Source: Actinomycetes bacterium (GTDB lineage: Bacteria; Actinomycetota; Acidimicrobiia; Acidimicrobiales; Ilumatobacteraceae). Taken from it: a stretch of 59,645 nt of DNA. Positions 1 to 59,645 of the stretch are shown here, piece by piece. Each line of letters opens with the position of its first letter. The first letter of the stretch is position 1. A program made the translations under genes and the position numbers. The stretch is from NCBI GenBank assembly GCA_021414085.1, contig JAIOPC010000016.1:1-59645 (forward strand), given 5' to 3'. A model generated the notes under the pieces. It did not search any database. It was not told the DNA's origin and saw only the letters and a program-made list of their open reading frames with translations.

Positions 1-37
1 CCAGATAACGCTGTTCACTCACGCTCATCTCCCTCAT
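1..37 (-). CDS. Transposase, 5' end only (IS481/DDE-integrase type)
   Basis: Only the first twelve codons are inside the window. On the minus strand they read MREMSVSEQRYL, running off the left edge. A start of the form MSVxEQRY is typical of IS481-like DDE transposases of actinobacteria (recalled family pattern, not searched). ATG codons at 37 and 28 are both possible starts. Immediately upstream lie iterated repeats of the kind found at transposon ends, which supports a mobile-element reading. The catalytic domain is outside the window, so intactness cannot be judged. Confidence 0.45.
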   Translation of the reverse strand, partial: MREMSVSEQRYL

Positions 38-46
38 AACGGGAGT

Positions 47-132
47 GTCACGCATCAACCGAACCAGCCGTCACCAATCAACCGAAACAGTGTCACCACT
101 CAGCCGACGCCCCGATGAGAGGTATCAGCCGA
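47..132. repeat. Iterated repeats at a putative insertion-element end
   Basis: The motif TCAACCGA or TCAGCCGA occurs at 55-62, 78-85, 100-107 and 125-132, at steps of 23, 22 and 25 bases. GTCAC precedes the first three copies at 47-51, 70-74 and 92-96. Copies about two helical turns apart, between a transposase start and a tRNA gene, look like multiple transposase-binding sites at an element terminus. The outer boundary is probably between 132 and 150. The matching right end is outside the window. Confidence 0.55.
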
Positions 133-150
133 AGTAACACACCCACATTG

Positions 151-223
151 TGGGGCGGGTGGGGATCGAACCCACGACCCAGGGATTATGAGTCCCCTGC
201 TCTAACCACTGAGCTACCACCCC
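151..223 (-). tRNA. tRNA-Met (CAT), elongator type
   Basis: A complete cloverleaf is visible on the minus strand. The 7-bp acceptor stem pairs 217-223 with 152-158, including one G-T pair. The D-arm reads TAGCTCAGTGGTTAGAGC, the anticodon loop is CTCATAA with anticodon CAT, and the T-arm contains GGTTCGATCC. Base 73 is A, and CCA is not encoded (the next bases give CAA). The ACTCATAATCCC anticodon arm resembles actinobacterial elongator tRNA-Met. A lysidine-modified tRNA-Ile2 also carries CAT and cannot be fully excluded. The gene abuts the insertion-element end on its 3' side. Confidence 0.93.
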
Positions 224-247
224 GAACCGGAAGCGACTCTCCGGATC

Positions 248-290
248 TGTGTCAGCTCACAAACGTTGTGTCGCTTTGTGCGCTGACACA
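248..290. repeat. Nested inverted repeat between two tRNA genes
   Basis: TGTGTCAGC at 248-256 pairs perfectly with GCTGACACA at 282-290. Inside it, CACAA (258-262) pairs with TTGTG (66 bases into the line, 266-270) across a 3-base loop. The spacer 224-312 between tRNA-Asn and tRNA-Met holds nothing else I recognise. The structure could be a processing or termination element for tRNA-Asn, but there is no T-tract. Confidence 0.45.
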
Positions 291-312
291 AACACCGAAC
301 CGCCGCACTAAA

Positions 313-388
313 TGGCTCCGAGAGCAGGGCTCGAACCTGCGACCCGCTGATTAACAGTCAGCTGCTCTGCCAACTGAGCTATCTCGGA
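313..388 (-). tRNA. tRNA-Asn (GTT)
   Basis: A canonical cloverleaf lies on the minus strand. Acceptor stem TCCGAGA (388-382) pairs with TCTCGGA (323-317), the anticodon loop is CTGTTAA (anticodon GTT), and the T-loop reads GTTCGAG. The discriminator base is G and CCA is encoded at 315-313. It is transcribed in the same direction as tRNA-Met downstream and lies just past the 3' end of the sigma-factor gene. Confidence 0.97.
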
Positions 389-399
389 AAGGCGAACTG

Positions 400-405
400 A
401 GGATA
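400..405 (-). promoter_or_regulatory. Candidate -10 element of the tRNA-Asn/tRNA-Met unit
   Basis: TATCCT reads on the minus strand from 405 to 400, twelve bases before the mature tRNA-Asn 5' end, which is a suitable distance for a short leader. I see no convincing -35 hexamer at 17-18 bases. It lies in the 31-base gap behind the sigma-factor stop codon. Confidence 0.4.
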
Positions 406-419
406 GCAAAAGTGCCTAC

Positions 420-1703
420 TCACTCCTCCTCTAGAAACTCCTTCAATCGCTGGCTGCGCATCGGATGGCGCAGCTTGGCAAGCGTCTTGGCCTCGATCTG
501 GCGCACGCGCTCGCGCGTGACATGAAACTCCTTGCCCACATCCTCCAGCGTGCGCGCCTGGCCATCGTCGAGCCCAAACCGCATGCGCACGATCTCGCGC
601 TCGCGTTCGCTCAGCTCCCCCAGCGCTTCTTCGACCGCCTTCGTGAGCATGCTGCGCGTCGCCATATCGGCCGGCACCTCGGCGGAAAGGTCGGGGATGA
701 AGTCGGCAAAGCTGCTGTCTTCTTCCTCACCCACCGGAGAATCCAGCGACAACGGATCCTGCGAGATGCGCAGAATCTCACGGATGCGTTCGGTGCTGAG
801 CGCACAACGTTCAGCCAGCTCGTCGAGTGTTGGCTCGCGCTCGAGTTCCTGGTGCATCTGCCGTTGCGTGCGCAAGACCCGGTTCATGCTCTCGACCATG
901 TGGACCGGGATGCGAATCGTGCGTGCCTGGTCGGCGATGCTGCGCGTGATCGCCTGGCGAATCCACCAGGTGGCGTATGTGGAGAACTTGAAGCCCTTGG
1001 TGTGGTCGAACTTGTCGACCGCACGCATCAGGCCCATGTTGCCTTCCTGAATGAGGTCGAGGAACTGCATGCCCCGCCCGCTGTACCGCTTCGCAATGCT
1101 GACGACCAGCCGAAGGTTGGCCTGAATCAGCTCGCTCTTCGCTCTTTCTCCGGCCGTGACCGTGCGCAACAGACGACGGCTCTCGGTGGAGTCGAGGGCA
1201 GCGCCGCCATGTTCGGCATCAACAGTTGCTGCGGCGCGGTGGCCCTCATCGATCGCTTGTGCCAGGCGACGCTCGTCCTCGGTGGTCAATAGGTCGACAC
1301 GACCGATTTCCTTCAAGTACATGCGGACTGTGTCGGCGGTGTTGCCGATGTCGCTGCCACCATCGGCGCTCATGCGCTCGCTGCGGCGCCGACGCCGACG
1401 CGCCAGTAGACCCTCGGTGTCTTCGACTTCTACCGATCGCTGACGCTCCGCACCCGCTGGTGGGGTTTCGTCTGGAAGCTCCTCAACGCCGTCGTCGATC
1501 GTGACGCCGTGACTGGCGAGGATGTTGTGCACTTCCAGCAACACATCGGGCGTCAGTTCGATCTCGCGCAACACATGCGCAATGTCGTCGGCATGCAACA
1601 CGCCGCGAGACGTACCGCGCGCGACCATCGTCTGCCATTCGCCGGCATCGACCCCGATGTACGGAGGCGACCCAGCAGTTGTGTCAGCAGCGCCTTTGCT
1701 CAC
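420..1703 (-). CDS. rpoD: Primary sigma-70 factor RpoD/SigA
   Basis: This is the housekeeping sigma subunit that directs RNA polymerase to -35/-10 promoters. The 427-residue protein has an N-terminal region 1.1-like part (about 15-75), an acidic/arginine linker (RRRRRR near 102-107), region 1.2 ([14 protein letters not shown], 121-134) and region 2 with the invariant DLIQEGN and [12 protein letters not shown] (216-252). Region 4.2 carries the helix-turn-helix [14 protein letters not shown] near the C-terminus. The GTG start overlaps the dnaG stop as GTGA, so the two are translationally coupled, as in the classical dnaG-rpoD macromolecular-synthesis operon. The length suits an actinobacterial SigA with a shortened region 1. 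Confidence 0.97.
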
Positions 1704-3448
1704 TCACGTCCCTCACTCGCCCCTTTGAGCCACCCTAGCAATGTCTCCGCGCCGGCATCACCCGCATCAGTTTGCTCGATCGACTCCAACGCAAGCCTCG
1801 CGTCGCGGAGCGCGTGCAGCGCATCGGGGTCGGTCGTGTGCACCGATGCGGCGAGTCGACGGCGAGTCGCCGCGGCGATCAGATTGCGCGCTTCGAGCAC
1901 AGGATCGGCATCTACATCAGTGACTGCAGCGCGCTCGAGAAACTCGCGCGCCTCCGGATCGGCGAGCTCCAGTGCGACCTCAATTGAGCCCGCGGATTCC
2001 GCTACCGCAAGAAATGCCCGACGCGCCACCTCATCGACGAAGAGCTCCTCCATCAACCACGGCGCAATGTCGTCCCACCGCTGAATCAACATCGCAACCG
2101 CGACGAACTCCGCATTCTCGGCGGCACCAACACGTCGCACGGGCGCGATGCGCACCGTCGGCGACTTCACACCGCGGTCTGCCAACGCGACGAGATCGTT
2201 TGGTGGGATGCCCACATGTGCCGCGACCTGCGCGGCATACAGCTTGCGCACCTCGCGATTGGGATGTTCGTTGACGACCGCCATCGCCAAACCGGCCACC
2301 TGGGCGCGATCCTCCGGTGACCGCAATTTCCGACTGTTGAGCGCATGGTTCACGCGGAATCCGAGGAAGGGCAGCGCTTGCTCGACAGCTTGCCGTAACG
2401 CATCCGGGTCGCTGAGGCTCAGGTCGCCCGGGTCTTTGCCGTCAGGAAAGCGAGCCACGCTCACCCGCACCTGGTAGCGCTCTTCCCATTCATAGAACCG
2501 TTGGGCGGCACCCTGACCCGCGGCATCCGCGTCGAAAGCCAGCACTACCTGCGTGGCGTAACGCTTGAGGAGCCGCACGTGGTCTTCGGTCAACGCGGTG
2601 CCACAGGTTGCGACCGCGCGCTTGACTCCGGCACGGTGAAAGCCGATCACGTCGGTGTAACCCTCACACACGATCACCTGATCGGCCGTCACGATGTCGC
2701 CCTTGGCCCAGTTGAGGCCATACAGCGTCTTGGACTTCGCGTAGATCGGAGTCTCCGACGAGTTCTTGTACTTCGCCGGATCAGCGCTGCCGGGTAGCAC
2801 GCGGCCACCAAGTGCAACCGGATCGCCGTTCTCGGTATAGATCGGGAAGAGCACACGTGCCCGGAACGAATCCTGCATGCGGCCGGACTTGTTGTTGAAC
2901 GCCAGCCCCGTATCGCGCAGCATTTCTGGCGCGACACCGAGGTGCTTCGACATCGCATCCCAATCGTCGGGAGCCCAGCCAAGCTTGAACGCCCGCGCAA
3001 CGTCGCCAGCGAGCCCGCGCTTGCGCAGGTAGTCGCGGGCCTCGCGTGCGTCGGGCGAGTCGAGCAGACGTTGGTGATACCACTCCACGGCCTTGCCCAT
3101 GGCGTCGACCAACTGCCGACGCTTCTGACGTTGACGGTCGCCCGCCTCCCCGGTCGTGTAGCGCAATTGCACGTTGTTCTTCGCAGCAAGCGATTCGACT
3201 GCTGCCACAAAGTCGAGGTGCTCGATCTCCTGCACGAACTTGAAGGCGTCGCCGGCGGCACCGCAGCCAAAACACTTGTAGCGACCCGTCTCGTCGCGCA
3301 CGTTGAACGAAGCGGTGCGCTCGGCGTGGAACGGGCACAGCCCTACCCAGGTGCGCCCGACGCGGCGGAGCGCGACGTACTGCTGCACGACATCGGAGAG
3401 AACGAGCGTGGCCCGCAGTCGCTCAAGATCCTCGTCAACGATCGCCAT
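1700..3448 (-). CDS. dnaG: DNA primase DnaG
   Basis: The enzyme makes RNA primers for replication. The 582-residue protein begins with the CHC2 zinc finger (Cys38, His41, Cys59, Cys62; CPFH and CFGCG motifs). The primase core follows, with the TOPRIM domain (VCEGYTDV and FDADAAG acidic motifs, about 255-340), and then the C-terminal DnaB-interacting part. It starts at ATG 3448, 43 bases behind terC, and overlaps rpoD by four bases. The length is normal for the family. Confidence 0.96.
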
Positions 3449-3491
3449 TGTCAGGCACTGTACCGGCGGGTCGGACGTCGCCAGAATGGAA

Positions 3492-4502
3492 TCATCGCTC
3501 GTCGGCCGGCGGCATTTCCTCGGAGATCGAGATCGTGTCGTCGCGGGTATCGCGCAGCGAGAACCCGACCGACGCGAGCATTACGAGCGCGATCACCAGC
3601 AGTGAGATCCAGGTTTCGATGTGCACATCGAAGAAGGTGAGAATCATCTTCACCCCGACGAAAGCAAGAATGATCGCGAGACCTTCCTGCAGATAGCTGA
3701 ACCTGGCACGCATATCGGCGAGCAGGAAGTACAGCGAACGCAAACCCATGATCGCGAATGCGTTAGAGGTGAACACGATGAACTGTTCGCCGCTGACTGC
3801 CAGCACCGCTGGCACCGAGTCGACCGCGAACAGCACGTCGGTCAGCTCCACCAGCACGAGCACCGCGAACAGCGGTGTGGCCAGCCGCTTGCCGTTCTCG
3901 CGCGTGAACAACTTCTGACCGTCGAGGTTGTCGGTGCTCGGCACCAGCCGGTGCACCAACGCCATGAACTTGCTGTCGGCGGGATTGCTCTCGTCCTCTC
4001 CGCCTAACACCAGCTTGACTGCCGTGTAGAGCAGGAACACGCCGAACAGTACGAGCGTGATCTCGAAACGGTTGACCAGCGCGATACCAGCGAAGATGAA
4101 GCCGGCGCGCATGACCAAGGCGCCAAACACGCCCCAGAACAACACACGGTGCTGATAGTTCGACGGCACCTTGAAGTGGCTAAGGATGATCGCCCACACG
4201 AAGACGTTGTCGATCGACAGGCTGTACTCAATGAGGTAACCCGAGAACCACTCGCCACCCGCCTTGGCGCCCCACGTCGCCAAAACGACGAGACCGAAGG
4301 AAGCGCCGACCAGCAGCCATGACATGGTCTCTAGCGCGGCCCGCCGAACGGTGGGAACCTTCGGCACGCGATGCAGGATGAGGATGTCGATCAGCAGCAG
4401 CGCAGCGATGGCGGCGAGCGCCGCACCCCACACTTCAACTGAGATGTCGAGATTGACGAATCGGCTGCCAGTCGAATCCGACGCAAACGTTGCGACGAGC
4501 AC
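3492..4502 (-). CDS. terC: TerC-family integral membrane protein (metal ion exporter type)
   Basis: This 336-residue protein has about eight hydrophobic segments. It carries the TerC signatures YSLSIDNVFVW (near 93) and ELTDVLFAVDSVPA (near 220), whose membrane-embedded Asp/Glu residues are conserved across the TerC/Alx group. Family members export manganese and support metal loading of secreted proteins, or confer tellurite resistance; the substrate cannot be read from sequence. The GTG start at 4502 is four bases after the preceding stop. The gene therefore belongs to the minus-strand run from ppdK to rpoD. Confidence 0.9.
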   Translation of the reverse strand: MLVATFASDSTGSRFVNLDISVEVWGAALAAIAALLLIDILILHRVPKVPTVRRAALETMSWLLVGASFGLVVLATWGAKAGGEWFSGYLIEYSLSIDNVFVWAIILSHFKVPSNYQHRVLFWGVFGALVMRAGFIFAGIALVNRFEITLVLFGVFLLYTAVKLVLGGEDESNPADSKFMALVHRLVPSTDNLDGQKLFTRENGKRLATPLFAVLVLVELTDVLFAVDSVPAVLAVSGEQFIVFTSNAFAIMGLRSLYFLLADMRARFSYLQEGLAIILAFVGVKMILTFFDVHIETWISLLVIALVMLASVGFSLRDTRDDTISISEEMPPADER

Positions 4503-4506
4503 TCAG

Positions 4507-5241
4507 TCAGTCCCGCCCGAGCAAGCCGCCAGCAATGCCACCGATACCACTGGTACCCGAGTTGCTGGTTCCTAGGGTCGCCTGGATCCAGCCGAGGAAC
4601 TCGGTGGGGTTGCGCGTCTGTGTCCACACGCGGCCTGGCCCGGTGAAGTCGAAGACGTAGCCTTCGCCGCTCTTGAAGCTCTGCACCAGCCCACCATCGC
4701 TGGCCTTGCGCATCGTCATCGTGACGGAGTCTTCGTAGGCAACCATGTGGCCGGTATCGACGGTGATGGTTTGCCCCGCAGTCAGGTTCCACACCTCGAG
4801 CGCGCCGTAGCAGGCGAACACCACAGTGCCCTGGCCTTCGGCGCGGACGATGAAGCCGCCCTCGCCGCCGAACATGTTCTTGAAACCGCCCCACTTGGCG
4901 TCGAGGGTGATGGTGACATCGTTTGCCAACCAGGAACCCTTCTGGATGAACAACGCGCGGCCCGGCGCAACATCGTGTGTCGTCACATCGCCCGGAAGGC
5001 GGGCGGCAACATCGACAAATCCTCCGGCCGGCGGGGCTGTGTATGTGCTGACGAAGAAGCTCTCGCCACCGAGTGCCGCCCGCTTCAGCGACTTCATGAT
5101 GCCGCCTTCCGCCTTCGACGATAGCGCGACCCCGGCCGACATGGCCATCATCGCCCCCGACTCGACGCGCACCGGCTCGTTGGGCGCCAGCGTGAGGCGC
5201 GCCACCCCGTATGCCGGACCTTGACGTGTTTGAACCTGCAT
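4507..5241 (-). CDS. AIM24/TIGR00266-family protein
   Basis: The 244-residue protein is all-beta in character and begins MQVQTRQGPAYGVARLTL. It shows the family's run of glycine- and hydrophobic-rich strands (ESGAMMAMSAGV, GGESFFVSTYTA, GEGYVFDFTGPGRVWTQTRNP). Its function is poorly defined: the bacterial proteins are tryptophan-RNA-binding-attenuator-like folds, and the yeast relative is mitochondrial. I chose ATG 5241 because GGAG lies seven bases upstream; longer in-frame starts would run into ppdK. It is 14 bases from the ppdK stop and four bases before terC. Confidence 0.82.
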   Translation of the reverse strand: MQVQTRQGPAYGVARLTLAPNEPVRVESGAMMAMSAGVALSSKAEGGIMKSLKRAALGGESFFVSTYTAPPAGGFVDVAARLPGDVTTHDVAPGRALFIQKGSWLANDVTITLDAKWGGFKNMFGGEGGFIVRAEGQGTVVFACYGALEVWNLTAGQTITVDTGHMVAYEDSVTMTMRKASDGGLVQSFKSGEGYVFDFTGPGRVWTQTRNPTEFLGWIQATLGTSNSGTSGIGGIAGGLLGRD

Positions 5242-5255
5242 GACTGCGCTCCGTT

Positions 5256-7910
5256 CTATTTCGTTTCGGTCTTCGAGCCACCGATGATTGCTTGCGCCGC
5301 CGCCAACCGAGCGATGGGCACGCGGAACGGGCTGCAGCTGACGTAGTCCAGTCCGGCTTCGTAGAAGAGTTGGATGCTCTCCGGGTCGCCACCGTGTTCG
5401 CCGCAAACGCCCAGCTTCAGCTTGGGCTTCACCTCGCGACCGCGCTTGGCGCCCATCTTGACCAACGCGCCGACGCCACCTTTGTCGATCGTCTCGAACG
5501 GGTTGCGCTTCAGAAGCCCCTGTTCCAAGTACGCAGGCATCATCTTGCTTTCGACGTCGTCGCGACTGAAGCCAAACGTCAACTGTGTGAGGTCGTTCGT
5601 TCCGAAGCTGAAGAAGTCGCTCTCTTCCGCGATCTCATCGGCGCGCAGCGCTGCGCGAGGCGTTTCGATCATCGTGCCGATGGTGACCTTCGGCTTGTCC
5701 TTCAAGCCCTTCACCGCGTTGTCGATCTCGGCCTGCACCCAACTGCGCGCCAGTGCCAGTTCCTCGCGCGTGACAGTGAGCGGGATCATCACTTCGACAA
5801 TCGGCTTCTTGCCCTTCTTGCGCAGCGCGGCCGCCGCGGCCATCAGGGCCTTCACCTGCATCGCATAGAGACCGGGCTTCATCACGCCCAAGCGCACACC
5901 GCGGATGCCGATCATCGGGTTGTGCTCGGCCCACTCTTCGGCGGCGCTCAGTTCGGCCGTCTCCGTGGTGGACAGACCGGCGGTGGCCTGCTTGATGCGC
6001 AGTTCTTCGATCGATGGCAGGAACTCGTGCAACGGCGGATCGAGCAAGCGCACCGTGACCGGCAGCCCGTCCATTGCCTCAAGCACTTCTTCGAAGTCGA
6101 TCTGCTGCACGCGACCAAGTTCGGCCAACGCGGCAGTCTCCTCGGCGGGCGAGTCGGCGAGGATCATTTGACGAACGACCGGCAACCGATCGGGCGCAAG
6201 GAACATGTGCTCGGTGCGGCACAGCCCGATGCCCTCGGCCCCAAGCTTGCGTGCATTCGCGGCGTCCTCACCGGTGTCGGCGTTGGCGCGCACGCCCAGC
6301 TTTCCCTTGCGCACCGCGTCGGCCCATTGCAGGATCTTGTGGAACTCCGGCGGCGGCTCAGCGGCGGCCATTGCGATCGCACCGAGCATGACCTCACCAG
6401 TGGTGCCGTCGATGCTGATGACATCGCCTTCGTTGACAACCACATCGCCGACGCGGAACTTCTTGCCGTCGATCTTGATCGCGTCGGCGCCAACGATGGC
6501 GGGCGTGCCCCAACCGCGGGCAACCACGGCTGCGTGACTGACGAGTCCGCCGCGCGCAGTGAGGATGCCTTGGCTGACCATCATGCCGTGCACGTCTTCC
6601 GGGCTGGTTTCGCTGCGAACCAACACGACCTTCTCGCCACGCTCGTCGGCGCTAACCGCATCGTCGGCCGTGAAGTACACCTGACCAACGGCCGCGCCGG
6701 GCGAAGCGGCGAGACCCTTGGCGAGCACCTTGCCCTTGCTTGCGAATTGCGGGTGCAGCACCTGGTCGAGGTGATCGGCTGCGACGCGCATGATCGCCTC
6801 ACTCTTGGAGATGTGCCAGGCCTTCTTGCCTTTGCCTTGCGGCGACGTCATGTCGACTGCCATCTTCAGCGCCGCTGCGCCGGTGCGCTTGCCGACACGA
6901 GTCTGCAGCATCCAAAGCTTTCCCTGCTCGATGGTGAACTCGGTGTCGCACATGTCCTCGTAGTGCCGCTCGAGCCGCGCAAAAATCTCCAACAACTCGG
7001 CGTGGATTGTCGGGAAATGCAACTTCATGTGATCGAGGTCTTCGGTGTTTCGAATTCCGGCCACGACATCCTCGCCCTGCGCATTGATCAGGAAGTCGCC
7101 GTAGGCCTTGTTGTCGCCCGTGGCTGCGTTGCGCGTGAAACCAACGCCAGTGCCGCTGTTGTCGTCGCGGTTACCGAACACCATCGTCTGCACGTTGACC
7201 GCCGTGCCGAGATCGTGGCTGATGCGCTCGCGCACGCGATACGCAATGGCCCGTGCACCGTTCCAACTGGCAAAGACAGCTTCGACCGCGCCACGCAACT
7301 GCTTCACCGGATCTTGCGGGAACGGCTTGCCCGTTGCCGTCTGCACAACCGTCTTGTAGTGCGCACAGAGATCCTTCAGCGCCGTCGCGGTTAGCTCGGC
7401 ATCAGTCTTGACGCCAGTTGCTTTCTTGGCATCCTCGAGCGGGTGATCGAAGAGCGCGCCATCGACGTCGAGAACGATGCGGCCATACATCGCGATGAAG
7501 CGGCGATAGCTGTCGTACGCGAAACGCTCGTCGTTGGTGACGCTGGCCAAGCCCTTCACGCTCGCGTCGTTGAGACCAAGGTTGAGGACGGTGTCCATCA
7601 TGCCCGGCATCGAAAACTTGGCACCGGATCGCACCGACACGAGCAACGGATCTTTGGCGTCGCCCAGCTTGCGCCCCATCGCCTTCTGCAGTTTGGCGAC
7701 ATGAGTCGCGATCTCGGCGTCGAGCCCGCTCGGCCAGCCGCCCTTCATGTAGGCACGGCAAGCATCTGTGCTGATGGTGAAGCCGGGGGGTACCGGCAGT
7801 TCCAGCACGCTGGTCATCTCGGCGAGGTTTGCTCCCTTTCCGCCGAGCAGATCCTTGTACTCCATGGGAGGGCGGCGGTGCTTGTGATTGAACGCGAAGA
7901 CGAGTGGCAC
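5256..7910 (-). CDS. ppdK: Pyruvate, phosphate dikinase
   Basis: The enzyme interconverts pyruvate, ATP and phosphate with PEP, AMP and pyrophosphate. The 884-residue protein has all three domains. These are an ATP-grasp part at the N-terminus (LLGGKGANLAEM near 22, VRSGAKFSMPGMMDT near 95), the phosphohistidine domain with TARGGLVSHAAVVARG, and a C-terminal PEP-binding barrel ending with the catalytic-cysteine motif GVCGEHGGDP. The GTG start at 7910 has a TAGACT -10 box eight bases upstream. The gene heads the five-gene minus-strand run. Confidence 0.97.
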   Translation of the reverse strand: MPLVFAFNHKHRRPPMEYKDLLGGKGANLAEMTSVLELPVPPGFTISTDACRAYMKGGWPSGLDAEIATHVAKLQKAMGRKLGDAKDPLLVSVRSGAKFSMPGMMDTVLNLGLNDASVKGLASVTNDERFAYDSYRRFIAMYGRIVLDVDGALFDHPLEDAKKATGVKTDAELTATALKDLCAHYKTVVQTATGKPFPQDPVKQLRGAVEAVFASWNGARAIAYRVRERISHDLGTAVNVQTMVFGNRDDNSGTGVGFTRNAATGDNKAYGDFLINAQGEDVVAGIRNTEDLDHMKLHFPTIHAELLEIFARLERHYEDMCDTEFTIEQGKLWMLQTRVGKRTGAAALKMAVDMTSPQGKGKKAWHISKSEAIMRVAADHLDQVLHPQFASKGKVLAKGLAASPGAAVGQVYFTADDAVSADERGEKVVLVRSETSPEDVHGMMVSQGILTARGGLVSHAAVVARGWGTPAIVGADAIKIDGKKFRVGDVVVNEGDVISIDGTTGEVMLGAIAMAAAEPPPEFHKILQWADAVRKGKLGVRANADTGEDAANARKLGAEGIGLCRTEHMFLAPDRLPVVRQMILADSPAEETAALAELGRVQQIDFEEVLEAMDGLPVTVRLLDPPLHEFLPSIEELRIKQATAGLSTTETAELSAAEEWAEHNPMIGIRGVRLGVMKPGLYAMQVKALMAAAAALRKKGKKPIVEVMIPLTVTREELALARSWVQAEIDNAVKGLKDKPKVTIGTMIETPRAALRADEIAEESDFFSFGTNDLTQLTFGFSRDDVESKMMPAYLEQGLLKRNPFETIDKGGVGALVKMGAKRGREVKPKLKLGVCGEHGGDPESIQLFYEAGLDYVSCSPFRVPIARLAAAQAIIGGSKTETK

Positions 7911-7918
7911 GAGATGCG

Positions 7919-7976
7919 AGTCTACGGCGCACGCCCAGCGGCGACACTGGTGGTTGACGGCACACGCCCGTAGGCT
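7919..7976. promoter_or_regulatory. Divergent near-leaderless promoters for ppdK and the M50 protease
   Basis: On the minus strand TAGACT (7924-7919) lies eight bases before the ppdK GTG. On the plus strand TAGGCT (7971-7976) lies six bases before the GTG at 7983. At these distances transcription would start at or next to each start codon. The -35 hexamers are weak on both sides. Confidence 0.5.
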
Positions 7977-7982
7977 CGCGCC

Positions 7983-9191
7983 GTGCCCACCGCTGCGCCG
8001 ATGCGCCTGTTCGGCTTCCCGCTACATGTCGGCTCCGGCTTCTGGCTGTTCATGGCGTTGATCGCGTTCATCAACTCCGATGCCCTCGGCATGGGCGGCG
8101 CGATCGTGTTCGCGGGACTGATCGCCGCCTTCACGCTCGTCCACGAACTGGGCCATGCGTTCGCGGCCCGTGCCACCGGTGCACGCGCCGAGATCTCGCT
8201 CGCATTCATGATGGGTTACGCATCGTTTACACCGACTCGGAAACTGTCGCGATGGGAACACGTCGGCATCTCGTTCGCCGGCCCGGCGACGCAGATCGTG
8301 CTCGGCATCGCCGTGTACGCCGCCCTCGGTGGCCCGTGGCCACTCCACGACCTCACAAACGCGCAGTTCGCAGCACTGTGGGCGGGCCCGATCATCGGGC
8401 TGTTCAATCTGCTGCCGGTGCTCCCGTTCGACGGCGGCAACATTCTCGAGCAGGCAATTGGCGCTGTGTTCCCACGTCACGCACGACGGATCATGCTCTG
8501 GTTCTCTGCGGCTGTGAGCGTCGCCGGTCTCGTGGTGGTCGCTACCAACCCACGGCTCGCCGGCTTTGTGATCTTCATCATCCTTCCGCTGCTCACGGTG
8601 GCGCAGATGGCCTTCGGTGGGAGGGCGCAAGCCAACAATGCGACTGGGCAGGAAGCGTTCGCCCGTGCCGAGGCGTTGGCTTGGGCGACCGGCGACGTTT
8701 CGACGTTCACACGCGGACACGTGCCCTCACCCTGGTTCCGAGCCCACCAGCAGCTACACCATGGCCAGCCCGAGGTAGCCCGCCAGGTCCTGCTCGCCGA
8801 CTTCGCCACCCGAGCACCGGTGAACTGGTGGCCCCCCGACGCAGCCTCGAAAGCAGATCTGCAGGCGCTGATCGACGTGCTGCCCCGTCCACTCCCCCAC
8901 GGCAGCCTGTTCAGCGACTTCGTGCTGTCAGGAATCTTGCTTCGCCTGGGCGACTACGAAACCGCCGCGCACTACGCGGCCGAGGCGTACTCCCCAACAC
9001 GACCGGCGATGTTCGCCGTGCACGTTGCGCGTGCTGCCGCCGCCCTGGGCGACAACGCCACAGCTGCGGCGTGGTTGCGCACTGCGGCCACCACGGCGCC
9101 AGCGGAATCGCTACAGGTCGCGATCGCAGCGGCGCCGGAGTTCGGCGCGATGCGCAACGACCCCACGTTCGCGCAAGCCCTCACCCCTTAG
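7983..9191 (+). CDS. Site-2-protease-type zinc metalloprotease (peptidase M50)
   Basis: The 402-residue membrane protein has the zinc site HELGH (His54, Glu55, His58) in a transmembrane helix and the second motif NLLPVLPFDGGN near 140, the M50 layout for intramembrane proteolysis. Several further hydrophobic segments follow up to about residue 215. The C-terminal half is soluble, alanine-rich and helical, resembling tetratricopeptide-like repeats; it may bind the substrate. The start is GTG 7983, six bases after a TAGGCT box. The substrate is unknown. Confidence 0.87.
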   Translation: MPTAAPMRLFGFPLHVGSGFWLFMALIAFINSDALGMGGAIVFAGLIAAFTLVHELGHAFAARATGARAEISLAFMMGYASFTPTRKLSRWEHVGISFAGPATQIVLGIAVYAALGGPWPLHDLTNAQFAALWAGPIIGLFNLLPVLPFDGGNILEQAIGAVFPRHARRIMLWFSAAVSVAGLVVVATNPRLAGFVIFIILPLLTVAQMAFGGRAQANNATGQEAFARAEALAWATGDVSTFTRGHVPSPWFRAHQQLHHGQPEVARQVLLADFATRAPVNWWPPDAASKADLQALIDVLPRPLPHGSLFSDFVLSGILLRLGDYETAAHYAAEAYSPTRPAMFAVHVARAAAALGDNATAAAWLRTAATTAPAESLQVAIAAAPEFGAMRNDPTFAQALTP

Positions 9192-9212
9192 AGCAGCGAA
9201 TCGGACTTTCAG

Positions 9213-9950
9213 CTACGGCCGCGCTTCAACGCCACGCTTCACCATTGCCAACGCTTCCGTGCCCAGCACGCTGGTCACGACACCAACTGACTCGCCATCA
9301 ATCGCGTACGCGTCGCCGACTTCAGTGCCGTCGGGAACCGTCACGCGCTGCAGCGACTTCGGTGGCGCGGCACCGCGGCTGTCCATGCGCTCCACGAGTT
9401 CTTGACCTGGGTAGCAGCCCTTCGTGAAGTTGACCGCGACAGCGACGACGCCCGTCTCCCCTGGGATGGTTTCGCCTGGAACGATCTCGCAACCCATCGC
9501 CGGCCACGCCGACGCGATGCGCGCGGCCAACAAATCGTCGGCCGACCCAGCACGCACACCCGACGGAACGAGCGGCGCCTCACCCAGTACATCGATGCCC
9601 TCACCCCAACTGACGAGACCTTCCACGTCGGCAGCGCCCTCGCCGCGCACGGCGACGCACCGCCACGGCAGGTCCGTGATTTCGGCCTTCACACGAATCT
9701 TGAAACGATTGAGGCGAGCGACCATTGCCTCGCCGTACCCGGCATCGGTGTCGAGGACGAACGAATCGTCACCAGAACGCCAAATGCGCAGCAACACGTC
9801 GATCTTCCCTGTGGGCTGCAATAGAAAACTCCACGTTGACTCACCGACTGCCAACGGGCGAATGTCCTGCGACAGCTGCGATTGCAGGAAAGTCGCCGCG
9901 TCGGGTCCGTCTACCCGAACAACATCGCGGGGGTAGGGCGCCGAGAACAT
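9213..9950 (-). CDS. ygfZ: Folate-binding protein YgfZ/GcvT-like
   Basis: The 245-residue protein carries the family signature KGCYPGQELVERM with the conserved cysteine, and begins FSAPYPRDVVRVDGPDAATF, the typical tetrahydrofolate-binding GcvT-like N-terminus. Relatives assist assembly or repair of iron-sulfur enzymes such as MiaB. I prefer ATG 9950 because TTGGCA and GACACT, 17 bases apart, end six bases before it. A longer start at 9980 adds ten residues with no family character. It is convergent with the M50 gene. Confidence 0.85.
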   Translation of the reverse strand: MFSAPYPRDVVRVDGPDAATFLQSQLSQDIRPLAVGESTWSFLLQPTGKIDVLLRIWRSGDDSFVLDTDAGYGEAMVARLNRFKIRVKAEITDLPWRCVAVRGEGAADVEGLVSWGEGIDVLGEAPLVPSGVRAGSADDLLAARIASAWPAMGCEIVPGETIPGETGVVAVAVNFTKGCYPGQELVERMDSRGAAPPKSLQRVTVPDGTEVGDAYAIDGESVGVVTSVLGTEALAMVKRGVEARP

Positions 9951-9994
9951 GAGCTCAGTGTCGCAGCGCTTGCCGCACATGCCAAACTGCCGCC

Positions 9995-10522
9995 ATGGAA
10001 ACCGACGCAGTTGTCCGTCGTGTCAGCGACACCATGCAACAAACCTTCCAACGGCTCACCAGCCTCGCCACCGGCATCGGCATCATGGCGCTCCTGGTCG
10101 GAGCGGCAACGTTTGCCACCGGCCTATGGATCTTCGACGGCAGTCGCACCGGCTGGATGGTGATCGGCGGGGCGATCTGCGCGATTCCACTCCTCGCGGC
10201 GCTGATTGGCCGCCACTTGGTCCGTCGGACCGCGAAGCATGCGCCGGAGTTGGTCACCGACGTTCGCAAGTTCCTCGACACGTCCGTACATTCCGCGCAA
10301 GTGCTGATCGATCACGACAGCGGACAACCCGTCGCGGGTTACGTGAAGAGCTTCAGGACGCTGCGCAGCGAGTTGAAAGAGCGGCGCAAGGAGTTGCCCG
10401 CGCTGTTCTCGGGCGTCAAGGCCATCACCAGCGTGCCCGGGATCGCCGCAATCGCAGTGCTCGGCACGCTGCTGGTCGGCGGGTTAGGCACGATCTTGTT
10501 GATAGGCGGCCTGATCGACTGA
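9995..10522 (+). CDS. Hypothetical membrane protein
   Basis: No family was recognised. The 175-residue protein has two adjacent transmembrane segments at about 25-45 and 53-70, a charged helical stretch (RTLRSELKERRKELPALF near 125) and a glycine-rich hydrophobic C-terminal segment (GIAAIAVLGTLLVGGLGTILLIGGL). That gives a cytoplasmic loop between a hairpin and a tail anchor. Codon use matches its neighbours. Its last 39 bases overlap the 3' end of trpE on the other strand. Confidence 0.75.
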   Translation: METDAVVRRVSDTMQQTFQRLTSLATGIGIMALLVGAATFATGLWIFDGSRTGWMVIGGAICAIPLLAALIGRHLVRRTAKHAPELVTDVRKFLDTSVHSAQVLIDHDSGQPVAGYVKSFRTLRSELKERRKELPALFSGVKAITSVPGIAAIAVLGTLLVGGLGTILLIGGLID

Positions 10523-12040
10523 GCGTGGCGTTGCTCGAGCTGCCCTTGCTGTAGCGGTCATCCGTCGCGCGGCGGGCACGGCCGCCAACAACGCGGCGGC
10601 CTTGTTGCGACACTCGAGGTCTTCCTCGTCGGGGTCGGAGTCGGCGACCACGCCAGCACCCGCCTGGAACGACGCGCCATGCGCGCCAACGAACATCGTG
10701 CGGATCGCAATGGCAGTGTCGAGGTTGCCGCTGAAGTCGACATAACCAACAACGCCGGCATAGGGCCCGCGTTTCATCGGCTCGAGCGCATCGATCAACT
10801 GCATCGCCCGCACCTTCGGCGCCCCACTCACCGTTCCTGCCGGAAGCGTCGCGCGCAGAACATCGATCGGCGTCTTGCCTTCCAGCAACTCGCCACTCAC
10901 CTGCGACGTCAGGTGCATGACGTGGCTGTAGCGCTCGAGGCTCATCAACTCGTCGACGTGCATCGAACCGAACTGGGCGACGCGGCCGACGTCGTTGCGA
11001 GCAAGATCGACGAGCATGATGTGCTCCGCGACCTCCTTTGGGTTCTCGCGCAGCTCTCCTGCCATACGACGATCGTCCTCGTCGTCGCGACCGCGACGAC
11101 GGGTGCCAGCAATCGGCCGACTGATCACCTTTCGGCCGCGTACCTGCACCATTGGCTCCGGGGAACTACCAGCGATTGTGATCGCCGCGTGACGAAGGAA
11201 GTACATGTAAGGACTCGGGTTGACCTGACGCAGCACGCGATAGAAGTCGAAGGGATCGGCATCAAGTTGCACGTCGTAACGCTGCGCCAAAACGACCTGG
11301 AAGATGTCGCCGGCAACGATGTGTTCTTTCGCCACCCTGACCGCGTGCTGATACGCGCCACCCGCCATTGAGCTGCGCACCTCCGGCACAACCTCATCCG
11401 ATCGAGGTGGTTCCATCGCAACAGCCGACAACGGTCGCGAGAGATCGGCGATGGCCTCCTCCACACGAGCACAAGCCGAGTGATACGCAGCATCGACACC
11501 ATTTGCATCCAGCCCCAACACAGGCGTGCTCTCGATCAGGTACACGCGTTGGCGCCAGTGATCGAACGCCGCCAATGAACCGATGATGCTCATCACTGCG
11601 TCGGGGAATTGCCGATCGTCGTGTGGCGCGTCGGGCAGATGCTCGATCTCGCGCACTACGTCGTAACCGAGGTAACCCATCACCCCGCCTTGCAGCGGCG
11701 GCAGCTCGGCGATGATCGGCGCGCGATAGGCAGCGATCAGCGCGTCGAGGGCGGCCAGCATGCCGCGGTCGAGCGGTATGTCGGCCGTGAGTGGCGTTCC
11801 GGTAAGGGTGATGCGACCATCGCGCAACTGGAGCGTCGCAACCGGGTTACGGCCGACGAAGCTATAACGCGCCCAGCGCTCGCCGTGCTCGACGGACTCG
11901 AGCAGGAATCCTTCGCCGTCGCCCACCAACTTCAAATAGGCAGCGACCGGAGTCTCCAGATCGCCAAGCACTTCGGCCCACACCGGCACAACCGTGTGGT
12001 CAGCGGCAAGCGCTCGGAACTCTTCCAGGCTCGGCCGCAT
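10484..12040 (-). CDS. trpE: Anthranilate synthase component I
   Basis: The enzyme converts chorismate to anthranilate, the first step of tryptophan synthesis. The 518-residue protein has the N-terminal regulatory half (LLESVEHGERWARYSFVG, which includes the tryptophan-binding region) and a chorismate-binding domain. The latter shows QVNPSPYMYFLR, IAGSSPEPMV, SRPIAGTRRRG and LPAGTVSGAPKVRAM. ATG 12040 gives the usual TrpE N-terminus MRPSLEEFRALA. It follows the groES-like gene by 25 bases and may be cotranscribed. No trpG or other trp gene is in the window. The last 20 or so residues are a low-complexity tail. Confidence 0.95.
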   Translation of the reverse strand: MRPSLEEFRALAADHTVVPVWAEVLGDLETPVAAYLKLVGDGEGFLLESVEHGERWARYSFVGRNPVATLQLRDGRITLTGTPLTADIPLDRGMLAALDALIAAYRAPIIAELPPLQGGVMGYLGYDVVREIEHLPDAPHDDRQFPDAVMSIIGSLAAFDHWRQRVYLIESTPVLGLDANGVDAAYHSACARVEEAIADLSRPLSAVAMEPPRSDEVVPEVRSSMAGGAYQHAVRVAKEHIVAGDIFQVVLAQRYDVQLDADPFDFYRVLRQVNPSPYMYFLRHAAITIAGSSPEPMVQVRGRKVISRPIAGTRRRGRDDEDDRRMAGELRENPKEVAEHIMLVDLARNDVGRVAQFGSMHVDELMSLERYSHVMHLTSQVSGELLEGKTPIDVLRATLPAGTVSGAPKVRAMQLIDALEPMKRGPYAGVVGYVDFSGNLDTAIAIRTMFVGAHGASFQAGAGVVADSDPDEEDLECRNKAAALLAAVPAARRMTATARAARATPRSVDQAAYQQDRA

Positions 12041-12065
12041 CTCGTTGTTCTCGCTAGCCGTGTCG

Positions 12066-12392
12066 CTACAAGTACAAGCCGGTGCTGGCTTCGATGCGAG
12101 TCGCCGCCACTGCGTGCAGGTCGCGCTCGCGCAACATGATGAAGTCGGCGCCGCCGACTTCGACCTCGTAACGATCTTCCGGGCTGAACAGCACGCGATC
12201 GCCAACCTCGGCGCTGCGCACGTTCTGACCCAGCGCCACTACCTCAGCCCAGACCAAGCGCTTGGAGATCTGCGCCGTCGCCGGAATCAGGATTCCTCCG
12301 GTGGAACGGCGCTCACCATCGCGCTCAGGAATGCGCACAAGCAGCCGATCATTAAGCATCTTGATCGGGAGTTTCTGATCATCCAACGCCAC
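12066..12392 (-). CDS. GroES/Cpn10-like co-chaperonin, divergent and without groEL
   Basis: From MLNDRLLVRI to the end the protein matches the 10-kDa chaperonin fold: a mobile-loop region (ERRSTGGILIPATAQ), then WAEVVALGQNV, VGDRVLFSPED and FIMLRERDLHAV. It lacks the exact typical GroES terminus and carries an extra C-terminal tail. The start is uncertain. GTG 12392 has a TACCCT box six bases upstream and gives 108 residues; ATG 12359 gives 97. No groEL lies nearby, unlike the usual operon. The neighbour downstream is trpE. Confidence 0.75.
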   Translation of the reverse strand: MALDDQKLPIKMLNDRLLVRIPERDGERRSTGGILIPATAQISKRLVWAEVVALGQNVRSAEVGDRVLFSPEDRYEVEVGGADFIMLRERDLHAVAATRIEASTGLYL

Positions 12393-12398
12393 CTCGGC

Positions 12399-12404
12399 AG
12401 GGTA
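12399..12404 (-). promoter_or_regulatory. -10 element supporting a leaderless GTG start of the groES-like gene
   Basis: TACCCT reads on the minus strand from 12404 to 12399, six bases before GTG 12392. TTGGGG at 12428-12423 is an acceptable -35 with an 18-base spacer. The placement predicts transcription from the start codon itself. Confidence 0.45.
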
Positions 12405-12452
12405 CCGTCGGGGGCATAACGTCCCCAACGGGACCAAGAAGGGAAGTGCATC

Positions 12453-13034
12453 GTGCGCGAGCACTCAGTCGAACGCCGTCGTTCTCTCACTCGTCTGTCG
12501 GTGCTTGCATTCGGCTTCAGCGCACTTGCGCTCGGTGTTGCATGCAGCGACGACGCCGGCAGCTCCAGCAACGCGCCCTCGGACGTGTCGACCACTCTCG
12601 ATCCCACCTCCGCAGCGCGCACCACCACCACGCTGAAGCTGGATACGCCCACCACCTTCATCGCCAACTGCTCGCAGATGCCCGACGTCGCCGCTATCAG
12701 CGCGATCGTTGGCATTCCGTTGGCCGACGGCCAGGTTGTTGCCGCTGGCACCTGCCAGTACATCGGGTTGAACGAACAGACCCGCGTCATCACACTGAGC
12801 CTGTTCAGCGATCCGGTCGATCAGGCGACGTTCAACGACCTGGAACTCTCGCTGGGTGCAAGCGCGGCGCTGAACGATCCGGCGTTGCCGAACGCGCTGG
12901 TGGATCCGAGTTCCCTGGTGTACTTGAACGCCAACGGCGTGATCTACACGGTGCGCACAATGATCACGGACGCGACGCCTGCCGAACAGGTGCCGTTGTC
13001 AGCCGCCGTGCTGCGACTGTGGCTCGGCGTCTGA
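12453..13034 (+). CDS. Small lipoprotein of unknown function
   Basis: The 193-residue protein starts at GTG 12453, with a GAAGGGAAG Shine-Dalgarno-like stretch before it. It has basic residues, a hydrophobic stretch (LSVLAFGFSALALGVA) and a cysteine at about residue 31 fitting a lipobox, so a lipid-anchored surface protein is likely. A Ser/Thr-rich linker follows. The mature part has two cysteines (NCSQM and GTCQY), as in several actinobacterial secreted proteins of unknown role. No enzymatic motif is visible. Confidence 0.72.
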   Translation: MREHSVERRRSLTRLSVLAFGFSALALGVACSDDAGSSSNAPSDVSTTLDPTSAARTTTTLKLDTPTTFIANCSQMPDVAAISAIVGIPLADGQVVAAGTCQYIGLNEQTRVITLSLFSDPVDQATFNDLELSLGASAALNDPALPNALVDPSSLVYLNANGVIYTVRTMITDATPAEQVPLSAAVLRLWLGV

Positions 13035-13038
13035 GGCC

Positions 13039-14031
13039 TTAGCCCTGAGAACGACGGGAGCGGCGCTCGACGGTCGCTGATGGCGCCGAGTTGGTGAGTG
13101 CGCCAACGACTTCCACAATCGTTTCCACCGTCGGGCGCTCGCCGGGCGTGTGGGTGTCGATCGCATCGCGCATCGCCGCGATGTGCGTAGGCGTGGTGCC
13201 ACAGCAGCCACCGACGATTCGGGCGCCAGCATCGATCGCTGTAGTCGCGTAACGCGCCATCAGCTCGGGAGTGCCCGAGTACACAACCTCGGTGCCCTCG
13301 AAGTGCGGAACACCGCAGTTGCCTTTTGTAACGAGCGGATGCGGGCAACCTTGCATCTCGAGCAACGACACGAGGATGTCAGGGGCACCGACGCCACAGT
13401 TGGCGCCCATCGCGAGCGGTGCGACCGGCTCGACCGCCAGCACATCGGCGAAGTTGCCCGGCATCAGGCCCATCATCGTGCGGCCCGCAGTGTCGAACGA
13501 GCATGTCGCGACGTATGGCATTCCGACCGCGATGGCCGCAGTAACGGCTGCATGCACTTCTTCGGGCGACGACATCGTCTCGATCCACGCAACATCGGCA
13601 CCGCCGTCTTTCAGTCCTCGGATCTCCTCCGAGAACGAGGCAACAGCGTCGTCGTGCGTGAGCAAACCAAGCGGTTCGAACAATTCGCCCGTCGGGCCAA
13701 CCGAACCGGCAACGACCACAGGACGCGACACCGAGTCGACAACCTTGCGCGCCAGCTCGGCAGCCGCGCGTGCGAGCTCGTATGTGCGATCCTGCGCCTT
13801 GTGCAGCTTTAGGCGCTGGCGATTACACCCGAAGGTGTTGGTGAGGATGATGTCGGAGCCGGCCTCGATGAACTCACGATGCAAACCCATCACGGTTTCG
13901 GGTCGATCGACCGTCCAGAACTCAGGCGGGTCACCCGACATCAGCCCGGCGGCGAAGTAGTTCGTGCCGGTTGCCCCGTCGGCGAGTAGGACCCGCCCGG
14001 TAGCTAGGAGGTCCGAGAGTGAAGCGCGCAT
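13039..14031 (-). CDS. Homocysteine S-methyltransferase family protein
   Basis: The 330-residue barrel enzyme transfers a methyl group to homocysteine or a similar thiol, with zinc activating the thiolate. It begins with the family strand RVLLADGATGTNYF and has LTNTFGCN near 64-70. The three zinc cysteines are seen at Cys212 (GANCG) and at Cys276/Cys277 (GGCCGTTP). A betaine- or S-methylmethionine-type donor is plausible but cannot be resolved. A TATCCT box ends seven bases before ATG 14031. It is convergent with the lipoprotein gene. Confidence 0.88.
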   Translation of the reverse strand: MRASLSDLLATGRVLLADGATGTNYFAAGLMSGDPPEFWTVDRPETVMGLHREFIEAGSDIILTNTFGCNRQRLKLHKAQDRTYELARAAAELARKVVDSVSRPVVVAGSVGPTGELFEPLGLLTHDDAVASFSEEIRGLKDGGADVAWIETMSSPEEVHAAVTAAIAVGMPYVATCSFDTAGRTMMGLMPGNFADVLAVEPVAPLAMGANCGVGAPDILVSLLEMQGCPHPLVTKGNCGVPHFEGTEVVYSGTPELMARYATTAIDAGARIVGGCCGTTPTHIAAMRDAIDTHTPGERPTVETIVEVVGALTNSAPSATVERRSRRSQG

Positions 14032-14068
14032 TGGATGAAGGATAACGCCGACTGCCAGGGGCAGGCCG

Positions 14069-15043
14069 TCATGCGGTGATGAGCTCGATGCGCGCCTTCA
14101 CCTCGGGCGTCAAGCGCGCCACCACATCGAGCGCGGCGAAGTTTTCGACAACCTGGCTGGGGCGGCTGGCACCGGTGATGACTGTGGACACGCGCGGGTT
14201 GCTGGCACACCACGCAATCGCAAGTTGCGCGAGTGTGCAATCGAGCTCCGCCGCAATTGGGCGCAATAGCTCGACCTTGGCAAGGGCGTCGGGATCGGTC
14301 ACACGATCGGCGAGCCATTCGTACCCGGGCAGCGCGCCCCGACTGTCGTCGGGAACACCAGCGTTGTACTTGCCGGTGAGCAAGCCACTGGCAAGCGGAC
14401 TCCAGATCGTGGTGCCCAACCCGATGTCGTCGTAGAGGCGGGCGTATTCGGTTTCGACGCGCGTGCGGGCGAACAGGTTGTATTGCGGCTGCTCCATCAC
14501 CGGCTTGTGCAGGTGATGGCGATCTGCGATATGCCAGGCCGCGCGAATCTCGTCGGCCGACCACTCGCTGGTCCCCCAATACAGCACCTTGCCCTGGCTG
14601 ACCATGTCACTCATCGCCCACACGGTTTCTTCGATCGGCGTGTTCGGGTCTGGACGGTGGCAGAAAACAAGATCGATGAAGTCGAGCTGCATGCGCTCTA
14701 GTGAGTTGTCGATTGCTTGGGCGAGGTACTTGCGATTCAGCGTGTTGCGCATGTTGCGCACGTTGCCGTGGACGCCCCAAAAAAACTTGGTGCTCACTAC
14801 GTACGTGTGTCGCTCCCAGCCCAGTTGCTTGAACACGCGACCCATCTGCGCCTCGCTACCGCCATTTGCATAGGCCTCTGCATTGTCGAAGAAGTTGCAG
14901 CCGCTGTCGTGAGCGGCCTGCATGCACTCCAAGGCAAGATCGTCGCCCAACTGGTTATCGAAGGTGACCCAGCTTCCGAACGAAAGCAGCGACACCTGTA
15001 AGCCGCTGCGACCTAGCCGGCGATATTGCATCTTGGTAGCCAT
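14069..15043 (-). CDS. Aldo/keto reductase, potassium-channel beta-subunit-like group
   Basis: The 324-residue NADPH-dependent reductase starts [18 protein letters not shown]. It shows the catalytic set NFFDNAEAY (Asp and Tyr) and VSTKFFWG (Lys), the [14 protein letters not shown] strand carrying the active-site histidine, and the cofactor-binding end [14 protein letters not shown]. The sequence is closest in style to the YghZ/Kv-beta group ([23 protein letters not shown]). The start at ATG 15043 follows TACGCT by seven bases, whereas the longer open frame runs through a small gene on the other strand. Confidence 0.92.
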
Positions 15044-15070
15044 GGCGCGCAGCGTACGCGAGTATGCGTC

Positions 15071-15286
15071 ATGCCGGACAACGCCTTTCATGCAACGACC
15101 GCCGGACTGTCGGTGATGGCCGATCATGTCGAGCGCTACCAACAAGAGGTCGCAGACCTCGTGCCCGGCTTTCAGATGGGCCAACACGACGACGTCGCGA
15201 TAGCTCTCGTGGAAGCCGAGCGCGCGCTGCGCAGCGCCGCCCGGTGCCTGCGCCGATCGGCGAAACTGGCTGACGAAGCGCGCTGA
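15071..15286 (+). CDS. Small helical protein, hypothetical
   Basis: The open frame from ATG 15071 encodes 71 residues beginning [15 protein letters not shown]. It is almost wholly helix-forming, with regular charged and hydrophobic spacing ([33 protein letters not shown]). Composition and third-position GC look coding. It is divergent from the aldo/keto reductase, with start codons 27 bases apart. I recognise no family; a four-helix or coiled-coil regulator is only a guess. Confidence 0.6.
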
Positions 15287-15315
15287 GCGACGACAACGCA
15301 AAATCACTGTGGGTG

Positions 15316-15350
15316 AAAAAGCGGCGACGGCCCCTCGCGGGGCCGTCGCA
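15316..15350 (-). terminator. Rho-independent terminator, minus strand
   Basis: A perfect 11-bp GC-rich stem, GCGACGGCCCC (15325-15335) with GGGGCCGTCGC (15340-15350), closes a 4-base loop. On the minus strand it is followed after three bases by TTTTT (15321-15317). It would end transcripts coming from nth and from the candidate small RNA. On the plus strand no T-tract follows. Confidence 0.75.
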
Positions 15351-15413
15351 CAGCGACGCCAGGCGGCGGATCCCGGCATCGCACGCAAACCAGGTGGCGG
15401 GAACCTGGTTGGT
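15317..15413 (-). ncRNA. Candidate small RNA, about 97 nt
   Basis: A minus-strand promoter is visible: TTGCGC (15447-15442), 16 bases, then TATAGT (15425-15420). The predicted start is near 15413 and the transcript would end at the terminator at 15350-15317. It contains an 8-bp hairpin, AACCAGGT/ACCTGGTT (15388-15395 with 15403-15410) closing a 7-base loop, before the terminator stem. A perfect palindrome GTGAGCTCAC (15412-15421) straddles the start site. No open frame fits. No known RNA family was recognised. Confidence 0.4.
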
Positions 15414-15490
15414 GAGCTCACTATACACCCCTGAAAAAGGGGCGCAACCGCCCACGCAGCGTGGCAATTCTCCCCTGCGAGAGCGGCGAG

Positions 15491-16150
15491 CTACCGGCGT
15501 GAGCGAGGCATTGTTGACGACGGACACACATCTTCCAGAGAGCAATCCGCACACAACGGCTTCTTCGCCGCGCACACCCGCCGACCGTGCAAGATCAACC
15601 GCAAGCTGAAATCACCCCATGCTGCAGGTGGGAGATAGCGACCAAGCTCGGTCTCCACCTTCACCGGGTCTTCCTCTTTCGTGAGACCAAGTCGCCGACT
15701 GAGACGACCGACGTGCGTATCGACGGGCAAGCCTGGCAGGCCAAACGCGACACTGCGCACGACGTTCGCTGTCTTGCGTCCGACACCAGCGAGCGTCACC
15801 AGGTCTTCCAGCGCCGTTGGCACTTGCCCATCGAAGTTCTCAACTAGCGCGTGAGCCATCGCAATGAGGTTGCGCGCCTTGGTTTGGTAGAACCCCGCGG
15901 AGCGCACGATCTCTTCCACCACCCCAGGGTCGGCCTGCGACAACGCCGCCGCGTCGGGATAGCGAGCGAACAGTTCAGGTGTTACGAGGTTCACGCGCGC
16001 GTCGGTTGTCTGCGCCGACAAGATCGTCGCGGCGAGCAACTCGAACGGATTGCGATGATCGAGCTCGCAGACGGCCTGGGGATACTCCGCGGCTAAGCGG
16101 TCGGCGACAACGACGGCGCGTTGCTTCACCGTGCGACGCTGAGCTGCCAT
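15491..16150 (-). CDS. nth: Endonuclease III
   Basis: This is a base-excision-repair glycosylase/AP lyase for oxidised pyrimidines. The 219-residue protein has the helix-hairpin-helix LVTLAGVGRKTANVV with the catalytic lysine, and VDTHVGRLSRRLG with the catalytic aspartate. The C-terminal 4Fe-4S site is C-x6-C-x2-C-x5-C (CAAKKPLCADCSLEDVC). A TAGTGT box lies six bases before ATG 16150. The gene is divergent from mshD. Confidence 0.95.
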   Translation of the reverse strand: MAAQRRTVKQRAVVVADRLAAEYPQAVCELDHRNPFELLAATILSAQTTDARVNLVTPELFARYPDAAALSQADPGVVEEIVRSAGFYQTKARNLIAMAHALVENFDGQVPTALEDLVTLAGVGRKTANVVRSVAFGLPGLPVDTHVGRLSRRLGLTKEEDPVKVETELGRYLPPAAWGDFSLRLILHGRRVCAAKKPLCADCSLEDVCPSSTMPRSRR

Positions 16151-16156
16151 CCCGTC

Positions 16157-16191
16157 ACACTATTCAAGCAACGACGCGTGGCCAGTAGCCT
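16157..16191. promoter_or_regulatory. Divergent leaderless promoters of nth and mshD
   Basis: On the minus strand TAGTGT (16162-16157) ends six bases before the nth ATG. On the plus strand TTCAAG (16163-16168), a 17-base spacer and TAGCCT (16186-16191) end seven bases before the mshD ATG. The two start codons are 48 bases apart, so the two polymerase sites would overlap. Confidence 0.5.
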
Positions 16192-16198
16192 CGTCCGA

Positions 16199-17080
16199 AT
16201 GGTGCCGTCACGAACGCCCGAGGTGCTCGCGACTCCCGATCGCCAAGCAGTGCAGGAGTTTCTCTCGCGCATTCACCCCGTCGGTTGTGCACGCCTCAGC
16301 AGCCTGCCGCCCGTCGGCGACTCAACTTCCGAGGCTGCCGCAGCTCGCGACTCGGCCATCGTCGGCTACGCGCATATCGAGGCTGGCGACGACGGCTACA
16401 TCGTGGATTGCGTCGCAGCCGATCCAGCTACTCGCGAACTACTCGTCACCACGCTTGTCGCCGGGATTCCAGCCACTGCCGCAGTGACTTGGTGGGGGCA
16501 CGATCAGCCGAGCGACGCCGCCCTGGCCGTGTCGTTACAGATGAACTCCCCTTACCGACGGTTGCTGAACATGCGCCGACCGCTACCTCTCGAACCGGCG
16601 CTCGCCACGAGCGCCGCTCACGATGTATCCGTGAGGCCATTCGTGGTCGGCTCCGACGATCTGGAGTGGTTGCGTGTCAACAACGCCGCCTTCAGCTGGC
16701 ATGAGGAGCAGAGCGACTGGGACCTCGCGACCCTGCGGTCACGAATCAACGAGCCGTGGTTCGACCCGGCCGGGTTCCTGCTCCACGAACGCGATGGGCG
16801 CTTGGCGGCGTTCTGTTGGACGAAGGTGCACGAAACCGAGGGCGCCTCGAGAGTTGGCGAAATCTACGTGATTGCGGTTCACCCCGACTTTCACGGCCTC
16901 GGCTTGGGCCGCGCGCTCACCATTGCGGGCTTGCGCCACCTCGGCGATACTGGATCGACAACGGCGATGCTGTACGTCGAGGCCGACAACACTGCCGCCG
17001 TCCGTCTGTACGAATCGCTCGGATTCCAAACCGCGCACACTGATGTTGCATATCACCGACCCAAACCTGGAGCTGTTTGA
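16199..17080 (+). CDS. mshD: Mycothiol synthase
   Basis: This enzyme catalyses the last step of mycothiol synthesis, acetylating Cys-GlcN-Ins with acetyl-CoA. The 293-residue protein is a tandem GNAT. The degenerate first domain covers about 1-140. The active second domain has VNNAAFSWHEEQSDW, EPWFDPAGFLL and the acetyl-CoA loop VHPDFHGLGLGRALT. This arrangement is specific to MshD and marks the genome as actinobacterial. ATG 16199 is preferred over the longer frame because of the TAGCCT box seven bases before it. It overlaps the next start by one base (TGATG). Confidence 0.88.
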   Translation: MVPSRTPEVLATPDRQAVQEFLSRIHPVGCARLSSLPPVGDSTSEAAAARDSAIVGYAHIEAGDDGYIVDCVAADPATRELLVTTLVAGIPATAAVTWWGHDQPSDAALAVSLQMNSPYRRLLNMRRPLPLEPALATSAAHDVSVRPFVVGSDDLEWLRVNNAAFSWHEEQSDWDLATLRSRINEPWFDPAGFLLHERDGRLAAFCWTKVHETEGASRVGEIYVIAVHPDFHGLGLGRALTIAGLRHLGDTGSTTAMLYVEADNTAAVRLYESLGFQTAHTDVAYHRPKPGAV

Positions 17081-18915
17081 TGACCGCCGTGGAAAGCAAG
17101 CCACCGGAAGCTGATGCGCTGCCGCGCTGGAGCGTCACCGACATTCACGAATCCTTCGAGGCCCGTTCGTTCGGGGACGCGATGGATCGCTGCGGTGCCG
17201 ACATGTCGCGTCTGGAAGCACTCTTCGAAGAACACGGCATTCGGGCAACCGAGCCGCGACCCGTCACCGCCGCCGACGGCCGCGCGGCCGACGCCGTCGT
17301 CAACGCCACGAACCAACTGCGCGAACACGCCGACCTCACCGCCGCGTACATCCTGGCGACGACAACGACCGACAGCTACAACGAACAGGCCGAGGGGTTG
17401 TTGGGCGAATTCGACATGGTCGACGTTCGCCAGCGTTCGCTGACCGCTCGCCTCGCGGCGTGGATCAGTTCGCTCGGCATCGACGCGTTGGCAACGGTCA
17501 GCGAGCAAGTGGCCGAACACTACGGACCGCTCGAAAAACTGGCGCGGCGCGCCGCGCACCAAATGAGCGAGATCGAGGAGGGCCTGTACGCCGATCTCGT
17601 CAGCACTGGCTCGTCGGCATGGGATCAACTGCACAGCGTGGTGACATCGCAGCTGTCCGCCGCGGTGCAGATGCCCGACGGAAGTGCGCCGACAATGCCA
17701 ATGGCAGCCGTGCGTGGCCTCGCAACACACGCCGACGCCGCTGTGCGCAAAGCCGCTTACGACGCGGAGATGGCGGCCTGGCCCACCATTGCCCCAGTGT
17801 GCGCGGCGGCGATGAACGCGGTGAAGGGTGAAGCCAATGTGATCAATCGGCGCCGCGGTTGGGAGTCCCCGCTCGACGCTTCGCTGTTCTCGAACAGCGT
17901 TAGCCGCGCCACGTTCGATGCCATGCAGCAGGCGATCACCGATTCGCTTGCCGACATGCGTGGCTGGATGCGGTCGAAAGCGCGGTTGCTGGGACACGAC
18001 GGGCCGCTGCCGTGGCATGACCTCGTCGCCCCACTTCCGGCATCGGCACCGGCGATCTCGTGGGACGAAGGTGTGCAGATCGTGCGCAATGCCTTCGCGT
18101 CCTACGGCGGCGGGTTGTCCGGATTGGTTGATCGTGCACTGACCGAGCGATGGGTCGACGCCGGACCGCGTGCCGGCAAGCAGGGCGGCGCGTTCTGCAT
18201 GCCCCTCACCGGCGACCGCTCATTGGTGTTTCTCAACTGGAGCGGCAGCGTCGATTCCGCGCAGGTAACGGCCCACGAATTGGGCCACGCGTACCACAAC
18301 ACGCAGCTTGCACACCGCACGCCGCTTCAGCGCTCGCTGCCAATGGCGCTGGCCGAGACGGCGAGCATTTTTTGCGAGACACTCGTTGTTGAGGAAGGCC
18401 TTCAACGCCTGACCGGCAACGATCGATTGGCACTACTCGATGTCGATCTTCAGAGCACAACACTGACAGTCGTCGACATTCGCAGTCGCTTCTTATTTGA
18501 GACCGAGGTCTTTGCTCGTCGCCAGCGCCGAACGCTCGGTGTGAGCGAGTTGAACAAGTTGATGCAAGAGGCCCAGGCTGATGCCTATGGCGACGGGCTG
18601 TTGCAGTCAACGGCCCATCCATACATGTGGGCAGTGAAGCCGCATTACTACAGCTCGCACTTCTACAACTGGCCCTACACATATGGCCTGCTGTTTGGCC
18701 TTGGCCTATTCGCGCAGTACCAGCAAGACCCAGAGCGCTTCCAGGCGCACTACGACGACGCGTTGTCACGAGCCGGCATGAACTCCGCCGAAGAACTCGC
18801 CGCCGTGTTTGGCTTCGATGTCACCGACCAGGCGTTCTGGACCGCAAGCCTCGACGTCGTCCGTGCCCGCATCGCCAGCTACAACGAGCTCGCCGCCAAC
18901 GTGTCGCCCGTGTGA
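17080..18915 (+). CDS. Oligoendopeptidase F-like M3 metallopeptidase
   Basis: The 611-residue protein is a cytosolic zinc peptidase that cleaves short peptides. The zinc motif HELGHAYHN is at 399-407 (His399, Glu400, His403), and the third ligand glutamate lies in LAETASIFCETL about 26 residues later. The all-helical N-terminal lid and the C-terminal YSSHFYNWPYTYGLLFGLGL are typical of the PepF branch. ATG 17080 shares one base with the mshD stop; a TTG three bases earlier is less likely. The gene overlaps rlmN by four bases. Confidence 0.93.
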   Translation: MTAVESKPPEADALPRWSVTDIHESFEARSFGDAMDRCGADMSRLEALFEEHGIRATEPRPVTAADGRAADAVVNATNQLREHADLTAAYILATTTTDSYNEQAEGLLGEFDMVDVRQRSLTARLAAWISSLGIDALATVSEQVAEHYGPLEKLARRAAHQMSEIEEGLYADLVSTGSSAWDQLHSVVTSQLSAAVQMPDGSAPTMPMAAVRGLATHADAAVRKAAYDAEMAAWPTIAPVCAAAMNAVKGEANVINRRRGWESPLDASLFSNSVSRATFDAMQQAITDSLADMRGWMRSKARLLGHDGPLPWHDLVAPLPASAPAISWDEGVQIVRNAFASYGGGLSGLVDRALTERWVDAGPRAGKQGGAFCMPLTGDRSLVFLNWSGSVDSAQVTAHELGHAYHNTQLAHRTPLQRSLPMALAETASIFCETLVVEEGLQRLTGNDRLALLDVDLQSTTLTVVDIRSRFLFETEVFARRQRRTLGVSELNKLMQEAQADAYGDGLLQSTAHPYMWAVKPHYYSSHFYNWPYTYGLLFGLGLFAQYQQDPERFQAHYDDALSRAGMNSAEELAAVFGFDVTDQAFWTASLDVVRARIASYNELAANVSPV

Positions 18916-19985
18916 GCACGCTCTATACCCCATCGCGCGAGTCATTGGCCGAACTGCTCGATGGCGAGCCGCGATACCGGCTCGACCAGGTGTGGGATGG
19001 CCTCTACACGCAACTCGCCGCGCCGGCCGAGATCACTAACGTTCCGAAGGCTTTGCGTGAGCGCCTGGCATTCGCACTACCGAATGCGTTGACGCAACAG
19101 GTTCGCCGCGTCAGCGATGGTGGCGACACAGTCAAGTACCTGTGGTCACTCAGCGATGGCAGCCGCATCGAGACGGTGCTGATGCTCTACCCCGATCGCG
19201 TCACCGTCTGCGTGAGCAGCCAGGCCGGGTGCGCCATGGCATGTGGCTTCTGCGCGACGGGCCAAGCCGGTTTCACCCGTCAGCTGACAGTGGGCGAAAT
19301 CGTTGAGCAGGTGGTCGTGGCAGCGCGCGACGCGCGAACGATGGGTCGCCGACTGGCCAATGTCGTGTACATGGGTATGGGCGAACCAATGGCCAACCTG
19401 CCCGCCGTCTGGGAGTCCGTCGAGCGACTGCACGGTGCAATCGGATTGTCGGCGCGTCACATCACGGTCAGCACTGTCGGCATCGTGCCCGGCATTCGTA
19501 CCCTCACCGAGAAGCAACTGCCCGTGAATCTCGCGGTTTCGTTGCACGCGGCCAACGATGAGCTGCGCGACGAATTGGTGCCGATCAACAAGCGCTATCC
19601 CCTGGATGAGTTGATGGAGGCATGCGCTGCGTACCTGGAGGCGAAAGGTCGCCGGTTGAGTTTCGAGTGGGCATTGATTGCCGGAGTCAACGACCGCGTG
19701 CAAGATGCCACCGAGCTGGCCAAGTTGTGCCGTCGATTTCGGTTGCCGGCGCACGTCAACCTGATTCCGCTGAATCCAACGCCGGGCTATCCAACGGTCG
19801 GCTCAGCGGCGGCTGCGGTGGCGAGGTTTCATCGTTCGCTCGTCGACCTTGGCGTCAACGCAACAATCCGCCGCAACCGCGGCACCGACATCGATGCCGC
19901 GTGCGGGCAACTCGCGGCTGGTCAGCCTGTCGTGACCACAAGTGTCGTGCTTAGCAGTGGGCGCGCACCGTCGGATAAGGGTTGA
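18912..19985 (+). CDS. rlmN: Dual-specificity 23S rRNA/tRNA adenine-C2 methyltransferase
   Basis: This radical-SAM enzyme methylates A2503 of 23S rRNA and A37 of some tRNAs. The 357-residue protein has the cluster motif C-x3-C-x2-C at Cys107, Cys111 and Cys114 (CAMACGFC), YMGMGEPMAN for SAM, and the C-terminal methyl-carrying cysteine in the stretch DIDAACGQL. The GTG start overlaps the peptidase stop as GTGA. Its last 35 bases overlap the M23 gene on the opposite strand. Confidence 0.96.
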   Translation: MSTLYTPSRESLAELLDGEPRYRLDQVWDGLYTQLAAPAEITNVPKALRERLAFALPNALTQQVRRVSDGGDTVKYLWSLSDGSRIETVLMLYPDRVTVCVSSQAGCAMACGFCATGQAGFTRQLTVGEIVEQVVVAARDARTMGRRLANVVYMGMGEPMANLPAVWESVERLHGAIGLSARHITVSTVGIVPGIRTLTEKQLPVNLAVSLHAANDELRDELVPINKRYPLDELMEACAAYLEAKGRRLSFEWALIAGVNDRVQDATELAKLCRRFRLPAHVNLIPLNPTPGYPTVGSAAAAVARFHRSLVDLGVNATIRRNRGTDIDAACGQLAAGQPVVTTSVVLSSGRAPSDKG

Positions 19986-21138
19986 CAGCGGGACCCCCGC
20001 CGGGATGAATCTCGAAGTGAAGGTGCGGCGTGCTCGCCTTCGCGTTGCCGGTGTCGCCCATGTAACCGATGATGTCGCCGGCGTGCACTTCGCCGAGCAG
20101 GCCGTACTCGTCGAGATGCCCGTAGAAGTAGTTGTTCCCATCGGCGCCGACGAAGTGGATGGTGTGTCCGCCAAGTTCTCGCTCACCGCTCACCGCCAGA
20201 CCGTCGACGATTGCCAAGATTGGCGTGCCGCGCGGACCAATCATGTCGACGCCCTCGTGCCGACGGCCACCGCTGCGCGGAGCGCCCCACGTGTCGCCGA
20301 AGCCAACAGCCGCGTCGCCGGTGGGGCACACCCAACCAACCCCGCCGTAGTCCTCTCCACCGGCACCACCTGGTCGCCCGCCGCTGCCACCTCCGCCTGT
20401 CTGCCCGCCGCTGCCGACCTCGGCTACTCCCGCTGAGTTCTCGGGACCACCGCCGCCCGCGTCGATGTCGTCGTCGAAAGTCGTAGTGGCAGGAGCGGCG
20501 GCTTGCTGGGCGGCCAATTGAACGTCTTGCGCGGCACGAGTCCGTTCTTCGGCGGCCAACGCCTTGCGCACCGCATCGTCCTGCAGACGTTCGGCCTCGA
20601 CATCTTTGAGGTGTTCGACTTCGGCCGTGGCCTGATCGCGCAACGCCGCAGCGTTGGCGCGCTGTGCCTCGGTTTCTGCGTGCTTCGCTACAAGTTCGTC
20701 GTTCTTCTTGTCGAGGTCGCGGTTCAGTGCGTCAAACGCGTCGAGGTCGGCCTCGGAAGTGTCGGTGATGACAGCCGTCAGCGCAGACACCTGCATCTGC
20801 TCTTCCGCGCTCGAAAACCCGTTCAGCAAGGGCGAGGCAGCAGAGCTCGACCGGGTGAACCGATTAACGGCGACCTGCAGCACCCGCTCCTGCAACGCCG
20901 CGACCTGGCTTTCAATGTCGGCGACTTCGGCCTCTAACTCCTGCGCCTCGACTTCCAGCCCGTCGAGCACCGACTCGGCGGCAAAGTACGCGTCGGCGGC
21001 CTGATTCGTGCGTTCACGCGCATCCGCGATCTCGCGCGCCGCCTGTTCCGCCTCGGACTCGTCGGCGTACACGTGCTGGCCCGACGTCATCGGCACAAGC
21101 GCGCACAATGCGATCAGCGTGGCGACAAGTCGACGCAT
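19951..21138 (-). CDS. Secreted M23 peptidase with N-terminal coiled coil
   Basis: The protein is predicted to be exported and to cut or regulate cutting of peptidoglycan cross-links. From ATG 21138 the 395-residue protein starts MRRLVATLIALCALVP, a signal peptide. A long coiled coil follows (about 30-210, EVEAQELEAEVADIESQV and similar), then a glycine-rich linker (about 230-265) and a LytM domain. That domain has HEGVDMIG, YFYGHLD and HLHFEIHPGG, so the zinc ligands are present. The layout is EnvC/NlpD-like. ATG 21165 is an alternative start; TAGCTT eight bases before 21138 favours the shorter form. Confidence 0.85.
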   Translation of the reverse strand: MRRLVATLIALCALVPMTSGQHVYADESEAEQAAREIADARERTNQAADAYFAAESVLDGLEVEAQELEAEVADIESQVAALQERVLQVAVNRFTRSSSAASPLLNGFSSAEEQMQVSALTAVITDTSEADLDAFDALNRDLDKKNDELVAKHAETEAQRANAAALRDQATAEVEHLKDVEAERLQDDAVRKALAAEERTRAAQDVQLAAQQAAAPATTTFDDDIDAGGGGPENSAGVAEVGSGGQTGGGGSGGRPGGAGGEDYGGVGWVCPTGDAAVGFGDTWGAPRSGGRRHEGVDMIGPRGTPILAIVDGLAVSGERELGGHTIHFVGADGNNYFYGHLDEYGLLGEVHAGDIIGYMGDTGNAKASTPHLHFEIHPGGGPAVNPYPTVRAHC

Positions 21139-21213
21139 TGGTGCGCAAGCTAACAGAGGGGTCATATTGGTCACATTCGGGGCCTGAACAACCGCCGTAT
21201 CCTCATCGGTCAC

Positions 21214-22026
21214 ATGGCTGTCGTTCTGAACCTCTCACAGGTGAGCTTCGTGCGGAGCGACCGGCTCATCCTGGCTCCCATGAGCTGGAAGGTCAGCGAT
21301 GGAGAGCGTTGGCTGGTGCTGGGGGCCAACGGCAGCGGGAAAACGACCCTGCTACGAATTGCCGCGATGTACGAGCACCCATCGTCGGGCACCGTCGAAG
21401 TACTCGGCGAGCGACTCGGTCGCACCGACGTTCGGCGACTGCGCAGCCGCGTCGGCTACGTGTCGGCCGCGCTGACCTCGCAGCTGCGGCCCGAACTGCG
21501 CTGCCTCGACGTCGTGATGACGGCCAAGCACGCAGCACTGGAACCGTGGTGGCACCGCTACAGCACAGCCGACGAGCAACGAGCACGCGACTGCCTCAGC
21601 AGAATGGGTGTTGCCGGATTGGCCGAGCGCTCAATGTCGACGGTGTCTTCGGGCGAACAACAGCGGGTTGTGCTCGCTCGCTCGCTGATGAACGATCCCG
21701 GAGTGATCCTGCTCGACGAGCCGAGCGCGAGGCTCGATCTCGGCGGCCGGGAACAACTGGTCGCGGCCCTCAGCGAGCTCACACTCGATCCGTCGGCTCC
21801 ACCGCTTGTACTCGTCACGCATCACCTCGACGAGACGCCGCCGGGCATGACGCATGTCTTGATGCTGCGCGACGGCGAGATCGTGACCAAAGGGCCGATC
21901 GAGCGCTGCTTGACAGCGGCAAACCTCAGCGAATGCTTCGGGTTACCACTGCACCTGGAACGACGAGCGGATGGCCGACTCAGCGCGTGGCACTCGCCAA
22001 CGCCGCCAGCCGCGCCCGACCGTTAG
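21214..22026 (+). CDS. ABC transporter ATP-binding protein without a partner permease
   Basis: The 270-residue ATPase has Walker A GANGSGKTT (near 37), a Q-loop region YVSAALTSQL, signature SSGEQQRV, Walker B VILLDEPSA and the H-loop VLVTHHLDE. It resembles the YlmA/ModF-like group of single ATPases. No membrane or binding protein gene is adjacent, so the transported substrate is unknown, or the role may not be transport. A TATCCT box lies ten bases before ATG 21214. The gene diverges from the M23 peptidase. Confidence 0.85.
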   Translation: MAVVLNLSQVSFVRSDRLILAPMSWKVSDGERWLVLGANGSGKTTLLRIAAMYEHPSSGTVEVLGERLGRTDVRRLRSRVGYVSAALTSQLRPELRCLDVVMTAKHAALEPWWHRYSTADEQRARDCLSRMGVAGLAERSMSTVSSGEQQRVVLARSLMNDPGVILLDEPSARLDLGGREQLVAALSELTLDPSAPPLVLVTHHLDETPPGMTHVLMLRDGEIVTKGPIERCLTAANLSECFGLPLHLERRADGRLSAWHSPTPPAAPDR

Positions 22027-22438
22027 TGATCTGATCGGCGAGGGCTCGCTCGAGCACTCCCCCAGTCCATAAGCCTCCGCCATAGTGCAGATGCATGTTC
22101 AGTTCGCTTCCGTCCCCGGCCGGGGCAACGTCGGCCGTGAGCACCCAGGCACTGTGCCGACGAGAATCGGCTTCTGCTCGCGCGAACACCACGTGACGGG
22201 CAACGACGTCGTGCTCCGTGCGTTTCATTCGTAGGCGCTTACTTCGCGCGAGCGGGCCGATTCTCGCGCGTAACTCAACTTGCCACACTGCGTCGGAAAC
22301 GACGTCCCATTCGCCGGTCGACACGGCTTCAGCGCGATGCACCAGATCAATCCATCGCGGATAGACGGTGAGGTCGTCGACCAGGCCGAACAAAACGTCG
22401 GCGTCGCAGGGTGCGTTCAACGACGCGTGCACATCCAT
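21980..22438 (-). CDS. SRPBCC (START-like) ligand-binding protein
   Basis: The 152-residue protein has the helix-grip fold pattern: an N-terminal strand VHASLNAPCDADVLF, then DDLTVYPRWIDLVHRAEAV. Several strands follow (VWQVELRARIG, SAWVLTADVAPAGDGSEL) and a long C-terminal helix. Relatives bind lipids or polyketides or act as cyclases; the ligand is not predictable. GATACT ends six bases before ATG 22438. Its 3' end overlaps the ABC ATPase gene by 47 bases. Confidence 0.78.
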   Translation of the reverse strand: MDVHASLNAPCDADVLFGLVDDLTVYPRWIDLVHRAEAVSTGEWDVVSDAVWQVELRARIGPLARSKRLRMKRTEHDVVARHVVFARAEADSRRHSAWVLTADVAPAGDGSELNMHLHYGGGLWTGGVLERALADQITNGRARLAALASATR

Positions 22439-22543
22439 CTGGCAAGTATCGCCGATCGTTGTTCACTCGCTCACACAATCCTCACAACCGAGTTGCACAG
22501 TGGTCGGCGTCACCCCCGACAACTACATAGATAGGAACCCATC

Positions 22544-22912
22544 ATGAAGCAGCGCACGAAGTACACGATCGGCATTACCAGCATCATGCTGGCCGGAACA
22601 CTCGGCCTCGGCACCATGGCCTTCGCCAGCGATGGCGACGACGGAACCGGCGGTCGCAATCGCCCGCGGCTGACCGACGAACAGAAGTGCGACAACCAGG
22701 ACGAGATCGCGGCCAAGGCCGCCACCGCACAGGATCGCATCGCAGATCGAGTCGCAACGCTGACCGAGAAGCGTGCTGCCGCAGAGGCAGCGGGCGAGAC
22801 GGAGAAGGTCGCGCGAATCGACAAGCACCTCGCCCGGTTGGCGAAGTTGAGCGATCGCATCGACACTCGCCTCGCCAAGTTCCAGACTTGGGCAGCCGCG
22901 AACTGCAGTTGA
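22544..22912 (+). CDS. Small secreted helical protein
   Basis: The 122-residue protein has a Shine-Dalgarno site (AGGAAC, seven bases before ATG) and a signal peptide (TIGITSIMLAGTLGLGTMAFAS). The mature part is strongly helical and charged: EIAAKAATAQDRIADRV, TLTEKRAAAEAAGETEKVARI and LARLAKLSDRIDTRLAKFQ. Two cysteines, one in EQKCDNQ and one at the C-terminus (AANCS), could pin a helical hairpin. This resembles small periplasmic or cell-wall helical proteins of unknown function in actinobacteria. No partner gene is evident. Confidence 0.78.
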   Translation: MKQRTKYTIGITSIMLAGTLGLGTMAFASDGDDGTGGRNRPRLTDEQKCDNQDEIAAKAATAQDRIADRVATLTEKRAAAEAAGETEKVARIDKHLARLAKLSDRIDTRLAKFQTWAAANCS

Positions 22913-22925
22913 TCAACACCGCTTT

Positions 22926-23465
22926 CTAAGCGTTCGGTGGGCGTCCGCCCGGTTGTCCTTTCGGGGCGACTGGGCGGACGCTCTCGGTTTTACCTCGCTT
23001 GCCAAACGCTCGGGCGAGCAACGGGCTGCGGGGGCTGAGCAGACCATCGAGATCATCGGTTTGGTCGAACACCGGCTGCCAGGGCGCCACGCCACTCGGC
23101 CGAGGCCGTGGCTTCTCGTCGGCGATCGGTTGCGCTTCGATCTCTTCTGGAATGCCGTCGGTGACGACCATCCGCAACTGACCTGTGTCGTCATCGGTCA
23201 AGCGTCGGCGCCGGACCCGCCGACGCGGCTTGACCTTCACAGATTCGCCCGTCTGAAACAAGCGTGGATTGGCTTCGCGACGGTCATCAAGCGTCCAGCC
23301 GTTGGGAACCACCATCGAATCGGCGTGGTCGCGACACAGAACACCGGCAAGGCGCGAACGCTCGTCGTCGAAGGCCTCAATCGTGACGACCAGTTCGTAC
23401 GGATCGATTCCATACGACACATCTGCAGGCAGCCCACACGTCGGACGTTCGCAGACTCGAGCCAC
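22926..23465 (-). CDS. DUF3499-like zinc-binding protein
   Basis: The 179-residue protein has an N-terminal metal-site pattern of paired Cys/His: C-x4-C in RVCERPTCGLP and C-x2-H in VLCRDHAD, followed by VVPNGWTL. This matches the actinobacterial DUF3499 layout as I recall it. The remainder is a basic linker (PRRRVRRRRL) and a proline-rich, probably disordered tail. Function is unknown. The GTG start at 23465 has TAGTTT six bases upstream. The 3' end carries the stem-loop described at 22941. Confidence 0.68.
   Translation of the reverse strand: MARVCERPTCGLPADVSYGIDPYELVVTIEAFDDERSRLAGVLCRDHADSMVVPNGWTLDDRREANPRLFQTGESVKVKPRRRVRRRRLTDDDTGQLRMVVTDGIPEEIEAQPIADEKPRPRPSGVAPWQPVFDQTDDLDGLLSPRSPLLARAFGKRGKTESVRPVAPKGQPGGRPPNA
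22941..22991 (+). terminator. Stem-loop inside the 3' end of the DUF3499-like gene
   Basis: GCGTCCGCCC (22941-22950) pairs perfectly with GGGCGGACGC (22972-22981). On the plus strand TCTCGGTTTT follows, so it can terminate the small secreted protein gene. The same bases encode the last residues of the minus-strand neighbour. Confidence 0.5.
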
Positions 23466-23499
23466 GCCCGAAAACTAGTCGCGATGAAACGGCGAGACG

Positions 23500-24327
23500 C
23501 TAGGCAGTTGGCGCCGAGGCGGTTTCCGACGGCGCGAACGGAAAGCCACCGTTGCGGGCCAGCCACATCTGCTCTCGTTCGGCAGTGACCAACGCTTGCA
23601 TCTGGTCGCGAACAACTGGATAGAACTTGTTGCCCGGACAGGAAGTCTTCGACGTGTCGCGATGCCCGGAGATCGTCTTGACGGTGACGTTGGCCCCCCG
23701 CCTAAAGCGGTTCGAGCCTCGCGACACAAACGATGTCGTTGCGCCAGGAGTCGTGTCGATCGCGTAGCGATCGGCCAGCCAAGCCAAGGTTCGCACCAGG
23801 CCCGCCTGCTGCGCTGCGGTGGGGAGCACCCTCGTGAAGTCGCCGATGAGGCAGACCAATTGCGCAAACCCCTGGCTGCCGCCGGTGGCGTCGGCAACGA
23901 CTGGGCCGTCCAGTGCCCCAGTGCGGCCTTCCCATACCAAGCCGTCACGGTCGACGAAGAACTCGTAGCACACGTCGGGCCATCCCTTGCCCTTGCCGGT
24001 TTGGAATGCGAACGTCTTGCGCAACGTCGTGGGTGTGCCGCCCTTATCAGGCTTATTCGGACTGGCGGTGTGATGCACCAACAGGAAACGAACGTCCTCG
24101 GGGGTAATGATCGGACCGACTGGTAGCAAATCTGCGCCCCAGGCAGCGCGGGGGAAGATATCCAAACCCGGCGCAACATTGACGGGATCAACGGCGGCGA
24201 ATACCTGCGGCGTGCTCGGCGAGTCGGCGTGCGCCGACCTTCCCAACGCGCTGACCAGTCCGGCGGCAGCGATGCCAAGCGAACCACGAACCAGCACCTC
24301 ACGTCGAGAGAAACACTGGTTACACAT
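23500..24327 (-). CDS. Exported PGRP-type N-acetylmuramoyl-L-alanine amidase
   Basis: The 275-residue protein begins with a Tat-like signal (SRREVLVRGSLGIAAAGL) and a PGRP/amidase_2 domain opening with the common IFPRAAWGAD. Zinc-ligand motifs are FLLVHHTAS, the histidine in ISGHRD, and the cysteine in TSCPG. The general-acid region YEFFVDRDGLVWEGR is present. It should cleave the amide between MurNAc and the stem peptide outside the membrane. TATAGT lies seven bases before ATG 24327. Confidence 0.92.
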   Translation of the reverse strand: MCNQCFSRREVLVRGSLGIAAAGLVSALGRSAHADSPSTPQVFAAVDPVNVAPGLDIFPRAAWGADLLPVGPIITPEDVRFLLVHHTASPNKPDKGGTPTTLRKTFAFQTGKGKGWPDVCYEFFVDRDGLVWEGRTGALDGPVVADATGGSQGFAQLVCLIGDFTRVLPTAAQQAGLVRTLAWLADRYAIDTTPGATTSFVSRGSNRFRRGANVTVKTISGHRDTSKTSCPGNKFYPVVRDQMQALVTAEREQMWLARNGGFPFAPSETASAPTA

Positions 24328-24373
24328 ACTCGCGACTATACGGAACGAAGTCAGGGAAACAGGTAGACGTGGG

Positions 24374-24450
24374 TGGTGGGCGATGCGGGGCTCGAACCCA
24401 CGACCTCCACGGTGTGAACGTGGCGCTCTAGCCGACTGAGCTAATCGCCC
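24374..24450 (-). tRNA. tRNA-Val (CAC)
   Basis: The cloverleaf on the minus strand has a perfect acceptor stem GGGCGAT (24450-24444) with ATCGCCC (24384-24378). The D-arm reads TAGCTCAGTCGGCTAGAGC, the anticodon arm is CCACG-TTCACAC-CGTGG (anticodon CAC), and the T-loop is GTTCGAG. Base 73 is A and CCA is encoded. A TAGCCT box at 24470-24465 is a likely promoter -10. A perfect 8-bp inverted repeat, GCTAGCAG/CTGCTAGC (24467-24488), overlaps it and the neighbouring stop codon. Confidence 0.97.
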
Positions 24451-24483
24451 TCAATGGCAGCGCAAGGCTAGCAGCGACGACTG

Positions 24484-25320
24484 CTAGCGGTCACTATGAA
24501 ACGCAGAGCCGAAATTCGTCTTGCCGACCTCACCGAGAAAGCAGAAGAAGGCGCCCTGCTCGGGTTTCCACCCAAATGCACGCGGGTAGAGGTAGAAGAT
24601 CTCGTAGACCGACAGTTCGTACGTGCGACCGACGTAGGGCTGAAAGCCTTCGTCGCACTTCTGCTCGACCTCGTCGAGAAGGGCGGCGTCGCCGGGATAA
24701 TCGCGAGTGCCGTCTGGGTTGAGTTTGCCGATGAGGTAGACCTCGGCGCTATGCGCAATCCCGCAGGACACGAACTCAAGCTCGTACACAACGTCTTCTT
24801 CGGGAATTGATCCGACACAATCCCCCACCTCGGCTTCGATGTAAGGCGACGTCGCCGGGTTGTTGTCCGCATCTGTCGTGGTCTCGGTTTCTTTATCGAG
24901 TCGACCGGTCACACCAGCCCAGAAAAACGCACTTGCTCCGACCACACCAATGAGGCCCATGATCCAGCCAGCGCGTGCTTTGCCGAGTCCGGAGAGGGTG
25001 CCACCGCTGCGTTTGATTGCTCGCGCGCTGATGAGCCCGAAGATGAGCCCGAGCAGCGGCACAATGCCGAGGAGCCAGAACGTGACGAGACCAAGCAGGC
25101 CGCATACCAACGCCGCCGTCGCCAAGCCGTACGTACGCGCCATGGGGGGAAGCGGCATCCCGTAAGGAAACTGCGGACCGCCCCGCGTCGGCGCCGCGGG
25201 CGGACCCGGTGGAGGCATCGGCGCGGCGCCCCAACCAGGGAAACCGCCGGGCTGCGGTATCGGCGTTGAGCGCGGCGGCAGCGATGGCACTACCGGCTCG
25301 GGCGGCGGCATCGGATCCAT
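24484..25320 (-). CDS. Proline-rich membrane protein with septum-formation domain
   Basis: The 278-residue protein has a proline-rich cytoplasmic N-terminus (about 1-60) and a pair of transmembrane segments of DUF4190 style (ATAALVCGLLGLVTFWLLGIVPLLG and GWIMGLIGVVGASAFFW). The extracellular domain has GDCVGSIPEED, EFVSCGIAHSAEVY, EQKCDEGF and FFCFLGE, a cysteine pattern known from actinobacterial septum-formation-related proteins. TAGAGT ends six bases before ATG 25320. It is the last gene of the minus-strand run behind the amine oxidase but probably has its own promoter. Confidence 0.82.
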   Translation of the reverse strand: MDPMPPPEPVVPSLPPRSTPIPQPGGFPGWGAAPMPPPGPPAAPTRGGPQFPYGMPLPPMARTYGLATAALVCGLLGLVTFWLLGIVPLLGLIFGLISARAIKRSGGTLSGLGKARAGWIMGLIGVVGASAFFWAGVTGRLDKETETTTDADNNPATSPYIEAEVGDCVGSIPEEDVVYELEFVSCGIAHSAEVYLIGKLNPDGTRDYPGDAALLDEVEQKCDEGFQPYVGRTYELSVYEIFYLYPRAFGWKPEQGAFFCFLGEVGKTNFGSAFHSDR

Positions 25321-25329
25321 CGCGCGACT

Positions 25330-25677
25330 CTATTCGTCCGCGGCTGCGACTGACTCGACCGTGCCGCCGCTGCGCCAGTACTGCCCGCCTTCGCGATCGA
25401 GGAAGCCGGCATCGACCATGTAACGACGCAAGGCAGCCGTGTCGGGATGGTGTTGACCGATGATCAGGTTCACCATCTTCTCGCTGTAGTGGCGGCCGGG
25501 TTCGAAGAGTTGCGCCAACCAATCGAGAATGACCATGCGCTTCGTGTGCGCCGTCGGGATCGACGTCAGGCGACCGTCAACCACGAAGGCGCGCATCACC
25601 TTGCGGACCTCTGCGGGCAGATGATCGTGCTCGGTGGACGGTGCTCGCCGTTCGCCAACTTCATTTCCGTTGTGCAT
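25330..25677 (-). CDS. DUF2087-domain protein
   Basis: The 115-residue protein fits the DUF2087 pattern: FVVDGRLTSIPTAHTKRMVILDWL, then LFEPGRHYSEKMVNLII and TAALRRYMVDAGFLDRE ending GGQYWR. This is a winged-helix-like small domain, often found fused to or beside ArsR- or GNAT-type regulators, so nucleic-acid binding is plausible. It starts two bases after the amine oxidase stop and is therefore cotranscribed with the polyamine genes. A regulatory role there is a guess. Confidence 0.82.
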   Translation of the reverse strand: MHNGNEVGERRAPSTEHDHLPAEVRKVMRAFVVDGRLTSIPTAHTKRMVILDWLAQLFEPGRHYSEKMVNLIIGQHHPDTAALRRYMVDAGFLDREGGQYWRSGGTVESVAAADE

Positions 25678-25679
25678 AG

Positions 25680-26999
25680 CTACTCAGACTCCACGATGCG
25701 GGCGGCGACAGCCTCGCCACTCTCCAACGCGCCTTCCATGTAGCCGGTGCAGGTTGCCACGTGTTCGCCAGCAAGGTGAACCCGGCCCCACGGTTCGCGC
25801 AGCACTCGCCAGTGGGCGGTCACCTGGCCAGGTTGGTAGACCGCGTACGAGCCGCCGTAGCGAGGTTGGGTGCTCCAGGCGCGGGAGAATCCGCCCAACG
25901 GCGCCGACTCGAGGTGGTGCATCGCTCGCATTTCGTTCGTGGCCATCGCAATGCGTTCCGCTTCCGAGAAGCGCGCCCACTCGTGCCCACCATCCCCACC
26001 GCAATAGCTCATCAGGATTCCCTGCTCGCCAGGTTGATCAGCCGTCGGCTCGTACACGCGCTGCGCGGGGCCATCGGAGGTTGCGTAACCGCCTGGCCAA
26101 TTCCTTGTTGGCCACTGCACGGATGTCTTAGTGACGGTGCCGTAGCCGAGCTGCAGCACCGCCCGCTCCAGCGCTGCTGGCATCCCAGGCTGAAACTGCA
26201 CCTTGCGCAATGGCACCAATGAGCACGCGAGCACCACGTGATCACAGCTCAGGCTGCGCCGAGAGGTGCGCACGGTCACCTCGTCAGCGTCCTGGTCGAC
26301 GCCGATTAGTTGCTCGTCAAAGCTGATCAGGCCATCGAGACCCGCGGCCATCGCCTCAGCAAGCCGGCCAAAACCACCTTCAACGCGATGTGAGAGCACC
26401 GTCGCGCCGGCGCTTTCCTCGCGCTGGTACGCGCGCTGCTGCGCAACGAACAGCAGCGAGACATCGTTGGGCTCGGCCGCAAACTCGCCTTGCGAATCGC
26501 GCCGCTTGAACAAGTTTGCAAGTTCGCCGAGTTGGGCCTGCTCAGCCACATCGGCGAGCGATCGTGCGTCGAGAGCGTCCGCGGCGGGGTGTGACTCTGG
26601 GCGCGACGGATCAGTGATGCCGAGCGCCGCTTCTTCGAGCAGTCGATCGAATTCCGTCAGCTCATCGAACACCAACGGATCGGCAGCTCGCACTGCTTCT
26701 GGACTCATCAGCTCGCCGTGGCGATGGACCCAGCGACGAACTGTTGTCCATTTTTCGCCGGGGCCTAATCGTCGGATGCCATAACGATCGAGCGCGGCGA
26801 GCATGCGTTGGTGCACATCGTCGACCCACTCGGCGCCGCTCTCCGAATACTGACCACCGGCGAACGGCTCGCGCACGGTGCGCACGCGCCCACCCACGCG
26901 GGTGCCGCCCTCGATCAGCACCACCTCGCAACCGGCGAGCCGCAACTGCTCGGTCGCGCGCATACCGGCCAACCCGGCACCTACGACAACAACTCGCAT
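25680..26999 (-). CDS. Flavin amine oxidase, putrescine-oxidase-like by context
   Basis: This FAD enzyme oxidatively deaminates amines to aldehydes with release of ammonia and hydrogen peroxide. The 439-residue protein starts MRVVVVGAGLAGMRATEQL (dinucleotide fold). It has GRVRTVREPFAGGQYSESGAEW in the FAD/substrate region and ends HLAGEHVATCTGYMEGALESG, the family's C-terminal FAD motif. The start at 26999 is eleven bases after the potBC stop, so it is in the polyamine transport operon. That context makes putrescine or a related diamine the likeliest substrate; sequence alone does not prove it. Confidence 0.85.
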   Translation of the reverse strand: MRVVVVGAGLAGMRATEQLRLAGCEVVLIEGGTRVGGRVRTVREPFAGGQYSESGAEWVDDVHQRMLAALDRYGIRRLGPGEKWTTVRRWVHRHGELMSPEAVRAADPLVFDELTEFDRLLEEAALGITDPSRPESHPAADALDARSLADVAEQAQLGELANLFKRRDSQGEFAAEPNDVSLLFVAQQRAYQREESAGATVLSHRVEGGFGRLAEAMAAGLDGLISFDEQLIGVDQDADEVTVRTSRRSLSCDHVVLACSLVPLRKVQFQPGMPAALERAVLQLGYGTVTKTSVQWPTRNWPGGYATSDGPAQRVYEPTADQPGEQGILMSYCGGDGGHEWARFSEAERIAMATNEMRAMHHLESAPLGGFSRAWSTQPRYGGSYAVYQPGQVTAHWRVLREPWGRVHLAGEHVATCTGYMEGALESGEAVAARIVESE

Positions 27000-27010
27000 A
27001 CGGCCAGTTC

Positions 27011-29068
27011 TCAGCCGCCAGCGAGCGTGGCGGCGATCTGCGACGAGGAGTCGCCGGACCGACGCAGAACCTGAAACACAAACCAGAGCGCTGAAAGCGT
27101 GACCATGAAGAGCACAACTGCGCCCACACCCCAGAACGGTTTGATGGTGCTGCGCGTTGCTCCGAGCAGCGCGACCGGGAATGTGGAGTCCGCGCCGCTG
27201 ATCAGCGCCGAGATGATCGTGTTGTCGAGGCACAGTGTGAACGACAGCAGGGCGCCAGCAACGAGTGCGGAAGCAATCAACGGCAAGGTGATTTGTCGGA
27301 AGGCTCGACCGGGTGGCGCACCGAGGTCCGCGGCCGCCTCTTCGAGCGACTCGTCGAGGCCTGCGAGTCGCGCCCGGACGATCAGTGTCACGACGGCGGA
27401 CGCATACAGCGATTGACCCACCCAGAGTCGAATGAGACCAAACCCAACTGGGCCGACGTCGGTCGTGAACGGTCCCCCGAGCTTCTGCATCCAACCCGAA
27501 AGCGCGATGGCATCCATGATTTCTGGTGTCACCAAGATCAAGAAGATCACGGCCATGAATGCCTTGGACCACCAGCCCGGGTGCCGAGCGAGGGCGACAC
27601 CCGCGAGCCCACCGATCACCACCGCGATCAGGGTCGCGCCGAACGCCGCCAGGAAGCTATTGCGGAGCGCGTCGCCGATTCCGAGTTGTCGAAAGATCGA
27701 TGCATACCAGTCAGTCGTGAACCCGGTGACCAAGAAGGCCACAACGAACGCCATTGAACCCGCCCAACGAATCACCTTCTCCGACACTGAAACATGCATC
27801 AGCCGCAGCAGTCGTGGCAACCCCCAGCCAACCACAACGATTGCCGCGAAACGAAGCCCACCGGCAAGTACAGAATCGCCATAGAAGAGGCCGACCGGCG
27901 AGTCGAGCCCGCCCCCGGGTGTGCCTGCTCCAAACCACCAATCCATCGTGAGACGACCCGACCAAATGGAGAACGAACCACCGCCGTTGAACGAATGCAA
28001 GATGACCAGCAAGATCGGAATGAACAGAAATGCGAGCACGAGGACTGTCCAACCCGCCATCGCAGCTTTGTCGGCAGTAAGGGTTGCCGTCGCCACCTTC
28101 GGCGGTTCCGTTGAGCGGCGACCCTCGGCCAACCAGCGCTCGTGCTTTGCGCGGCGCACAGCATCGATGAGCGGCCGAAACAACCGCAATCCCATGCGCC
28201 CGCCGAACAGCAGCACTCCTGCAATTGCCAAAACACCCAGGACGGCGATGATCATCAGCACAGCCATGGCCGAACCACGCGGCCAGTTCTGCGCGGCGCT
28301 GAACTGGCTGGCAATCATCGCACCGATCATGTTGCCCTTCGCGCCACCGAGGACAGTTGCCGTGACGTAGTCGCCACACATCGGGATGAACGTCAACAGA
28401 ACGCCGGCCGCAATACCCGGGCCGGCAAGCGGCAAGGTCACACCCGTGAATGTGGCGAAGCGTCCTGCACCGAGGTCCTTGCTCGCCTCACGCAGTCCCG
28501 CCTGAATGCGATCGAGCGCGACGAACATCGGCAGGATCATGAACCCGAGGTAGTTGTAGACCAGCGCCAGTTGCACGGCTCCGCGAGTCTCCAGCAAACC
28601 AATCGGGGAATCGCGTAGCCCCCAATCCTGCAGCCAGTTGGACAGAGTGCCCTCAGGTGCCAGCGGAATGCGCCACGCAAGGGTGCGAATCAGAAAGCTG
28701 GTGAAGCTGGGCACGATCACGAGCGCCAGCAGAATGCCGCGCCAGCGGTCTTGCACCTTGAAGGCCAGGAAGTACGCCACCGGAAACCCGATCAGCAAGC
28801 ACAACAGGGTGGCGTAGATCGCAATCGTGATCGTGGCCTTGAACACGGTAAGGAAGGTGTCGTCGAAGACATCGCGGTAGTTGTCGAGCGACAGCGACGT
28901 CATGTCGACGGGCAAGAGCAAGGAAGAATCTTTGCGGCCGAACGAGTACGCGACGATGAATCCAATCGGCACGATGAAGAACAAGACGTACCAGATGATC
29001 GATGGGATGGCGAGGCCCATTTTGGGGCCTCGCCATCCGCGTTTGTTAGGTACGACCGTCGACGTCAC
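27011..29068 (-). CDS. Fused PotB-PotC polyamine ABC permease
   Basis: The 685-residue protein joins two permeases that are normally separate. The first half (about 1-310) is PotB-like, with DLGAGRFATFTGVTLPLAGPG as the ATPase-contacting EAA loop. The second half (about 345-685) is PotC-like, with EAAADLGAPPGRAFRQITLPL. Each half has about six transmembrane segments, separated by a cytoplasmic linker near 310-345. Extra hydrophobic segments at about 415-465 suggest an insertion in the second half. The GTG start is two bases after the potD stop. The fusion would fix the two halves at 1:1. Confidence 0.9.
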   Translation of the reverse strand: MTSTVVPNKRGWRGPKMGLAIPSIIWYVLFFIVPIGFIVAYSFGRKDSSLLLPVDMTSLSLDNYRDVFDDTFLTVFKATITIAIYATLLCLLIGFPVAYFLAFKVQDRWRGILLALVIVPSFTSFLIRTLAWRIPLAPEGTLSNWLQDWGLRDSPIGLLETRGAVQLALVYNYLGFMILPMFVALDRIQAGLREASKDLGAGRFATFTGVTLPLAGPGIAAGVLLTFIPMCGDYVTATVLGGAKGNMIGAMIASQFSAAQNWPRGSAMAVLMIIAVLGVLAIAGVLLFGGRMGLRLFRPLIDAVRRAKHERWLAEGRRSTEPPKVATATLTADKAAMAGWTVLVLAFLFIPILLVILHSFNGGGSFSIWSGRLTMDWWFGAGTPGGGLDSPVGLFYGDSVLAGGLRFAAIVVVGWGLPRLLRLMHVSVSEKVIRWAGSMAFVVAFLVTGFTTDWYASIFRQLGIGDALRNSFLAAFGATLIAVVIGGLAGVALARHPGWWSKAFMAVIFLILVTPEIMDAIALSGWMQKLGGPFTTDVGPVGFGLIRLWVGQSLYASAVVTLIVRARLAGLDESLEEAAADLGAPPGRAFRQITLPLIASALVAGALLSFTLCLDNTIISALISGADSTFPVALLGATRSTIKPFWGVGAVVLFMVTLSALWFVFQVLRRSGDSSSQIAATLAGG

Positions 29069-29070
29069 GT

Positions 29071-30327
29071 TCAGCCGCCAGCCTTGGCCTTCACCTTGTT
29101 GTAGATGTCGACCAGGCGATCCTGCGCCGAGTTGACTGCGCCAGTCTGCATCGACGCGACCTGGTCGTCACCGAAGAAGATCATGTCGCCGCGCTCAAGG
29201 TCGGGCGCAAACTCGGCGAGCAGTTCATCGATGTTCTGCATTCCGCTGTGATACCCGTGGTAGTTGAGGTCGCGAATCGAGATCTCGGGAGTCAGCAGCC
29301 AGTTGATCCACGCGTGCGCGGCGTCGCTGTTTGGCGCCCCAGTGGCGATGCAGTAGTTGTCCATCCACAGTTCGGTTGCTGGAGCACCCAAACCCCACTT
29401 CCAATCGTCGGGGTTGCCGCCAGCGTCGGCGATCCGGACGAAGGCCTGGCGGGCGTCGCCATTCCATGCCATCGCGACGATGTAGGCACCCTCGGCCAAC
29501 TTGGTGGACGGGTAGCTGTCGAAGGCTTTGATGTGCGACGCGAACTCGTCGACGAGGAAACTCTCGCACGCATCAAGGTCTTCGGCCTTCTCGGTGGTCC
29601 AGTTGATTCCATTCGCCCAGAAGTACATGCCAGCCATGTTGGGTGCGGTGTCGAGCACGGAGCAGTTCCCACTGGCTTCATTCATGCACACGTCGATGAA
29701 GTCGTTCCATGTGTTGATGTCGCGACCAACCTCGGCTGCGTTGTAGAACCAACCCGTCGAGCCCCAGTCCTTACAGACGCTGTACTCATTGCACGGGTCC
29801 CACGCCTGCCCGAGGTAGAACGGGTCGACGTTGGAGATGTTGGGCAGCTTGGAAAGGTCGAACTTCTGCAGCAGGCCCTTCTGGATCATCTGTGTGATGT
29901 AAGGGCCTGTGGGTACGACGATGTCGAACCCACTGTTGCCATTCGCTGCCGAGAGCTTGGTAATCAGGTCCTCGTTGCTCGGGTAGTAGTCGACCTTCAT
30001 GGACACTCCCAGATCCGCCTCGGCAAGCGCACCCACGATCTCGGGGTCGTTGTAGTCGCCCCACGTGTACATCGAAAGCGTGCCGCTGGACTGATTGACA
30101 ACATTGCTGAAACCCGAGCCGGGAGTTCCATCCGGAATTGCAGCGACGTCGAGCGGGTCGCAGTCAGCGCCGGCGGTGCTGTCGGTGGCCTTCTTCTCGT
30201 TGCTGCAGGCGGCAAGAACCGCGACGCCCGCCGCGGCGGTACCGGCCTTGAAGATCGCTCGCCGTGATATCGCCTGACGGAAACTCTCCGGTGCCAGCAT
30301 TCGTAGTTGTTCGTTGGGTTGCGTCAT
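29071..30327 (-). CDS. potD: Polyamine ABC substrate-binding lipoprotein
   Basis: The 418-residue protein begins with a Tat-type lipoprotein signal (SRRAIFKAGTAAAGVAVLAAC; lipid-anchored cysteine near residue 41). The mature protein has PotD motifs: LSMYTWGDYNDPEIV, FDIVVPTGPYITQMIQKG and VAMAWNGDARQAF. It captures spermidine or putrescine outside the membrane. ATG 30327 is chosen because AAGGAGAA lies nine bases upstream. It sits between potA and the fused permease. Confidence 0.9.
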   Translation of the reverse strand: MTQPNEQLRMLAPESFRQAISRRAIFKAGTAAAGVAVLAACSNEKKATDSTAGADCDPLDVAAIPDGTPGSGFSNVVNQSSGTLSMYTWGDYNDPEIVGALAEADLGVSMKVDYYPSNEDLITKLSAANGNSGFDIVVPTGPYITQMIQKGLLQKFDLSKLPNISNVDPFYLGQAWDPCNEYSVCKDWGSTGWFYNAAEVGRDINTWNDFIDVCMNEASGNCSVLDTAPNMAGMYFWANGINWTTEKAEDLDACESFLVDEFASHIKAFDSYPSTKLAEGAYIVAMAWNGDARQAFVRIADAGGNPDDWKWGLGAPATELWMDNYCIATGAPNSDAAHAWINWLLTPEISIRDLNYHGYHSGMQNIDELLAEFAPDLERGDMIFFGDDQVASMQTGAVNSAQDRLVDIYNKVKAKAGG

Positions 30328-30371
30328 CTCGTGTGTTCTCCTTGCGTTGGAATCTGGACTGGTACTTGGTC

Positions 30372-31529
30372 TTAGGTAGTGGCCTCTGCGGACGGTTCCG
30401 CGAGCACGAGATCGGCTTGGCGGGCCGAGAAGGAATAGACGTCGGCCGGCGTGAACGTGCACCACACGTCGTCGCCCACGGAAAGCCGCGGCGCGTTTGC
30501 GCGCGGTGTGAGTACGAGCACATCGCGGCTCGCTGTGCGCACGACGTACTGCAGCGTGTCGCCGAAGTGAGCAACGCTGGCCACGTTGCCGGCAATCGAG
30601 TTGCGCGACGTGCCCGGATCCGTCGCCACGAGTTGAAAGTTCTCGGGCCGTACAGCTGCTAGCGCAGGCTCGCCCGCGGCCACCTGCTCGTCGGGCTTCG
30701 ACACTACGAACACAGTGCCGTCGTCGGCGCGCACGCCGTCGGCAGTTGCGACACCGCGCCAGAAGTTGTTGCGACCGATGAACCCGGCGACGAACGCTGA
30801 GGCGGGTCGCTCGTAGACGGTCTCGGGATCGGCGAGTTGCTCGACGTGACCTTCGAGCATGATCGCGATGCGATCGCTCATGCTCATCGCTTCTTCTTGG
30901 TCGTGCGTGACGAAGATAAATGTGATGCCAAGCTGGGTTTGCAGCAGCTTGAGTTCGATTTGCATTTCCTCGCGCAACTTACGGTCGAGCGCGCCGAGTG
31001 GTTCGTCGAGCAACAACACGCTGGGACGATTCACCAAGGCACGCGCGAGAGCGACACGTTGCTGCTGACCACCCGACATCTGCCGCGGTTTGCGGCCAGC
31101 GAGCTTGCTCATCTTCACCATGTCGAGCGCTTCGGCGACACGCGCTGTCGTCTCCGACTTGCCGATGCCCTTCTGGCGCAGGCCGTAAGCGACGTTCTCG
31201 GCAACCGTCATGTGTGGAAACAGGGCATAGGCCTGGAACACGGTGTTGACATCGCGCTTGTACGGGGGAATGCCTTGCACGTATTGGCCGCTGATGCGAA
31301 TGAAACCCTCATCGGGCTGCTCGAAGCCCGCAAGCATGCGCAACGTTGTGGTCTTGCCGCAGCCGGACGGGCCGAGCAGCGAGAGAAACTCGCCAGGCCG
31401 TACCGAAAGATTGAGTTGATCGACGGCCACCATGGAGCCGAATCGCTTTGTCACACCCTGCAACTCGACCGAGCCGCGCTCGCTCTCCTGTGCGTGATTG
31501 CCGAGCGCAATGGTCGTGGCATCCGTCAC
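30372..31529 (-). CDS. potA: Polyamine ABC transporter ATP-binding protein
   Basis: The 385-residue ATPase has Walker A GPSGCGKTTT (near 53), signature MSGGQQQRVALARAL, Walker B VLLLDEPLGALD and switch FVTHDQEEAM. A C-terminal TOBE-like domain (about 290-375) is typical of PotA and MalK proteins. The GTG start at 31529 has a strong GGGGGAG Shine-Dalgarno six bases upstream. It is the first gene of the operon potA-potD-potBC-amine oxidase-DUF2087. Confidence 0.94.
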   Translation of the reverse strand: MTDATTIALGNHAQESERGSVELQGVTKRFGSMVAVDQLNLSVRPGEFLSLLGPSGCGKTTTLRMLAGFEQPDEGFIRISGQYVQGIPPYKRDVNTVFQAYALFPHMTVAENVAYGLRQKGIGKSETTARVAEALDMVKMSKLAGRKPRQMSGGQQQRVALARALVNRPSVLLLDEPLGALDRKLREEMQIELKLLQTQLGITFIFVTHDQEEAMSMSDRIAIMLEGHVEQLADPETVYERPASAFVAGFIGRNNFWRGVATADGVRADDGTVFVVSKPDEQVAAGEPALAAVRPENFQLVATDPGTSRNSIAGNVASVAHFGDTLQYVVRTASRDVLVLTPRANAPRLSVGDDVWCTFTPADVYSFSARQADLVLAEPSAEATT

Positions 31530-31648
31530 GGAATCTCCCCCGAGAACTCGCGGTGGGCCATGCCCACTTGGTGGGGAAAGTTAAGCACATCGGCTTGTCC
31601 AGCGAGAATCGCTTGCAGATTGCGACCCACCGCAGTCAAGATCGGGCA
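31530..31648. promoter_or_regulatory. Divergent control region of potA and the Lrp-type regulator
   Basis: The 119-base region holds two overlapping dyads: GTGGGC-CAT-GCCCAC (31553-31567) and CCCAC-TTG-GTGGG (31563-31575). They lie upstream of the potA ribosome site. On the plus strand TTGCAG, 18 bases and CAAGAT end six bases before the regulator's ATG. The dyads are plausible operators for the divergently encoded Lrp-type protein; this is inference from position. Confidence 0.45.
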
Positions 31649-32107
31649 ATGGATCGCCTCGGGACGCAAATCGATGAGACGGACCGCGCCATCATCGAGC
31701 AGCTGCAACGCGACGGCCGCGTGCCGTATACGCGCCTCGGCGCTGCGGTCGGTTTGTCCGAGGCCGCTGCCCGCCAGCGCGTGCAGCGGCTGATCGATTC
31801 CGGAGTGATGCAGGTGGTAGCCGTGACGAACCCGCTCGCCAGTGGGTTTCGACGGATGGCGATGGTTGGCGTTCGCACCGAAGGCCCTACCGACGACATC
31901 GCTAAGTCGCTGCAAGCGATGGCTGAGATTGACTACTTGGTGATCAGCGCGGGCTCGTTCGACTTGATGGCGGAAGTCGTTGTCGCCGATGACGGCGCGT
32001 TACTCGATCTAACGAACCGCATCCGAGCTGTGCCTGGCGTGCGCAACACGGAGACGTTCATCTACCTAGACCTAGTGAAGCAAACCTTCACCTGGGGCGC
32101 TCATTAA
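31649..32107 (+). CDS. Lrp/AsnC-family transcriptional regulator
   Basis: The 152-residue protein has an N-terminal winged helix ([24 protein letters not shown], then a recognition helix [12 protein letters not shown]). A C-terminal RAM/ligand domain follows ([35 protein letters not shown]). Regulators of this type sense small amino acids or amines as oligomers. It is divergent from potA and convergent with the aldehyde dehydrogenase, so a local role in polyamine control is likely. ATG 31649 is chosen because the longer frame extends back into potA. Confidence 0.9.
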
Positions 32108-33531
32108 CTGTTGAGGTTGGCCATCACGTGCTTGATGCGGGTGTAGTCGTCGAGCGCGTACATCGAGAGATCCTTGCCGTAGCCCGACTTCTTGTACCCA
32201 CCGTGGGGCATCTCCGCTACTAGCGGAATGTGCGTGTTGATCCACACGCAACCAAAGTCGAGTCGCTTCGCCATACGCATTGCCCGACCGAAGTCCTTCG
32301 TCCACACGCTGCTGGCGAGGCCGTAATCGACACCGTTGGCCCAGCGCACGGCTTCGTCCTCGTCGCTGAACTTCTGCACGGTGATCACTGGGCCGAAGAT
32401 CTCGGTTTGGATCATCTCGTCGGCCTGCTGCAATCCTGCGACCACCGTCGGCTGGTAGAAGAAGCCGTCGCCGCCCACCGCACTGCCACCAGCGACGACC
32501 TTGGCGTGCTTTGGCGCGCGGTCGACCATGCCGCTGACGTGCGCCAGCTGGGTCGGGTTGTTGACCGGCCCGAACAACACGTCTTCATCATCGGGCGCTC
32601 CGGTCTTGATGCCTTTGGCTTGCTCGGCGAGAGCGGCGACGAAGTCTTCATACACGCCGGGTGCCGCAATCACACGGGTTGCCGCGGTGCAGTCCTGACC
32701 AGCGTTGAAGTAGCCCGCGATCGCGATGCCCTCTGCTGCGGCAGCAATGTCCGCATCGTCGAACACGACGACTGGTGCTTTGCCTCCGAGTTCAAGATGC
32801 ACGCGCTTGAGGCTGTGCGAGGCAGCTTCCGCCACTTGCATGCCAGCGCGAACGGAACCAGTGATGCTGACCATGGCCGGTGTGTCGTGCGAAACCATGG
32901 CGCGGCCCGTGTCGCGATCACCACAAATCACGTTGAAGACACCGGCAGGAAGAAACTCGGCGGCGATCTCGGCGAGCAACGTGGTGGTGGCCGGTGTGGT
33001 GTCGCTTGGCTTCAGCACCACTGTGTTGCCAGCGGCGATCGCCGGGCCAAACTTCCACACCGCCATCATCATCGGGTAGTTCCACGGCGCGACCTGTGCG
33101 CAGACACCAATCGACTCGCGGCGAATGATCGAGGTCATGTTGCGCATGTATTCGCCAGCACTCTTGCCTTCCAGGTGACGGGCGGCGGTGGCGAAGAACC
33201 GGATCTGATCGACCATCGGCGGGATCTCTTCGCTGCGCGTGAGATGCGCCGGCTTGCCACAGTTCTCCACCTCAAGAGCGATCAAATCGTCGGCACGCGC
33301 TTCAACAGCGTCGGCCAAGCGGAACAACGCCAGCGAACGCTCGCTGGGTGTGGTTTCCTTCCACTCCTCATACGCGGTGGCAGCCGCGGCCATGGCGGCG
33401 TCGACATCGGCCTGCGCAGAGAGCGGCGCCGTCGCGTACGTCTTGCCGGTAACCGGGTTGACGACGTTGGTCGTGCGACCATCGGCCGCCGCAACTTGCT
33501 TGCCGTTGATGAAGTTCTTGAACGCTTTCAC
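32104..33531 (-). CDS. patD: Gamma-aminobutyraldehyde dehydrogenase
   Basis: This NAD-dependent enzyme oxidises 4-aminobutanal from putrescine to GABA. The 475-residue protein has [32 protein letters not shown] (general-base glutamate) and [12 protein letters not shown] (catalytic cysteine). Its C-terminus [22 protein letters not shown] is a strong hallmark of the PatD/AldH aminoaldehyde group. GTG 33531 is preferred over ATG 33579 because AAGGGG precedes it and the length then matches PatD. It would act on the product of the amine oxidase encoded nearby. Confidence 0.88.
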
Positions 33532-33599
33532 GGAGGAAATCCCCTTCTGGATGGTGGCAGTGAAGATGGTAGTCAGCATCCTGCGCGATGATGAGCGCC

Positions 33600-34718
33600 A
33601 TGATCACCACCGTCGGCGTACCCAAGGAAATCAAGACACAGGAGTATCGGGTGGCAATGACCCCCGACGGTGTGCGCGAGTTCGAGCGCAAAGGGATCGA
33701 TGTCTTCGTCGAGACCAAGGCCGGCGAAGGCGCCAGCTTCTCCGACGACGACTATCGAGCCGCCGGCGCCACCATCGTGCCGACTGCGGCCGACGCGTGG
33801 AGTCAGCAGATGGTGGTGAAGGTGAAGGAACCGAAAGCGGAAGAGTTCGGGTACCTGCGCGCCGACCTCACGCTGTTCACCTACCTACACCTCGCCGCCT
33901 ACCCGGAAGTCGCCAAGGCACTGATCGCCTCGCAGTGCACCGCGCTCGCATACGAGACGGTGCAGACGCCAGGCGGGGCGCTGCCGTTGCTGGCACCGAT
34001 GAGCGAGGTGGCCGGACGGCTGGCGCCGCAGATGGGTGCGCACTACCTGGAACGCCACAATGGCGGTCGCGGTGTGCTGATGGGGGGTGCACCTGGCGTG
34101 CAGCCGGCCAAGGTGGTCGTGCTCGGTGCCGGCAACGTCGGCTGGAACTCGGCGTGGATCGCGGCGGGCATGGAAGCGGAAGTCGTGCTGTTCGACAAGA
34201 ACCTCGATCGTTTGCGCTGGGTCGATCAGATCAACAAGGGCCGCATTGTCACTCTCGCTTCCAACCGCGGTGCGCTGGAACGCAACATCGCCGACGCCGA
34301 CCTCGTGATCGGCGCTGTGCTCGTCGCCGGTGGTCGAGCTCCGGTGGTCGTCACGGAGGACATGGTGCGCACGATGAAGCCGGGCGCGGTGATCGTCGAC
34401 GTGGCGATCGATCAAGGTGGCTGCATTGAGACCATCCATGAGACGACACACGCCGAGCCGGTGTACGAGCTGCACGGAGTGCTGCACTACGGCGTCGGCA
34501 ACATGCCTGGTGCGGTGCCGCACACGAGCACTTACGCGCTCACCAACGCAACACTCCCCTACCAGTTGGCACTGGCCAGCTTGGGCGTCTCGGAAGCATG
34601 CAGCCGCGACCACTCGCTAGCGCTGGGTCTCAACACGTATAGCGGTCACGTCACCAATGCGCCGGTCGCCGAGTTCCTCAGCTGCGAGTTCGTCGAGCCT
34701 CTCGCCGCGGTCAGCTGA
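33600..34718 (+). CDS. ald: Alanine dehydrogenase
   Basis: The enzyme reversibly deaminates L-alanine to pyruvate with NAD. The 372-residue protein has the opening [18 protein letters not shown] and the substrate-site strand LFTYLHLAA (catalytic histidine). It also has the NAD fold [17 protein letters not shown] and the closing segment [14 protein letters not shown] with [16 protein letters not shown]. Starts at 33588 and 33600 are both possible; the second gives the standard N-terminus. It is divergent from patD and eight bases before the P450 gene. Confidence 0.95.
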
Positions 34719-34723
34719 CGCTC

Positions 34724-35941
34724 GTGGCCACGCTGGTTCACGAACTCGACCTTCCAACTCTCCTGCTCGAAGATGGCAGGGCTGCACAACGCATGTCGGC
34801 AACGTCGGCCTTTCCACGTGACGCCTGGATCGCAAAGAACCTCTTCGGCTTTGCCGTTTGGCACTACGACGATGTGACGAGCATTCTGCGCGACAAGCGC
34901 TGGCACAGCGCGACCAGTCGGATTCCCGAGATCATGGGAGTCACCGACCAGCGGTTCCTCGATCGCCAACAGGTCAACATCCTCTCCGCCGAAGGCGACG
35001 TACACACTCGCCTACGGCGCTTGGTCGCTCCCGCGTTCTCGCCGCGTGCTGCCGAGAAACTGCGACCGTTCATGCGCCAGGTCGTCAACGATCTTGTCGA
35101 CAAGGTCTCCGCTGCCGGCGCCGCCGACATCGCCGTCGACATCTGCGAGCCGTACCCGATTCCGATCATCTGCGAATTGCTCGGCGCGCCAAAGAGTGAC
35201 TGGCAACTGTTCAGCCGTTGGGCAAACGACATTCTCGAGGTCTTCTCGCTCGACATGAACAACAAGATCGATCTCATCCTGCGCACGCAGGACGAACTAG
35301 ATGCTTACACGCGAGCGATGATTGCCGAACGCCGCGACCAGCCCGCCGACGATCTGCTGACCGCGTTGATTGCTGCCGAAGAAGCTGGCGACAAGCTGAC
35401 GACCGACGAACTGGTGATGATGGTGAACGCGGTCATCATCGGCGGCACTGATACAACCCGCAATCAGCTTGGTTGCGCTGTTGGCCTGTTCGCCGAACAC
35501 CCAGAACAATGGAAGTTGCTCGCCGAGCAGCCAGAGTTGGCGCCGCACGCCGTCGAGGAAGCGATGCGCTACTTCGGCGCGGTGCGCGGCACTGTGCGAT
35601 TCGCGAGTGTCGACATCGAGTTTCGCGACGTTCTGTTCCCGGCTGGCACGTTCGTATCTGTGGGTTTGGCGGAAGCCAATCGCGACCCCGGGGTGTTCAC
35701 CGATCCCACCGTGCTCGACATCACCGCACACAAGAGCAACCAACCGCAGCTGACGTTCGGCAGCGGAATCCACTACTGCCTCGGGCAAGCACTGGCCCGC
35801 GCCGAACTGCAGGAGGCGCTGCCACTGTTGGCCCGTCGGATGCCGAATCTGCAACTCGCCGGACCGACTGAGTGGAAGCCCGATGGTGTTGGCATCTTCG
35901 GTCCGTCGCGTATGCCAGTTACGTTCGATCCAGGGAACTAG
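34724..35941 (+). CDS. Cytochrome P450
   Basis: This soluble bacterial-type P450 has 405 residues. The I-helix oxygen-binding motif is IIGGTDTTRNQ, the ExxR motif is in VEEAMRYF, and the heme-ligand loop is FGSGIHYCLGQALARAEL near 350. The substrate is unknown; sequence style is like CYP families that oxidise fatty acids, steroids or terpenes. The GTG start lies five bases after ald. No ferredoxin gene is adjacent, so redox partners are encoded elsewhere. Confidence 0.93.
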   Translation: MATLVHELDLPTLLLEDGRAAQRMSATSAFPRDAWIAKNLFGFAVWHYDDVTSILRDKRWHSATSRIPEIMGVTDQRFLDRQQVNILSAEGDVHTRLRRLVAPAFSPRAAEKLRPFMRQVVNDLVDKVSAAGAADIAVDICEPYPIPIICELLGAPKSDWQLFSRWANDILEVFSLDMNNKIDLILRTQDELDAYTRAMIAERRDQPADDLLTALIAAEEAGDKLTTDELVMMVNAVIIGGTDTTRNQLGCAVGLFAEHPEQWKLLAEQPELAPHAVEEAMRYFGAVRGTVRFASVDIEFRDVLFPAGTFVSVGLAEANRDPGVFTDPTVLDITAHKSNQPQLTFGSGIHYCLGQALARAELQEALPLLARRMPNLQLAGPTEWKPDGVGIFGPSRMPVTFDPGN

Positions 35942-35952
35942 GAAGTCAGACC

Positions 35953-36993
35953 ATGAAGCGCGAGCTGCAACTCGGGTACAACACGGGCTACTGGGGCAAG
36001 GGTCCGCCCGCCGGCGCCCTCGAAGCAATCCAAGAAGCTGAGCGGCTCGGCTTTACGTCGGTGTGGACGGCCGAGGCGTATGGCAGCGATGCGTTGACAC
36101 CACTCGCTTGGTGGGGCGCTCACACCGAGCGCATTCGGCTCGGTACCGCGATCATGCAGATGGGCGCCCGCACGCCCGCTACCGCCGCGATGGCAGCGAT
36201 GACGATGGATCACTTGTCGGGTGGTCGGTTCATCTTGGGCCTGGGGGCCAGCGGGCCGCAGGTAGTCGAGGGGTGGTACGGCCAGCCGTACAGCAAGCCG
36301 CTGGCACGTACCCGCGAATACGTGCAGATCGTACGCGAGATCGTTCGGCGCGACGGCCCAGTTGACTTCCACGGCGAGTTCTACGACATGCCCCGCAAGG
36401 ACGGCACCGGCCTCGGCAAGCCGCTGAAGAGCACGATCCATCCACTGCGCAAGGAGATCCCGATCTTCTTGGGAGCAGAGGGACCAAAGAACGTTGCGTT
36501 AGCCGCCGAGATCTGCGATGGCTGGTTGCCACTCTTCTTCAGTCCGAAGGAGAACGCGTTCTACCAGAAGTGTCTCGACGAAGGATTCGCCAAGTGCGAC
36601 GACGCGACCAAACGCGAGCGCTTTGAGGTCGCGGCGACTCTGATGATTATTCCGGGCGACGACATCGAGGCGTGCGCCGACTTCGTGCGCCCCTTCCTCG
36701 CGCTGTACGCCGGCGGCATGGGCGCGCGCGGCGCCAACTTCCACTTCGAGGTGTTCGCCCGGATGGGCTACGAAGACGTCGCACTGAAGGTGCAAGAGCT
36801 GTACTTGGCGGGCAAGAAGCAAGAAGCGGCGGCGAGCATTCCGTTGGCGATGGTCGAAGACGTGGCGCTCATCGGTCCGCCCGACAAGATTCGTGACGAA
36901 CTTCCGAAGTGGCGCGAGACGTGCCTGACAACGTTCTTGCTGGGCGGCCCGGCGCAGGTCTTGGAGAACTACGCCGAAATGCTGCGCGGCTGA
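35953..36993 (+). CDS. LLM-class F420-dependent oxidoreductase
   Basis: The 346-residue TIM-barrel protein of the luciferase-like family starts MKRELQLGYNTGYWG. It has EAERLGFTSVWTAEAYGSDA, LGTAIMQMGARTPATAAM, HLSGGRFILGLGASGPQVVEG and the end LLGGPAQVLENYAE. The mycobacterial F420 relatives share these stretches. The Shine-Dalgarno TAGGAAG includes the P450 stop codon, so translation of the two genes is probably linked and they may act on the same substrate. Confidence 0.9.
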   Translation: MKRELQLGYNTGYWGKGPPAGALEAIQEAERLGFTSVWTAEAYGSDALTPLAWWGAHTERIRLGTAIMQMGARTPATAAMAAMTMDHLSGGRFILGLGASGPQVVEGWYGQPYSKPLARTREYVQIVREIVRRDGPVDFHGEFYDMPRKDGTGLGKPLKSTIHPLRKEIPIFLGAEGPKNVALAAEICDGWLPLFFSPKENAFYQKCLDEGFAKCDDATKRERFEVAATLMIIPGDDIEACADFVRPFLALYAGGMGARGANFHFEVFARMGYEDVALKVQELYLAGKKQEAAASIPLAMVEDVALIGPPDKIRDELPKWRETCLTTFLLGGPAQVLENYAEMLRG

Positions 36994-37008
36994 GGCCGAA
37001 GGCGCGAG

Positions 37009-37167
37009 CTAGTCGCAGCAGCTGTCACGCCAGCCGCACGAACCGCACTTGAAGTGCGCGTGCTCGGCGTGGAGCGCACCGTCGCACACTGGGCACGCCG
37101 GATAAGTACCGAACCGTGCGCAACGGTCGCTCGCATTGGTCGCTGAAACGTCAACATCTGCCCCCAT
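37009..37167 (-). CDS. Small zinc-ribbon protein
   Basis: The 52-residue protein has two zinc knuckles, CPVCDGAL and CGSCGW, and ends WRDSCCD. It is almost nothing but a metal-binding ribbon, and no partner domain is visible. ATG 37167 is chosen over 37254 because the upstream residues overlap the start of the divergent MFS gene and lack any motif. Function is unknown; small single-ribbon proteins often bind RNA or other proteins. Confidence 0.65.
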   Translation of the reverse strand: MGADVDVSATNASDRCARFGTYPACPVCDGALHAEHAHFKCGSCGWRDSCCD

Positions 37168-37252
37168 GTGCCCAGTGTGACACCGCTCAACAAGACGATG
37201 ACGGATGCCAGCGCGTAATCTGATGCCTTCAGCGAGGACGAATTCGGCCAGC

Positions 37253-38602
37253 ATGGCGACGACACCGAGGACTACAACTAGCCCCCTAGAGAGCGACAGC
37301 CCGGCCCACGGCCACGAACCGGGCAGCGCCCGAGCCGCACTCGCCTATCCCAGCTTCCGCCGCATGTGGACTGCGTCGTTCGCTTCCAACATCGGAAGTT
37401 GGATGCAGAACGTGGTATTGCCCGTCTACATCCTCGATCGCACCGGCAGCACCACGCTGGTTGGTCTCGTCGCTTTTGCGCAGCTCGGGCCACTGCTGTT
37501 TCTCTCCATCCCGGCTGGCGTGATCGCCGATCGCTTTGATCGGCGCCGGTGGTTGATGGCGATGCAGTTGGTGCAACTCGCGTTCTCGGCGCTGCTCGCC
37601 CCCTTGGTCGCACACAACGCTCCGCTGTGGGCGATCTTCGCCGTGGCCTTCGGCGTCGGGGCTGGCAACGCATTGAACTCACCCGCATGGTCGGCGATGC
37701 TGCCGACACTGGTGAGCCCTAAAGACTTGCCGGGGTCAGTGTCGTTGAACTCGGCGATGATCAACGGCTCGCGTGTCGTCGGCCCGATCTTGGTCGTGCT
37801 ACTGCGTTCGGTCGGCGCATCAATCGCAGAGATCTTCATCATCAACGCGGTTACATACCTGTTCGTCGTATTCGCACTGCTGCGCACAAGAGTGCCGACG
37901 CGCGCTAACACCCAGCCGCCCGCCCAAGGGTGGCGCCTCTTGACCTCCGGATTGGACATCGCCCGGCGCAACAAGGTCATTGGCCGACTGCTGCTCACGC
38001 TGTTCACGTTCTCGCTTGTTTCGCTGCCATACATCGGGTTCTTCGCCGCCGTTGCGCGCGAGAACTTCAACGTCGAGCGCGGCTCCACCTCCTATGAGTG
38101 GCTGTACGCCACGTGGGGTTTCGGCGCCTGCATGGGAGGACTTGCGATCGGCACCGTGTTCGTGCGTCAGGACAAACGCCGACTCATCCGCCACGGCTTT
38201 GTGGCATTCGCGGTCACGCTCACCGCGTTCGCACTTGCGCGCACGATGTGGCAAGCATTGATCGCCGGCGCGTTTCTCGGCTTCGCCTACTTCGGCACGA
38301 CCACATCAATGGCCACCGTGCTGCAGACTCGCTTGTCGCATCACGAGCGAGGACGGGTCATGGCCCTCTGGTTCATGGCCTTCGGCGGCACTGTGCCGCT
38401 CGGCAACCTGTTGTTTGCGCCGCTGTTCGACACGGTCGGCGCCCGCTGGCTGCTCATTGCTGGTGCCGCGTGGGCGCTACTGCTTTCGCGTTGGTGCAAC
38501 ATCGAGCATCTCGACGCGTCAGCGCACAAGGTCAGCGACAAGGCGCTCGAGACCGACCACGCGGCTAGCTTTGACGAGCACGGCTATTCCGCTGGCGAGT
38601 GA
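37253..38602 (+). CDS. MFS transporter, EntS-like
   Basis: The 449-residue protein has about twelve transmembrane segments. It opens with YPSFRRMWTASFASNIGSWMQ and has the MFS loop motif GVIADRFDRRRWL, which is typical of the EntS/MFS-3 exporters; later VMALWFMAFGGTVPLGNLL also fits. Substrates of the group include siderophores and drugs, unknown here. Starts at 37205, 37223 and 37253 are in frame; I give the last because it best matches the family N-terminus. The 3' end overlaps murF by 84 bases on the other strand. Confidence 0.87.
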   Translation: MATTPRTTTSPLESDSPAHGHEPGSARAALAYPSFRRMWTASFASNIGSWMQNVVLPVYILDRTGSTTLVGLVAFAQLGPLLFLSIPAGVIADRFDRRRWLMAMQLVQLAFSALLAPLVAHNAPLWAIFAVAFGVGAGNALNSPAWSAMLPTLVSPKDLPGSVSLNSAMINGSRVVGPILVVLLRSVGASIAEIFIINAVTYLFVVFALLRTRVPTRANTQPPAQGWRLLTSGLDIARRNKVIGRLLLTLFTFSLVSLPYIGFFAAVARENFNVERGSTSYEWLYATWGFGACMGGLAIGTVFVRQDKRRLIRHGFVAFAVTLTAFALARTMWQALIAGAFLGFAYFGTTTSMATVLQTRLSHHERGRVMALWFMAFGGTVPLGNLLFAPLFDTVGARWLLIAGAAWALLLSRWCNIEHLDASAHKVSDKALETDHAASFDEHGYSAGE

Positions 38603-39811
38603 GCCCAACGCCGCGACCGGATCGGATGCCGGCGCGATGCCGTACAGGTCGGTTCCGTAGGCAATCACGTCGAGCCCGAGCGAGTGGGCGTACTGCAGAA
38701 TTGCGCGGTGTTCTTCGGCGGCATTTGGTATCTCGGCCATCAGGCCTAGGACGGCGACGCGGCGATTCGCGGGAAGCTGTGCCAGCGCGTTGAGGGCGGC
38801 ACGCATGCTGGTGGGGTTGGCGTTGTAGGCGTCGTTCAGCACCAGCGCCCCAGATTGGGCGTGAACCACCTCCATGCGCATCGACGACAGGCCAGCGGTC
38901 GCAAGCGCAGCAGCACCGGCCGCCAGGTCGCCACCAACTGCGCCGACGCACGCAAGTGCCGCGGCCGCGTTGAGCGCCATGTGTCGACCAGTCACCCCCA
39001 GTTGAACCTCACACTGACCCCATGGCGAGTCGAGCTCGAAGGAAGCGCGAGCCAGATCGTCGAGATGCAACTCCGTAATGCGCACATCGGCGGCCGCGCT
39101 CTCACCGAACAAGATCACTGACGCCGACGAAACCGAGCGCATCGCCAGCGTGCGTGAGTCATCGGCGTTGAGAATCGCCACTCCGTCGGCCGGCAACGCG
39201 GCGATCAGCTCCGACTTTGCGCGCGCAACGCCGTCGATCCCACCGACACGATCGCCATGTGCTTCTGCAACGAGCGTGACGACTCCGATGGTCGGTTGTG
39301 CGATGCGACAGAGGTCGGCAATCTCTCCGAAGCCGCGCATGCCCATCTCGAGCACAAGTACATCGATGAGTGCCGGGGTGTTCAGAATTGCGGTCGGCAA
39401 GCCCTGTTCGTTGTTGAAGCTGCGCTCGTTCGCCCACGTCGCTTTGCTCGCCGACAACGCGGCCCGCGCGAAGTCTTTCGTCGACGTCTTTCCGACGGAG
39501 CCGGTGATGCCAATCACGGTGCCATCGAAGTCCTGTCGCTGAACAGCGGCAAGCGCCATCAAGGCCCGCACGGTGTCAGGAACCTGGATGGCCGTTCCGC
39601 CGGCCGGCGCACGGTCGGTGAGGTACGCAGCGGCGCCACGCGCCAGCGCGTTGGGAATGAACTCGTGCCCATCGCGGTCGGCGACGATTGGCACGAACAG
39701 TTGGCCGGGTTGCAGCGAGCGAGAGTCAAACGACACTCCCTCGATTTCGACATCGGGCCCGTGCAGCTGCCCGCCGGTAGCGCTTGCAACGTCGACTGCC
39801 CTGAAACGCAT
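38519..39811 (-). CDS. murF: UDP-MurNAc-tripeptide--D-Ala-D-Ala ligase
   Basis: The enzyme adds D-Ala-D-Ala to the peptidoglycan precursor. The 430-residue protein has the N-terminal UDP-binding domain (VDVASATGGQL, SFDSRSLQPGQLFVPI), the ATP loop GITGSVGKTSTKDF, ERSFNNEQGLPTAIL and LEMGMRGFGEIADL. The C-terminal domain contains LNDAYNANPTSMRAAL. It is outside any dcw cluster. It shares a 26-bp divergent promoter with ddl, whose product makes its substrate. Confidence 0.96.
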   Translation of the reverse strand: MRFRAVDVASATGGQLHGPDVEIEGVSFDSRSLQPGQLFVPIVADRDGHEFIPNALARGAAAYLTDRAPAGGTAIQVPDTVRALMALAAVQRQDFDGTVIGITGSVGKTSTKDFARAALSASKATWANERSFNNEQGLPTAILNTPALIDVLVLEMGMRGFGEIADLCRIAQPTIGVVTLVAEAHGDRVGGIDGVARAKSELIAALPADGVAILNADDSRTLAMRSVSSASVILFGESAAADVRITELHLDDLARASFELDSPWGQCEVQLGVTGRHMALNAAAALACVGAVGGDLAAGAAALATAGLSSMRMEVVHAQSGALVLNDAYNANPTSMRAALNALAQLPANRRVAVLGLMAEIPNAAEEHRAILQYAHSLGLDVIAYGTDLYGIAPASDPVAALGSLASGIAVLVKASRVVGLERLVADLVR

Positions 39812-39819
39812 TGGCACAC

Positions 39820-39829
39820 ACGGTACCGT
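39820..39829. promoter_or_regulatory. Palindromic overlapping -10 elements of murF and ddl
   Basis: ACGGTACCGT is a perfect 10-bp palindrome. Read on either strand it contains TACCGT (plus 39824-39829; minus 39825-39820), each ending exactly eight bases before its ATG (39838 and 39811). The whole intergenic region is 26 bp, so both genes would be leaderless and polymerase could serve only one at a time. Confidence 0.55.
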
Positions 39830-39837
39830 CGGCATGC

Positions 39838-40929
39838 ATGACGGACCCGCGCATCAACCTGGTCGTGCTGTTTGGCGGTCAATCGGCCGAGCACGACGTC
39901 AGCTGCACGACAGCTGCACATGTGTTGCGCGCAGCTGATCGGGCGAAGTACCGGATCACTCCAATCGGAATCTCGCGCGATGGAGGCTGGGCGATCGCCT
40001 CCGATACTCAACGGGCGCTTGCCCACGGACCCGACGCACTACCGAGTCGCTTAGCGGCAACCGGCGACGCGATCGAACCATCGGCGGCGCTCACCCTAGT
40101 CACTGGCGAAGTCGAAGAGCAGATCACTGAACCGACTGTCGTGATGCCATTACTGCACGGCCCGCTCGGTGAGGACGGCACCGTGCAAGGAATGCTCGAG
40201 TTGGCGAACCTGCCGTACGTGGGCGCTGGCGTGCTGAGCTCGGCGCTGGCGATGGACAAGGCAATGGCGAAGCAGGTGGCCGCCGTCAACGGCATTCCCC
40301 AGGCGCGCTATGTCGCGTTACGCGCACACGAGATCACCCCCGGCACGCCCGCGGCGCTGGCCGACGAGTTGGGACTACCGCTGTTCGTGAAGCCCGCCAA
40401 CATGGGTTCGTCGGTTGGCGTGACCAAGGCCAAGACGATCGAAGGCGTGCGCGACGCGATCGACGTCGCGCTTACGTACGACGAGTGGGTGGTCGTCGAG
40501 GAAGCGATCAACGGACGCGAGATCGAGGTCGCCGTACTCGGCAACCTGGAACCGCGCGCCAGCCTGCCAGGCGAGATCGTTCCTGGGGCCGAGTTTTATG
40601 ACTACGCCGACAAGTACGTCGAAGATGGCTCGCAAGCGTTGATTCCTGCGCCGTTGTCCGCTGCCCAAACGAGCGAAGTGCAAGCGCTGGCCGTGAAGAC
40701 CTTCAAGGTGTTGCGGGCCGAAGGCCTGTCACGCGTCGACTTCTTTTTCGAGGAAGACGGCCGCGGCTTTCTGCTGAACGAGATGAACACGATGCCGGGG
40801 TTCACACCGATCTCGATGTACCCCAAGCTGTGGATCGCGAGTGGCGTGAGTTACAGCGACCTGATCGACGAACTGGTGCGCCTGGCCCTCGAGCGCCACG
40901 GTCGCCAGCGCCGCAACACCGCTCGCTGA
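39838..40929 (+). CDS. ddl: D-alanine--D-alanine ligase
   Basis: This ATP-grasp enzyme makes the D-Ala-D-Ala dipeptide. The 363-residue protein has VVLFGGQSAEHDVSC at the N-terminus, LHGPLGEDGTVQGMLE, LPLFVKPANMGSSVGV (ATP-binding lysine and loop), VVVEEAINGREIEVAV and the metal-site end GFLLNEMNTMPGFTPISM. The substrate serine loop is present. It is divergent from murF, with the same two-step pathway on both sides of one promoter. Confidence 0.96.
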   Translation: MTDPRINLVVLFGGQSAEHDVSCTTAAHVLRAADRAKYRITPIGISRDGGWAIASDTQRALAHGPDALPSRLAATGDAIEPSAALTLVTGEVEEQITEPTVVMPLLHGPLGEDGTVQGMLELANLPYVGAGVLSSALAMDKAMAKQVAAVNGIPQARYVALRAHEITPGTPAALADELGLPLFVKPANMGSSVGVTKAKTIEGVRDAIDVALTYDEWVVVEEAINGREIEVAVLGNLEPRASLPGEIVPGAEFYDYADKYVEDGSQALIPAPLSAAQTSEVQALAVKTFKVLRAEGLSRVDFFFEEDGRGFLLNEMNTMPGFTPISMYPKLWIASGVSYSDLIDELVRLALERHGRQRRNTAR

Positions 40930-40964
40930 CCGAGGCCCTCCGGCGAACGGGTTACGGTAGCGAA

Positions 40965-41726
40965 ATGCCACTGCTAGAGGTTCAAGATGTCACGGTGCGC
41001 TTCGGCGGCATCGTGGCGCTCGACGGTCTGTCGTTCGAGATCGAGGAGGGTCACATCTGTGGCCTGATCGGACCCAATGGTGCCGGCAAGACGACAATGT
41101 TCAACGTCGTCAGCCGCATCTACCAACCCACCCGTGGGTCGGTTCGCTTCCGCGATGAAGAGCTGCTCACTGTGCCGGCGCACGGCATCGCCAAGCTCGG
41201 CATTGCTCGCACCTTTCAGAACTTGGCGCTCTTCCCCTCCATGACGTTGCTCGAAAACGTGATGGTCGGCGCACACTCGCTCGGGCGTATTGGCTTCGGC
41301 CGCGCGATCAGTCGTATCGGCGCCGCGAGCGACAACCGCCGCACCCGCGATCATGCCGGTGACCTGCTGCATCAATTGGGCCTCGGTGCGCTCGCGTTTA
41401 AGGCCGCCGACGGATTGCCCTTTGGAACTCTCAAGCGACTGGAGATCGCGCGTGCGCTCGCGGCCCAACCGAAGTTCCTGCTGCTCGACGAGCCTGCTGC
41501 TGGCTTGCCGCACGGCGAAGTCGATGGCCTTGCCGAAACGATTCGCGGCATTCGCGACCAGTTCGACCTCACGGTCTTGTTGGTCGAGCATCACATGTCG
41601 ATGGTGATGGGCATCAGCGACCGAGTCGTCGTGATGGAATTCGGTCGCAAGATCGCCGACGGAACTCCGGCGGAGATCCAGAACGATGAGCGCGTCATCG
41701 AGGCGTACCTGGGGGCCCCAGCATGA
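40965..41726 (+). CDS. livG: Branched-chain amino-acid ABC ATP-binding protein LivG
   Basis: The 253-residue ATPase has Walker A GPNGAGKTTM and the LivG-type loop IARTFQNLALFPSMTLLENVMVG. Its signature region GTLKRLEIARAL is degenerate compared with the usual LSYGQQRRLEIARAL. Walker B FLLLDEPAAGL and the LLVEHHMSMVM switch are present. TACGGT ends six bases before ATG 40965; the longer frame runs into ddl. It overlaps livF by four bases and heads the operon livG-livF-livH-livM-livK. Confidence 0.93.
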   Translation: MPLLEVQDVTVRFGGIVALDGLSFEIEEGHICGLIGPNGAGKTTMFNVVSRIYQPTRGSVRFRDEELLTVPAHGIAKLGIARTFQNLALFPSMTLLENVMVGAHSLGRIGFGRAISRIGAASDNRRTRDHAGDLLHQLGLGALAFKAADGLPFGTLKRLEIARALAAQPKFLLLDEPAAGLPHGEVDGLAETIRGIRDQFDLTVLLVEHHMSMVMGISDRVVVMEFGRKIADGTPAEIQNDERVIEAYLGAPA

Positions 41727-42448
41727 CCTCCCAAACGACACTATTGAATACGCGGTTCCTGACCGCCGGCTACGGGCCGGTCACGGTCCTGCATGGCATC
41801 GACATTGAGGTCAATGAGGGCGAGATCGTTGTTGTGCTGGGCGCGAACGGTGCTGGCAAGACAACCCTGATGCGCGCGATCAGCGGCACAATCCCGCGGA
41901 CGGGCAACATCGAGTTCGAGGGTCGCAGCATCAAGAAGGACTCCACCGATGCAATCGTGCGCGCTGGCATCGTGCAGGTGCCGCAGGGTCGCGGCACATT
42001 TCCCGAACTATCGGTAGCCGACAACCTTTTGGCTGGCGCCTACGTGCGACGCGATGGAGCGAAAGCGGTCGCCGACGACATCGCGAAGTGGTACTCGGTG
42101 TTCCCTCGACTGCAAGAGCGTTCCACGCAGCGAGCCGGCAGTCTTAGCGGCGGGGAACAGCAAATGCTGGCGATCGCGCGAGCACTGATGAGCCGACCGA
42201 AGCTGTTGCTCTGCGACGAACCGAGCATGGGTCTCGCGCCGCTGATCACGCGGGAATTGTTCAACGTCATTGGCCAACTGAACAAAGAGGAGGGATTGTC
42301 GGTGTTGCTCGTTGAGCAGAACGCCAACCTCGCGATGCACATCGCCTCGCGTGTGTATCTCCTCGAAACAGGCGTCATCGTCGCCAGTGGCTCCGCAGCC
42401 GAACTAAGCGCCGACGACTCGATCAGAAAGGCATACCTGGGGTTCTGA
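41723..42448 (+). CDS. livF: Branched-chain amino-acid ABC ATP-binding protein LivF
   Basis: The 241-residue ATPase has Walker A GANGAGKTTL, GIVQVPQGRGTFPELSVADNL, signature LSGGEQQMLAIARAL, Walker B LLLCDEPSMGLAP and VLLVEQNANLAM, all standard for LivF. The ATG is inside the livG stop (ATGA), and the livF stop overlaps the livH start by one base (TGATG). Confidence 0.95.
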   Translation: MTSQTTLLNTRFLTAGYGPVTVLHGIDIEVNEGEIVVVLGANGAGKTTLMRAISGTIPRTGNIEFEGRSIKKDSTDAIVRAGIVQVPQGRGTFPELSVADNLLAGAYVRRDGAKAVADDIAKWYSVFPRLQERSTQRAGSLSGGEQQMLAIARALMSRPKLLLCDEPSMGLAPLITRELFNVIGQLNKEEGLSVLLVEQNANLAMHIASRVYLLETGVIVASGSAAELSADDSIRKAYLGF

Positions 42449-43374
42449 TGGAACTGTTTCTGCAACGACTAGTAGATGGGCTCAGTGAGGGCAGCGTGTA
42501 TGCCCTGATCGCGCTCGGGATCGTGATCATCTACCGCGGCACCGGCCACCTCAACTTCGCGCAGGGCGAGATGGCGTTGTTCTCGACGTTCGTCGTCTAC
42601 CAATTCGGCGAGTGGGGCATCCCGATCGGCATCGCCGTCATCATGGGCATGGCCGTCGGCTTCACGCTCGGTGCCGTGACAGAAGTCGCGATCGTGCGTC
42701 CGATCAGCAAGAAGTCGCCGTTTGCGGTCTTCATCGTGACGATCGGTCTCTTCCAGTTGCTGAACTGGGTCGACGGGGCAATTTGGGGTGGCCAGCAGTT
42801 GCCAAACACTGGCGTCGGCAGCAAGCAGGTCCGCTTCCCAAGCTTGTTCCCCAACAACCCGACCGACTTCGTGACGATCTTTGGGGCGAACATCAAGATC
42901 CAGTCGCTCGGCGTGATCGCACTGGTGGGCGTCCTGACCGTCGCCCTCTTCGCCATCTTCAACCACACGCGTCTTGGCCTAGCGATGCGGGCCGTCGCCG
43001 CGAACGGCGAGAGCGCCAAACTGGTCGGGATCCGAACGGGCAGGGTGTTGATGGCCAGTTGGGGGCTCGCGGCCGCGATCGGTGCGCTTGGCGGTGTGGT
43101 GTTCGCTGGGATTAGCACCAACGTCAACCTCGGTCTCATGTTCACCGTGTTCATCTACGCCTCGGCGGCAGCGACGCTTGGCGGCTTCGACAGCCCGGGC
43201 GGCGCAGTCGTCGGCGGCCTCAGCATTGGTCTCATCCAGAACATGGCCGCCGGCTATGCGCCAAAGTGGGTGGGCCAGGAGATGAAGGTGGGCGTGGCGT
43301 TCTTGGTGATCCTCGGCGTCTTGTTGTTTCGACCGTCCGGTCTGTTCGGAACCTCACGAGTGGAGCGGGTATGA
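42448..43374 (+). CDS. livH: Branched-chain amino-acid ABC permease LivH
   Basis: The 308-residue membrane protein has about eight segments. It begins LQRLVDGLSEGSVYALIALGIVIIYR with GHLNFAQGEMALF, the characteristic LivH start. The cytoplasmic loop RLGLAMRAVAANGESAKLVGI contacts the ATPase. The segment GGFDSPGGAVVGGLSIGLIQNM is also typical. Confidence 0.95.
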   Translation: MELFLQRLVDGLSEGSVYALIALGIVIIYRGTGHLNFAQGEMALFSTFVVYQFGEWGIPIGIAVIMGMAVGFTLGAVTEVAIVRPISKKSPFAVFIVTIGLFQLLNWVDGAIWGGQQLPNTGVGSKQVRFPSLFPNNPTDFVTIFGANIKIQSLGVIALVGVLTVALFAIFNHTRLGLAMRAVAANGESAKLVGIRTGRVLMASWGLAAAIGALGGVVFAGISTNVNLGLMFTVFIYASAAATLGGFDSPGGAVVGGLSIGLIQNMAAGYAPKWVGQEMKVGVAFLVILGVLLFRPSGLFGTSRVERV

Positions 43375-44549
43375 AGCCGTTGTTCACCATCAAGGCCGGT
43401 GGCCCGACGAGTTGGGCAGTTCGCGTCGTGTGCGCGGCAGCGCTTGTTTACGTCCTCCTGTGGATACCCACCAGTGGCAGCAACAGCCTGATCGACACGG
43501 CGACTACCGCGCTCACGTTGATGGGCGCTGCGCTGTCGCTCAACCTGTTGCTTGGATTCACCGGTCAAATCTCGCTCGGCCATTCGGCGTTCTTCGGAAT
43601 CGGCGCATACACGACAGCCGTCTGCGTGACTCGCTGGGGTTGGAGCCCGTTGAAGACACTGCCGATCGCCTTCGCCGTCGCGTTTGTGGTCGGCGCACTG
43701 GTGTCATTACCGGCACTGCGCATCAAAGGCGTTTACCTAGCGCTCGTCACGCTCACGCTCGGCGTCGTGTTTCCGCAGTTCATCAAATGGCCCAAGATCG
43801 AGTGGCTGACCGGAGGCTCCCGAGGGCTCACTGATACCGGGTTCAAGTTCGACAAGAACAACCGCACATTCGAACTGTTCGGCTGGAACCCGTGGGGCAA
43901 CCTACGCGGCGAGAACGTAAAGCCGTTCTATTTCTGGATCGCAGTGGTCATCGTGTTGATCATCTACCTGATCTGCCGCGGTCTGGTGAAGAGCCGAGTC
44001 GGCCGCTCGCTGGTCGCCATTCGCGACAACAGCACGGCGGCGGCAGTAATGGGCGTCAACCTTGCGCTCACCAAAGGGCTCGTGTTCGGACTTTCGGCCG
44101 CGATGTGCGCGCTGCCCGGCAGCCTCACCGCCATGAAGGGCACCGTGACACCCGATACCGCACTCTTGACGGTCATCGGCTCGATCACTTTTCTGATCGT
44201 GATGGTCGTCGGTGGCGCAGGCACGCTGTGGGGGCCGATCATCGGCGCCATCGTCTACCAGTTCATCACTGAGAAGACCGGCGATTGGGTGGAGCCCGAC
44301 AAGATTCCGAGCCTCTTGCGGCCGTTCTTCAGCTGGTCCAAAACGCCCCCGGCCGCTGGCATCTTCGGTTTGTCGTTGGTCGTGCTGATGTTCGTAGCGC
44401 CGCTGGGTTTGGCAGGGTTCTGGAAACAGGTCGTCGGTCGCGTCGTGGCCGTTGTGCCCAAACCGGCAGGCAGCACTACGCTTGAACCGACGGCGCCCTC
44501 AGATGGCATCCCCACCTGGCAGCCCGAAGAACCACTAGCCGAACAATGA
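43371..44549 (+). CDS. livM: Branched-chain amino-acid ABC permease LivM
   Basis: The 392-residue permease has LSLNLLLGFTGQISLGHSAFFGIGAY, LPALRIKGVYLALVTL, the ATPase-contact loop VGRSLVAIRDNSTAAAVMGV and VVGGAGTLWGPIIGA. A C-terminal cytoplasmic tail of about 35 residues is rich in proline and glutamate. ATG 43371 overlaps the livH stop (ATGA). The upstream extension of the open frame is spurious. Confidence 0.95.
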   Translation: MKPLFTIKAGGPTSWAVRVVCAAALVYVLLWIPTSGSNSLIDTATTALTLMGAALSLNLLLGFTGQISLGHSAFFGIGAYTTAVCVTRWGWSPLKTLPIAFAVAFVVGALVSLPALRIKGVYLALVTLTLGVVFPQFIKWPKIEWLTGGSRGLTDTGFKFDKNNRTFELFGWNPWGNLRGENVKPFYFWIAVVIVLIIYLICRGLVKSRVGRSLVAIRDNSTAAAVMGVNLALTKGLVFGLSAAMCALPGSLTAMKGTVTPDTALLTVIGSITFLIVMVVGGAGTLWGPIIGAIVYQFITEKTGDWVEPDKIPSLLRPFFSWSKTPPAAGIFGLSLVVLMFVAPLGLAGFWKQVVGRVVAVVPKPAGSTTLEPTAPSDGIPTWQPEEPLAEQ

Positions 44550-44586
44550 ATGAATCCGTGGACAACAACCGATTGAGGAGAAGTTA

Positions 44587-45975
44587 ATGCGACGCAGTTC
44601 TACGAAGTTGATAGCAGCGTTAGCCGCCGGCGCGCTGCTCGTCGGCGCGTGCAGCGACGACAAGAAAGAGACCGTCGATACGACGGCTGATACAACAGCC
44701 GCCACGACCGCCGACACCACCGCCGACACGACGGCTGACACCACGCCGGCTACTGACCCGGCACCGACCAGCTGGGCGGTCAACACCGACGACTGCATCG
44801 ATCCCGACGCGGCGAATGCGGTCATCGAGGGCACGATTCAAATCGGCGCTGTCTTCCCGCTCACCGGCGAAACGTCTGCCGACGAAGCCTTTGCCCCGGT
44901 GAAGGACGGCTGGGTGGCCTACATGGACTACGCCAACGAGAACGGCTTGCTCGGCGACCTGCAGATCGAGGCCCTCGTCGAGGACGACCAGTACAGCAAG
45001 GACCTGACTCCCGGCGCGGTGTCGGCTCTGCTGGATGCCGGCGTCGACACGTTCTCCGGAATCCTCGGCACGCCCAACAACCTGGCCGTGCGCGACACCC
45101 TCAACGAGGAGTGCGTACCGCAGCTGAACAACCTGACCGGCGCACCCGAGTGGGGCGACGTCGCCAACTATCCGTGGACGACCGGCGAGCGCGTTCCCTA
45201 CGACATCGAGTCGAAGATCTACGCGACGCAGATCGCCGAGCAGTTTCCTGAGGGTGCAACGGTTGCGCTCTATTCGGTGAACAGCGAGTTCGGCCAGATC
45301 TATGTCGATGCCTTCAAGGAATTGGCCGGCGAGTACGGATTCGAGATCGTCGACGAGCAGACCGTTGAGGCGACCGACGGGGCACCCCCGGTGTCGCAGA
45401 TCACCAGCATCGCCTCGAAGGCTCCGCAAGTGATCGTCAGCGTGCCGATCGGTATCGGCTGCGTGACCTTCCTCAACGAGCTGGCCTCGAGCAAGGCGCA
45501 GAACGCTGGTTGGGAGCCGGTCACCTACATCTCCAACACCTGCGCCGCTTCGAGCTTGATCCTCGCCGCTGCCGGGGCCAACGCCGATGGCGTCCTGACC
45601 TCGAACAACCTGCTCGACGTCAAGGATCCGGCCAACGCCGACATTCCTGCGGTGGCAGATTTCCTGGCGTACATGGAAGGCCTCGGCAAGTCCGACACCG
45701 TGGCGACTGCTGCGGCTGGCTGGCACGTTGCCGAAGTGACCGTGGCGATCATCAAGCAGGCGCAGGAATCACCCGAAGGCCTGACTCGGGCCTCGATCAT
45801 CAACGCCGCTCGTAACTTCACCTACACCCCTGGTTTCGCACGTCCGGGTGTCGTGTTCAAGTCGATCGGCGAGGAAGACCCCTTCCTGGCACAGTCGCTG
45901 CAGGTGGTTGAGTACGACGCCGAGACAGCAACGTTCACCGGTATCGGCGACGTGATCACCACGTTCGAGAGCTGA
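44587..45975 (+). CDS. livK: Branched-chain amino-acid ABC substrate-binding lipoprotein
   Basis: The 462-residue protein has a lipoprotein signal with LLVGAC (cysteine 22) and a low-complexity linker of TADTT/TAATT repeats (about 31-58) that tethers the domain. The periplasmic-binding fold includes IQIGAVFPLTGETSADEAF, DDQYSKDLTPGAV, ATVALYSVNSEFGQIYVDAFKE and WHVAEVTVAIIKQA. A Shine-Dalgarno AGGAG lies about nine bases before ATG. It is the last gene of the liv operon, followed by a strong hairpin. Ligand preference beyond hydrophobic amino acids or amides cannot be read. Confidence 0.92.
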   Translation: MRRSSTKLIAALAAGALLVGACSDDKKETVDTTADTTAATTADTTADTTADTTPATDPAPTSWAVNTDDCIDPDAANAVIEGTIQIGAVFPLTGETSADEAFAPVKDGWVAYMDYANENGLLGDLQIEALVEDDQYSKDLTPGAVSALLDAGVDTFSGILGTPNNLAVRDTLNEECVPQLNNLTGAPEWGDVANYPWTTGERVPYDIESKIYATQIAEQFPEGATVALYSVNSEFGQIYVDAFKELAGEYGFEIVDEQTVEATDGAPPVSQITSIASKAPQVIVSVPIGIGCVTFLNELASSKAQNAGWEPVTYISNTCAASSLILAAAGANADGVLTSNNLLDVKDPANADIPAVADFLAYMEGLGKSDTVATAAAGWHVAEVTVAIIKQAQESPEGLTRASIINAARNFTYTPGFARPGVVFKSIGEEDPFLAQSLQVVEYDAETATFTGIGDVITTFES

Positions 45976-46011
45976 TCTGTTCGGTTCTCACCGAGACTAA
46001 ATCGTTGAATT

Positions 46012-46045
46012 GAATGTGGCCCGCCCGCAAGGGCGGGCCACATTC
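46012..46045. terminator. Perfect 15-bp hairpin after livK
   Basis: GAATGTGGCCCGCCC (46012-46026) pairs without mismatch with GGGCGGGCCACATTC (46031-46045) around a GCAA tetraloop. No strong T-tract follows on either strand. It stands between convergent livK and the DUF3995 gene and probably ends both transcripts or protects their 3' ends. Confidence 0.7.
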
Positions 46046-46067
46046 GCGTTACGGCGCGGGTGACGCG

Positions 46068-46478
46068 TCAGTTGGCCGCCGCTGCTCCGGCGGCGAGTGC
46101 CAGGCATAGCGGCGCGAAGAAGCGCCGATCGAGTCGCCGGAACCGTGGTGAGACGCTCCCGGGCACAAGAAGGTCGGTGCGACCGGACGCGCCGGCGACG
46201 CCCCGCACCAGTAACACGCCAGCCGCGACGCGCCGACCGAGTCGGCGAACCGGGCGCGGTGCAATCGGTACATCGAGGAGCAGTGCCGCGGCGCCTGCGA
46301 GTGCAGCGGCGACGGCGTAGCACGCCGGCGGCGGGGGCACGGAGTCGCTACCGACGACCGCGTCAGCGAGCTCAGATCTGGAGCGAAATGGAACTGACGA
46401 CCCGCGACCCCAAGCAACGTGCAGCACCGCGATCACCATGAACACAAGTGCAGTCAGCCGCACACCGAGTCGCCGCAT
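46068..46478 (-). CDS. DUF3995-family membrane protein
   Basis: The 136-residue protein has about four hydrophobic segments. It shows VFMVIAVLHVAWGRG at the N-terminus and the C-terminal DUF3995 pattern DLLVPGSVSPRFRRLDRRFFAPLCLAL. Function is unknown. TAGGTT lies six bases before ATG 46478. It is divergent from the amidohydrolase across 28 bases. Confidence 0.8.
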   Translation of the reverse strand: MRRLGVRLTALVFMVIAVLHVAWGRGSSVPFRSRSELADAVVGSDSVPPPPACYAVAAALAGAAALLLDVPIAPRPVRRLGRRVAAGVLLVRGVAGASGRTDLLVPGSVSPRFRRLDRRFFAPLCLALAAGAAAAN

Positions 46479-46484
46479 GATCGA

Positions 46485-46500
46485 AACCTACAACTAACGT
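46485..46500. promoter_or_regulatory. Face-to-face -10 elements, DUF3995 gene and amidohydrolase
   Basis: Minus-strand TAGGTT (46490-46485) and plus-strand TAACGT (46495-46500) each end six bases before their start codons (46478 and 46507). The 28-bp spacer leaves room for only one bound polymerase, as in the murF-ddl spacer. Confidence 0.5.
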
Positions 46501-46506
46501 TGCTAC

Positions 46507-47748
46507 ATGGCCTCTACCTCGACAGCTTTCAATGCCCAGCGCGCGATTCGCGATCTGCGTGCACTCGCCGAGCGCACGGGTGGGCCGGCGGGCGCCCGTC
46601 GGTTGTGTTGGACGCCCGAGTGGGTCGAGGCGCGCGCCCTGTTGCGCGAAGAGTTGTCGACTTTGCCTGTTGAGGTGGAACAGGACGAGGCCGGCAACAT
46701 TTGGGCGTATCTGCGTGGCGAGACCGACGACCTCGTCGTTGTCGGTTCGCACCTCGACTCCGTGCCTGCTGGCGGATGGCTTGACGGAGCGCTCGGAGTG
46801 CTTGGCGGGTTGGAGGTGCTGCGCACGCTCGCGGCCGCGCCGCAACGACCGCAGCGTTCGTTTGCGCTGGTCGATTGGGCCGACGAGGAGGGCGCCCGCT
46901 TCAGTCGCAGCCTGTTCGGTTCCGCCGCCGTTGTCGGCACGCTGGACCTCAACATCTTGCGCGAGTTGAAAGACAAGTGGGGCAACGCGTTGCCCGAGGT
47001 AGTCGCGGAACACGGCGTGCACATCGACCAATTGGAAGGCTGCCAATCGCGACTCGCCAACGTTGTCGCGTACCTCGAGTTGCACATCGAGCAAGGGCCA
47101 GTGCTGGAACACAAGGGTCTTGGCATAGGCATTGTCACGGGCACAGTCGGCATCGAACGCGAACGACTGACCTTCAGCGGGCAAGCAGCACACGCAGGCA
47201 CGATGCCGATGGGCATGCGCCGCGACTCGTTGCGCGCGATGAGCCGCTTCGCGCTCGAATTGGCCGAGATTGGCAAGCGCCACAACGGCGTCACCACGGT
47301 CGGCAGCGTGAGTTGCTGGCCAGGTGTTGTCACCGCCGTGCCGGGAACCACAGTGTGCACAATGGACATGCGGCACATCGACGCCGGCGCACTCGCCGCG
47401 ATGTTCGCCGAGGCGAAGGAAGCCGCTCAGGCCGCAGCCGAAGCAGAGGACTGCACCGTCGAGTTGGAACACATCTTCCGAATTCCGCCGATGATCTTCG
47501 ACGCGGCGTTGGTCGATTCCGTGCGCCGCGCGGTGAAAGCCGTCGAGGGCCACGAGTTCGAACTGCCCAGCGGCGCATTGCACGACGCGTCAGAAATGGC
47601 ACGTGTGGTGCCGACGGCGATGGTGTTCACGCAATCGATCGCCGGCTTGTCGCACACCAAAGAAGAAGACACCACCGACGAACACTTGGTGATGGGCCTC
47701 ACTGCGTTTCACCAAGCAGTCTTGGAAGCCGTCAACCCGGGCTCGTGA
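46507..47748 (+). CDS. M20-family N-carbamoyl-L-amino-acid hydrolase / allantoate amidohydrolase
   Basis: The 413-residue zinc enzyme hydrolyses N-carbamoyl or ureido groups. It has GSHLDSVPAGGWLDGALGVLGGLE (metal ligands His and Asp), DWADEEGARF (catalytic glutamate), YLELHIEQGPVLE, FSGQAAHAGTMPM in the dimerisation domain, PSGALHDASEMA and GLSHTKEEDT (last histidine). These are shared by hydantoinase-pathway carbamoylases, allantoate amidohydrolases and beta-ureidopropionases, so the exact substrate is open. It overlaps the DUF1905 start by four bases. Confidence 0.9.
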   Translation: MASTSTAFNAQRAIRDLRALAERTGGPAGARRLCWTPEWVEARALLREELSTLPVEVEQDEAGNIWAYLRGETDDLVVVGSHLDSVPAGGWLDGALGVLGGLEVLRTLAAAPQRPQRSFALVDWADEEGARFSRSLFGSAAVVGTLDLNILRELKDKWGNALPEVVAEHGVHIDQLEGCQSRLANVVAYLELHIEQGPVLEHKGLGIGIVTGTVGIERERLTFSGQAAHAGTMPMGMRRDSLRAMSRFALELAEIGKRHNGVTTVGSVSCWPGVVTAVPGTTVCTMDMRHIDAGALAAMFAEAKEAAQAAAEAEDCTVELEHIFRIPPMIFDAALVDSVRRAVKAVEGHEFELPSGALHDASEMARVVPTAMVFTQSIAGLSHTKEEDTTDEHLVMGLTAFHQAVLEAVNPGS

Positions 47749-48056
47749 GCGAGCACGCCTTCGAGTTCACGGCGCCGCTCTGGCTATACGGCGGCAAGGC
47801 AACCTGGCATTTCGTGACGTTGCCCTTCGAGGTCACCGACCAGATCGACGAAGTTTCACACGAGTCCAAGCGTGGCTTCGGCTCCGTGCGCGTGCGGGCG
47901 ACCATCGGCGCAACGACGTGGGCGACGTCGATTTTTCCTGACAACACCAGGAAGTCGTTCATCCTGCCGGTGAAAGCATCGGTCCGGAAAGCGGAGGGGC
48001 TCGCTGTCGACCTCGACTGTCACGTACGCCTGCAGCTGGTCGACTTCCACTCGTAA
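47745..48056 (+). CDS. DUF1905-domain protein
   Basis: The 103-residue protein matches DUF1905: FTAPLWLYGGKATWHFVTLP, GFGSVRVRATIGATTWATSIFPD, YILPVKASVRKAEGL-like (here FILPVKASVRKAEGL) and a final strand. It is a small beta-barrel fold of unknown function. GTG 47745 overlaps the amidohydrolase stop (GTGA), so the two are cotranscribed. Confidence 0.85.
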   Translation: MSEHAFEFTAPLWLYGGKATWHFVTLPFEVTDQIDEVSHESKRGFGSVRVRATIGATTWATSIFPDNTRKSFILPVKASVRKAEGLAVDLDCHVRLQLVDFHS

Positions 48057-48060
48057 CTGC

Positions 48061-48657
48061 TTAGGGGACGGGCGTGAGCGCAGCGCGAAGGAACGCGAGT
48101 AGTTCCGTGCGCAGTCGCCGCAGTTCGGCGGTGGTCGGTTGCCAGCCGACGCTGCGCAGGACTTCCGGTTCGGTCGCGATGCCAGTCACTGTCGCGTAGC
48201 AAAGCCCGGCGATCAGTCGCGGATCGGCGTGCCGAATACGGCCACGATCCATCTCCTTGTGTAGGTACGCAACCGCGCGATCGACAAGCGGACGCAGTTC
48301 ACTCTGGAACCGCTCGCCCACCGTCGGCGACAAACGACTGACCTCGCGAATCAGCCCGAGTAACGCCGGGCGACGCACCGCCGGCCGGAACACCGCGCGC
48401 ACCACGGCTTCGATGCGATCAAGCGGGTCGTCGTTCGCGGACCGGATTGCGGCCTCGATAGCGACACTGAGCTGCGTCGCCGCCTGCACCAGAACGGCCT
48501 GCACCAGATCGTCCTTCGACGGAAACCAGTAGAGCAGCGTCTGCTTCGCGACGCCGACCTCAGCAGCGATGACATCGAGCGAAACAGCATCGACTCCACG
48601 CACCCCAAACAGATCGGTCGCCGCCTCCAGAATCCCTACGCGGGTGTCGCGCGCCAC
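48061..48657 (-). CDS. TetR-family transcriptional regulator
   Basis: The 198-residue repressor type has an N-terminal helix-turn-helix (ILEAATDLFGVRGVDAVSLDVIA, recognition part VAKQTLLYWFPSKDDLV) and a helical ligand domain. GTG 48657 is four bases after the vapC stop, so it is the third gene of a vapB-vapC-tetR operon. It faces the lipid-type operon starting at 49397, whose promoter carries a TetR-style palindrome; it is the best candidate to bind there. Confidence 0.9.
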   Translation of the reverse strand: MARDTRVGILEAATDLFGVRGVDAVSLDVIAAEVGVAKQTLLYWFPSKDDLVQAVLVQAATQLSVAIEAAIRSANDDPLDRIEAVVRAVFRPAVRRPALLGLIREVSRLSPTVGERFQSELRPLVDRAVAYLHKEMDRGRIRHADPRLIAGLCYATVTGIATEPEVLRSVGWQPTTAELRRLRTELLAFLRAALTPVP

Positions 48658-48661
48658 CGTG

Positions 48662-49075
48662 TCAGCCTGCCAGCAGTTCGAAGCGAACACCACAACGTCG
48701 ATACGTCTCCGCGGCGCGACGGTCGAGTGAGAGCAACGTCACGTCATGAATAGCTGCGGTTAGCGCAATCAGACCATCGAATGTCGCGCCACCAGAAACG
48801 CCACAAGCCACCAAGCTGGCTGGCAACGCTCGTAGAAAGTCGACATCGAGGGTCAACGTAGCTACGCACGCCGCGGCTAGGAAGTCGCGCACTAACTCAG
48901 GGGCGGCCCGGTGCGGCTCGGGAAGCCGAGTGAGCACCGAGTACGACTCGGCAATCGCGTGGCCGACGACGCCGGCTCCGTCGCGAAGTGCGCGCCGAGC
49001 GACATCATGCTGTTCGTGCCAGCTCGAGAAGCCGGCGACCAGCACGCTGGTGTCGACGACACGCCCGACGGTCAC
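48662..49075 (-). CDS. vapC: PIN-domain toxin, VapC type
   Basis: The 137-residue predicted ribonuclease has the acidic PIN residues: Asp in RVVDTSVLVAGF, Glu in HAIAESYSVLTRLP, Asp in GATFDGLIALTAA and a late Asp in LLSLDRRAAETY. The start overlaps the antitoxin gene by four bases, the usual toxin-antitoxin arrangement. The catalytic set looks complete, so the toxin is probably active. Confidence 0.88.
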   Translation of the reverse strand: MTVGRVVDTSVLVAGFSSWHEQHDVARRALRDGAGVVGHAIAESYSVLTRLPEPHRAAPELVRDFLAAACVATLTLDVDFLRALPASLVACGVSGGATFDGLIALTAAIHDVTLLSLDRRAAETYRRCGVRFELLAG

Positions 49076-49317
49076 CGTCGAATCGCCTCAAGGACGTCGC
49101 GAACTTGATCGGCCGTGAGCGGCGGCACCTGGCCGTCGGCGACGCAGACCAGTACTCCGTCGTTGCTCACCAAGCGCTTTCCGATCGGGCGCGGCGAGAT
49201 CACGATGCGACCGTCTTCGGCGATGACCTCGACATCGCCGCCATCACTCAAGCCAATGGAGTCTCGGAATGACTTCGGAATGACGACCCGGCCTGCCTTA
49301 TCGATGGTGGTTCGCAT
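49072..49317 (-). CDS. vapB: AbrB/SpoVT-type antitoxin, VapB
   Basis: The 81-residue protein has the swapped-hairpin DNA-binding fold TTIDKAGRVVIPKSFRDSIGL with GDVEVIAEDGRIVI. A C-terminal tail (QVPPLTADQVRDVLEAIRR) should block the VapC toxin. TAACGT ends six bases before ATG 49317, and direct repeats overlap that promoter. Confidence 0.9.
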   Translation of the reverse strand: MRTTIDKAGRVVIPKSFRDSIGLSDGGDVEVIAEDGRIVISPRPIGKRLVSNDGVLVCVADGQVPPLTADQVRDVLEAIRR

Positions 49318-49323
49318 GGCACA

Positions 49324-49346
49324 ACGTTACCATTTGGCTACCATTT
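49324..49346 (-). promoter_or_regulatory. vapB promoter with direct-repeat operator
   Basis: The minus-strand -10 TAACGT is at 49329-49324. TACCATTT occurs twice on the plus strand, at 49328-49335 and 49339-49346, an 11-base step that puts both on one DNA face. This suits cooperative autoregulation by VapB or VapBC. Confidence 0.5.
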
Positions 49347-49357
49347 CCTCACGCCCA

Positions 49358-49391
49358 TTGACGAATCTGTCTACCAACTGGTAGACAGATT
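49358..49391 (+). promoter_or_regulatory. Operon promoter covered by a TetR-type palindrome
   Basis: AATCTGTCTACC (49364-49375) and GGTAGACAGATT (49380-49391) form a perfect inverted repeat around AACT. TTGACG (49358-49363) is a good -35, and TAGACA (49382-49387) inside the right arm is the -10. A repressor bound here would block the polymerase. The start codon is only five bases downstream of the palindrome, so the mRNA is leaderless or nearly so. Confidence 0.7.
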
Positions 49392-49396
49392 TCCGC

Positions 49397-51742
49397 ATGA
49401 TTGCTGAACAACTCGCCAACAAGCGGATCGCCATCACCGGCAGCACCGGATTCGTGGGCACCGCGCTGGTTGAGCGCCTGTTACACAGCGTGCCCGACTG
49501 CACCCTCGTGTTGTTGGTGCGCCCGAGCAAGCGCCACGACGCCACCGAGCGGGTGCGCCGCGAGATCTTCAAGAACAACGCCTTCGACCGCCTGAAGGCG
49601 CAGTGCGCCGGAGGGGCCGAGACGTTCGACGAGATGATCGCTCGTCGTGTGGTGGCCATCGGGGGCGACGTCAGCACCGATGGACTCGGCCTCAACGACG
49701 CCGACCGCGCGGTCTTTGCTAGCTGCGACATCGTCATCCATTCAGCGGCCGCAGTTTCCTTCGACAGCCCGCTGGACAGCGCGGTCGAGATCAACCTGAT
49801 GGGCCCGGTGCGCGTCGCGCAGACCTTGCAGGCGCTCAACATCACGCCCCACATGGTGGCAGTGAGCACCTGCTACGTCGCCGGCAACCGGCGCGGCAAC
49901 GCGCCCGAAGCGTTGGTCAGCGATGGGCACTGGGACATCGGTCTCAACTGGCGCAAGGAAGTGGCGGCCAGCCGTCGCCTGCGCGGCGATGTTGAAGCCA
50001 ACAGTCGCGCCGCAACCGAGCTAGTCCGATTTCGCTCAGAGGCGCGCAAGGAACTCGGCGCCGCTGGCGGACCTGCGCTCGCGTCCAAGACCGAAAGCCT
50101 GCGCGAAGCATGGGTGAAGGCGCAACTGGTTGAGGCCGGTCGCGCGCGTGCGGCAAGCGTCGGTTGGCCCGATGCGTATGCGTACACGAAGGCACTCGGC
50201 GAGCAAGCACTGACCGAAATGAAAGGCAACGTCCCGGTCAACATCGTGCGACCGAGCATCATCGAGAGCGCTCTCGCGGAGCCGTTCCCCGGCTGGATCC
50301 GCGGTTTTCGCATGGCTGAGCCGGTCATCCTCAGTTACGCACGCGGTTTGCTGACCGAGTTCCCCGGCGTGCCCGAAGGAACTGTCGACGTCATCCCCGT
50401 CGACATCGTGGTCGCCGCGATCATCACCGTGGCAGCGATCGGTCCCGAGCGGGCCGCACCAATCACGCAAGTCGCGAGCGGTGGCATCAACCCACTGAAG
50501 TACAAGACGCTGGTCGACAACGTGCGCGCCTGGTTCACCAAGCACCCGTTGTACGACGCCGAAGGGCAGCCCATCGAAGTACCCGAGTGGCAGTTCCCGG
50601 CGCGTGGCCGCGTCAAAGAGCAGCTGCAGCGCGCAAAGGCGATCGCGGAGAAGACCGAGCGCGTGCTGCAGGCGTTGCCGCTGCGCGGCAAGCAGGCGAC
50701 CTGGGCCGCAAACCTGGAAGAGAAGAAGATCGAGATCGATCGCGCTTTCGAGTACGTGCAGCTCTACGGCTTGTACACCGAATGCGAAGCGATCTACCAA
50801 GTCGATCGGTTGATGGCGATGTGGGACTCGCTCGCTGCAGCCGATCAACGTGCCTTCAACTTCGACCCGAAGAGTGTCGACTGGCCGGTCTATATCAGCA
50901 CAATTCACTTGCCGTCGATCGTGCACCACTCGCGTGCCAAGGTCACTCCTGGCAAGAATCGCAACGATCGAACCGACCGCCTGCGCCGCTCGGTAATGTC
51001 ACCCGACCGGCACCTTGCAGCCTTCGATCTTGAGAACACTCTGATCGCCAGCAACGTGGTCGAGAGCTACTCGTTCCTCGCAACGCGCCGACTGAACACA
51101 CCCGAGCGCATCAGATACGTGCTGCGCACAATTGCGGAAGCGCCACGACTGAGCTCGATCGATCGCAAGGATCGCAGCGACTTCCTGCGCTTCTTCTACC
51201 GCCGCTACGAAGATGCCCCGATCGCGCAAATCGCCGAGGACTCCCCCGAACTGCTCACCCAATTGATCCTCGCCAAGTCGTTTCCCGCTGGACTGCGCCG
51301 CGTGCGCGAACACCGCGCGCTCGGTCATCGCACGATGTTGATCACGGGCGCGCTCGACTTCGCGGTCGAAGGTTTGCGTCCGTTGTTCGACGAGATTGTC
51401 TCCGCCAAACTGACGACACGCCCCGACGGCACGTACAGCGGCAACATGGGCGTGGTGCCCCCGACTGGCGAGACGCGCGCCGAGATTCTCGCCGACTACT
51501 GCGCGAGCGAGGGCCTGCGCTTGGAGGACAGCGTCGCTTACGCCGACAGCACCAGCGATCTACCGATGCTGGAAGCGGTCGGCTTCCCGGTTGCGGTCAA
51601 CCCCGAGACACGCCTCGCCGCTATTGCGCGCAAGCGCGGATGGCTGGTCGAGCACTGGGAGAAAGCCAGCGGCGCTCCCAAGATGCTGCTGCCGCTGGGC
51701 ACGATGCTTTCAGAGCGCGACCGTAAGCGGGTTTTCCAATGA
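49397..51742 (+). CDS. Fatty acyl-CoA reductase-like SDR fused to HAD-IB hydrolase
   Basis: The 781-residue protein has two enzymes. Residues 1 to about 400 form an extended SDR of the acyl-CoA/thioester reductase type: NAD(P) loop GSTGFVG (15-21), VSTCYVAGNRRG, active-site YAYTK (Tyr261, Lys265) and PSIIESALAEPFPGWIRGF. A helical bridge covers about 400-530. Residues 534-781 are a SerB-like HAD domain: FDLENTL (Asp544, Glu546, Thr548), MLITGALD, AKLTTRP and YADSTSDLPML. The second motif-I aspartate is Glu. It starts the operon and overlaps the next gene by four bases. Substrates are unknown. Confidence 0.85.
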   Translation: MIAEQLANKRIAITGSTGFVGTALVERLLHSVPDCTLVLLVRPSKRHDATERVRREIFKNNAFDRLKAQCAGGAETFDEMIARRVVAIGGDVSTDGLGLNDADRAVFASCDIVIHSAAAVSFDSPLDSAVEINLMGPVRVAQTLQALNITPHMVAVSTCYVAGNRRGNAPEALVSDGHWDIGLNWRKEVAASRRLRGDVEANSRAATELVRFRSEARKELGAAGGPALASKTESLREAWVKAQLVEAGRARAASVGWPDAYAYTKALGEQALTEMKGNVPVNIVRPSIIESALAEPFPGWIRGFRMAEPVILSYARGLLTEFPGVPEGTVDVIPVDIVVAAIITVAAIGPERAAPITQVASGGINPLKYKTLVDNVRAWFTKHPLYDAEGQPIEVPEWQFPARGRVKEQLQRAKAIAEKTERVLQALPLRGKQATWAANLEEKKIEIDRAFEYVQLYGLYTECEAIYQVDRLMAMWDSLAAADQRAFNFDPKSVDWPVYISTIHLPSIVHHSRAKVTPGKNRNDRTDRLRRSVMSPDRHLAAFDLENTLIASNVVESYSFLATRRLNTPERIRYVLRTIAEAPRLSSIDRKDRSDFLRFFYRRYEDAPIAQIAEDSPELLTQLILAKSFPAGLRRVREHRALGHRTMLITGALDFAVEGLRPLFDEIVSAKLTTRPDGTYSGNMGVVPPTGETRAEILADYCASEGLRLEDSVAYADSTSDLPMLEAVGFPVAVNPETRLAAIARKRGWLVEHWEKASGAPKMLLPLGTMLSERDRKRVFQ

Positions 51743-52893
51743 GCCGCCTGGTCTTCTCACGCAAGCCAGCGCGTTTCGCACTCGCCCGGGTCGCCGGGTC
51801 GATCATGCCTGGCGCGGGCGCCTCCTTTGGCCCGCTTGCCATCGAACCCGACGAGGAACTTCCGCTGCCAACACCAGAGTGGGTGCGCTTGAAGCCGCGT
51901 CTCGCTGGTATCTGTGGCAGCGACCTGGCGATGATCGACGGCACGGCCTCGGCCTACTTCGACCCGCTGGTCAGCTACCCCTTCACACCCGGTCACGAAG
52001 TCGTCGCGGATGTCGTCAATCCTGATGGCACCGCCGGGCGTCGCGTCGCCCTAGTGCCGGTGCTGTCGTGCATCACGCGCGGCATCGACCCGGTGTGTCC
52101 GGCTTGCGCGACCGGACAGATCAACTTGTGTGAGCGCGTCGCCTTCGGCCACCTTGAACCAGGACTGCAAACCGGATTCTGCAGCGACACCGGCGGTGGC
52201 TGGAGCAACGAGATGATCGCGCACCCCAGCCAACTCATCGATGTGCCAGCCGATCTGAGCGATGAAGCGGCCGTCCTTATCGAGCCGACTGCGTGCGCCG
52301 CGCACGCGGCTGCTCGATATACCGGCGACGAAACCGTGATCCTCGGCGCCGGCACGCTGGGCCTGCTCACACTCGCAGCCATCACCGCCCGCAACAACGA
52401 CCGGCGCGGACCGATCGTTGTCACCGCCCGCTATGCGGAGCAGAAGCGTCTAGCGAAACAGCTCGGCGCCGATGTCGTGTGCACCAGCGACGAACTGCCA
52501 CGCTGGGTCCGTAGCGCGAGCAAATCGCTGATGGTCGGAGATCAGCTCACGTGCGGCGCGCGACATGTCATCGATTGCGTGGGCAGCACCGAATCGATGC
52601 AACAGGCGTTGCAGGTCGTGGCGCCCGGCGGCGACGTACAACTCGTCGGCATGCCCAGCAATGTGTCGCTGGAGCTCACGTCGCTGTGGCATCGGGAAGT
52701 CGCGATTCGCGGTTGCTACGCCTATTCGCACGCCGACTTCCACGCCGCGATCGAAATCATCCGACACCACGATCTTGCACGCATGCTGTCGGCGACCTAC
52801 TCCCTCAGTGATTACACCGATGCCATCGCGCACGCCGCATCTGCCGGCCGCCGCGGCGCAGTCAAGATTGCGTTCGATATGAGAGGTAAATAG
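51739..52893 (+). CDS. Zinc-dependent medium-chain alcohol dehydrogenase
   Basis: The 384-residue MDR enzyme has catalytic-zinc motifs GICGSD and TPGHEVVADV. A structural-zinc cysteine cluster is seen in LSCITRG-DPVCPACATGQINLCERV, and the NAD loop is ETVILGAGTLGLLTLAAI. The ATG lies in the stop of the fused reductase (ATGA). Its place suggests it interconverts an alcohol and aldehyde or ketone of the same pathway as the acyl reductase. The first 25 residues are longer than in simple ADHs. Confidence 0.87.
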   Translation: MSRLVFSRKPARFALARVAGSIMPGAGASFGPLAIEPDEELPLPTPEWVRLKPRLAGICGSDLAMIDGTASAYFDPLVSYPFTPGHEVVADVVNPDGTAGRRVALVPVLSCITRGIDPVCPACATGQINLCERVAFGHLEPGLQTGFCSDTGGGWSNEMIAHPSQLIDVPADLSDEAAVLIEPTACAAHAAARYTGDETVILGAGTLGLLTLAAITARNNDRRGPIVVTARYAEQKRLAKQLGADVVCTSDELPRWVRSASKSLMVGDQLTCGARHVIDCVGSTESMQQALQVVAPGGDVQLVGMPSNVSLELTSLWHREVAIRGCYAYSHADFHAAIEIIRHHDLARMLSATYSLSDYTDAIAHAASAGRRGAVKIAFDMRGK

Positions 52894-52895
52894 CC

Positions 52896-54485
52896 ATGCC
52901 CCGTCCCGGTTTCGTACTCGAGGTCGATCGCTCGACGCCGCCAATCATGTTTTGGCGGGGCGAGAACTTCAGCCTGGAGAAACTACCTGCAGGCCGCAGC
53001 CGTGTCATCTATCCGCCGGAGCCCTTGGAAGCGCTCAGCGACATCGATGGAGCGATCCGCAATGCGCTGCTGCACCCAATCGATCAAGATCCGCTGGCTT
53101 CGCAAATGTTCCCGGGCATGAAGCTGACCATCGCGTTCGACGATGTCAGCCTGCCGCTACCCAAGATGCGACGCCCCGACGTGCGCCAGCGCGTCATCGA
53201 GGCCGTGCTCGACACTGCGGCCCAAGCAGGAGTCGACGATGTGCACATCATTGCTGCCCTTGGTCTGCATCGACGCATGCACGAATACGAACTGCGTCAT
53301 GCACTCGGCGATCGCGTCTACGACGCGTTCCACGGTCGCGGGATGCTGTATCAGCACGACGCCGAAGATCACGACAATCTCTCCGTGATCGGAACAACCG
53401 ATCACGGCGAAGTGCTGGAGATCAACAAGCGGGCAGCCGATAGCGACCTTGTTGTCTACGTCAACATCAACTCGGTGGCGATGGATGGTGGGTGGAAGAG
53501 CATCACTACGGGTCTTGCCTCATACCGCTGCCTGAGCTTTCACCACAATCCCGAGACGTTGGAGAACACCAAGAGCCTGATGGGTCATCGCCACCAGAGC
53601 GCGCTACACACCAGCGTGTGGCGCCTTGGGCAGGTCCTGAAGGATCACGGTCCCAAGATCTTCCAGATCGAAACCACGCTCAATACCGACATGTTCCCGT
53701 CGCCGTTCGAGTTCATCAACAAACGCGAGTGGGAATGGACTGCGAAGGATCGCGCCACATTCCTCGGCACGACCAAGTCGTTGAACCGCACGCCGATCAA
53801 GCTCGCACGCAAGATCTTCCACGGCATGGAAGGTCCGCACCAGATGACGAGCGTGCAAGCCGGCGAAACCGAAGCTGTGCACAAACTCACACTCGAACAC
53901 GTGCATCGTCAGCAACTGATGGAAGTCACGGGCCAGACCGACATCCTCACGCTCGGCATCCCGTTTGTGTGCCCCTATAACCCCGACGGTGTCATGAACC
54001 CGATTCTGGTGATGTGCATGGGGCTCGGCTACCTGTTCAACATGTACCGCAACAAGCCGTTGGTGCGTGAAGGCGGCGTCGTCATCATGACGCACCCCTG
54101 CTACCGCGACTTCAACCCGGTGCATCACCCGAGTTACATCGACTTCTTCGAGCAAGTGCTCTCCGACACCACCAGCCCAGCGGAGATGTCGCGCAAATGG
54201 GAGAAGCAGTACGCCGAGGACGAGTGGTACAAGCACCTCTATCGCACCGGCAACGCCTATCACGGCGTGCATCCGTTCTACGCCTGGTACTGGGGCGCAC
54301 ACGGCCTGCAACACGCGGGCAAGGTGATCATCGTTGGCGGCGACCCGCCGACCGTTCGTCGCCTCGGCTTCACACCGGCCAGCACGATGGACGATGCCTT
54401 CGAGATCGCCAGCGATGTCGTCGGCCGCTCGCCAACGATCACGCATCTGCACGTGCCGGCTCTGCTCATTGCGGACGTGCAGTGA
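52896..54485 (+). CDS. LarA-like (DUF2088) nickel-pincer-nucleotide enzyme homolog
   Basis: The 529-residue protein resembles lactate racemase LarA. FDDVSLPLP (81-89) corresponds to the substrate-site loop. ALGLHRRMHEYELRHALG has His125, and GGWKSITTGLASY has Lys201 with His217 following. The spacings His125-Lys201 (76) and Lys201-His217 (16) equal those of His108, Lys184 and His200 in the characterised LarA. The position equal to His174 is not histidine (Ile191). It should act as a racemase or epimerase on a 2-hydroxy acid-like group. It starts two bases after the dehydrogenase gene. Confidence 0.78.
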   Translation: MPRPGFVLEVDRSTPPIMFWRGENFSLEKLPAGRSRVIYPPEPLEALSDIDGAIRNALLHPIDQDPLASQMFPGMKLTIAFDDVSLPLPKMRRPDVRQRVIEAVLDTAAQAGVDDVHIIAALGLHRRMHEYELRHALGDRVYDAFHGRGMLYQHDAEDHDNLSVIGTTDHGEVLEINKRAADSDLVVYVNINSVAMDGGWKSITTGLASYRCLSFHHNPETLENTKSLMGHRHQSALHTSVWRLGQVLKDHGPKIFQIETTLNTDMFPSPFEFINKREWEWTAKDRATFLGTTKSLNRTPIKLARKIFHGMEGPHQMTSVQAGETEAVHKLTLEHVHRQQLMEVTGQTDILTLGIPFVCPYNPDGVMNPILVMCMGLGYLFNMYRNKPLVREGGVVIMTHPCYRDFNPVHHPSYIDFFEQVLSDTTSPAEMSRKWEKQYAEDEWYKHLYRTGNAYHGVHPFYAWYWGAHGLQHAGKVIIVGGDPPTVRRLGFTPASTMDDAFEIASDVVGRSPTITHLHVPALLIADVQ

Positions 54486-55507
54486 AGAATTCGGCACCCA
54501 CTCGGCTGCACTCGCTCGGCCAACTGCGCCGTGTCGTCAAGGTTGGCGATGCTGCGAGCGGTGCTGTGCGCACCGCACTGCGACCAATTCGCGCGCTTGG
54601 TTTCCCATACCGCAAGCCCATGGTGCCCAAGGGTGTCGTCGTGCCCGCCGATCCGAGCAAGCTGGGCGCGAACTTCGAAACCGGTTGGGCGCGTTCATCA
54701 GCTGCGAAGGCCGCCCGTGCCGTGGTTACCAACGGTCCTATGCGCGCGTTCGTGAAGGTTGTTGCGAGCCCCCAGGTGGTCGGCCTTGATCGGCTCGCCG
54801 ATTTGCAACGACTTGAGGAAACGCCGCCCGTCATCTTTGCCCCCAACCACCACAGTCACGTCGACACGCCGCTGATCATCACAGTCGTGCCCGAGCCGTG
54901 GCGTTCGACGCTTGTCGTCGCTGCCGCCGCCGACTACTTCTTCGACAAGCGCGGGAAGGGCGTGCTGGCTGCGCTCACGCTCAACGCGTTCCCAATCGAT
55001 CGCGAAGTCACCAGTCGCAAGAGCAGCGACGAACTACGCCGGCTCATCGAGGACGGTTGGAGCGTTGTGATCTATCCCGAGGGCGGGCGTTCACCCGATG
55101 GCTGGGGCCAAGAGTTCAAGGGCGGTGCCGCGTACCTTGCTAATCGCACAGGTGCCGCAGTCGTGCCGGTGTTCATCGATGGCACCGGCAGCATCTACGG
55201 CAAGGGCATGAAGCGACTGAAGCGTGGAACCACCAAGGTGATTTTCGGCACCCCGCTCTCGCCGATCGAGGGCGAATCGACGCGTCGCTTCAACGCGCGT
55301 ATCGAGGCCGCGGTCGCCGCGCTCGGCGACGAGGCCTTGACCGACTTCTGGACCTCGCGGCAACGCGCCGCGCAGGGCAAGAGCACCAAGCTCACCGGCC
55401 CTGAGTACAACGGGTGGCGCCGGCAATGGGCGTTGGCGGATCATCGCAAGCTTGGGCGAGCGGGTGTGCGCCGACGCCAAACTCGCCGCTGGCCTGATCT
55501 GGGCTAA
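54482..55507 (+). CDS. PlsC-type 1-acylglycerol-phosphate acyltransferase
   Basis: The 341-residue protein has acyltransferase block I NHHSHVD, a substrate-binding block with NAFPIDRE, and block III YPEGGRSPDG; it also shows VPVFIDGTGSIYGKG. It transfers an acyl chain from a thioester to a hydroxyl, classically of lysophosphatidate. The GTG start overlaps the LarA-like stop by three bases, making it the fourth gene of the operon. With the acyl reductase it points to a lipid product. Confidence 0.87.
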   Translation: MKNSAPTRLHSLGQLRRVVKVGDAASGAVRTALRPIRALGFPYRKPMVPKGVVVPADPSKLGANFETGWARSSAAKAARAVVTNGPMRAFVKVVASPQVVGLDRLADLQRLEETPPVIFAPNHHSHVDTPLIITVVPEPWRSTLVVAAAADYFFDKRGKGVLAALTLNAFPIDREVTSRKSSDELRRLIEDGWSVVIYPEGGRSPDGWGQEFKGGAAYLANRTGAAVVPVFIDGTGSIYGKGMKRLKRGTTKVIFGTPLSPIEGESTRRFNARIEAAVAALGDEALTDFWTSRQRAAQGKSTKLTGPEYNGWRRQWALADHRKLGRAGVRRRQTRRWPDLG

Positions 55508-55529
55508 CCGAACGGCGAACGCGTCGGAA

Positions 55530-56126
55530 TCAGCCCGAAGAAGCGTCTTCAGCGCACGGAATCTTGATCTTGGTGCCAACAATGAAGCCGCCGTACCCGT
55601 TGGTGTCTTCGTTGGCGGCATCCAGTGCCTTCACCGTGACGTGAAACTTGTCGGCGACGACCTTCGGGAAGTCGCCGGGCAACAGCGTGTAGTCGCCGCA
55701 GATCTCAGTGACGACCGGCGGCACCGTATCGCCCGTCTCAGTGCCGGTCGAAGGAATCGTCGCGCCAACCGGAATCTTGATCTTGAGCCCGACGAAGAAG
55801 ATGTCGTAGCCGGATGTCCCAGCGTTGACTTCGTTGAGTTCCTGCAGCGAGATTCCCCATGCACTGGCCACCGATGTTGGGTTGTCGCCGGCCTTCAGTT
55901 CGTACTCTTGAATCGTCGTTGTCTTGTCGCCGGGCACCGGAGGCAGCGTCGACTCTGGGATGGTGGGCTCCGTCACCGGCACGGTAGGAATCGTGGCCCA
56001 GTTGGTTGTGCCCAGGTTCACAACGGTGGCACCCGATTGCGTACCCGACGCGGTGCCGCAGGCGGACAGCAGGACGACCGCGCCGCCCGCAAGCACGCGG
56101 AATGGGGTGATCAATCGCCGTTTCAT
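55530..56126 (-). CDS. LysM-domain lipoprotein
   Basis: The 198-residue protein has a signal with LLSACG (lipidated cysteine near 23) and a threonine/proline-rich linker (about 30-70). Two LysM repeats follow: YELKAGDNPTSVASAWGIS to VGLKIKIP, and YTLLPGDFPKVVADKFHVT to VGTKIKIP. It should be anchored outside the membrane and bind peptidoglycan. TAGAAT ends eight bases before ATG 56126. It is convergent with the acyltransferase gene. Confidence 0.85.
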   Translation of the reverse strand: MKRRLITPFRVLAGGAVVLLSACGTASGTQSGATVVNLGTTNWATIPTVPVTEPTIPESTLPPVPGDKTTTIQEYELKAGDNPTSVASAWGISLQELNEVNAGTSGYDIFFVGLKIKIPVGATIPSTGTETGDTVPPVVTEICGDYTLLPGDFPKVVADKFHVTVKALDAANEDTNGYGGFIVGTKIKIPCAEDASSG

Positions 56127-56186
56127 CAACCCACATTCTACGACACCCCCTCACGTAAGTGGCGGCGGGTCGTTCGCAACGGACGG

Positions 56187-57596
56187 CTACAGCAGCGGTC
56201 GCGCGCTGGGCGCTATCGGCGTGGGCAACCTTGTGTCGCCCATCAACCAGTTGTCCACTCCCGCAGCACACGAGCGACCTTCGGCGATCGCCCACACGAT
56301 CAGGCTCTGACCGCGACCCATGTCGCCGGCAACGAACACCCCCGGAATCGACGACATGTACTGATCGTCACGGGCCACGTTGCCACGCTCGTCGTAACGC
56401 ACACCGAGCTGATCGAGCCATGCACCCTTCTCTGGCCCGACAAACCCGAGCGCCAGAAACACAACATCGGCCGGAAGCTCGCGCTCGCTGCCTGCCACCT
56501 TCTGGAAGCGCCCGTCGACCAGCGTGACCTCGTGCACAAGCAATGCACGAACGCGCCCGGCACGGTCGTCAACGAAGCGCTCGGTGTTGACGCTGTAAAG
56601 GCGATCGCCACCTTCCTCGTGTGCGGAAGTCACCTTGAACACCATCGCGAATTGTGGCCAAGGATTGCCACGCGCACGGCTGACCGGCGGCTGCGGCATG
56701 ATCTCCAGCTGAGTCACCGATGCAGCACCCTGGCGGTGCGCCGTTCCGAGACAGTCGGCACCGGTATCACCGCCACCAATGATGACAACGTGCATGCCAT
56801 TGACATCGATGGGCGACGACGCCAAGTCGCCTTGCTGCACGCGGTTGGCAAGCGGCAAGTACTCCATCGCTTGATGTATGCCCGCCAACTCGCGGCCGGG
56901 CACCGGCAGGTCTCGCCACGCGGTCGCGCCGCAGGCCAGCACGACGGCGTCGTAGGTGGCGAGCAGCACATCGATGTCGATCAGTGTTCCGACGGCGGCA
57001 TTGGTACGGAACTCCGTACCTTCAGCAACCATCTGCTCGATCCGACGATCGACGTGGTGCTTCTCAATCTTGAACTCGGGAATGCCGTACCGAAGCAGCC
57101 CGCCAATGCGATCAGCCCGTTCAAGCACCACTACGTCGTGACCAGCGCGGGTGAGTTGCTGCGCCGCTGCCAATCCTGCAGGCCCGCTGCCAACCACGAC
57201 GATTCGCTTGCCGGTCATCACCGCAGGCCGTTGCGGCGAAATCCATCCTTCATCCCACGCCCGATCGATGATGGATACCTCGACCTGCTTGATCGCGACA
57301 GGGATGTTGCTAATGCCGACCACGCAAGCCGACTCACACGGCGCAGGGCACAGGCGGCCCGTGAACTCGGGGAAGTTGTTGGTGGCGTGCAGTCGATCGA
57401 TGGCATCGCGCCAATGGTCGCGGTGGACGAGATCGTTCCAATCAGGAATCAGATTGCCCAGCGGGCAGCCGTTGTTGCAGAACGGGATGCCGCAGTCCAT
57501 ACAGCGACCGGCTTCGTGCGCGACCTGCGCACTGTCGTTGGCCTCGTAAACCTCGCGCCAATCCTTCAGGCGCACGAGGACAGGGCGCGCCGTCAT
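56187..57596 (-). CDS. gltD: Glutamate synthase small subunit
   Basis: The 469-residue protein delivers NADPH electrons to GltB. Cysteine motifs for two 4Fe-4S clusters are in [19 protein letters not shown] and [12 protein letters not shown]. The FAD loop is [16 protein letters not shown] and the NADPH loop [15 protein letters not shown]. The end [19 protein letters not shown] is typical. Its ATG overlaps the gltB stop (ATGA). Confidence 0.96.
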
Positions 57597-59645
57597 CGCC
57601 TGCTCGATTCCATGACACGGTCGAGGGTCTCAGCTTCATCGAGACCTTCCAGCTCCGCTTGCGCCCGAACGTCGATCACGCGTTGGTAGTCGGTGGGCAT
57701 CACCTTGCGGAACTGCTGCGCCGCGGACGGCCACTCCGCGACGATCGTGGCGGCAACTGGAGATCCAGTTAGCGCAACATGGCGTTGCAGCAAGTCAACG
57801 AGAAACGCAGCGTCCACATCGGACAACGGCTGCAGCTGCACCATCTCGGTGTTCAGGTCGGCCCCGAAGACCTCAGTCGGGTCGTAGACGTACGCGATCC
57901 CACCACTCATACCGGCGCCGAAGTTGCGCCCTGTCGGCCCGAGCACCACCACTCGCCCACCGGTCATGTATTCACAGCCATGGTCGCCGATCCCTTCGAC
58001 GACTGCGGTTGCCCCCGAGTTGCGCACGCAAAACCGTTCACCCACGATGCCGCGGATGAAGAGCTCGCCACTGGTCGCGCCATAGGCGATGACGTTGCCC
58101 GCGATCACATTGGTCTCGGCAGCGAAAGATGCACGCCGATCGGGCCGAATCACCAGCCGGCCACCCGAAAGTCCCTTGCCGACGTAGTCGTTCGCATCGC
58201 CTTCGAGCATCATCGTCACCCCACTGGGCACGAACGCGCCAAAGCTCTGCCCGGCGGCACCTGTGAAGCGCAGCGAGATCGTGTCCGATGGCAAGCCCGA
58301 GCCGCCGTGGACCCGTGTGATTGCCGAACCGAGCATGGTGCCGACGGAGCGATGCACGTTTCGAATCGGCAGCTCCAGCGACACCGTTTCGCCACGCTCG
58401 ATCGCAGGTTCGCAGGCAACGAGCAGCTGCTGATCGAGCGCCTCGACGAGCGCGTGATCCTGCGCAACCGATTGATGCAGCGTCTGCCCGTAGGGATTCG
58501 CCGGCGTCGCGAGTAGCGGGCTGATGTCCAGTCCGCCGAGCTTCCAATGATCGATTGCTGACCGAGTGTCGAGCGCATCGACGCAGCCGATCATTTCGCT
58601 CATCGTTCGGAATCCGAGCGCGGCCATGTGCTCGCGCACTTCCTGAGCGATGAATTCCATGAAGTTGACCACGAATTCGGGCTTACCGGTGAAGTGCTTA
58701 CGCAACGCAGGGTTCTGGGTCGCGACACCAACCGGACACGTGTCGAGGTGGCACACGCGCATCATCACGCATCCGCTGACCACCAGTGGTGCCGTTGCGA
58801 AGCCGAACTCCTCGGCACCGAGCAGCGCCGCGATCACCACATCGCGGCCGGTCTTCAATTGGCCGTCGGCCTGCACGACAATGCGATCGCGCAAACCGTT
58901 CAACAACAGCGTGTGCTGCACCTCGGCGACACCCAGTTCCCACGGGCCGCCGGCATGCTTCAGTGAGGTGAGCGGAGCAGCACCGGTGCCGCCGTCGTGA
59001 CCGCTGATGAGTACGACATCGGCCTTGGCCTTACACACCCCAGCGGCAACGGTGCCGACACCGACCTCGCTGACCAACTTGACGTGCACCCGGGCGGCAG
59101 GGTTCGCGTTCTTCAGGTCGTGGATCAGTTGCTTGAGATCCTCGATCGAGTAGATGTCGTGGTGTGGCGGAGGGCTAATCAACCCGACGCCCGGCGTGCT
59201 GTTGCGGGTGCTCGCGATCCACGGGTACACCTTGTGCGCCGGCAACTGGCCGCCCTCACCGGGCTTGGCCCCCTGAGCCATCTTGATCTGCAAATCGTCG
59301 GCGTTGACGAGGTACTCGCTGGTCACACCGAAGCGGCCGCTGGCCACCTGCTTGATGGACGAGTTCTTGCTGTCGCCCGAAGGATCCAGCTGATACCGCA
59401 CCGGATCCTCGCCGCCCTCGCCGGTGTTGCTGCGGCCGCCGAGCCGGTTCATGGCGATGGCGAGCGTCTCGTGGGCCTCCTTCGAGATCGACCCGTACGA
59501 CATCGCGCCGGTGGCGAACCGCTTCACGATCTCCTTGGCCGGCTCCACTTCCTCGAGCGGAATGGCCCCGCGACCGTCCGAAGACTCCTCGGACCAGTTG
59601 AAGTCGAGCAGACCGCGGAGCGTGAGCAGCTTCGTCTGCTGCTCG
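57593..59645 (-). CDS. gltB: Glutamate synthase large subunit, C-terminal part
   Basis: About 684 codons are visible; the 5' part, including the glutaminase domain, lies beyond the right edge. The FMN-barrel domain shows [44 protein letters not shown], and the 3Fe-4S cysteines in [17 protein letters not shown]. The C-terminal beta-helix has [11 protein letters not shown] and GVAY-like GGIAYVYD. GltBS converts 2-oxoglutarate and glutamine to two glutamates. It is translationally coupled to gltD. Confidence 0.96.

Follow-up and report, generated by a model that had tools for sequence, protein, structure and literature searches.

A conserved actinobacterial gene cassette with a single-histidine LarA-like enzyme, a candidate for ether glycerolipid synthesis

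The cassette and its conservation

The window (the whole stretch of DNA that was analysed, 59,645 nucleotides long) carries four consecutive genes, together with a palindrome and a TetR-family gene (Table 1). A first-pass annotation of the same DNA had described the four genes as tightly packed, either with overlaps or with gaps of at most 2 nt, and the coordinates confirm this on the + strand: genes 1 and 2 overlap by 4 nt, a gap of 2 nt separates genes 2 and 3, and genes 3 and 4 overlap by 4 nt. For gene 4, whose mechanical open reading frame begins at 54197, we preferred the GTG start at 54482 because it gives this last overlap. The packing, the conserved gene order described below and the single upstream palindrome suggest that the cassette is one transcript. 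A sigma-70 consensus scan of positions 49200-55800 gave no promoter match, and a terminator scan gave 7 matches where 5.1 are expected on average, which is near chance.

Table 1. Features of the cassette and of its probable regulation in the window
Feature	Coordinates	Strand	Start, length or support
Gene 1, fatty acyl-CoA/ACP reductase (NAD_binding_4 + Sterile-like) fused to HAD-IB phosphatase domain	49397..51742	+	ATG, 781 aa
Gene 2, zinc-dependent MDR alcohol dehydrogenase, polyol/threonine-dehydrogenase-like	51739..52893	+	ATG, 384 aa
Gene 3, single-histidine LarA-like NPN enzyme, LarAH14/15/16 family	52896..54485	+	ATG, 529 aa
Gene 4, PlsC-type glycerolipid acyltransferase	54482..55507	+	GTG start; PF01553
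Probable TetR operator, perfect 8-bp-arm palindrome GTCTACCA-AC-TGGTAGAC	49369..49386	.	sequence
TetR-family gene, probable cassette regulator; N-terminal start uncertain	48061..48693	-	PF00440

The cassette is conserved. We collected 134 distinct loci of this LarA subfamily (60 of the 85 genomes over the cut-off and 74 of 80 named loci, 6 of 140 having been dropped as duplicates; individual NF052592 scores refer to the genome-survey loci). To be counted, a partner had to lie on the same strand as LarA and within a set distance, which was 9 kb for the reductase/HAD gene, 8 kb for the dehydrogenase and 3 kb for PlsC; the ratios, based on raw open reading frames, take only the loci with enough flank. 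All 115 assessable loci have the reductase/HAD gene upstream of LarA. The dehydrogenase is likewise upstream in 126 of 127, and PlsC is downstream in 115 of 125. Of the 10 loci without PlsC, nine are Rubrobacteraceae, eight of which have PlsY instead. Where a dehydrogenase is seen at all (131 loci), its distance to LarA, stop to stop, is at most 2 kb in 126. The gene maps were drawn with a simple script gene caller, which missed some starts.

Among 396 genomes of the phylum, 88 have both LarA and the reductase/HAD protein, 3 LarA alone, 6 the reductase/HAD protein alone and 299 neither, a joint occurrence that exceeds chance. The 91 LarA-positive genomes comprise 85 over the cut-off and 6 with fragments; the 94 reductase-positive ones were retained out of 117 matching genomes, the other 23 matching by the HAD part only. 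In all six reductase-only genomes the contig ends on the LarA side, no more than 230 nt beyond the dehydrogenase gene. In one genome outside the 134-locus set (G065) LarA and gene 1 lie on different contigs. The families thus clearly co-occur elsewhere, as the first-pass annotation had required of a dedicated system, and synteny extends beyond the genus to Acidimicrobiales, Nitriliruptorales, Frankia, Nocardioides, Kribbella, Actinomadura and Rubrobacteraceae. In view of the partner linkage across loci we rejected a chance cluster. We also discarded the idea of a plasmid-borne module, as the LarA search gave just three distant plasmid matches.

The palindrome is separated from the start codon of gene 1 by 10 bases (49387-49396), and the sequence CTACCANNTGGTAG has a single exact match in the window's genome, namely the operator at the cassette. 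Of the 134 unique loci, 36 show a TetR homologue in the stretch that was fetched, as does the window. With up to two mismatches allowed, the operator motif precedes gene 1 in 27 of 33 TetR-bearing loci against 4 of 81 other assessable loci, the window included, so that the cassette is probably under TetR control. Within the window alone, three operator matches at this tolerance were equalled in 3 of 100 shuffles. Two one-mismatch matches elsewhere in the genome fall inside or at the edge of coding genes, and with one mismatch allowed genome-wide a reversed control pattern matched 11 times per strand against 3 for the operator. Hence we limited the operator claim to the exact match and propose no wider regulon.

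Active sites and the nickel-pincer cofactor

The families proposed earlier for all four genes are borne out by profile matches, and the active-site motifs are intact. Gene 1 matches the NAD_binding_4 reductase domain at 197 bits and the HAD domain at 77.7 bits, the Sterile domain being weak (33.6 bits, below the 35.4 cut-off); its best solved relative is the fatty acyl-CoA reductase 7eoz (E 2.8e-61), and its catalytic motifs are conserved in an alignment of 112 sequences. The zinc-site motifs of gene 2 are kept in at least 96% of 123 sequences, and the motifs H-x4-D, P-E-G-x-R and P of gene 4 are conserved in an alignment of 121.

Gene 3 matches Lar_N and, over the full model (positions 1-520 of 520), the NCBIfam equivalog NF052592 "LarAH14/15/16", at 855 bits for a cut-off of 740. 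The predicted structure (pLDDT 91.3) has LarASp 9q3k as best fold match (Z 39.4, 453 residues); locus L191 was omitted from the alignment used for folding, its translated LarA aligning at only 19% to that of the window. In the alignment to 6c1w the window LarA keeps H125, K201 and H217, and has N192 at the His174 site and L86 at the Arg75 site. The family as a whole is similar, in a comparison of 135 sequences. All 135 have K at the site of NPN-binding Lys184, H at that of the nickel ligand His200 and H at the His108 site, and the Asp72 site is D in 134. At the His174 site we found N in 118, T in 16 and S in 1, which means that the second catalytic histidine is absent and that Asn is not universal (17 of 135 have T or S); at the Arg75 site we found L in 105, I in 26, C in 2 and V in 2, and never arginine. 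A classical racemase identity was therefore rejected, the catalytic residues being missing. Since the equivalents of His174 and Arg75 are lost and the NPN residues kept, LarA is probably not an ordinary 2-hydroxyacid epimerase. Remote LarA relatives (a group at about 350 bits; families f30, f36 and f43) were set aside as a guide to function, as their neighbours differ, f30 having a CaiB-type CoA-transferase.

LarA is linked to the genes of the nickel-pincer (NPN) cofactor. In the window's genome larB and larC overlap by 4 nt on C8 (AIRC and LarC1 over cut-off), larE is on C1, also over cut-off, and one LarA exceeds the Lar_N cut-off. Among the 134 loci, 28 have at least one of larB, larC and larE in the stretch that was fetched. 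Within the window's own class, LarC is found in 18 of 20 LarA-positive genomes against 0 of 18 LarA-negative ones. In the 396-genome survey it is absent from 11 of 91 LarA-positive genomes and present in 163 of 305 LarA-negative ones (counts of matches at E 0.001, in 243 genomes, 241 of which are over the cut-off).

A candidate route to ether glycerolipids

Lipid synthesis from acyl-thioesters, suggested by the first-pass annotation, is supported as the likely theme, and ether lipids suit the gene context better than 2-hydroxy lipids do. With a probability of roughly one half, we consider that the four genes form a dedicated cassette for 1-O-alkyl (ether) glycerolipids, probably TetR-controlled, in which the dehydrogenase and LarA take the role that a flavin enzyme, alkyl-DHAP synthase (AGPS), has in other organisms. 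From a fatty acyl-thioester the gene 1 reductase would make a fatty alcohol (or aldehyde). The redox-coupled step which AGPS and alkyl-DHAP reductase carry out elsewhere would fall to the gene 2 dehydrogenase and the single-histidine NPN-LarA acting jointly, giving alkyl-glycerol-3-phosphate; PlsC (PlsY in Rubrobacteraceae) would add the acyl chain, and, where a neutral lipid or diradylglycerol is required, the HAD domain would strip the phosphate.

As for mechanism, LarA would most likely carry out a transient oxidation, in which the NPN takes the carbinol hydride and His125 the hydroxyl proton; both would be given back after substitution, so that one histidine would suffice. We know of no NPN enzyme that forms C-O bonds, and none of the matches listed in our literature search connects ether lipids with NPN or with lactate racemase. 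That the dehydrogenase and LarA form a further, aerobic route to glycerol ethers, where the carbinol is oxidised in place, the fatty alcohol replaces the acyl or hydroxyl group and the same hydride is returned, is put forward as a tentative and rather doubtful scheme. If it were true, LarA would be an NPN enzyme which neither racemises nor epimerises and which parallels, in biology, borrowing-hydrogen pincer catalysis; the route would also account for AGPS-free ether lipids in Rubrobacter.

A plasmid of Streptomyces sp. NBC_01450 carries the same reductase/HAD protein (35.5% over 97%) near a PlsC-AGPS pair, whose AGPS matches 2uuu (E 1.6e-114). No match to LarA or to a cassette-type dehydrogenase was found in 20 kb of sequence at this locus, nor any LarA on the whole plasmid. 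By analogy with this one locus, looked at on the plasmid only, the dehydrogenase and LarA may have displaced AGPS. A diiron-like family (c25, model pLDDT 59.6) occurs with both LarA-type and AGPS-type cassettes.

Inside the cassette AGPS was found in 0 of 134 loci; in three loci the AGPS query matches an open reading frame outside it but within the stretch fetched, with about 257 bits in both L049 and L187 and 69 bits in L148. Strong AGPS matches occur in 6 of 91 LarA-positive against 66 of 305 LarA-negative genomes, an anti-correlation confounded by ancestry. A survey with an AGPS DNA motif, which matched 199 of 396 genomes, was superseded by these protein searches because it is too noisy alone. 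The window's genome itself has two AGPS-like proteins with HHHG motifs, away from the cassette. As AGPS or AGPS-like proteins are present there, in some LarA-positive genomes and near some loci, LarA need not be the sole ether route.

The cassette is present in Rubrobacter xylanophilus DSM 9941, and LarA or the reductase in 36 of 38 genomes of its family, in which AGPS is matched at 1e-30 in one genome only (G173). None of the three FAD-oxidase_C proteins of R. xylanophilus has the AGPS HHHG motif, and its three HHHG matches in DNA all lie outside these proteins. DUF2229, which we take to be PlsA/Ger, was found in 0 of 5 genomes (that of the window and four Rubrobacteraceae, R. xylanophilus included). 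Thus our searches gave no AGPS or PlsA/Ger candidate in R. xylanophilus. This species is presumably one of the five Rubrobacterales of a report on mixed ether/ester lipids; by its title, that report has such lipids dominant in all five.

Other products can be imagined. In a lipid without a glycerol backbone, such as a long-chain 1,2-diol or another lipid based on an alcohol, LarA would turn a 2-hydroxyaldehyde into a ketol by hydride shift, the dehydrogenase would reduce it and PlsC would acylate the secondary hydroxyl. One histidine fits a hydride shift to an adjacent site, a general suggestion of Desguin et al. (in the part of PMC7583248 available to us), and the reductase and dehydrogenase would yield the diol; we nevertheless find this unlikely, since it leaves unexplained both the AGPS-containing sister locus and PlsY in Rubrobacteraceae. 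Quite unlikely, too, is an unusual glycerolipid whose polar backbone, a glycerol- or sugar-phosphate, is provided or altered by LarA, the reductase making a free fatty alcohol or a wax precursor: the closest solved relatives, LarASp and LarABw, lie near glycolysis genes and may use sugar phosphates (PMC12611868), and gene 2 resembles polyol dehydrogenases, but the linkage of LarA to the reductase in every assessable locus speaks against it, as does the lack of any constant sugar gene in the maps.

The first-pass annotation had LarA epimerise a 2-hydroxy group. On this reading the substrate of LarA would be an acid or acyl chain of the 2-hydroxy (or glycerate) type, the reductase and dehydrogenase would reduce it, the HAD domain dephosphorylate and PlsC acylate; the LarA superfamily members of known activity in the available parts of PMC7583248 and PMC11770544 do use 2-hydroxyacids, and the remaining enzymes suit any acyl-derived lipid. 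This claim fared badly, and we hold it very improbable: the His174 and Arg75 equivalents are lost in 135 of 135 sequences, seven racemase/epimerase assays of purified Frankia LarAH14 showed no activity (NPN loading not stated in the part of PMC7583248 available), and the maps hold no further constant gene able to supply a 2-hydroxy acid. Least credible of all is an operon for fatty aldehyde/alcohol turnover or detoxification, in which the part of LarA has become minor by drift. Operons of this kind often have a dehydrogenase and are often TetR-controlled, but here an acyltransferase and NPN genes accompany the cassette and the gene order is maintained across many families.

The ether-lipid reading would give an orphan nickel-pincer class with a single catalytic histidine a specific candidate pathway and testable partners. 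It offers a candidate for ether-lipid synthesis without AGPS or PlsA/Ger in some aerobic actinobacteria, which bears on the "lipid divide". Should LarA make the ether bond or allow it to form, NPN chemistry would reach further than racemisation. In uncultured actinobacteria such lipids could be predicted from the presence of the cassette, the operator and the cofactor genes.

Comparison with known systems

The AGPS pathway (FAR1, GNPAT, AGPS, AGPAT) has a fatty acyl-reductase and a glycerolipid acyltransferase in common with the cassette, which carries a dehydrogenase and an NPN enzyme where AGPS would be. The Myxococcus elb operon (ElbA-E), in the available part of PMC9131029, likewise has a FAR domain, a HAD protein (ElbB) and an AGPAT-like acyltransferase, and is described there as the main ether route of Myxococcus, AGPS being minor; ElbD fuses FAR-ACS-ACP-acyltransferase, whereas the cassette fuses FAR-HAD and has no ACS or ACP in its four genes. 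The anaerobic ester-to-ether reductases PlsA/Ger make ether bonds too, and their domain is the one missing from the five genomes searched above.

As for LarA, the window protein belongs by score to the LarAH14/15/16 group (NF052592), that of Frankia LarAH14; the available part of PMC7583248 gives no function for this group, and the words "lipid" and "fatty" are absent from its main text. With LarASp (9q2u/9q3k) and LarABw (9q3j) the window LarA shares the whole fold, Asn at the His174 site, and a conserved Tyr and two His in the C-domain, its identity to LarASp being 24% in the structural alignment. LarASp and LarABw have Lys at the Arg75 site (PMC12611868) where the cassette LarA is hydrophobic, and their gene context is one of carbohydrate, whereas that of the cassette LarA is one of lipid.

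A recurring four-gene cassette and its flanks

The four genes of the cassette lie on contig C16 of a 3.2 Mb genome: genes 1 and 2 overlap by 4 nt, as do genes 3 and 4, and 2 nt separate gene 2 from gene 3. In alignments with the fetched relatives, the motifs S-T-x-Y and Y-x-x-T-K of the reductase, the zinc ligands of the dehydrogenase and the motifs H-x4-D and E-G-x-R of PlsC are all kept, as are the Asp motifs of the HAD domain, with Glu as second residue of motif I in about half of the relatives.

Features of the window and of fetched loci (L-numbers)
Feature	Location	Strand	Remark
PIN-domain gene	window 48662-49075		between TetR gene and cassette
AbrB/MazE-type antitoxin	window 49072-49317		between TetR gene and cassette
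Palindrome, candidate TetR operator	window 49369-49386		sole exact match in own genome
Gene 1, fatty acyl reductase fused to HAD-IB phosphatase	window 49397-51742	+	
Gene 2, zinc MDR dehydrogenase	window 51739-52893	+	
Gene 3, LarA homologue, LarAH14/15/16	window 52896-54485	+	exceeds NF052592 cut-off
Gene 4, PlsC-type acyltransferase	window 54482-55507	+	
Diiron-like family, LarA-type loci	L138:3552-4487, L129:3486-4424, L132, L157, L158, L172, L123		
Diiron-like family, AGPS-type locus	L257:8153-8980 and 11292-12086		flanks gene 1 on both sides

The profile NF052592 was found above its cut-off in 85 of 396 genomes sampled across the phylum, while a scan of GTDB genomes, by which phyla other than Actinobacteria were covered, gave at least 578 stretches coding for a relative. 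The best 80 of these include Frankia, Nocardioides, Kribbella, Actinomadura, Micromonosporaceae, Nitriliruptorales and Acidimicrobiales; 79 of the 80 are labelled actinobacteria, and the remaining one, labelled Acidobacteria, carries the TetR family of the window's own order. Sixty loci from over-cut-off genomes and these best 80 stretches make, once deduplicated, 134 distinct loci, in which reductase/HAD, dehydrogenase, LarA and PlsC repeatedly follow one another in this order. Among assessable LarA loci, the reductase/HAD is found in 115 of 115, the dehydrogenase in 126 of 127 and PlsC in 115 of 125. The named loci closest to the window's are from Acidimicrobiales and Aquihabitans, which makes an acidimicrobial actinobacterium the probable source of the window. 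Nine of the ten loci devoid of PlsC come from Rubrobacteraceae: eight of these have PlsY directly before gene 1 (one was scored by TIGR00023, at 161 bits against a cut-off of 137), while the ninth locus breaks off at that point. Several loci of this family have other genes between dehydrogenase and LarA, and one of its genomes outside the 134 loci (G065) retains LarA and gene 1 on separate contigs.

Across the 396 genomes, LarA and gene 1 are both present in 88 and both absent from 299; LarA is alone in three, which are 60-79% complete, and gene 1 is alone in six, all of which end at a contig edge at the expected position of LarA. Two carriers of the window's order, G252 and G284, have LarA with no match to LarC; the cassette of G252 (locus L069) also lacks the dehydrogenase and may be decaying or altered.

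TetR genes of a single family occur in the window and within the fetched stretches of 36 of the 134 loci, and the palindrome TCTACCA-nn-TGGTAGA recurs upstream of gene 1. With at most two mismatches, and the window included, it is present at 27 of 33 TetR-bearing loci against 4 of 81 other assessable ones; the exact form is present at 14 against one. The 2.06 Mb of fetched loci, window excluded, contain 14 exact copies, all upstream of gene 1. We infer that the cassette is under TetR control. The PIN/AbrB-MazE toxin-antitoxin pair, on the minus strand, looks inserted, since at the nearest relative (L088) the TetR gene abuts the cassette. After the cassette, on the minus strand (window 55530-59548), comes a LysM protein, then genes that by eye resemble those of glutamate synthase subunits. 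The LysM family is beside the cassette in six of eight own-family loci; this neighbourhood is stable but probably unrelated to the cassette.

A probable nickel-pincer LarA lacking His174

We aligned 135 sequences of the LarA family to the solved LarA. The equivalents of Lys184 and His200, its residues for the nickel-pincer cofactor (NPN) and nickel, and of His108 are invariant, while the His174 site holds Asn (118), Thr (16) or Ser (1), and the Arg75 site only Leu, Ile, Cys or Val. The best fold match of the AlphaFold model of gene 3 (pLDDT 91.3) is LarASp, a single-histidine NPN enzyme (Z 39.4 over 453 residues); lactate racemases score lower (Z about 28-31).

At least one of the cofactor genes larB, larC and larE is within the fetched stretch of 28 of the 134 loci, at some of them immediately following PlsC or preceding gene 1. 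The own genome has larB-larC, with a 4-nt overlap, on contig C8 and larE on C1; one LarA exceeds the Lar_N cut-off there and a second match falls below it. LarC is present in 18 of 20 LarA-bearing against 0 of 18 other genomes of the class, and in 80 of 91 against 163 of 305 in the phylum sample. Because of these nearby genes, those of the own genome and the co-occurrence of LarC, the cassette LarA very probably uses NPN.

In the work on LarASp (PMC12611868), groups 14 and 15 are described as lacking His174, none of these enzymes being characterised. Desguin et al. (PMC7583248) give a Frankia LarAH14 as inactive in seven assays and speculate about other hydride-mediated reactions. A sister LarA group (L096-L101), 35-39% identical to the window LarA, likewise lacks His174; in family f30 its gene directly follows a CaiB-type CoA-transferase in six of seven loci, hinting thereby at a CoA-acid substrate. 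Proteins of family f52 (L104, L105, L106), which are related to NF052592, have neither the NPN lysine, the nickel histidine nor His108, and are probably not NPN enzymes.

Possible relation to ether-lipid synthesis

A megaplasmid of Streptomyces sp. NBC_01450 carries the same kind of reductase/HAD, in one 20-kb stretch with a divergent pair of PlsC and what is, by its sequence, unmistakably an alkyl-DHAP synthase (AGPS): it matches the Dictyostelium enzyme over 492 residues (E 1.6e-114), with the motif SHHHGVG. Neither LarA nor the cassette dehydrogenase has a match within these 20 kb. The locus thus appears to be a natural swap, in a single case, of AGPS for dehydrogenase and LarA. A diiron-like family, with conserved E/H motifs and a weak rubrerythrin match, lies at this AGPS-type locus and upstream of gene 1 at seven of the 134 LarA-type loci, overlapping gene 1 in three; the two kinds of cassette therefore share further parts. 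It may act on the same lipid, as a diiron oxygenase or desaturase. Both the swap and this common family argue for an ether lipid.

The reductase would deliver a fatty alcohol or aldehyde. At the AGPS-type locus the alcohol would replace the acyl group of acyl-DHAP; in the cassette, dehydrogenase and LarA would take this role, so that their joint product should be alkyl-glycerol-3-phosphate. A one-histidine NPN LarA would oxidise a carbinol reversibly in place, which seems to us its most economical role. PlsC or PlsY would acylate, and the HAD domain dephosphorylate.

Rubrobacterales are reported, in the title of a paper, to have mostly mixed ether/ester lipids. The Rubrobacteraceae studied here include Rubrobacter xylanophilus DSM 9941 (G041). 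A putative operon for 1-O-alkyl glycerol phosphate is reportedly mentioned in the abstract of that paper, and this operon may be the very cassette described here. In three Rubrobacteraceae genomes rated 100% complete, none of the eight FAD-oxidase_C proteins has HHHG, which we take to be the AGPS motif, and all eight have EHG, presumably of the glycolate-oxidase type. AGPS is matched at 1e-30 in one of 38 genomes of the family (G173), and a search detected no DUF2229 in four of them or in the own genome. Strong AGPS matches (at least 200 bits) occur in 6 of 91 LarA-bearing against 66 of 305 other genomes, a comparison confounded by ancestry. Unlinked to the cassette, the own genome also encodes two AGPS-like proteins that bear HHHG (C9:189302-190000 and C3:9558-10301; loci L264 and L265). 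At three of the 134 loci an AGPS-like ORF is near but outside the cassette. Two such ORFs of about 257 bits, a few genes from the cassette at acidimicrobial loci (L049:17408-19435 and L187:18-1778), may be coincidence or a second ether-lipid gene.

The lipids reported for Rubrobacterales, together with an AGPS match in one of 38 Rubrobacteraceae genomes and DUF2229 in none of the four searched, the anti-correlation of AGPS with LarA, confounded as it is, and the likeness to a known system all point to an ether lipid. That system is the elb operon of Myxococcus, whose fatty acyl reductase, HAD and acyltransferase parts resemble those of the cassette and which is described, in PMC9131029, as an ether route mainly independent of AGPS.
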